DNA of 24,515 nt. It comes from a virus. This document shows, in pieces, positions 1 through 24,515 of this stretch (position 1 is the first letter of the stretch; the number at the start of each line of letters is the position of its first letter). The notes below the pieces were generated by a model, which made no database searches, was not told the DNA's origin, and saw only the letters and a program-made list of their open reading frames with translations. The translations under genes and the position numbers were made by a program. Location: positions 1 to 24,515 of IMG/VR virus record IMGVR_UViG_3300043467_000033, one strand, 5' to 3'.

Positions 1-758
1 CCGTGAGTCGTGCCGATAAGGTTCTTTCCGTATTGGAAGCCTTTTCGATGTGCAATAGAGCAGTCAAAAGAAATGTTCTTGCAATCTTTAAACCAAGTCT
101 GAATAACATCAGCAAGAAAGAAACCGTGTGTATAATCGTGATTAGAGGGATTGAAAGTAAAATGTACGTCAGCCACGCTGATAAGTTGTTCGAGAATTTC
201 GACATATAGTTTTTTTGCGATTAAGAAGTTACTGTACCACATTCCATCCGTGTCCTGAGAAGTGCCTGCTGTGGTAGTTCGTTTTGGAGTATCAATGTGT
301 AAGATATCGTTGCCACCTATAAAAAGAATCCTATCAATGTGGAATCCGCTTGCTTTGTCTAAAATACCTTGCACTCCCTCCAAGACTCTTTGTACTGCGA
401 TTTGGTTGTTATATACCTCTCCTACTTCAAAAGCATCGCAGAGCTTACCTATGTGTATGTCGGCAGGGTCTATGACTAATAAGTGTCCGTCCGTTGATGG
501 ATTTCGTGTTATTGTAGGATAAACTGGTAAATGTTCTTTAATCTCACTTAAAATAGATTCTCGGATAAGCTCGTAGTTCTGCTCTTCTGATTCCTTAAAG
601 TTTGGGTTCTTAAAAAAAAGCGAAGCCTTTTTAGACTTTAGCCATCCGTGTTTTACGTCCTGATCGTTTAGTCCTAAGTCGTTTGATTCTTTTTGTATTG
701 CTCTGAATTGTGCTACTATCTCAAATTCTTCTCTTGTTATTCTTGGTCTAAACTTCAT
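1..758 (-). CDS. Calcineurin-like metallophosphoesterase, C-terminus cut by window edge
   Basis: An open frame of 252 codons starts at 758 and reaches the left edge without a stop, so the C-terminal part is outside the window. The visible motifs follow the metallophosphoesterase order: D-P-A-D-I-H-I-G at residues 97-104, G-G-N-D near 148-151, P-S-N-H-D at 204-208 and G-T-T-H at 249-252. These are the metal-ligand positions of the calcineurin-like fold. The first 90 residues are a charged helical region of unknown role. The start ATG overlaps the stop of the upstream lipoprotein gene as ATGA, so the genes are probably translationally coupled. The family hydrolyses phosphoesters, often in nucleic acids. 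The real substrate is unknown; a role in DNA processing or nucleotide scavenging is inference. Confidence 0.85.
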   Translation of the reverse strand, partial: MKFRPRITREEFEIVAQFRAIQKESNDLGLNDQDVKHGWLKSKKASLFFKNPNFKESEEQNYELIRESILSEIKEHLPVYPTITRNPSTDGHLLVIDPADIHIGKLCDAFEVGEVYNNQIAVQRVLEGVQGILDKASGFHIDRILFIGGNDILHIDTPKRTTTAGTSQDTDGMWYSNFLIAKKLYVEILEQLISVADVHFTFNPSNHDYTHGFFLADVIQTWFKDCKNISFDCSIAHRKGFQYGKNLIGTTH

Positions 759-1195
759 AAAGTGTATTTAGCGAATTTCATTAGGTACTTAGCTACGAAT
801 CCTGCAACAAAGCCTATGATAAACAACCAAAGATTAGGTTTCCTGTTTTTGTGTTTCTCAGTTTTGTACTTAACTACCTCTACTTTTTCAATCATTCGTA
901 AGGTATCTCGTTTTAACTTATATTCGATACGCGTCTCAAAGCGTGTTTTAGGCACTTCTAAGCGTTTGTAACGCACGATTGTATCTTTTTGGACTATTAC
1001 CTTCTCCCAATAAATAGAGTCTCTTAAAACGTACGGAATTGAGTCTATTGTAGAAATGCGAATTGTATCAGCGGACTCCCCCACGCTAAATCCTTTCTTT
1101 ATTGCTCTGCGTAAGTAATAGTTAGCCGAGCAGCCTGTCGCAAATATTGCCAAAATTAGCGACAAAATCAGGCTATAGGTTGAAAGTTTTTTCAT
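755..1195 (-). CDS. Lipoprotein with C-terminal membrane anchor, candidate one-chain spanin
   Basis: The 146-aa product begins with a Lys-Lys n-region, a hydrophobic stretch and a lipobox A-T-G-C ending at Cys22, so it should be lipidated after signal peptidase II cleavage. A second hydrophobic helix lies at about residues 122-139 near the C-terminus and is followed by Lys residues. Between them is a roughly 95-residue charged, strand-rich segment with alternating Thr/Ile/Asp/Arg. An outer-membrane lipid anchor plus an inner-membrane C-terminal anchor is the architecture of unimolecular spanins such as T1 gp11, which join the two membranes in the last step of lysis. The position directly after the endolysin gene agrees. 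I see no family-specific motif, so the call rests on topology and context. Otherwise it would be an unassigned phage lipoprotein. Confidence 0.65.
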   Translation of the reverse strand: MKKLSTYSLILSLILAIFATGCSANYYLRRAIKKGFSVGESADTIRISTIDSIPYVLRDSIYWEKVIVQKDTIVRYKRLEVPKTRFETRIEYKLKRDTLRMIEKVEVVKYKTEKHKNRKPNLWLFIIGFVAGFVAKYLMKFAKYTL

Positions 1196-1213
1196 TTTTA
1201 TCAGGTTATAGGT

Positions 1214-1789
1214 TTAAAATTCGTTTATAAGGCAATAGGTTACCAGCTTCTCACGCTTCAACAGTTGAATCATCAGCTTATAATTAGTGATGTTGTTTAC
1301 AACTTGACATCCTGCTGACCACCATCCGATAGTAGTTCCTGATGGTTTGCTTAAGTCGTAAGTGTTAGGATGGAAGTTGATTCCAAAGTATCCTTCTTGT
1401 AATACTCCTTGCTCTTCTGATTTATCATCTTTATCCGTGTCTCGGTAGACTTTAACTTTGTTGCCTAACTGCAATAGTCCTTCAACCTTTCCGTTGTGCT
1501 TACCAAACTTCCATACGTTGTAGTACCACTCATCCGCTTTTAAGATTGCAGCTCCGTCTTTGTTTACTTTCTCAAACTGGCGAAGTGTTGGTGTTCCGGG
1601 ATTTGTAGTTGCTGAAGTTACCAAGACAAACTCCTCGCCTTTAAAGAGGTAGATTTTATCGTCAAAACGATTAGGCAAATCATCTTGTGAGCGGATTCCA
1701 AGTAGCCAATATCCTGCAGGAATTTTACCAAAAGATGCAAGGCTTTGAACCTTGTCAAGTAATTGTTTGTCGGTGTAAGGTTTTACCAT
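1214..1789 (-). CDS. Probable endolysin, L,D-transpeptidase (YkuD)-like catalytic motif
   Basis: The product is 191 aa. The C-terminal third has G-I-N-F-H (His140) followed by W-W-S-A-G-C-Q-V-V-N (Cys161), which resembles the H...S-x-G-C catalytic signature of L,D-transpeptidase/YkuD-type enzymes acting on peptidoglycan. There is no signal peptide, so export would depend on the holin gene just upstream. The gene sits between holin and spanin candidates, which is the position of an endolysin. The N-terminal 110 residues carry no motif I can name and may bind substrate. A lytic rather than cross-linking activity is inferred from context. Another cysteine peptidase fold with the same residue spacing cannot be excluded. 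About 20 bases separate it from the spanin gene. Confidence 0.6.
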   Translation of the reverse strand: MVKPYTDKQLLDKVQSLASFGKIPAGYWLLGIRSQDDLPNRFDDKIYLFKGEEFVLVTSATTNPGTPTLRQFEKVNKDGAAILKADEWYYNVWKFGKHNGKVEGLLQLGNKVKVYRDTDKDDKSEEQGVLQEGYFGINFHPNTYDLSKPSGTTIGWWSAGCQVVNNITNYKLMIQLLKREKLVTYCLINEF

Positions 1790-1825
1790 TTTTTTAAGTG
1801 TTTTTCACCTCAATTAAGTAAATAA

Positions 1826-1848
1826 CTCCGACAACAGTATCATCGGAG
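1826..1848 (-). other. Hairpin in the gap between holin and endolysin genes
   Basis: On the minus strand CTCCGA and TCGGAG pair across an 11-base loop. The stem is followed by TTATTTACTT, a weak T-rich tract. It lies in the only non-coding gap of the lysis module (1790..1887), where I find no credible ORF. It could be a weak terminator or attenuator that lowers endolysin expression relative to holin, or an mRNA-stabilising structure. The T tract is poorer than at the three terminators called elsewhere, so no terminator is claimed. Confidence 0.4.
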
Positions 1849-1887
1849 GGTTCTCGGTGTTCACCTATGGCAAGCAGTCGAGTGGAG

Positions 1888-2310
1888 TCATTTTAATTCT
1901 TCGACTTGCTCTTTGCCACGCTTAACAAAGGCAATAAACTTATCCCAAACATTCACTCCTGTTACTGAGAAGTAGCTTTCGTTAATTGATTTTACTTCCG
2001 TGAAAACGCAGAACGCAGTAAAGGCTTTTGTCATTAGCAAATCAACTGAAATAAAGTAGCCTAATAAATCGGCTAAGACAAACTTTTCAAGCAAGAATAT
2101 AAATACTATCGCACCACTATACAAAAGGCTCTTAGAAATCGTGTTAGACAGCCTACGGGAGCGGATTGAAGTCCATCCGTGTTTGCGTACGCTGCGCCAA
2201 ATGCCAAAGCAAGTATCTAAAATGATAGCAAGAATAGCCAATAAGACCATTGGTTTAATCGGTGCTAACACGGATATCATAGATAAAATAAGGAGTGATT
2301 TAGTTTTCAT
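1888..2310 (-). CDS. Phage holin
   Basis: A 140-aa membrane protein. Hydrophobic segments lie at about residues 5-35 (broken by a Pro-Ile-Lys-Pro turn), 60-80 and 85-105. A basic loop rich in Arg/Lys (S-V-R-K-H-G-W, R-S-R-R) lies between the first and second, and the C-terminus is charged and soluble. This layout (L-D-T-C-F-G-I-W then a basic loop and S-K-S-L-L-Y) is that of the holin group found in Bacteroidota and Firmicutes phages (phage_holin_4 type). Holins collect in the inner membrane and open lesions at a set time so that endolysin reaches the wall. The gene follows a 52-aa membrane protein and precedes the endolysin candidate. Confidence 0.75.
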   Translation of the reverse strand: MKTKSLLILSMISVLAPIKPMVLLAILAIILDTCFGIWRSVRKHGWTSIRSRRLSNTISKSLLYSGAIVFIFLLEKFVLADLLGYFISVDLLMTKAFTAFCVFTEVKSINESYFSVTGVNVWDKFIAFVKRGKEQVEELK

Positions 2311-2458
2311 ATTGATTTAAAATGTGCCAAGTTAGATAAAAGCCATAGGCGGCAGCAAGTAGTTTTTGATAAATGTGTTCTCCTTCAATTATAAGAGCGA
2401 TAGCGGTGAGATAGCCACACACGAAGTACATTGAACCTATAGCGTCTTTATGTCTCAT
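2300..2458 (-). CDS. Small two-helix membrane protein next to holin
   Basis: A 52-aa ORF from ATG at 2458 (M-R-H-K-D-A-I-G...) to TAA at 2300. Two hydrophobic stretches lie at about residues 11-24 (Y-F-V-C-G-Y-L-T-A-I-A-L-I-I) and 32-46. The start overlaps the preceding stop as TAATG, and the end overlaps the holin ORF by 11 bases, so it fits the tight packing of real genes here. Two short membrane helices directly before the holin suggest an antiholin, pinholin or accessory lysis protein, but this is inference from position and size only. I do not recognise the family. Confidence 0.6.
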   Translation of the reverse strand: MRHKDAIGSMYFVCGYLTAIALIIEGEHIYQKLLAAAYGFYLTWHILNQYEN

Positions 2459-2706
2459 TAGAACGGACTTGGAGTAGGTTTAGGAATGTAGATAGTCAAA
2501 GGCAAATCTTTCACCCACTCAGTTGCAGGATTTATAGTATTTGCAATCTCCTCTACTGAAATTATCCAATTATCGTTAAGGTCTTGAATAGGATTGTAAA
2601 AAGAGTCAGGAGCGTAAGCTACTCCGATTAATTCGTCTTTTTGCACCTCAGTCAATAGTCCGACCAAGGTGGTGATATCTTCGGTTGTGATGTCTGCTAA
2701 TTTCAT
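2458..2706 (-). CDS. Small phage protein of unknown function
   Basis: An 82-aa acidic protein starting M-K-L-A-D-I-T-T-E-D and ending P-K-P-T-P-S-P-F. The frame stays open for 34 codons further upstream, but that extension lies wholly inside the preceding gene and is basic and unlike the rest. The ATG at 2706, which forms TAATG with the preceding stop, is therefore the better start. It contains a central E-V-Q-K-D-E-L-I-G-V-A segment and no cysteines or membrane helices. Its place after the adhesion-like protein suggests a fibre-associated or virion-assembly role, but nothing in the sequence proves this. Confidence 0.65.
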   Translation of the reverse strand: MKLADITTEDITTLVGLLTEVQKDELIGVAYAPDSFYNPIQDLNDNWIISVEEIANTINPATEWVKDLPLTIYIPKPTPSPF

Positions 2707-3623
2707 TATACGTTTCTTGAAAGTGCGGTTTGGTATGCTTGAACTCGGGTGTATAGGTTTGATGCTTCGGTGTCGGTAAGTCCATCTCCGATAGATGAGA
2801 AGGCGCATTGTTTAGCTGAATAATCACCAACGATGAAACCACCTGTTAAAGCAGTTCTATTTGCACCTATTGCTATTTCAAGAATTGATAGTCCATCTGA
2901 ATTAACATTTGCAGTTTCCTTCAGGATTCCATTTTGATATGCTTTTTGTTGTGTTGATAAAGTTCTATTTGCAACAAATAATCCTCGTGTATCAGTTGGA
3001 ATAAAACCTGTTGAAGGAGTTGCAGATGATACCCTATTTCTCATATGCCCATTTGGAGATAGATTATAAGAGATACCAAAAGACGAGCTACCCAATCCTG
3101 ATGGAAGTGTGAAACTACCCATTTCAAATTGAAATGTATTTAAAATATTACTTCTTGAATAGAAAGATAGGTGTGTAGAATTTTGCGTTAACACGGAAGA
3201 TGGTTGTAAATATGTATTCGCCCATCCATTAGTTCCATTAGGAGTAGCACCTGTACTTGAATGCGTCCATCCTCCGTTGAATACTAATCTAAAGGCAGCG
3301 TCTAAATCTCTCGGGTCTTTTAAGTTCCACTTGTGAGTTGTAGCAGTACCACCAACAAACGGATAGATAGCTTTCATTTTAGTCCACGTTCCGTCAGTCT
3401 TCATACCCTCAACAAGCGTGTTGATTGCGTTGATTTGAACAGGGTCAGTTATAGCAGCAGCAGTAATGAATGCCTGAGCGTCTGCGTCAATACCAACTAT
3501 GTCAGTTAAGCCTGCCCAAGATTTAGCGTGTGAATCACCCCACCCGATGTTATTGTTTGCGCCTTGCCCCCAACCTATTGAGTTGTTTGCTGCGCCGTCT
3601 CCCCATCCGTTGCTATTTGCCAT
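2706..3623 (-). CDS. Virion adhesion-like protein with N-terminal GWG repeats
   Basis: The 305-aa protein opens with three copies of a Gly-Trp-Gly unit at residues 6-8, 17-19 and 27-29 within an Asn/Ala/Gly-rich stretch. A segment rich in Ala and Asp follows (about 35-80). The long remainder is a strand-rich domain with W, G, S and T patterns (G-G-W-T-H-S-S-T-G-A-T-P) and a helical C-terminal end (L-T-D-T-E-A-S-N-L-Y). This looks like a concanavalin/LamG-type lectin fold, as in phage receptor-binding or fibre proteins, though I infer the fold by eye. The gene lies between connector and lysis genes, at the end of the structural operon. The repeats are probably an attachment or trimerisation element. 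Confidence 0.6.
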   Translation of the reverse strand: MANSNGWGDGAANNSIGWGQGANNNIGWGDSHAKSWAGLTDIVGIDADAQAFITAAAITDPVQINAINTLVEGMKTDGTWTKMKAIYPFVGGTATTHKWNLKDPRDLDAAFRLVFNGGWTHSSTGATPNGTNGWANTYLQPSSVLTQNSTHLSFYSRSNILNTFQFEMGSFTLPSGLGSSSFGISYNLSPNGHMRNRVSSATPSTGFIPTDTRGLFVANRTLSTQQKAYQNGILKETANVNSDGLSILEIAIGANRTALTGGFIVGDYSAKQCAFSSIGDGLTDTEASNLYTRVQAYQTALSRNV

Positions 3624-3711
3624 CTTTTATAAGTTTAGTTAGAAAAACACGAAGTTTCTCAATGTTTTCTTCTTTTGGTTTGTATGTACCTACCTTAGTT
3701 CGTGTTCTCAT
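3613..3711 (-). CDS. Very small basic protein
   Basis: A 32-aa ORF, M-R-T-R-T-K-V-G-T-Y to K-D-G-K, with an ATG that overlaps the connector stop as ATGA. Its TAG lies 11 bases inside the GWG-repeat gene. The product is Lys/Arg-rich with an amphipathic middle (N-I-E-K-L-R-V-F-L-T-K-L-I). The support is the ATGA overlap and the fact that it fills the only gap between two genes. I do not recognise it, and it could be a coupling ORF with no protein function. Confidence 0.45.
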   Translation of the reverse strand: MRTRTKVGTYKPKEENIEKLRVFLTKLIKDGK

Positions 3712-4208
3712 ATATACCAGCCTGTGTAATTATTTGCACTATCAGGATACATATCACCGTTTGAGTTTGTAGTGTACTCCGGAAACAAGTTGTTTCTAAA
3801 TACAATGTAATCAATGAAACGCTCCGTGTAGTGTTGAGCAATTTGACGTTCCTTCTCAATTAAGAAGTCTACTTCGTTTTTATCTACGTTCTCAGAGTTC
3901 TCAGATGAGTGCTTATAGACTCCCTTGTTAGCAATTGTATAAGCTGCAAAAGGTAAGTATTCAACCATTGCCCAATGGATCAACATCGGTTTTACATAAG
4001 TGTTTACCAAAGTAGCGTAGTTACCGGCTAAAGTGCCTGCTGTGATATCCGTTTGTATCTTCTGAAGTAGCTTAGTACCTAAGTAATTTTGAATGTGAAT
4101 GTCCTGAGCGATTTTAATGAACTGAATAAATTTGTCAGTATCAACATTCCCGTTTACCGCAGTAAAACGAACCAAATCGTCTCTTGTTATGAGTAGTGCA
4201 GTTGCCAT
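3708..4208 (-). CDS. Head-tail connector/adaptor-like protein
   Basis: The 166-aa protein is mostly helical, with the pattern I-T-R-D-D-L near the start, I-K-I-A-Q-D-I-H-I-Q-N-Y-L-G-T-K-L-L in the middle and a Tyr/Asn-rich C-terminal end. The 'DIHIQNYLGTKL' segment is typical of the short connector-type proteins (DUF6712-like) seen directly after portal genes in Bacteroidota phages. Such proteins dock below the portal and form part of the neck. The start at 4208 abuts the portal stop, so the two genes are probably coupled. The family assignment is from memory of the pattern and the role is inferred. Confidence 0.6.
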   Translation of the reverse strand: MATALLITRDDLVRFTAVNGNVDTDKFIQFIKIAQDIHIQNYLGTKLLQKIQTDITAGTLAGNYATLVNTYVKPMLIHWAMVEYLPFAAYTIANKGVYKHSSENSENVDKNEVDFLIEKERQIAQHYTERFIDYIVFRNNLFPEYTTNSNGDMYPDSANNYTGWYI

Positions 4209-5983
4209 TATTTGCCGTATGTTGGGTTAGTAGGTAAAAAGCCGTTGTAAGGCATATCAACTGGTCTTTGAGAAACCAAAGCTTCGTTCTTGATAGTGTA
4301 GCCAAACTTAGCTGCTTTTGCTTGTGCGATTTGTCGAGCGTTAGGGATATCTAAAGCCTTGCCTTCAAATGCTGCGTAGACTTGTTTGTTCCAACGATGA
4401 TGGCAGTTGCCGCCACCTTTGTAAAGCCAAATAGAATACGTATCAGCTCCTTTAGGACCCCATCCCTTGTTGACTGCTTGACCGCCCATCTTGATGATAT
4501 CCTCTTTTCTATAAATCTTTTTAGCACGCATCATTGCATTGCAGAAATCTCTTGATTTATCACTTGGTTCTGAACCTGCATAAACGTAGCGAGTAACGAA
4601 CTTAACTCCGTCAATTACCTTGTCTTGTTTGTCTCTTAGGTTTGGTCTTGCATCACCTGTACTTACAAAGTTGTACACCTTGCTTAGTAGAGACGTTTTA
4701 GGCTCTTTAGAGAGCATTTCGTTCTCTGAGTCGTCCGAATCATAGTCAACAGCAAATTCGTCTATTAGAAGCCAATTTTCAGAAGGCTCTTCTCCGAGTT
4801 CAATAAGTGATTGAGCAACCTCGTTATCTAATTGTTCGTGTTTGCTTAACTCAGTACCTGTTTCTTCAGCCACTTGCTCAGAGTTTTGAGCGTTTTCTAA
4901 ATCCGTAAATTCAAGCGGTTTAAGCGTCTTAAAGAATAAGTTAAGGGATATGCCGTTAAATGATAAGATAGTGTCTAAGGCTTCAAGTATTTCATCCTGA
5001 AGCGGTTTAATCACCATATTGTTAAATAAGATAAACGAGTTTTGAAGCTCATCAGCGTTGGAACTAAATCCGTTTGCGCCTGCAATACCAAAAAGTAGTG
5101 GCGACGTTACGTTGTGACCAAGCATAATCTTACGCATACACTCCTCAGATAAGTATGTGTAGTGTTCAGGAGCATCATTCAAAGGTAAATCATCTACGGT
5201 AGTGCGTGTGTCCATATTATCGTTAAAAGCAACGATTACTTTCTGACCTTTAGAACCAGTCAACTTACCTAAAACCTTGTTTGTAATGATAGACTGCTGC
5301 TCTTCAGTAGGCACTCCGTTGTTGAAGTTGACTACTTTAGTTCCTGAGAATCCGTTTTTAACTTCGTTTATCAGGTAATCAGCTATCTCTTCTTCCAATA
5401 GTGCGTAAGGTACTGCGCCTTGATAGTCAGGATAAGCATAATACTTCATTCCGACTGCGTAAGGCTTAGAGAATAGAATCTCAATCTTATCTTTAGACGT
5501 TCCGTAAGCTGGTATTCTTGTAGGTGGGTATTTCTTTACGTCAGTCCAATCATCCGAGTAGTAGTAGGCTTCGATTTCTCCGTCTTTATTACATTTTTCA
5601 GCTCTAAGAAGATTCACCGGCATATGGAATGCCTTTAGGATTCTATCGTGCTTATCGTTGTAGTGTACCTGAATTGCAAACTGACCGAGCATCTTTCTAT
5701 CAATAGCAATCTTACGCAAACAATCCTTATTGAAAAGAGCCATTGCTTGTGCGTACTCATTCGGCTTACGAGAAGCATCTACCGCAGATATACCACGTCC
5801 GTAAACCAAACGTGAAATGTTATTGATAATTGCGTTGTTTGTAGTGGAGTTCGTGTATCTATCCAATAAGAATTGATAGTAATTGTTGTCTTCTCCAAAG
5901 TCAACCCACGCATCACGCTTGCTCTCCTGAATGACGGGAGTAGTGTATGCCGATAGGTTTAAGACGTGTACGTTGTTACTCAT
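4208..5983 (-). CDS. Portal protein with a C-terminal extension
   Basis: The first ~365 residues of this 591-aa protein look like a phage portal: an N-terminal segment with N-N-A-I-I-N-N-I-S-R-L-V-Y-G-R-G at 49-64, a core, and M-L-G-H-N-V-T-S-P-L-L-F-G-I at 287-300 followed by a long helix. Portals form the dodecameric DNA gate at one capsid vertex. Beyond about residue 370 there is an acidic linker with T-E-L-S-K-H-E at 377-383. A second domain at about 440-560 has F-C-N-A-M-M at 480-485 and G-G-G-N-C-H-H-R-W at 523-531, resembling MuF-type minor head protein ends. It overlaps the 109-aa gene by 8 bases. It is longer than an ordinary HK97-type portal (about 400-500 aa), so it may be a portal fused to a head-morphogenesis domain. 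Confidence 0.8.
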   Translation of the reverse strand: MSNNVHVLNLSAYTTPVIQESKRDAWVDFGEDNNYYQFLLDRYTNSTTNNAIINNISRLVYGRGISAVDASRKPNEYAQAMALFNKDCLRKIAIDRKMLGQFAIQVHYNDKHDRILKAFHMPVNLLRAEKCNKDGEIEAYYYSDDWTDVKKYPPTRIPAYGTSKDKIEILFSKPYAVGMKYYAYPDYQGAVPYALLEEEIADYLINEVKNGFSGTKVVNFNNGVPTEEQQSIITNKVLGKLTGSKGQKVIVAFNDNMDTRTTVDDLPLNDAPEHYTYLSEECMRKIMLGHNVTSPLLFGIAGANGFSSNADELQNSFILFNNMVIKPLQDEILEALDTILSFNGISLNLFFKTLKPLEFTDLENAQNSEQVAEETGTELSKHEQLDNEVAQSLIELGEEPSENWLLIDEFAVDYDSDDSENEMLSKEPKTSLLSKVYNFVSTGDARPNLRDKQDKVIDGVKFVTRYVYAGSEPSDKSRDFCNAMMRAKKIYRKEDIIKMGGQAVNKGWGPKGADTYSIWLYKGGGNCHHRWNKQVYAAFEGKALDIPNARQIAQAKAAKFGYTIKNEALVSQRPVDMPYNGFLPTNPTYGK

Positions 5984-6305
5984 AAACTATGAACGTATTT
6001 AATGTGGTGTTAGATGTATACTCTCCGTTGTTTACGGAAAATGAAACGATGTTTTGGTCAGTACAAAAGATTCTATCCTTGTAAACGATGTCCGTGTTTT
6101 TGTACAATACCAAATCGTAGAAATGTCCTTCTTTTAAAGCAAAAGTTGCAGTTAGCGTATTGACGTAGTTACCTTGAGTCTGAGATCCGATAGATATCGT
6201 TACTGGTGTGTTGGTTTGGTCATCAGTAATTACCATTGATGTAGGTATGTCTCTTGGAATAAACGAGAACGTCTGAGCTGATGTAGATGTTGTTAGTACA
6301 ATCAT
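5976..6305 (-). CDS. Small β-rich structural protein of unknown function
   Basis: 109 aa starting M-I-V-L-T-T-S-T-S-A-Q-T-F-S-F-I-P-R. An upstream ATG at 6374 would add 23 residues, but that stretch is made of the terminator hairpin at 6339..6369, so the ATG at 6305 is preferred. The protein has alternating Thr/Val/Ile strands and a conserved-looking middle (F-Y-D-L-V-L-Y-K-N-T-D-I-V-Y-K-D-R-I-F-C) and no membrane segment. It lies between the probable tail tube gene and the portal gene. I know the pattern as a recurrent Bacteroidota phage protein without an assigned function. A neck or decoration role is only inferred from position. Confidence 0.65.
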   Translation of the reverse strand: MIVLTTSTSAQTFSFIPRDIPTSMVITDDQTNTPVTISIGSQTQGNYVNTLTATFALKEGHFYDLVLYKNTDIVYKDRIFCTDQNIVSFSVNNGEYTSNTTLNTFIVYE

Positions 6306-6338
6306 AATAAAGTAACTAACTTGATAGCGATTTGTTTT

Positions 6339-6369
6339 AAAAGCAAAAAGGGCAGCTAATGCCACCCTT
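6339..6369 (-). terminator. Intrinsic terminator after the probable tail tube gene
   Basis: On the minus strand AGGGTGGC-ATTA-GCTGCCCT forms an 8-bp stem with two G-U pairs and a 4-base loop, followed by TTTTTGCTTTT. It begins 24 bases after the stop of the gene at 6393..6956 and ends before the next start (6305). It should stop or reduce transcription into the portal region. Confidence 0.75.
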
Positions 6370-6392
6370 CTCACACGCTATGAAGAAAACGA

Positions 6393-6956
6393 TTAAGCAG
6401 TAACGATAGTGGTAGTAGCACCAAACACGTCGCCTGCGCCACCTGCAAGACCTGCCTCATTAGTGCAGTCAAGAAGATTGGCGAGCAAAGTCTCAGTCGC
6501 TACAAAAGTCAAGGTATAACCTACGAGGTCACCCATTGCAGTACCATTTGACACGTTTGCAGTAGTTAATTCAGCACCGTGCTCAAGACCCATAAGGAAG
6601 AATTGGTTGTTGCGGTTGCGAACTACGATTTGCGGACGTCCGTAAGCAAGCAATTTAACTGACTTGTGTGTAGTAGCATCTTGCTTTTTCAAAGTCATTG
6701 TTAATGTTTGTTCAACGAATGTAGTTCCGTTTTCACGAGAAGAAGTTACAACTTGCTCAAAAGAGTTAGTTCCTTTGAGTTCGTATTTGTAAAGGGAAGT
6801 AACGTTAGCGATAGTGTCGATGGTATCAGTACCAGCCACATATGCAACGTCAGTTTCAGGATTAAAGTCGCCATAATTAATGAAGTAAACCGCATCGATA
6901 CCACCGATAGCGTCCTTACATACTTCCAAGCGTCCATTTGCTAAATCACAAGACAT
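6393..6956 (-). CDS. Probable major tail tube protein
   Basis: The 187-aa protein starts M-S-C-D-L-A-N-G-R-L-E-V-C-K-D and has S-S-R-E-N-G-T-T-F-V-E-Q at about 72-83, L-L-A-Y-G-R-P near 102 and A-M-G-D-L-V-G-Y-T-L-T-F-V-A near the C-terminus. A compact β-rich protein of under 200 residues between capsid and portal genes, with its own terminator, fits a high-copy tail tube subunit. The pattern is one I associate with a recurrent structural protein of Bacteroidota phages. The tail tube role itself is inferred from size, fold pattern and terminator rather than a decisive motif. Confidence 0.6.
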   Translation of the reverse strand: MSCDLANGRLEVCKDAIGGIDAVYFINYGDFNPETDVAYVAGTDTIDTIANVTSLYKYELKGTNSFEQVVTSSRENGTTFVEQTLTMTLKKQDATTHKSVKLLAYGRPQIVVRNRNNQFFLMGLEHGAELTTANVSNGTAMGDLVGYTLTFVATETLLANLLDCTNEAGLAGGAGDVFGATTTIVTA

Positions 6957-6978
6957 ATTTTTAAGTTTTAAATGTTAT

Positions 6979-7010
6979 AAAAAAGGGAGGGAAGTTTTTA
7001 CCGCCCTCCC
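6979..7010 (-). terminator. Strong intrinsic terminator after the major capsid gene
   Basis: On the minus strand GGGAGGG pairs with CCCTCCC (7 bp, all but one G-C) across a 12-base loop, followed directly by six T. It starts 24 bases past the capsid stop codon and lies before the next start at 6956. It should sharply limit read-through into the tail tube gene unless there is antitermination or a promoter I cannot see. Confidence 0.85.
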
Positions 7011-7033
7011 CGATTATTTAAGTTTAGCTAAGA

Positions 7034-7999
7034 TTAGTTAGCAGAGTTTGTGATTCCGTAAGTAACAACGTCTGATGCAAAGCCGTATTTAGCATCTGCG
7101 GAAAAACGCATAACTACTCGGATGTTCTGAGATCCGTCATTTTCTGCCATATCAATAACACGAACTTCGTTCATATCATTCAACAAACCAGTTGCGAAGT
7201 ACAAGTTAGACTTCTGAGCAAGTAGAGCTGTGTTGTTAGCAAGACCGTTAGCCATAAATACACGAACACCATCAAAGTAAACATCACCTAAAGTTTGGTT
7301 TGTACCTTTGTTGTCGTAACCGTTAGCACCTACACCTGAAGCAGCAAAGCCACCCAATGCACGAACATAAGCACGATAGATGTTGTTAGATACATATAAT
7401 GTTAAGTCTTCTTTACCGTAGATAGCAGCAGGACAAGCATCAACAATTTTACCAAGCTCAGCAATTACGTTAGAAGCATCAACAGTAGTACCTGCGATTT
7501 CTTGTGCAGCTGGTAAAGCTGCGTCAGTAGTTAACTGAGTCATAATACCTGCAAACTCACCTGCAGTAGCGTTAACACCTCTCCAAATTGAAGTTTCCAT
7601 ACCGGCAGCAACTTTCTCAGCAGCGTGTGCAATTAAGAAGTCAGCGAAAGACTTCGGAAGAACGTCAAACGCAGAGTAACCCATTTGAATAGCATCCCAA
7701 TCTGAACGGAAGTCAGTCTTACACAATTGTAAGTTTACTTGGAAAGACTCAGGTTGAAGAATACGCTCAGTCAAAGTGATTGTAGACGTCGGATCAAAGT
7801 CACAAGTTGCGTTCTTGATGATACCATCGGTAGCAACACGCTTGATAACTTGCTTGTACTTAACGTTAGGCATAATTGTGATACCGCCTTTGTCAAGAGT
7901 TGGTGCAGACAATAAAGCTGCAGCAATGTACTTACCTGCAAACTCACCTGCGTATGTTGTGCTGATGCTTTGGGTAGTAGATAAATTTAATTTGCTCAT
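7034..7999 (-). CDS. Major capsid protein
   Basis: 321 aa with the overall pattern of an HK97-fold capsid subunit: an N-terminal Ser/Thr/Ala-rich arm, a strand region (P-N-V-K-Y-K-Q-V-I-K), an A-A-E-K-V-A-A-G-M-E-T-S-I-W-R-G helix corresponding to the spine helix, an Ala/Gly-rich middle, and a C-terminal strand (I-R-V-V-M-R-F-S-A-D-A-K-Y-G-F-A). Upstream lie the protease, scaffold and decoration candidates in the usual order, and a strong terminator follows, as expected for the most abundant virion protein. No N-terminal delta domain is obvious, in line with a separate scaffold protein. The start is preceded by an A-rich stretch and no Shine-Dalgarno. Confidence 0.8.
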   Translation of the reverse strand: MSKLNLSTTQSISTTYAGEFAGKYIAAALLSAPTLDKGGITIMPNVKYKQVIKRVATDGIIKNATCDFDPTSTITLTERILQPESFQVNLQLCKTDFRSDWDAIQMGYSAFDVLPKSFADFLIAHAAEKVAAGMETSIWRGVNATAGEFAGIMTQLTTDAALPAAQEIAGTTVDASNVIAELGKIVDACPAAIYGKEDLTLYVSNNIYRAYVRALGGFAASGVGANGYDNKGTNQTLGDVYFDGVRVFMANGLANNTALLAQKSNLYFATGLLNDMNEVRVIDMAENDGSQNIRVVMRFSADAKYGFASDVVTYGITNSAN

Positions 8000-8018
8000 T
8001 TTTTTAATTTTTATAAGA

Positions 8019-8441
8019 TTAGACTACAGTTAATGTAATTGCGCCTGCTGAAGCTGCTACTCCTGAAACATACCAGTTAACACCATCGCAATGCAATTGA
8101 ACGAAATCACCAATTGTATCAGCACTTGCTGAAAAAGTAATTGTGTTCTCATCTCCTGCAAGAACGTTAACTGAATTAACAATTACTCCACCTTGAATGA
8201 CATTTGTTGCTGCTTTAATTGTCCAAGCAGTTGTGGCAAATAAAGCCTGTACTGTGAATCGGAAATTAAAACCCGCTGAAGTTGCTACTGCAGGCAAAGT
8301 AATTTGTGCGCCTGCTGCTGCATTCAAAGAGAATAATTTACCTGAATCTGCTCCGCTTAAAGTAGTAGCTGAACTGATTACTTGCGTTTGCAATACTTGA
8401 CGTAAATCGTCGTTTGAAATTGATACTAAAGTTGTACTCAT
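8019..8441 (-). CDS. Probable capsid decoration protein
   Basis: The 140-aa protein is Ala/Thr/Ser-rich and all-β in pattern. It has A-G-A-Q-I-T-L-P-A-V-A near residue 43, F-R-F-T-V-Q, and G-D-F-V-Q-L-H-C-D-G-V-N-W-Y-V-S-G near the C-terminus. This jelly-roll-like pattern is common in phage capsid decoration and fibre domains. It sits between scaffold and capsid genes, 19 bases upstream of the capsid start, where decoration proteins are usual. It could be another minor head protein; the sequence alone does not settle it. Confidence 0.55.
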   Translation of the reverse strand: MSTTLVSISNDDLRQVLQTQVISSATTLSGADSGKLFSLNAAAGAQITLPAVATSAGFNFRFTVQALFATTAWTIKAATNVIQGGVIVNSVNVLAGDENTITFSASADTIGDFVQLHCDGVNWYVSGVAASAGAITLTVV

Positions 8442-8449
8442 TTTTTTAG

Positions 8450-9043
8450 TTATTTAATGTTAGAAATTCGGTTTAATACGCTATCCATAGTGGTTGCGTT
8501 TCTTTTAGTCGCAAACTTGAATATGTCGGTAGCAGTTGAGTTCTCAGGATTGAAAGAAATAGGCTTAGGCTCTTCACTTAATTCTACAGGCGCAACTTCT
8601 TCTGCGGCTACAGTAGATAAAGCAATTTGTGCTTTCAATTCTTCGTTCTCTTTTTTAAGTGCTTCGATTTCGCTAAAGAAAGATTCTTTAACGATAGACT
8701 CAATGACTTTTTTAGCTTGTGGGGTAGTCTCGGCAGCAGCTTCAACTTCCTCTTCTACTTCAGGAGCTTCTACTTCTACTTCAACTTCAGGCTCTGCAGC
8801 TTCACGAACATCAGCAATGATGCCTTCTTCGATTACTACAAGGATACGCATATCCTCTAATTCGTACTCTCCAATTGGAAGTGGGATACGTTGTTCGTCT
8901 TCCGTTAGGATAAATACAGGTTGACCAGCTTCAAAAGCATCAGCTTCGAGCATTGATACTCCGTCTGAAAGCATCATAGTTTCCAACTTTACTTCTAAAC
9001 CAAGAAGTGTGCGGACTTTGTTTAAGATTGATTTTTCGTTCAT
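8450..9043 (-). CDS. Probable scaffolding protein
   Basis: A 197-aa, strongly acidic protein. The N-terminal half is β-like, with I-P-L-P-I-G-E-Y-E-L-E-D (about residues 53-64). A low-complexity Glu/Val/Ala run (about 83-105) follows, then a coiled coil (I-E-A-L-K-K-E-N-E-E-L-K-A-Q), and the last 30 residues turn basic. Acidic middle, coiled coil and basic tail are typical of phage scaffolding proteins, which guide capsid shell assembly and bind the shell through the basic C-terminus. It lies between the protease and the capsid gene. No sequence motif identifies scaffold families directly, so this rests on composition and position. Confidence 0.6.
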   Translation of the reverse strand: MNEKSILNKVRTLLGLEVKLETMMLSDGVSMLEADAFEAGQPVFILTEDEQRIPLPIGEYELEDMRILVVIEEGIIADVREAAEPEVEVEVEAPEVEEEVEAAAETTPQAKKVIESIVKESFFSEIEALKKENEELKAQIALSTVAAEEVAPVELSEEPKPISFNPENSTATDIFKFATKRNATTMDSVLNRISNIK

Positions 9044-9055
9044 TTGTTTTTATAG

Positions 9056-9406
9056 TTAAAAATTATCAAGTTCGGCTACAAGTTTTTTGCCTTTTTCAGC
9101 ACGTTTAATATCATCGCTAAAACTTTTCACCCATCTTTTAAATGCGTCAATAGCATCTTTTACTCCTAAGTCTTGCGCAGCTTTCAATCCTTTTTCAGCA
9201 TCTGCTAAACCTTTTTTATTTAGAGCAATAGATTTTTCCAATTTGTCAAATGCAGCCATTTGTTGCGCTTGAAGTGTCAATAATGAACCTGCCTCCATAT
9301 TTATGTTTGCAAGCTCATCCATCAAAGCAAGATGCACTTCGTGTTTACTCAACTCGGTTTTGTCTTCCGAGAACAATTTATTATAAACTGATTTTGTAGT
9401 ATTCAT
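9056..9406 (-). CDS. Helical head-gene-cluster protein with TELSKHE motif
   Basis: A 116-aa helical protein with T-E-L-S-K-H-E at residues 17-23, identical to a heptapeptide in the portal, followed by H-L-A-L-M-D-E-L. The middle is coiled-coil-like (K-K-G-L-A-D-A-E-K-G-L-K-A-A-Q) and the end is Lys-rich. It is coded between the Cys-rich 68-aa gene and the scaffold candidate. It may be an assembly chaperone, scaffold partner or internal head protein. The shared motif suggests a common binding partner or processing site. I do not know its function. Confidence 0.65.
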   Translation of the reverse strand: MNTTKSVYNKLFSEDKTELSKHEVHLALMDELANINMEAGSLLTLQAQQMAAFDKLEKSIALNKKGLADAEKGLKAAQDLGVKDAIDAFKRWVKSFSDDIKRAEKGKKLVAELDNF

Positions 9407-9443
9407 ACTTAATAAATTAACTGTGTTTATATTTGTTTTATTT

Positions 9444-9650
9444 TTATCCGTTTTGACGTATGATAGTCCTTACTCCGTTGTTCTCAGTTTGAGTAGGAGC
9501 AGGCTCGTTAACAGTAGCCGTTTTACCAATTCCCTGAGCTTGTAAACTACCATCACAACATTTAGTTGAGTATGTTCCGTTTTCACATAGGCAGCCTCTT
9601 TTGCTACCAGCTCTTGGACTTGCTTTACTTGGTGTTTTAAATTTGCTCAT
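9444..9650 (-). CDS. Small Cys-rich head-cluster protein
   Basis: 68 aa from ATG at 9650 (M-S-K-F-K-T-P-S-K-A-S-P-R). An earlier ATG at 9683 would add 11 residues fully inside the protease gene, so the later start is preferred. The N-terminal part is basic. Four cysteines are spaced C-L-C-E-N-G-T-Y-S-T-K-C-C-D-G and are followed by S-L-Q-A-Q-G-I-G. The Cys cluster could bind a metal ion. It overlaps the protease stop by 14 bases. I recognise the C-x-C...C-C-x-G-x-L-x-A-Q-G-I-G pattern as recurrent in Bacteroidota phages, but no function is known to me. Confidence 0.6.
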   Translation of the reverse strand: MSKFKTPSKASPRAGSKRGCLCENGTYSTKCCDGSLQAQGIGKTATVNEPAPTQTENNGVRTIIRQNG

Positions 9651-10221
9651 CAAGTAGGTTTTTAAGTTGTTCAATAATTTCATTTCTCTTTTGTTGCTCT
9701 AAGGACATTTCTAATTTGTCAGCGAAGTATCCTTCAATTGAGAAGCCTTTAACCTTGCCAGCTTTGACATCATTCCAAACCTCATCGTTGTCGACTTTCA
9801 TAGAAATCATCCAAGTACCTTTTGGTAAACTGAATCCGTATAATTGGGATTTATCCGATTTAGGGTCATCAATCAACCAAGATTCTACAACCGTCATTCC
9901 TTTAATTGCTTCCTTGTGTTCGTAGGTTGCGTTGGATTGGTTTCCGTTTTTAAAGAACAACTCCATAGCTTGACGTACGGTATCCTCCGAGAAGTAGATG
10001 TAGTATTCTTCTTTCTTTGCATTTACACGATAGATTTTCTTGTTAGGAATAAGAGCCGCACCCATTAAGATACGCTTCTCTTTGTCTACCTCTTTAAGTT
10101 CTACTTCGTGTTTTGCTAAGGCAATAAAGTTCTCCTCAATAGCAGGAGACTCCACAACACTCACGGCATCAATACCGCTTGCTGCATCTTTTTCGTCAAT
10201 AATTAGTTCGATGATATTCAT
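9637..10221 (-). CDS. Prohead protease, XkdF-like
   Basis: 194 aa with the pattern of XkdF-type phage serine peptidases: L-I-P-N-K-K-I-Y-R at 57-65, Y-Y-I-Y-F-S-E-D-T-V at 73-82, Y-E-H-K-E at 100-104, V-V-E-S-W at 111-115 and K-V-K-G-F-S-I-E-G-Y-F at 156-166. His102 and Ser161 are the natural candidates for catalytic residues. Such proteases mature the prohead by cleaving scaffold and sometimes the portal. The N-terminal L-A-K-H-E at 35-39 echoes a motif in the portal and the 116-aa protein. It follows the tape measure gene and opens the head block. Confidence 0.75.
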   Translation of the reverse strand: MNIIELIIDEKDAASGIDAVSVVESPAIEENFIALAKHEVELKEVDKEKRILMGAALIPNKKIYRVNAKKEEYYIYFSEDTVRQAMELFFKNGNQSNATYEHKEAIKGMTVVESWLIDDPKSDKSQLYGFSLPKGTWMISMKVDNDEVWNDVKAGKVKGFSIEGYFADKLEMSLEQQKRNEIIEQLKNLLDEQI

Positions 10222-10241
10222 ATCTATTCAACTTTTAATTG

Positions 10242-12251
10242 TTACAATGTTGCGTTTTTGATTCGGTTGCGATCAAGTGCCTGAGCAGATGTTACCTCGC
10301 CTGAAACTACATAAGCCTGAACTGGTGTTTGCTGAATTTGTGCAAGCTGATTCATACCGGAGTTGCCTACTACGTTAAAGTTAGGAGTTATACCTCCTGC
10401 ACCACCACCTTCTGATAAACTGCCTCCACCTGATGGAGATGCACCACCACCGCCACCTAAAGCCGAAACACCTTTTGCAGTAGCAGCTATTTGTGCAGCA
10501 ATTGAGATACCTGCTCCAATGTTATTTCTTAATACTAATGCCTCTGCTGCTAAAGCAGATGCACCACCTGTTGCAATAGCTAACGCAGTTCCTTGCGCCC
10601 TTGCCGCTTGGTTTGCCGCTTTGGTAGATATAATTGTTTTTGCAATTCCTACTGCGTTTTCAGCAATCAATGCTGCAGCTTGTATTTTCTTATTGTTTTC
10701 AAATAGGTTTTTAACTAAATTAATACCTGCGCTAATGTTATTAAAATCAGATTCTCTAATTGCAGCAAGAGTTGCAACTAATGTTTTTTCCGCATCTTCT
10801 TTGTCTTTAGCTGCCTTGTCATCTGCCTCCTTTTGTTTTGCTTTAGCTGCTTTATCTTGCTCATAAGCTATATTTTGATACTTTAAGTTAATGTCGTTTT
10901 GCTCATTTAGTTTGGCTATCTCAATATCATTTAAAGCCTCAGCGTTGCCTTTAGCTAAAGTTTCTAATTCAAAGTATTTATCCTGTACTGCTAAAAGTTC
11001 TTTTTCTTGGTCTGAAAGGGTTTTTAAATAGTTTTGTTCGGCTATCTCTTCTAATTTAGCATCAAGTTGTTGTTGTTGTTCTAATGCAAGTTTTTTAGCT
11101 TCTGCATTTGCTTTACCAATTAAATCATTATTAGATTCAGTTTTGTCTTTTGCCGTTTTAGATGACTTGTCTGATTGTTGTTGTAAAGCAATTTCAAATC
11201 CTGCAGCTTCGTTTTTTAAAGTAGCTAATTTCTTTTTAGTTTCATCTATTGTTTTGTCTGCTTCCGCTGCCGTTTCTTCAGGGTCAAACACAAGATTAGC
11301 CAAACCTTTAGTAAATCCTTTTTGAAGCCCAAAGTCCTTACCTAATGCAGAACCGACCATATCAACCGTCTTCAATAATAATTGCAAAGGAGCAGTAAGG
11401 AAAGTAATGATGCCTTGTAAGATTTCATTGTTTCTTTTAGCTGCTGCAACCTGTGCTTTCTTGGTAGATTCTTGCTGAACTAATTGAGCTTCCGTAGCAG
11501 TAATTACGGCATTAATTTGAGCTTTTTTAATTTTTAAAATATCCTGCTCTGACTTCCCTTGTAGTTTTAAGATATTATCTTGACCTGAAATGGTATCGTA
11601 TTTAGCTTGTTGCGCTAGTACGTTAGCGTCCGTCTTTGCGTTGAGCTTATCTTGCTCTTCGCTTACACCACCTACAGCAGCTTTAATATCATCCCAATAA
11701 GCTACGAGAGTTCCTAACGCAACAACAAGTAAACCAATACCAGTTGAACCGATAGCAGCTTTCATTGCCGCACCGAAAGACTTAATTGATGGAATAGCCT
11801 CACGGAATCCACGAACACCATCCGCAATAGCCATTGCTGACTGCACTTTGAGTAACGCCTCTTCTACTTTTGCAGACTCACTACCGAAAGCACCCATTGC
11901 ACCTTGCACAAGTTGGAATCCTGCAGTAGCACCACCTAACGCACCACCGAGTTTGGTAGACATCGTTCCGGCAGCGGCATCAACTGCCATATCAGTTTGG
12001 ATTTGTACCTTGCGATAATTACCAACAGTTGTTAGCAAATCCTGATACTCTTGCGTTGCGGTTTTACCTGCGTTGGCTAACTCATACAATCGGTCTTCCG
12101 CTTCACCCATACGAGTTGTAAGCGGTTGCAAGTCTCCGTAAACTTCTTCAAAACTTTTAGAAACATCGTTGGTAGCTTTGGAGAGGTTCTCCATTGCATC
12201 AACTGCCTGCTTAGTGTCTACATTTATTTTTACATTTTTAACCTCTGCCAT
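10242..12251 (-). CDS. Tail tape measure protein
   Basis: A 669-aa, highly helical protein rich in Ala, Lys, Glu and Gln. It has an N-terminal coiled coil, a hydrophobic segment near residues 168-190 (G-I-G-L-L-V-V-A-L-G-T-L-V-A-Y-W), a second hydrophobic region near 275-300, a long charged middle (about 360-490), and a Gly-rich linker before a conserved-looking end (S-G-E-V-T-S-A-Q-A-L-D-R-N-R-I). These are the usual signs of a tape measure protein, which sets tail length and helps DNA entry. By the usual ~1.5 Å per residue rule this would give a tail of roughly 100 nm. The start overlaps the 53-aa gene by 14 bases. Confidence 0.85.
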   Translation of the reverse strand: MAEVKNVKINVDTKQAVDAMENLSKATNDVSKSFEEVYGDLQPLTTRMGEAEDRLYELANAGKTATQEYQDLLTTVGNYRKVQIQTDMAVDAAAGTMSTKLGGALGGATAGFQLVQGAMGAFGSESAKVEEALLKVQSAMAIADGVRGFREAIPSIKSFGAAMKAAIGSTGIGLLVVALGTLVAYWDDIKAAVGGVSEEQDKLNAKTDANVLAQQAKYDTISGQDNILKLQGKSEQDILKIKKAQINAVITATEAQLVQQESTKKAQVAAAKRNNEILQGIITFLTAPLQLLLKTVDMVGSALGKDFGLQKGFTKGLANLVFDPEETAAEADKTIDETKKKLATLKNEAAGFEIALQQQSDKSSKTAKDKTESNNDLIGKANAEAKKLALEQQQQLDAKLEEIAEQNYLKTLSDQEKELLAVQDKYFELETLAKGNAEALNDIEIAKLNEQNDINLKYQNIAYEQDKAAKAKQKEADDKAAKDKEDAEKTLVATLAAIRESDFNNISAGINLVKNLFENNKKIQAAALIAENAVGIAKTIISTKAANQAARAQGTALAIATGGASALAAEALVLRNNIGAGISIAAQIAATAKGVSALGGGGGASPSGGGSLSEGGGAGGITPNFNVVGNSGMNQLAQIQQTPVQAYVVSGEVTSAQALDRNRIKNATL

Positions 12252-12399
12252 TGCGTTTGTTTGTTAGTTCACGTTTTGATTGCTTTATCGCTTTCTTCAG
12301 AGACGTTTGTAGCTTGTATTTTCCTTTGGCAATGTCAATGGTTTCCGAGTTTCCGTAGAAATCATCTAACTGCAGCATTGTGATTATGTTTTGTATCAT
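12238..12399 (-). CDS. Small basic protein directly before the tape measure gene
   Basis: A 53-aa ORF, M-I-Q-N-I-I-T-M-L-Q to N-G-R-G. Its ATG overlaps the stop of the upstream 754-aa gene as ATGA, and its stop lies 14 bases inside the tape measure gene. It has an amphipathic N-terminus, a D-D-F-Y-G-N-S-E-T-I-D-I-A-K-G-K segment and a basic C-terminus. In most siphophages the slot before the tape measure gene is that of the tail assembly chaperone, but this ORF is too short for that and carries no slippery sequence. It fills an otherwise empty gap with start and stop in coupled positions, so I think it is real. Confidence 0.6.
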   Translation of the reverse strand: MIQNIITMLQLDDFYGNSETIDIAKGKYKLQTSLKKAIKQSKRELTNKRNGRG

Positions 12400-14660
12400 T
12401 GTATGATGTAAAAAGATTCGGTTGTTGTTGTTCCATCCAAGTAAGTGTAGGTTACTACAATTGTGTACACCGTTCCTGCTGCGCCACTCGGTAAAGTGAT
12501 TATCAATACACCGCCTGTAGTCATTGGATTTGGACTAAATGATACATCAGGGTCTGAACAAGTAAACGATGCCTCTACTGCGTTGTTTGGTAGGTTAATC
12601 GTGTACTTTACAGTTCCTCCTTCTGTTGATACTTTAGGATTTGGGTTTGTAGAGTTTACAATTGGTCTGAAATCTAAGATGAGTTGCAAATCTGCGTCAC
12701 CAGTTGTTAGGTTCGTTTTTATCTCGTTGATGATATATCTTCTATCTCTAATTATAAGTCTATCGTTTAACTGCAATCCCGTTAGTAGGCTTACAGGTAG
12801 CCTTGCTTTGACATTGATCAATCGCTGCTTTAAATTGTAAAGGTTGTACAAGTAGCTAAAATAGTAATTAGCGAAAAGTGTATTTTGTATGGGTGTTAAT
12901 AATAGTGAGCTTGTCTCAGGTGCAAAGTTTAGCGTGTAGTTCGTGTTGTTGTAAATCAAGTCTTGCCCTAATGGTGTGTAGCTTGTAACTGTTGAATGAC
13001 CGCCACCATCGTTAGCATATTTAAAGTCACAAGTTTTGTTCGTGTATTGGTAGAGAAGAACTGGCTTCGGTATGTAAGGTGAGAACTCTCCGTTGAGTGA
13101 ATAGGCTATTTGCAAATCAGTACCTGTAAATTTCTGCTGCAATAAATTCTCAAAAGGCAGCTCAACTATAAACTCACTCCCATCGTAGTTATACTGATAA
13201 GTTGTGTCTCCGTAATTGCGGCTATAGGTTTGAGAGAAATTCTTGTTTAAGAAAGATTCGGAATCTTGGTATTTGAAAGTAATGTTTTTGTAAAGTGGCA
13301 TTCTTTCCATTTCGATTGTAGTGACATCAACGTACTCGCTAACGTCTACAACTGCGCCTTTGCTATACCAGTCATCTAATGGCTCTACCCAATACTCACC
13401 GTCCGTGATTGAGTAGGTAGTCATATTGAAAGTCTTTAGGATTCCTGAAAAGAAATCTGCTATCTTCATTACAGGTGCGTTTGCTGCAAGGTCAATTGAT
13501 AAGCTAACAGTAAGTGCAGTATAAACTACCGTCAAGTAGTCCGTGTTTATAGAGCCTGCAGTAATGTAATCTACTTCATATTTTAATCTAGAATTAATTA
13601 CGTTTGCTCCTTGTGTTCTAATTTGAAAAGTATAAATAACATCTAAGCCTGCGGTTTGAGTAATTGTATCTAAGGTGTAAACTCCTGTGCCAAAACCTGT
13701 AATTGTATTGTACAAATTTCCGTTTTGATATATGTCAATGCTATAATTTGCCGAAGTGGTTGTAGAAGTTACCTCGTAAATCAAACGGTGCGTAATTACA
13801 CCTGCAAGTTCTTGTATTTGTACTGAGTTTGTAGCTGATGTGTAAGTGTTCGTTAAATCGTAGTTTGTGAACGTAGGAGTAATTGTATTAGCAGTAAGGT
13901 TGTAAGCAGTTGAATACTGCACCAAAGTTTCTTTGCCTTTGTACCACAAAAATAATTTAGTGAATCTCTCATCTTGTAAGAAAGCACCTGAGAAAGTTAT
14001 GCCGTACTTTGCTTCAATAAGGTCAAAGATTTTACTTACTCGTAATGCAGGAAACAACTCAGTTTTAGCAATAGCTCCTGATGTCGTGTGTATGTCGTTT
14101 TGCGTTAGCGTATTTACTAACCAGTTCGGTAGTGGTGCGTTTGGTGGAATAGATTGATACTCCCAAATGCGATTAGACGTGATTAGAGGATACTTTACAT
14201 CGTAAGTGTTAGTCGTGTTAGTTATGCGTGTTAAAACCTCAGCAGAAGTAAAAGCATGAGCATAGGCAGTATAATCTAAATCCGAAAGTAAGTCCTCACC
14301 AAAGGTATCTTTAAGCGTTACTCCTTCTCCGTAAAATGTGAGCTTGTAAGAGTTAGGTTTACCGTTGCTTAGTGATGCTCCGTCTAATTGTACTTTTCCT
14401 TTGCGAAAGGTAGTTAGATTGATTTCAATGTATGCGTCTTTTCGTAGGTTGTTATCCGTTGAAAAGTCAATATCTGAATTATACCAATGCTCAAAAAATG
14501 CGTTGTTCACATCGGATGCAGGTACGGTAAATCCTTGTGAGAAATCCGTGTAAGTTTTTGAGATATCCTGAACATTTTGGATAGAGCTGGTAACCTGAAT
14601 CTGCTCATCGTTAAACAACTCAATGCGGTTGCCTTCAATGTATAGTTGTACTTTTCTCAT
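12396..14660 (-). CDS. Large tail/baseplate protein
   Basis: The 754-aa protein starts M-R-K-V-Q-L-Y-I-E-G-N-R-I-E-L-F-N and is β-rich throughout, with a high Thr/Tyr/Asn content and many Trp. The N-terminal quarter (S-K-T-Y-T-D-F-S-Q-G-F-T-V-P-A-S) resembles tip or hub proteins of Bacteroidota phages. The last 80 residues form an Ig-like domain rich in Thr/Pro/Gly (S-P-N-P-M-T-T-G-G), as in virion surface proteins. It lies two genes upstream of the tape measure gene and is coupled to the 349-aa gene by TAATG. A role in the tail tip, either hub or receptor contact, is inferred from size, composition and context. Confidence 0.6.
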   Translation of the reverse strand: MRKVQLYIEGNRIELFNDEQIQVTSSIQNVQDISKTYTDFSQGFTVPASDVNNAFFEHWYNSDIDFSTDNNLRKDAYIEINLTTFRKGKVQLDGASLSNGKPNSYKLTFYGEGVTLKDTFGEDLLSDLDYTAYAHAFTSAEVLTRITNTTNTYDVKYPLITSNRIWEYQSIPPNAPLPNWLVNTLTQNDIHTTSGAIAKTELFPALRVSKIFDLIEAKYGITFSGAFLQDERFTKLFLWYKGKETLVQYSTAYNLTANTITPTFTNYDLTNTYTSATNSVQIQELAGVITHRLIYEVTSTTTSANYSIDIYQNGNLYNTITGFGTGVYTLDTITQTAGLDVIYTFQIRTQGANVINSRLKYEVDYITAGSINTDYLTVVYTALTVSLSIDLAANAPVMKIADFFSGILKTFNMTTYSITDGEYWVEPLDDWYSKGAVVDVSEYVDVTTIEMERMPLYKNITFKYQDSESFLNKNFSQTYSRNYGDTTYQYNYDGSEFIVELPFENLLQQKFTGTDLQIAYSLNGEFSPYIPKPVLLYQYTNKTCDFKYANDGGGHSTVTSYTPLGQDLIYNNTNYTLNFAPETSSLLLTPIQNTLFANYYFSYLYNLYNLKQRLINVKARLPVSLLTGLQLNDRLIIRDRRYIINEIKTNLTTGDADLQLILDFRPIVNSTNPNPKVSTEGGTVKYTINLPNNAVEASFTCSDPDVSFSPNPMTTGGVLIITLPSGAAGTVYTIVVTYTYLDGTTTTESFYIIQ

Positions 14661-15709
14661 TACACTACTGAATTGATAACGTCATAAGCAAACTCAAACT
14701 CCATCACGTAGCTAATTAAAGATGAGTTGATAGATTTCTTTAGGTCTACAGTTTTCGTGTTTATTTTGGCAGGCAATTTATTAATCAGGATTTTCTCCGA
14801 TAGCATCATCTGCTGAATTACTTCTTTGTAGCTTTCGGCAACCCAATCTGAATTAACACGGATTGATTTCTTTCCGTTGGCGTTGAACACAGCTCTTTGA
14901 CCTTCTTTTAAATTGTAGTTAGGGAATGTGCTAGGCATTAAATTATACTCCGTGTTTTCAACGCTCAATCCGTTGTAAGATGCTTTGAAGAACCATTCAC
15001 GTTGCCACGCTCCGAACTTGTTTACAAAGTCAATTTGAACAGGTGTGTATTTGCACTCTTCTTTAGGTACAAAAGTAGCTGTGAAAAGAACGGTTGAACT
15101 ACCGTCTATGATTTCTAGTTTGTTGCCTACAGCAGCGTAAGGATCGTACACTCTTGGAATATCTCGCCAAACATTTGTTCCTACTCCTGTAGTATAAGTT
15201 ACACCTGTTGAAAGGTTCGTGTACTTTACTGAGTTACCTGAACCTGTGTAAAGCGTGAGCCATCCATACTCACCACTCAAATCGTAATTATATGTGTAAG
15301 TTCCTGACGTCAATAAGTAGTTACCTAACGCAGGATTTGAGCCCTCCTCAAAGTATCCGTAACCATCAACACCAAAGTGCGTCTGAGTCGCTCCTACCTG
15401 CACAAATGAGGTAGTAATTTTCTTGAATAGCTTTAAGCCCACATTGCACCATTGCGTTGAAGGAGTAGCTGTGAAGACATTGGTAATTGTTTGCAGAGTG
15501 TTGTGGTCAATGTACTCACGGATGTACGGAGAAACATCGTAGTAAGTTGCAGGATTGTTTGAAGATGGTATCATCTTGCTTAGTGTGTAAGATGGTGAAG
15601 CAGGCATTGAGCCTGTGCCATTCCAAAGAAAGATTTGCAGCTTGGTCTCAATCTGAGAGGTTTCGTTTATTTTTACTATGTTGGGATTCCGTGCGTTAAG
15701 TATTGCCAT
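14660..15709 (-). CDS. Tail or baseplate protein
   Basis: 349 aa, β-rich with Tyr/Thr/Ser-dominated strands. The N-terminus reads M-A-I-L-N-A-R-N-P-N-I-V-K-I. A conserved-looking block lies at about 230-265 (V-N-K-F-G-A-W-Q-R-E-W-F-F-K), and the C-terminal 80 residues are helical and strand mixed (E-V-I-Q-Q-M-M-L-S-E-K). The F-G-A-x-Q-x-x-W-F-F-K element recurs in tail proteins of Bacteroidota phages. The start overlaps the preceding stop as TAATG, and the stop overlaps the 754-aa gene, so the three structural genes look coupled. Whether it is a distal tail, baseplate wedge or collar protein cannot be told here. Confidence 0.55.
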   Translation of the reverse strand: MAILNARNPNIVKINETSQIETKLQIFLWNGTGSMPASPSYTLSKMIPSSNNPATYYDVSPYIREYIDHNTLQTITNVFTATPSTQWCNVGLKLFKKITTSFVQVGATQTHFGVDGYGYFEEGSNPALGNYLLTSGTYTYNYDLSGEYGWLTLYTGSGNSVKYTNLSTGVTYTTGVGTNVWRDIPRVYDPYAAVGNKLEIIDGSSTVLFTATFVPKEECKYTPVQIDFVNKFGAWQREWFFKASYNGLSVENTEYNLMPSTFPNYNLKEGQRAVFNANGKKSIRVNSDWVAESYKEVIQQMMLSEKILINKLPAKINTKTVDLKKSINSSLISYVMEFEFAYDVINSVV

Positions 15710-16230
15710 TATTTTTGAATTATTTTGTCTACTTGTTGATTAAATAACTTGAGTGCATCCAATCCGTACTTTTCAACCAGCTCTTCCGGTAATCTTTTGT
15801 AAGCAGCTTCGAATGGCTTAGTGAAAAACAGACTCTTTTTTAGTCCTTTGTTAAAGATGCTCCGTGCAAGTGCAAACTTCATACTTGTTCGCTTAACAAA
15901 CTTACCTGATTTGTCTCTTGGTGATAAGCCTTTGCGTCTTAGCCAAACATCTAAAGACTTTAACATCTTAGCATTTGGCACTCCTTTTCTATAGCTATAC
16001 TTTGATCCTCTCTTTTGCTTTAGTCCGTTGACACCTGCATCTTGATAAATGCCATAGTCCTCCATCATAAATTCAATGGAGATACTATTTGGCATCGTCT
16101 TTACGTTTCCTCTTAGTGACTTGTATAACTTGCCGTCTGATTTCTTTAACCTTACAAGGTTTTTCTTTGAGGCTTCAATTACATAGTCTCTAAACTTCTC
16201 AAGCTCCTTCTGAACTTCCGCTTTCTGCAT
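15709..16230 (-). CDS. HK97 gp10-like tail completion/neck protein
   Basis: 173 aa, very basic and helical at both ends. The layout is an N-terminal helix (E-V-Q-K-E-L-E-K-F-R-D-Y-V), a central strand part with Y-G-I-Y-Q-D-A-G-V-N-G, a basic loop and C-terminal helices (F-F-T-K-P-F-E-A-A-Y). This resembles the HK97 gp10/tail-completion family, which caps the tail at the neck. The helix, the Y-x-x-Y-x-D-x-G turn and a basic stretch are the features I rely on. It overlaps the 49-aa gene by 32 bases and the following gene as TAATG. Confidence 0.6.
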   Translation of the reverse strand: MQKAEVQKELEKFRDYVIEASKKNLVRLKKSDGKLYKSLRGNVKTMPNSISIEFMMEDYGIYQDAGVNGLKQKRGSKYSYRKGVPNAKMLKSLDVWLRRKGLSPRDKSGKFVKRTSMKFALARSIFNKGLKKSLFFTKPFEAAYKRLPEELVEKYGLDALKLFNQQVDKIIQK

Positions 16231-16348
16231 CCGTGTTTTCCTCGTCCTTTGCGTTTAGGATGTTGATAATCTGAATACCCCACATCGTAGGCATTTGACT
16301 GATTACCGTTTCCAATTGCTTTACTTGTTTTTCCGTTAGCGTTAACAT
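16199..16348 (-). CDS. Small acidic protein overlapping the gp10-like gene
   Basis: A 49-aa ORF, M-L-T-L-T-E-K-Q-V-K to S-G-S-S-E-G-A, with a helical first half and an acidic, Ser-rich tail. It fills the gap between the 89-aa gene and the gp10-like gene and overlaps the latter by 32 bases. I do not recognise it. The continuous fill of the gap and the normal codon pattern in the unique part (16231..16348) argue for a real gene, but the evidence is thin. Confidence 0.5.
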   Translation of the reverse strand: MLTLTEKQVKQLETVISQMPTMWGIQIINILNAKDEENTDAESGSSEGA

Positions 16349-16359
16349 ACTTTTTGTTT

Positions 16360-16629
16360 TTAAATTAAAGTTACTCCGATTGCTTGAGCAACGACCTGAT
16401 TAACGTAGTTGTTGTCAGTACCCCAAGCTGCGAACTCCTCTTCGGTTAAGGTGTAGTTACCTTGCGAAAGTTGGAGTCCGTCTGCGGTTAGCAACTGCCA
16501 GTACGTTGTGCAAGTCGTTGCCTCGGTTGTAAAGTTAAGAACTAAAACGGACATTTGCGTTGCCGTTCCTGCGTTAAGTGGGTAGACAATCGGCTCGATT
16601 GCTACTCCTTGTGTTGGTTGTGTTGTCAT
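16360..16629 (-). CDS. Small conserved phage protein, probably virion-associated
   Basis: 89 aa, M-T-T-Q-P-T-Q-G-V-A-I-E-P-I-V-Y-P-L. The middle is strand-like (A-T-Q-M-S-V-L-V-L-N-F-T-T) with T-T-C-T-T-Y-W-Q-L-L, and the end is helical (L-T-E-E-E-F-A-A-W-G-T-D). The E-P-I-V-Y-P-L opening and the W-Q-L-L...L-T-E-E-E-F-x-x-W-G order are a pattern I have seen in Bacteroidota phages without an assigned function. It sits between the fibre-like gene and the gp10-like gene. A tail-fibre accessory role is only inferred. Confidence 0.6.
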   Translation of the reverse strand: MTTQPTQGVAIEPIVYPLNAGTATQMSVLVLNFTTEATTCTTYWQLLTADGLQLSQGNYTLTEEEFAAWGTDNNYVNQVVAQAIGVTLI

Positions 16630-16639
16630 ATATTTATTA

Positions 16640-18118
16640 TTAGATATTTGTCCAAGTTGTTCCGTTGTAGTAACTCATTTGGTTGAGCGTGGTGTCATAT
16701 ACTTGCAGACCCGTTGCTGGAGTAGCAATTGCGTTCTTTTGTGTTGTTGTCATTCGTGGGGGAAGGAAGCCTTTTGTTGTGGATGCAATATCCATTAAAG
16801 CAGATGCGTTAGGAGTTGTAGTGCCAACACCAACTGAACCCGAATAAAAAATAAAATTACTTGCAGTTACAAATAAATCTCCGACAACTTCTAGTAAAGA
16901 TTTGTTAGCTTGATATTGACCAGTACTACTATAAGACGAACCAAAAGAATAAATTGTTAGTTTACTTGCAGAAGCATTTGTACCTAAATTTATAGCTGAG
17001 TAACTAGATGCAAGGGTATTTCTTATTGAACCCCAAACTCCGCTTCCTTTTGACTTATTTAAATCAATATCAAAAGCACCCGTGCCACTTCCTAAACTAA
17101 AGTTATCACTCACCCTCGCAGTCCCGTTAACGTCAAGTCTAAAGCCTGCGTCAGTGGTGGTGTTGATGAGGACGTTTCCACCACCCGTTACGCTTAATCT
17201 TGCAACGTTATTTGTATAGGTTATATGTGAATTATTTCCATAAACATAATTTATGTAATTATTAGCAGTACCACCAATTGACGCCTCAGAGCCTACAATG
17301 AATCTACTTGCTCCCGATATTTGATAGAGTAAAAAATTACCCGCTCCACCCGAACCACTAATTACTTGCGCTCCTTGAACATTAAATTTTTCTCCCGTTC
17401 CCGATGGAGTAGTAACCCCACCAACACCAATCCAAGTTGTAACTACTGTATTACCACTCACCCTCGCAGTACCATTGACGTCTAAACGGAAGCCAGCATC
17501 GGTTGTTATTCCGATTAGGACATTGCCCGTGTTTCCAATGCGTAGCCTTTCAGTAACGCCACCCGTTGACATAGTAATTATATTTGCACTACAAATAGTA
17601 ATGGGTGTTACCCCACCCGAATAGAATCCTAAAGTATTGGCAGTTAATACGCCGTTAGGTGTGTAACTTGAAGATGTAAGGAATACCGAGCCATTAGAAA
17701 TACTATTCTCACATTGAAAACCAGAAACCGCAGCCGCTCCCGTTGACGCATTTTTAATGTTTACAAGATTGCCACCATTGACGTTTCCAAGTACGTCTAT
17801 TTTTTGAGCTGGAGTACTTGTGCCTATTCCAATACGGACATTCGTATCATCCCAAAAAATGTTTGCACTCTGCTGCAACACATTCCCCGTACCTTGAAAC
17901 AATACCCGACCTACCGTACCCGAAGCTATCGGTGTAGTGCCGACTGTTAAGCCTGATGCTGCGCTTGCAGAGATTTCTACATAGACGCTACCTGTCCAAC
18001 GATAAGTCTTATTGGTATCCTCAGCTATGTAAATAGTTTTTAAGCTCCCTGAGGCAGGGAATGCAGCTAAATTAGCGTAGGTTTTTACTTGTGATGGTAT
18101 GTTAATATCTATTGCCAT
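16640..18118 (-). CDS. Tail fibre-like protein with internal repeats
   Basis: 492 aa, extremely rich in Gly, Ser, Thr and Asn. It opens with an anchor-like region (Y-A-N-L-A-A-F-P-A-S-G-S). It carries two copies of a repeat with the core T-T-D-A-G-F-R-L-D-V-N-G-T-A-R-V-S about 116 residues apart, and several I-G-x-G-T-S-T-P and V-G-V-G-T-T-T-P units, as in trimeric fibre shafts. The C-terminus has G-F-L-P-P-R-M-T-T-T-Q and ends in Y-Y-N-G-T-T-W-T-N-I. In many fibres that end precedes a self-cleaving chaperone domain, but none follows here. It overlaps the upstream gene by 10 bases. Long repeats and low-complexity strands point to a fibre or adhesin; the receptor is unknown. Confidence 0.7.
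   Translation of the reverse strand: MAIDINIPSQVKTYANLAAFPASGSLKTIYIAEDTNKTYRWTGSVYVEISASAASGLTVGTTPIASGTVGRVLFQGTGNVLQQSANIFWDDTNVRIGIGTSTPAQKIDVLGNVNGGNLVNIKNASTGAAAVSGFQCENSISNGSVFLTSSSYTPNGVLTANTLGFYSGGVTPITICSANIITMSTGGVTERLRIGNTGNVLIGITTDAGFRLDVNGTARVSGNTVVTTWIGVGGVTTPSGTGEKFNVQGAQVISGSGGAGNFLLYQISGASRFIVGSEASIGGTANNYINYVYGNNSHITYTNNVARLSVTGGGNVLINTTTDAGFRLDVNGTARVSDNFSLGSGTGAFDIDLNKSKGSGVWGSIRNTLASSYSAINLGTNASASKLTIYSFGSSYSSTGQYQANKSLLEVVGDLFVTASNFIFYSGSVGVGTTTPNASALMDIASTTKGFLPPRMTTTQKNAIATPATGLQVYDTTLNQMSYYNGTTWTNI
17107..17179 (-). repeat. Fibre-gene internal repeat, copy 1
   Basis: This 73-base stretch encodes the N-V-L-I-N-T-T-T-D-A-G-F-R-L-D-V-N-G-T-A unit. It matches copy 2 at 17455..17527 almost fully at the protein level, while many third codon positions differ. 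That points to selection on the protein or an old duplication rather than a recent one. Confidence 0.75.
17455..17527 (-). repeat. Fibre-gene internal repeat, copy 2
   Basis: Second copy of the unit described at 17107..17179, 348 bases away and in the same frame. The protein repeat is N-V-L-I-G-I-T-T-D-A-G-F-R-L-D-V-N-G-T-A, with only a G-I/N-T difference near its start. Confidence 0.75.
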
Positions 18119-18759
18119 AAAACGTTTATTGTTTGATTGCTTAAAGTTGCGAATGTATTTGTTGCTACTTGTGTTCCGTCTATTTGTACGTTGAAAGTAG
18201 TATCAGGTAAAACTAACAAGCCACCGCTTGCAACTGAAGCAGTATAAGTTAAGTTAGAGTTTTGAACGGTTGCGCTTACACAAAATGGAGAGCTGCTGTC
18301 GTTCTCGCAAATTGTCATTTCGTTAGGGATCAAGACGTCAAAAGTCATTGTCCATCCGGCAAGGTAGTTCTCAAATCTCTCAGTAAAAGGTTCACACGTT
18401 GGATTGCCGTCAACCACGAACTCTAAATTCCACAAATTGCCGTGTAACATTTGGTCATAGCAGCGATTTAAGATTGCCAGTTGCGTGTTGAGTACGTCTT
18501 GCTCGTTTGAGTTACCGACATAAACGTCAGTTGTAGCTTTCTTGCTGATGTCAACGATGTCCATAGCAATCAACGAGAGGTTGTAACGCACTACGTTGGT
18601 CTCGAAAGATACGTTGTTAGTCATTAAGTGTACAAGCGGAAAGATAGTCTGCTTGTTTAAATCCACTTCAAAGATATCACCCTCAGTAGTCGTGTTGACT
18701 AATGGGTCATTATCAAAATGCCATTTAATTAATTCCAATACTTTATAGAATCCTGTCAT
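18109..18759 (-). CDS. Tail protein of unknown type (tail terminator-like place)
   Basis: 216 aa. The first ~150 residues are a compact α/β region (F-Y-K-V-L-E-L-I-K-W-H-F-D, F-P-L-V-H-L-M, N-L-S-L-I-A-M-D-I-V, Y-L-A-G-W-T-M-T-F-D-V), and the last 50 are a Ser/Thr/Val strand-rich tail. A core of this size with a strand-plus-helix N-terminus and a 'W-x-M-T-F-D-V' strand is reminiscent of tail terminator/completion proteins, but I do not claim a family. The start overlaps the stop of the frameshifted product by 4 bases, and the stop overlaps the fibre-like gene by 10 bases. Cys near residues 126, 151 and 160 are present. The context is the tail block. Confidence 0.55.
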   Translation of the reverse strand: MTGFYKVLELIKWHFDNDPLVNTTTEGDIFEVDLNKQTIFPLVHLMTNNVSFETNVVRYNLSLIAMDIVDISKKATTDVYVGNSNEQDVLNTQLAILNRCYDQMLHGNLWNLEFVVDGNPTCEPFTERFENYLAGWTMTFDVLIPNEMTICENDSSSPFCVSATVQNSNLTYTASVASGGLLVLPDTTFNVQIDGTQVATNTFATLSNQTINVLWQ

Positions 18760-19519
18760 CGTCTTAGTTGTCTTTCAAATTGTCTTCTTTCAATTTCGTT
18801 TTTCTGCTTCTCGAAGGTGAGATAGGTGAGACACCGAGTAAGTCTTGATTTGGTGATTTCGTCGAACTTAGTGATATCTCCTTTAGCGATTGCATAAAGT
18901 GATTGATACCATCCCCATCTTTTGCTAAATTGAGTTGTTTCGCTAAAGTCTGCGATAGGTTCTTCTGCTTCGTTATCTCCTTCTCCAAATAGTTCAGGGT
19001 AGCCTGCAGTAATTCGCTTTCTAAAGTCCAAAAAAAAACCGATGCAGCAATGCAGATGTCTAATGGTGCGAACTTCATAAGCTCTTGGATGCCTAAGTTT
19101 GGGTCGTAGTCTTTGATGTCGTACTTTTCTCCTTTTCGTGTTTTGATAGGACGGTAAAGCACCGCCATTGCCTTATGGAAGTTATCCCAACTCTGCAAGT
19201 GAGAATCTAAATCCACATACTCACCGAATGTTATCTCTTCAAGTTCCGGAATAAAACCAAACTCAATATCTCCAATCTTAAAAGTCGGAGTGAATTTAGG
19301 TGTCTGATTAAATAGTTGAGTGAAGTGAACTATCAATTCGTTTAAGGAAGTGAGCTTTATCTTAGCTACCTCATTCAATCGGATTCCGCAGAATATCTCA
19401 ATCATTTTTTGAGCTACAAATTCTTCGTCAGTAGAGTTCTGCTGCACTTTCAAGAAGTCCTGATAGTGCTTTAGTGGTATCTCGTTTAGATTTGATGGTA
19501 CGTTGATTTGTACTTCCAT
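18756..19519 (-). CDS. -1 frameshift fusion product of the chaperone-like gene (254 aa)
   Basis: Residues 1-163 come from 19519..19031 and the next 91 from 19031..18756, with one base read twice. The -1-frame part reads L-D-F-R-K-R-I-T-A-G-Y-P-E-L-F-G-E-G and later R-W-G-W-Y-Q-S-L-Y-A-I-A-K-G-D, C-L-T-Y-L-T-F-E-K-Q-K-N-E-I-E. That is a coherent helical region with normal codon use, and I associate the G-W-Y-x-S-x-Y-A-x-A-x-G-D motif with Bacteroidota phage tail genes. The -1 frame holds no Met at all within its 91 codons, and only a TTG stands at its start. Ribosomal slippage on T-TTT-TTT is thus the simplest way to make it. The stop overlaps the next start by 4 bases. Confidence 0.75.
18764..19519 (-). 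CDS. Tail assembly chaperone-like gene, unshifted product (251 aa)
   Basis: The 0-frame product starts M-E-V-Q-I-N-V-P-S-N. Its first 163 residues form a mixed domain with I-E-F-G-F-I-P-E-L-E-E-I-T-F-G-E-Y near 85-101 and M-A-V-L-Y-R-P-I at 118-125. After V161-F162-F163 lies the slippery run. Without a shift it goes on for 88 residues (W-T-L-E-S-E-L-L-Q-A-T-L-N-Y-L-E-K), a helical region with G-D-G-I-N-H-F-M-Q-S-L-K-E. Both parts look protein-like. A long N-terminal part shared by two C-terminal variants is the layout of siphophage tail assembly chaperones (G/GT type). It lies downstream of the terminase rather than directly before the tape measure gene, so the function is inferred from the frameshift. 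Confidence 0.7.
   Translation of the reverse strand: MEVQINVPSNLNEIPLKHYQDFLKVQQNSTDEEFVAQKMIEIFCGIRLNEVAKIKLTSLNELIVHFTQLFNQTPKFTPTFKIGDIEFGFIPELEEITFGEYVDLDSHLQSWDNFHKAMAVLYRPIKTRKGEKYDIKDYDPNLGIQELMKFAPLDICIAASVFFWTLESELLQATLNYLEKEITKQKNLSQTLAKQLNLAKDGDGINHFMQSLKEISLSSTKSPNQDLLGVSPISPSRSRKTKLKEDNLKDN
19030..19038 (-). other. -1 ribosomal frameshift slippery site (nine T)
   Basis: On the minus strand GG-TTTTTTTTT-GG is read GTT-TTT-TTT-TGG in frame 0. T-TTT-TTT fits the X-XXY-YYZ slippery rule, and a one-base backward slip gives TTT-TTG-GAC, which enters an 88-codon open frame beyond the shift. A +1 slip would hit TAG within a few codons. A stimulatory stem-loop downstream was not worked out by eye. 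The run is the longest T tract on the coding strand in any gene I checked here. Confidence 0.8.
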
Positions 19520-19521
19520 AT

Positions 19522-19707
19522 TTATTTAACTTTTGATTCGTCTTTTTGTAACACATAGGCATAAGCCTGAGCCAACATCTGAGTATGCCTTCTTACGTTG
19601 AAGATGTCGTTGAATACGATGTTGACTTTCTTACCAGTTGTATCTTGAATGTACTGCTCAACCACTCTAATCATCTTAGGCAGCTCATCGGATGTTGTAT
19701 TGTCCAT
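19522..19707 (-). CDS. Small phage protein after the terminase
   Basis: 61 aa if it starts at 19707, where it overlaps the terminase stop by 23 bases. An ATG at codon 12 (19674) would give a 50-aa product starting 10 bases after the terminase stop and beginning M-I-R-V-V-E-Q-Y-I-Q. The product is a single compact α/β unit (T-G-K-K-V-N-I-V-F-N-D-I-F-N-V) with a helical end (T-Q-M-L-A-Q-A-Y-A-Y-V-L). No Cys or membrane helix. It lies 2 bases before the next gene. Unknown function; the position suggests a tail or head accessory protein. Confidence 0.6.
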   Translation of the reverse strand: MDNTTSDELPKMIRVVEQYIQDTTGKKVNIVFNDIFNVRRHTQMLAQAYAYVLQKDESKVK

Positions 19708-20845
19708 AGTTTGATTTTAGTCCGAGTGCTTCCATTTCGTGGTATCTAAGTGCGTCAATAGCGTGATTCAGGTGATCAATAGGTTTTCTCATACGTTGAC
19801 CTTGCTTGTCAGTATCCCAACAATATGAGCGAAGTTCTTTGATAAGGTTCGTGCTTGATTTGGTTACTAAATAATCTTGTCTTTGCATCACATCAATTCC
19901 GTAGTTGATTGAGTCAGCTCCTTTTGTTACTCCTTTGATTGTTTTTCCCTGCCTCCTGATTTCTTCGATTGATTTCGGTTCACTTGAATCAGCGTAAATG
20001 ATGATGCCTGACGGAAGTATCTTTGCGATGTCGGAGTTGACCATACCTGTCCGGTAAGCAAGTTCGTTTATTATTCGTTTTCCGTTCCAATTATACACCT
20101 CAATTGCTGCCGTAGGGTCATTCGTGTATCCAAAGTCAAGCCCTATTCCGATGAGTTTTGCCTCAACTGGTATTGTATCAATCTCTTTCCAATTATTGAA
20201 CACCACTCCTTCAAGACTGCCTACCTCACCAAGACCATAGACTCTCCACCAATTAGCCCAATAAGAACTCGTAACTGCTTTGTCTCGGTTCTTTTCTATT
20301 TGTGTGACAATACTTTCGTCTAACGCTTCGTTATCTTTGTAGGTTAAGATTATGAAATCCGTGTCAGGTTCGTCTTTTAGTTCCTTGTGTACCCAAAACT
20401 CATTGGCAGGGTTAAAGTCTAAGAATACCTCTTTCTTTGTACGGATTGAAAGTTCGTTGTAAGCCTCGAAGGTTACGTTGTTGCACTCGTTGATGTACAA
20501 GATGTCACGTCTCGCACCCCTGAGCTTAGACGCATCGTCTGCAGAGAAGAACTCTACAACGCTTCCGTTTTTAAAATGGTATGTAAGTAAAGACTTATTT
20601 AACTGTTGGTCATTAAATCGGTTTGTCCATTTTAGTATTTTAACGAAGTCTTTTAATGCTCCCCTTCTTAGATGAGGTATGCTTTCTGCTACTATGCTTA
20701 TTTCTATTCCGTCTTTGCGTAGTGCCTTGTCAATTAACACCGCAAGGATTGAATACGTTTTCGAAGCCGACGTGCCACCTTGAACAATCTTAATACGCTT
20801 CTTTAAAGCCAGTACTTTATTCGTTGCCGTTGTCCTCTTGTACAT
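19685..20845 (-). CDS. terL: Terminase large subunit
   Basis: 386 aa with both terminase domains. ATPase: a Walker A-like G-G-T-S-A-S-K-T at 23-30, a Walker B-like I-L-Y-I-N-E at 115-120 with Glu120 as the catalytic acid, and L-D-F-N-P-A-N at 142-148. RNase H-like nuclease: Asp237 in L-D-F-G-Y, Asp286 in I-Y-A-D-S-S-E-P, and Asp364 in H-A-I-D-A-L-R-Y. This is a PBSX/terminase_3-type motor that cuts and packages phage DNA through the portal. It overlaps the small subunit gene by 29 bases, as is common. The Asp that usually precedes the Walker B Glu is Asn here. Confidence 0.9.
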   Translation of the reverse strand: MYKRTTATNKVLALKKRIKIVQGGTSASKTYSILAVLIDKALRKDGIEISIVAESIPHLRRGALKDFVKILKWTNRFNDQQLNKSLLTYHFKNGSVVEFFSADDASKLRGARRDILYINECNNVTFEAYNELSIRTKKEVFLDFNPANEFWVHKELKDEPDTDFIILTYKDNEALDESIVTQIEKNRDKAVTSSYWANWWRVYGLGEVGSLEGVVFNNWKEIDTIPVEAKLIGIGLDFGYTNDPTAAIEVYNWNGKRIINELAYRTGMVNSDIAKILPSGIIIYADSSEPKSIEEIRRQGKTIKGVTKGADSINYGIDVMQRQDYLVTKSSTNLIKELRSYCWDTDKQGQRMRKPIDHLNHAIDALRYHEMEALGLKSNYGQYNIR

Positions 20846-21149
20846 CAGGGAATAGTGGTAACTCGGTTATTGTTTGTTCTACTTGCTGAAGTGGTGCACC
20901 ATAGCCTGAGTCCATTAATGCCTTGTAAGCTGCTACATCGCCTTCACGAGCCTTTTTAATCAACGCTAACGTCATTAAATCCTCTTGGCTCATAGTTTCT
21001 TGCTCGCCTGTTAATGGGTTCTTTAGAGCCTGATTTACTTCAAGCCACTTGCGTGCTATTGTGCTGCGGTTTAGTGAGCCTTTCGGTCTTCCGTTTGGAT
21101 TTCTTACCTCGCCTTTTTGTGCAGGCTTTAAGTTTTCGTCGTTTGCCAT
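20817..21149 (-). CDS. terS: Probable terminase small subunit (DUF5681-like)
   Basis: 110 aa. The N-terminal R-N-P-N-G-R-P-K-G-S-L-N-R-S-T-I motif (about 16-31) is that of DUF5681-type proteins, which occur next to large terminase genes. Helices follow (A-R-K-W-L-E-V-N-Q-A-L, E-D-L-M-T-L-A-L-I-K-K-A, A-A-Y-K-A-L-M-D-S-G-Y-G), then a short acidic tail. Small subunits bind the packaging site and load the large subunit, and the basic G-R-P-K motif suits DNA contact. The overlap with the large subunit gene supports the pair. The family pattern is from memory and the role is inferred from the neighbour. Confidence 0.75.
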   Translation of the reverse strand: MANDENLKPAQKGEVRNPNGRPKGSLNRSTIARKWLEVNQALKNPLTGEQETMSQEDLMTLALIKKAREGDVAAYKALMDSGYGAPLQQVEQTITELPLFPDVQEDNGNE

Positions 21150-21163
21150 CCTTCTTATTTATT

Positions 21164-22309
21164 TCAAATTATTTCTCCGTTGCGTTTAATAACCAAACTC
21201 GGGTCTAACTTTTTCATTCGGTCAATAATAACTTGACAATACTTCGGGTCTAATTCCATTCCGTAGCACTTGCGTTTAAGTTGGTGTGAAGCAACCATTG
21301 TAGAACCTGAACCTAAATAAGCATCCAATACTAATTTAATTTCTTTCTTTGAATGTCTATCCGCATATTCAAAACACCAATTCATTATTTCTTGTGGTTT
21401 TTGAGTTGGATGGTTTTTTTCCTCTCGGTTTGCTTTTGCTCTTGCATATTCTTTTATTCTTAATGCATTGTTAAAAGAAGTCCACGCCATTTCTCCATCT
21501 GCTAAACTGAATCCTCTTTGTCCTTTATCCCAAATAAGCCATCCCATTGTTGGAGGTAAATCATCTGTAAAATAGTTTCCTCCCCATATTATTTGATTGT
21601 CCGTGATTTCACAAAGATATTGTAATACTCCATTTTCGGGTTTTGACTTATCCCAATCGGGTGCATCATAAGATTTCCATCCGTTTTTATCAGCTCCTCC
21701 TTTTCCATCTCCTTTTCCTTTTAGCATACCACCGTAGTCAATTCCATAAGGTGGGTCAGTTAAAAGTAATTCGGCTTTTTTACCATCTAATAGTTTTTCT
21801 ATTAAATCACTATCCGTACTATCTCCACAAAGTAAACGGTGTTCTCCTATCTCAAATAAATCTCCTAATACAATATCAGTTTCAATACCGCCTTCGGGAA
21901 CGCTGAAGTCATCTTCCTCTGCTTCGAGTTCGGTTACGCTTAAATCAACAGGCAAGTCTAAACCCCACTCGTCAAGTTTTTCGGTATCCCATTCGTTAGC
22001 TAACATATCCCAATCCCATTCTCCAAAGCCTACGTTGTCCTTAACTATGAATTCGTCTTTCTGCAGCTCAGTTAAGTTCTCTGCCTTGACAATGTAAACT
22101 TCTTTCATACCTGCTTCTTTACACGCTTTTAAACGCATATTGCCACCCAGTACAATGTTGTTCTCATCTACTACTATTGGACGCAGCTCCAGCATCTGAG
22201 GAAACTCCTGAATAGACTTAACTAACTTCTTAAACTTATCGTCTTTGATTAGACGTGGGTTCTTTGGGTTCGTCTTTACCTCGCTGATTTTTACTTTATC
22301 TACTTTCAT
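21164..22309 (-). CDS. ParB-like domain fused to a DNA adenine-type methyltransferase
   Basis: 381 aa. The N-terminal ~115 residues match a ParB/sulfiredoxin-type domain (V-K-T-N-P-K-N-P-R-L at 11-20, I-V-L-G-G-N-M-R-L-K-A at 52-62). The C-terminal part is a methyltransferase with D-P-P-Y at 185-188 and D-A-Y-L-G-S-G-S-T at 329-337, the latter being the S-adenosylmethionine pocket. Catalytic motif before pocket is the β-class order, and D-P-P-Y favours N6-adenine. H-P-T-Q-K-P (300-305) is the usual family link. A start at 22354 is possible but runs through the previous gene; 22309 is one base past its stop. The enzyme may mark phage DNA against host restriction (inference). Confidence 0.85.
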   Translation of the reverse strand: MKVDKVKISEVKTNPKNPRLIKDDKFKKLVKSIQEFPQMLELRPIVVDENNIVLGGNMRLKACKEAGMKEVYIVKAENLTELQKDEFIVKDNVGFGEWDWDMLANEWDTEKLDEWGLDLPVDLSVTELEAEEDDFSVPEGGIETDIVLGDLFEIGEHRLLCGDSTDSDLIEKLLDGKKAELLLTDPPYGIDYGGMLKGKGDGKGGADKNGWKSYDAPDWDKSKPENGVLQYLCEITDNQIIWGGNYFTDDLPPTMGWLIWDKGQRGFSLADGEMAWTSFNNALRIKEYARAKANREEKNHPTQKPQEIMNWCFEYADRHSKKEIKLVLDAYLGSGSTMVASHQLKRKCYGMELDPKYCQVIIDRMKKLDPSLVIKRNGEII

Positions 22310-22310
22310 A

Positions 22311-22682
22311 TTATGCCTCGTAAGCGTTGTAAATCTTTCTGAGGTTGAATACAATCTCTCTAAAGCAAGAAGCGCAAGAGGATGGTTCTAAACGTATCTT
22401 CATTATTCGTGAGTAGATTTCTCTTACTACTGTTACTTCGCTTGGTCTGAAGGTTTCCGTTTCATTGATCCGTATTTCCGTAAGATAGTTGTACTCCGCT
22501 TCGGTTAGACATTCAGGTTTGCGGTATGGAAACCACTCGTTGAGTTTTTCCTTTCTCGCATCGCATCCGCAGTCTTCTCCTGCAATGAAGTTGACAAGTT
22601 TCTTGATACCGGTAGCTTCAGTTATTTGCTCTATGGTATCTCCTAATCCTTGAGCTTTTCTTGGTGTTCGTGTTTTTGCCAT
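22311..22682 (-). CDS. Cys-rich protein with zinc-ribbon-like cysteine pairs
   Basis: 123 aa. A basic N-terminus (K-T-R-T-P-R-K-A) is followed by a helix, C-G-C at 38-40, W-F-P-Y-R-K-P-E-C-L at 50-59 and C-A-S-C at 103-106. Five cysteines in C-x-C...C...C-x-x-C spacing suggest a metal site. The G-E-D-C-G-C-D-A-R-K-E-K-L-N block is one I have met in Bacteroidota phages next to packaging genes, without a named function. It lies between the sigma factor and methyltransferase genes. Binding of DNA or of RNA polymerase would suit the context but is not shown by the sequence. Confidence 0.65.
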   Translation of the reverse strand: MAKTRTPRKAQGLGDTIEQITEATGIKKLVNFIAGEDCGCDARKEKLNEWFPYRKPECLTEAEYNYLTEIRINETETFRPSEVTVVREIYSRIMKIRLEPSSCASCFREIVFNLRKIYNAYEA

Positions 22683-22687
22683 TTTAG

Positions 22688-23215
22688 TTATATTAAATCG
22701 TAATCTTGGTTAGTAAAATCAGTATAGTCTTCTCCGACTTCTTCCTTTAGTCGTTCTTTGCAATTCTTTAGCGTGTTAAATATCGAAGTTAAGCTGATGC
22801 CTGAGTCTTTAGCAATGTCTCTCATTGATGCGTTTCCTTCCTTGTAGACTTTAAACAACATTGAGTCATACCAATGCCAATTATCCATCTCTTCGTGTAT
22901 CCTGATATGCAATCTTTCAAGTGCTTCGTGTTTTTCTAATTCACAATCAACATCTGCAACTCCTCTTACTTCGTCTAATGATAGAAACTGAACGCTGCCC
23001 GTTTTGTTTATTTCAAATGCTCGGTTGCGAAGCATCATCCACATCAAAGCAATGTTTGGTTTACCATCTTTGATTATCTTCTCCTCGTAGTTGTACTTTA
23101 CGATTCTCAGGTAAACATCCTGCACTACATCTTCGGCAAGGTCTTGCTCTCCAAATGAACGGACTATCTTTACCCATTCTTTGTGGTGGTCTGCTAAAAT
23201 TTTAAGTGCATCCAT
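22688..23215 (-). CDS. Phage sigma-70-family RNA polymerase factor
   Basis: 175 aa, similar in layout to ECF-type sigma factors. Region 2 covers about residues 1-70, with D-L-A-E-D-V-V-Q-D-V-Y-L-R-I at 25-38 (core RNA polymerase contact) and W-M-M-L-R-N-R-A-F-E-I at 59-69. A linker follows, then region 4 at about 100-155 with a helix-turn-helix (S-M-R-D-I-A-K-D-S-G-I-S-L-T-S-I-F) that would bind the -35-like element. It is the first gene of the long packaging-tail-head transcription unit and follows the promoter at 23231..23261. It probably redirects host polymerase to phage promoters at a later stage. Its own target promoters were not identified. Confidence 0.8.
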   Translation of the reverse strand: MDALKILADHHKEWVKIVRSFGEQDLAEDVVQDVYLRIVKYNYEEKIIKDGKPNIALMWMMLRNRAFEINKTGSVQFLSLDEVRGVADVDCELEKHEALERLHIRIHEEMDNWHWYDSMLFKVYKEGNASMRDIAKDSGISLTSIFNTLKNCKERLKEEVGEDYTDFTNQDYDLI

Positions 23216-23216
23216 T

Positions 23217-23252
23217 GACTAAATTCTAAACAAATATAAGACTAAATTCTAA
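23217..23252 (-). repeat. Two 13-base direct repeats around the -7 box, operator-like
   Basis: On the minus strand TTAGAATTTAGTC occurs at 23240..23252 and again at 23217..23229, so the copies are 23 bases apart, about two helical turns. The first lies between the -33 and -7 elements and the second over the probable start of transcription and the leader. Each copy contains TTAG twice, 7 bases apart. Such placement is typical of an operator. The small helix-turn-helix-like protein coded just upstream (23280..23501) is a candidate binder. Confidence 0.65.
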
Positions 23253-23261
23253 TCACACAAA
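23231..23261 (-). promoter_or_regulatory. Bacteroidota housekeeping-type promoter before the sigma factor gene
   Basis: Read on the minus strand, TTTG (23261..23258), a 19-base spacer and TATATTTG (23238..23231). This is the TTTG-N19-TAnnTTTG pattern of Bacteroides and Flavobacterium primary promoters, with every defined base matched. The leader to the ATG at 23215 would be about 10 bases. It lies just after the terminator of the small-gene cluster, so it should start a new transcript that runs into the packaging and structural genes. Confidence 0.8.
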
Positions 23262-23267
23262 TAAATT

Positions 23268-23290
23268 AAAAAAGCCACTTTAAAGTGGCT
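23268..23290 (-). terminator. Intrinsic terminator at the end of the small-gene cluster
   Basis: On the minus strand the perfect palindrome AGCCACTTTAAAGTGGCT (23290..23273) runs into TTTTTT, then AT-rich DNA. The stem overlaps the stop codon of the helix-turn-helix-like gene. The site separates the early-type cluster from the sigma-factor transcription unit. Confidence 0.85.
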
Positions 23291-23501
23291 CTAGGTTGTT
23301 GGAGTAAATTTCTCTCGTTACGTAATTATCTATCTTGTGTAAGGTTGATAAGGTTACGTCTTTGCCTTGTAGGAAGTTGTTTACTTGAAACTGATGCATC
23401 TTTAGTCCTTTGGCTTTTATGTCTTGGACTATTTGGTTTCGTGTTTTTACAAGCAGTATCCTATTCAGTTGCTTTCGGAGTGTGTCATCATCAATGTACA
23501 T
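23280..23501 (-). CDS. Small helix-turn-helix-like protein, possible repressor
   Basis: 73 aa. Residues ~10-60 are helical, with K-T-R-N-Q-I-V-Q-D-I-K-A-K-G, M-H-Q-F-Q-V-N-N-F-L-Q-G-K and T-L-S-T-L-H-K-I-D-N-Y, an order that fits a Cro/XRE-type helix-turn-helix of minimal length. The ATG at 23501 shares one base with the stop of the preceding gene (TGATG), so translation may be coupled. It is the last gene before the terminator and the sigma-gene promoter with repeated sequences. A role in controlling that promoter is inference. The fold is judged by eye. Confidence 0.6.
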   Translation of the reverse strand: MYIDDDTLRKQLNRILLVKTRNQIVQDIKAKGLKMHQFQVNNFLQGKDVTLSTLHKIDNYVTREIYSNNLEPL

Positions 23502-23737
23502 CAGAAAGGCAGATCATCATCAATACTATCACCTACAGGTCTGCGCTCTTCAGTCGGAGCAACATACGGCTCGCTAAATGATGCGCTAAAGAATTTGCCA
23601 GCTTTGCCTTCTTTCATCCATAACGCAACCTCCATTTCTTTACCGTTGACGTTTACTTTTCCTTTGTAGTCAGGATGGTTGTCAGCTTTCTTGTTCGTGT
23701 TTTTGAAGATAGCTCCTGTGTTTACTTTGTTTTCCAT
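23501..23737 (-). CDS. Small protein with SSB-like acidic C-terminal tip
   Basis: 78 aa. The middle (N-T-G-A-I-F-K-N-T-N-K-K-A-D-N-H-P-D-Y-K-G-K) is a strand-rich core with K-V-N-V-N-G-K-E-M-E-V-A-L-W, followed by K-F-F-S-A-S-F-S-E-P-Y. The last residues, D-S-I-D-D-D-L-P-F, are almost the consensus acidic tip of bacterial single-strand-binding proteins, which contacts replication proteins. The core resembles DUF736-type small OB-like proteins. A role as a phage single-strand DNA-binding or replication-partner protein is likely but not proven. It is about half the length of a full SSB. Confidence 0.65.
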   Translation of the reverse strand: MENKVNTGAIFKNTNKKADNHPDYKGKVNVNGKEMEVALWMKEGKAGKFFSASFSEPYVAPTEERRPVGDSIDDDLPF

Positions 23738-23740
23738 TTG

Positions 23741-23839
23741 TTATATATTAAAAATTAACTTGATTACTAAAATTATTACTATTGCAGTTACCATTATCAT
23801 CGTGGCAAGTGCTGCTAGGTATTCTTTGTCTGGTCTCAT
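23741..23839 (-). CDS. Tiny single-helix membrane protein
   Basis: A 32-aa ORF, M-R-P-D-K-E-Y-L-A-A-L to K-L-I-F-N-I, mostly one hydrophobic helix (about residues 8-30: A-T-M-I-M-V-T-A-I-V-I-I-L-V-I). The ATG overlaps the stop of the preceding gene as ATGA. The stop lies 3 bases before the next start. Overlap and hydrophobic design support a real gene. Function unknown. Confidence 0.55.
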   Translation of the reverse strand: MRPDKEYLAALATMIMVTAIVIILVIKLIFNI

Positions 23840-23997
23840 TCTTCTTCAAATTTAGATATTTCTAATTCCCCATCAAATGTGTAGCCCGTTAGTTTGAGCA
23901 ATTTATCCAAGTGATAAAGCAAGTCTTCAAGCGTTACATCTTCGTGTTCGAACTCATAGCTCGCTTTGTGTCCGTAGTGTGTGATTTCTATTTTCAT
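23836..23997 (-). CDS. Small acidic protein
   Basis: 53 aa, M-K-I-E-I-T-H-Y-G-H-K-A-S-Y-E-F-E-H-E-D, then a helix (L-E-D-L-L-Y-H-L-D-K-L-L-K-L) and an acidic end (S-K-F-E-E-E). The layout, with a short strand pair, a helix and an acidic tip, is compact and gene-like. The start is preceded by the leader element at 23999..24019 and the stop overlaps the next ATG. I have seen the M-K-I-E-I-T-H-Y-x-x-K family in Bacteroidota phages, without a known role. Confidence 0.7.
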   Translation of the reverse strand: MKIEITHYGHKASYEFEHEDVTLEDLLYHLDKLLKLTGYTFDGELEISKFEEE

Positions 23998-23998
23998 A

Positions 23999-24019
23999 CT
24001 TATTCTGATTTAAAGGTTA
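23999..24019 (-). repeat. Repeated leader element, copy 1
   Basis: 21 bases ending one base before the ATG at 23997 and identical to 24219..24239. The minus-strand core is AAATCAGAATAAG. Here it also codes for the last residues of the 72-aa gene (L-T-F-K-S-E) and its stop codon, while at the other sites it is not coding. Confidence 0.75.
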
Positions 24020-24218
24020 ATAATTCTTTAGCTATCTGCTCCGTTGTCTTGCCTTGTATGTAATTCTCAAAACTTACCTCAACAACTTTACAAGCAAATT
24101 GAATCTTCTGATTCTCCTCCATTTCTTTGGCTTTGTCAATTACCCATCCTTTCCACATAACATTGATTTTAGGATATTGCATATTAATTTCGTTAATCAA
24201 CCATTCTACTGCTGTCAT
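24000..24218 (-). CDS. Small phage protein of unknown function (MTAVEWL type)
   Basis: 72 aa, M-T-A-V-E-W-L-I-N-E-I-N-M-Q-Y-P, then W-V-I-D-K-A-K-E-M-E-E-N-Q-K-I-Q-F-A. The M-T-A-V-E-W-L start and the A-K-x-M-E-x-x-Q middle form a pattern found in several Bacteroidota phage small-gene clusters. The C-terminal end is charged. The ATG directly follows a copy of the leader repeat, and its stop lies in another copy. No function known to me. Confidence 0.7.
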   Translation of the reverse strand: MTAVEWLINEINMQYPKINVMWKGWVIDKAKEMEENQKIQFACKVVEVSFENYIQGKTTEQIAKELLTFKSE

Positions 24219-24239
24219 CTTATTCTGATTTAAAGGTTA
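24219..24239 (-). repeat. Repeated leader element, copy 2
   Basis: 21 bases directly before the ATG at 24218, identical to 23999..24019. It begins at the stop codon of the 86-aa gene and is otherwise non-coding here. Confidence 0.75.
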
Positions 24240-24497
24240 TAAAAAAAATGGTCTTATTGTTCCTACGCCAACTGCAAAACCAAAAGCAAAAGTCAAAGCA
24301 ATAAATAATCTTTCTTTAAATGTTTTAGCTTCAATGTTATAGTGGTTCATAGGTAAACACAATAAAGGATTTACAAATACCATCAAAACCATTCCCATCC
24401 AATTTTTGTCCATTAAAAATCTAAAACCTGCAATGCTGTTTGCTTCTAATATAATTGCAGTAAAGAAAACTAAAATAAGTTTGTGCTTAAACTTCAT
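24237..24497 (-). CDS. Small membrane protein with three hydrophobic segments
   Basis: 86 aa. Hydrophobic stretches lie at about residues 7-24 (L-I-L-V-F-F-T-A-I-I-L-E-A), 34-50 (G-M-V-L-M-V-F-V-N-P-L-L-C-L-P-M) and 65-82 (L-F-I-A-L-T-F-A-F-G-F-A-V-G-V-G). The N-terminus is basic. The first helix contains a Glu-Ala-Asn, so it may not be a simple anchor. It precedes the 72-aa gene by 18 bases and is preceded by a third, shorter copy of the leader sequence. I do not recognise it; a role in superinfection exclusion is possible for a membrane protein at this place but unsupported. Confidence 0.6.
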   Translation of the reverse strand: MKFKHKLILVFFTAIILEANSIAGFRFLMDKNWMGMVLMVFVNPLLCLPMNHYNIEAKTFKERLFIALTFAFGFAVGVGTIRPFFL

Positions 24498-24511
24498 CTT
24501 ATTCTGATTTA
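24498..24511 (-). repeat. Repeated leader element, shorter copy 3
   Basis: The 14 bases directly before the ATG at 24497 match the start-proximal end of the two other leader copies (TAAATCAGAATAAG on the minus strand). The match ends here and the window ends 4 bases later, so whether it was once longer cannot be told. Confidence 0.65.
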
Positions 24512-24515
24512 TTTA

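Follow-up and report, generated by a model that had tools for sequence, protein, structure and literature searches.

A conserved pair of putative operator dyads at the promoter of an ECF-like sigma gene in uncultivated phages

The window, i.e. the whole stretch of DNA that was analyzed, comprises 24,515 nucleotides of an uncultivated virus (IMG/VR record IMGVR_UViG_3300043467_000033, positions 1 to 24,515). Near its end the minus strand carries a gene for a small protein of 73 aa, an intrinsic terminator, and the promoter and coding sequence of a sigma-like protein of 175 aa; these features are summarized in Table 1. On the minus strand the promoter region reads TTTG-TGTGATTAGAATTTAGTCTTA-TATATTTG-TTTAGAATTTAGTC-A-ATG, the ATG of the 175-aa gene being at 23215. 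In Flavobacterium psychrophilum the -7 box TAnnTTTG spans -12 to -5 (PMC9723704), and the positions of the two dyads O1 and O2 relative to the start, given in Table 1, follow from these coordinates. The last G of the -7 box is also the first base of O2, and in the minus-strand reading of the promoter the box is overlapped by the second T of CTTA-TATA. Since O1 lies upstream of the predicted start and is not transcribed, its dyad must act in DNA rather than in RNA; with a leader of only ~11 nt as well, action of the repeats at the RNA level was ruled out. The stem of the terminator overlaps the last codons and the stop of the 73-aa gene, an overlap that may account for the near-invariant C-terminal NLEPL of the 73-aa protein in most relatives.

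Table 1. Features at the sigma-gene promoter (positions in the window)
Feature	Position	Strand	Basis and remarks
73-aa small HTH protein, proposed repressor	23280..23501	-	AF2; HipB/CI/C-protein-like matches; last gene of early block
Intrinsic terminator AGCCACTTTAAAGTGGCT-T6	23268..23290	-	Sequence; kept in relatives; after 73-aa gene, overlaps its stop codon
-33 element TTTG	23258..23261	-	Sequence; 19 bases from -7 box
O1, upstream candidate operator dyad GATTAGAATTTAGTC	23240..23254	-	-28 to -14, in -33/-7 spacer; includes 13-mer 23240-23252
-7 box TATATTTG, Bacteroidota TAnnTTTG	23231..23238	-	Sequence; consensus and position from PMC9723704
Predicted transcription start (+1)	23226	-	Inferred from -7 box position; ~11 nt before ATG
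O2, downstream candidate operator dyad GTTTAGAATTTAGTC	23217..23231	-	-5 to about +10, over probable start; includes 13-mer 23217-23229
175-aa divergent ECF-like sigma factor	22688..23215	-	TIGR02937 E 5e-7; Foldseek ECF matches; first gene of unit leading to terminase

The wider gene order was taken from a near-identical relative of 33 kb (G001), all of whose assigned genes are on one strand. Its early genes encode, in order, a DnaA domain IV protein (PF08299), a DnaD-like loader, a helicase-like ATPase, a C5 methyltransferase, an ERF annealing protein, an exonuclease, an SSB and the 73-aa protein. The terminator follows and separates this early block from the sigma unit, which continues with ParB/methyltransferase and terminase. 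Upstream of the early block there is a consensus promoter, at 18752. The earlier note on this DNA had raised the possibility of a lysogeny or early/late switch. An early/late switch is plausible from the gene order, with the 73-aa gene last among the early genes and the sigma gene first before terminase. Lysogeny is unsupported, because 19 relatives of 29-33 kb, which may be fragments and for which other lifestyles are possible, gave no match to the tyrosine or serine recombinase families (PF00589, PF00239); control genomes were matched by the same families. The 73-aa and sigma genes are also co-directional, with a terminator between them, rather than a divergent pair of repressor genes with common operators as in a CI/Cro switch.

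The 175-aa protein matches TIGR02937 over residues 7-159 with an E-value of 5e-7, below the curated 42.9-bit cut-off, and the top Foldseek matches of its model (pLDDT 74, a middling confidence) are ECF sigma factors, with E-values of 0.004-0.01. Like ECF sigma-70 factors it consists of regions 2 and 4 only, in the size range of ~160-190 aa. These matches uphold the previous designation of the gene as a sigma gene. When the gene (22688-23215) is aligned with its relatives, conservation is much higher in region 4 than in region 2, which suggests domain exchange or a changing promoter specificity. One relative (L051, 4001-4525) has a sigma gene with an in-frame stop (TGA) near residue 152.

The AF2 model of the 73-aa protein, built on an alignment of 32 sequences, has a pLDDT of 91 and a pTM of 0.79. 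Its helices (residues 5-15, 21-30, 37-44 and 51-67) form a compact four-helix HTH domain of the lambda repressor-like kind (XRE/Cro/HipB). Structural matches, all with modest scores, include HipB, the N-terminal domain of TP901-1 CI, 434 Cro, C.Esp1396I and Aca (anti-CRISPR-associated) proteins. The VIA Z-scores against CI, HipB and C proteins are 5-6, and values below 8 can reflect a common arrangement; the top protein by VIA Z is the eukaryotic OCT4, and Foldseek E-values exceed 0.5. The best curated profile is NCBIfam HipB (E-value 0.008, 16 bits against a cut-off of 79), and a Pfam search returned no relevant family. Judging from the model, we are confident that the predicted fold is a lambda-repressor-like four-helix HTH, in agreement with the earlier description of the upstream gene product as HTH-like. 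Two versions of the protein had no match among isolate phages, and no annotated relatives were present in the families and the isolate-phage collection searched; the 73-aa protein would be a new regulator family with an ordinary mechanism.

The 13-mer TTAGAATTTAGTC occurs at 23217-23229 and at 23240-23252 on the minus strand. The starts of the copies are 23 bp apart, as previously reported, and 10 bases separate them; the placement of one copy between the -33 and -7 elements and of the other over the probable start is likewise borne out. The window contains no further copies with up to one mismatch, and TTAGAATTTAGTC is the sole exact 13-mer repeat within 40 bases anywhere in it. In simulations at the same dinucleotide content the chance of such a repeat is ~0.9% per 65-nt region and ~5% in a window-sized sequence, so that the repeat in the window alone is suggestive rather than proof.

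Protein searches of IMG/VR identified 61 loci with a sigma-like protein and 49 with a 73-aa protein. When the upstream regions were lined up, both copies were found at a constant spacing of 23 bp, even where the sigma proteins are only 54-57% identical. In still more distant relatives (73-aa proteins ~64-67% and sigma proteins ~48-50% identical) the copies read GATTAGATTTTCATC and GATTAGAATTTAATC and are again 23 bp apart. Among 63 distinct homologous promoters the mean identity of the downstream 15-mer to the sequence at offset -23 is 11.4 of 15, against 7.6 at the next best offset, and in every one of the 63 at least 9 of 15 positions are identical between the copies. The repeat is thus conserved in related phages, one of the two points on which the earlier note had let its proposal stand or fall. 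The maxima of the mean dyad score, taken over all 15-mers tested, coincide exactly with the copies (4.75 and 5.06 of 7), and the conserved unit is a 15-bp dyad with the consensus GNTTA-N5-TARNC. Positions G1, T3, T4, A5 and T11 of O1 and G1, T3-A7, T10-A12 and C15 of O2 are invariant in 63/63 distinct relatives. The copies match perfectly (13/13) in 3 of the 63 promoters; the alignments indicate that the exact identity in the window is incidental and that the dyad is what is conserved. One relative (L465) has a perfect palindrome, GATTAAAATTTAATC. Covariation within the dyads could not be shown, since most of their positions hardly vary. As the relatives share descent, the locus counts are not independent events, and the weight of the conservation evidence, to judge from these comparisons, is in the several divergent clades and the changed downstream genes.

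We consider it hardly credible that the repeats are due to chance in an AT-rich promoter, or are conserved only as promoter or translation-start sequence. The simulated frequencies of ~1% in the region alone and ~5% window-wide leave some room for chance, and Flavobacterium johnsoniae is known to have AT-rich motifs at -18 and -28 as well as A-rich positions ahead of the start codon (PMC6847099), but the G, TTA, T and C positions are kept in both copies, at a fixed 23 bp and with coincident dyad peaks, across clades. On sequence grounds the repeats are a conserved pair of putative protein-binding sites, a candidate operator, flanking the start signal of the sigma gene.

The genes that accompany the pair were determined at loci found by protein similarity alone, in which the pair was scored by a position-specific matrix scan. 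A total of 135 distinct 73-aa genes, each with at least 200 nt downstream, could be counted, and 133 of them are followed by the pair at exactly 23 bp and at no other distance. Included in the 135 are 62 genes from the distant search, whose loci had no part in building the matrix; the pair is present at 60 of these. The two 73-aa genes without a recognisable pair (L440 and L449) belong to one lineage. Four relatives of the sigma gene (L185, L186, L277 and L278) have neither the 73-aa gene nor the pair; taken with the 133/135 linkage, they indicate that the pair is linked more closely to the 73-aa gene than to the sigma gene. The operator proposed earlier can therefore be retained as a putative one, given the dyad pair, its fixed 23-bp spacing, its deep conservation and its linkage to the 73-aa gene.

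A scan with the DNA pattern O2/-7 yielded 80 listed loci, which were selected by the motif and thus test its neighbours rather than the motif itself. The pair, the 73-aa gene and the sigma gene occur together at 65 of these. Three loci have the pair and the sigma gene with no 73-aa match on contigs that end upstream, and the 73-aa gene is present wherever pair and sigma gene occur with sufficient sequence upstream. Another four (L326, L281, L294 and L315) have the pair and the 73-aa gene with no match to the sigma gene. L326 is truncated downstream; the other three begin with an 83-aa gene and have, ~400 bases further, another kind of sigma-like gene (190 aa in L281 and L315; TIGR02937 E-value 0.0015). 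L283, L339 and L352 have both genes and a poor score at 23 bp, their type having a 24-bp pair. L305 and L311, short contigs without a 73-aa gene, have portal and protease genes with a perfect pair between them, and the last three loci are chance matches inside other genes. The perfect pair is of GATTAGATTTTAATC, 23 bp apart around TAATTTTG (L305 999-1036 and L311 2136-2173, both on the minus strand), in another phage.

Because the repeats sit at the sigma gene promoter, and autoregulation is common among sigma factors, they could be recognition elements of an autoregulating sigma factor. This we regard as highly improbable, since the pair stays where the sigma type changes or sigma is not the first gene (L281, L294 and L315), and relatives of the same sigma that have no 73-aa gene have no pair either; the dyad symmetry is moreover unlike a -35/-10 pair.

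A search for the repeat at other promoters of the phage had also been suggested. The matrix scan of the long relatives gave no second site of comparable strength, and a pair-pattern scan of the 19 relatives of 29-33 kb found no record with more than one operator pair. A few records have one middling-score site each, each in a single genome; a site at ~20309 in G001 (13.2 bits) was considered as a further operator and was taken as chance, being present in one genome only. In L395 a second pair-like site (GATTAGTTCTTAATC / GTTTAATATCTAAAC, 23 bp apart, 304-341) is found on the strand opposite to the 73-aa gene, overlapping the 3' end of the preceding ORF.

Neither DNA nor protein searches of isolate phages matched the sigma gene. 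The best cultured relatives of the terminase are from Flavobacterium phages (53% identity), and the annotation around one of these names no sigma factor. The promoter type and the terminase relatives make a Bacteroidota host probable. Neither the literature on ArpU nor that on phage-encoded sigma factors in Bacteroidetes contained anything directly relevant. In a sample of 395 cellular genomes, which held no positive-control genome, the 73-aa protein was not found. The pair was found in one of the 395, of the class of a Bacteroidetes MAG. This match (L470; G240 C2:90264-90301) immediately precedes a gene similar to the ComM/YifB family. A real operator bound by a host-encoded regulator or by some other phage protein would suit both this site and the perfect pair of L305 and L311, on contigs without the 73-aa gene. 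We nevertheless consider such a binder unlikely: 133/135 loci with the 73-aa gene have the pair, and its presence in only 1/395 sampled genomes, from which the true hosts may differ, argues against a common host regulon.

We propose, with a probability of about 0.72, that O1 and O2 are bound by dimers of the 73-aa early protein and that this binding represses the promoter of the sigma gene and late operon. What the analysis shows is the architecture of the sites, their conservation and linkage to the 73-aa gene, and a confident HTH model; the identity of the binder, its dimeric binding, the repression and its timing are inferred. The protein would be made at the end of the early operon, and each 15-bp dyad would be bound by one dimer, the two dimers probably lying side by side ~2.2 helical turns apart. 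With O1 in the -33/-7 spacer and O2 reaching from the last base of the -7 box across the start site, bound protein would block host RNA polymerase at the promoter, and the block would limit or time expression of the ECF-like sigma factor and of the late operon (packaging/structural) that follows its gene. Since the promoter looks host-readable and the repressor gene is the last early gene, shut-off may follow a first burst rather than hold from the start. A point against this reading is that the protein, encoded at the end of the early operon, may become available only when the promoter has already fired. Against the 73-aa protein as the binder stand its weak profile matches, the L440/L449 homologue without a pair and the L305/L311 pair without a 73-aa gene.

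The 73-aa protein might also activate the sigma promoter, or activate and then repress it, in the manner of R-M controller proteins, which act both ways (PMC4321490). A distant clade has other sequence in place of the -33 TTTG but retains the -7 box and the dyads, and its promoter may therefore need assistance. In the clade of the window, however, both consensus promoter elements are present, and both sites overlap positions that polymerase must occupy, neither being upstream of -33; we find activation quite unlikely.

A more speculative extension of the repressor reading, which we think doubtful, is that a phage-specific repressor family serves as a pulse generator for one promoter. The sigma/late promoter would be readable by the host polymerase at entry and would be switched off once the last gene of the early operon has been made, so that the length of the early operon would act as a timer. 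The twin operator would have been reused elsewhere, before unrelated sigma-containing operons and at a capsid-region promoter (L305/L311).

Among solved systems the nearest parallel is the controller protein C.Csp231I, a likeness of mechanism by analogy and not of membership. C.Csp231I binds two copies of a 15-bp site, CTAAG-N5-CTTAG, and in both C.Csp231I and C.EcoO109I an HTH controller is combined with two 15-bp sites having 5-bp arms and an A-rich 5-bp centre (PMC4321490). The OL/OR operators of these systems, like O1 and O2, lie before a start codon. The gap between sites is 18 bp for C.Csp231I and 25 for C.EcoO109I, as opposed to 8 bp in the phage. The C gene is autoregulated, whereas the phage target would be the next gene, a sigma factor; the phage sites, unlike those of the C proteins, lie on either side of the -7 box, and no R-M pair emerged as a target. 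The single-domain HipB-like and Cro/CI-like repressors have the four-helix HTH that AF2 predicts for the 73-aa protein, which also matches the HipB profile weakly; its sequence is too distant for family assignment, no HipA partner is seen and no integrase was found in the long phage relatives. ArpU/RinA-type proteins of Gram-positive phages are late regulators encoded just before terminase. By gene position the 175-aa protein resembles them, as a sigma-like regulator that is the first gene before the packaging genes, but it keeps ECF-like regions 2 and 4.

Most likely, then, this group of uncultivated phages, so far undescribed, uses the locus as a compact on/off switch, and one whose type is familiar. 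These probable Bacteroidota phages, which have no isolate relatives, thereby gain a candidate regulator, a candidate operator and a testable point of early-to-late control. The signature GNTTA-N5-TARNC, occurring twice at 23 bp around TAnnTTTG, could serve in the annotation of such phages and in locating the regulator on fragments, and the 73-aa protein, if its binding is confirmed, is a possible small repressor for Flavobacterium genetics. In the distant clade (L255-L276) the -33 TTTG upstream of O1 gives way to a stretch that resembles TGTTGAAAACTTTTTAGCAAC and is conserved, perhaps as a site for an activator; one relative encodes a DnaA domain IV protein.
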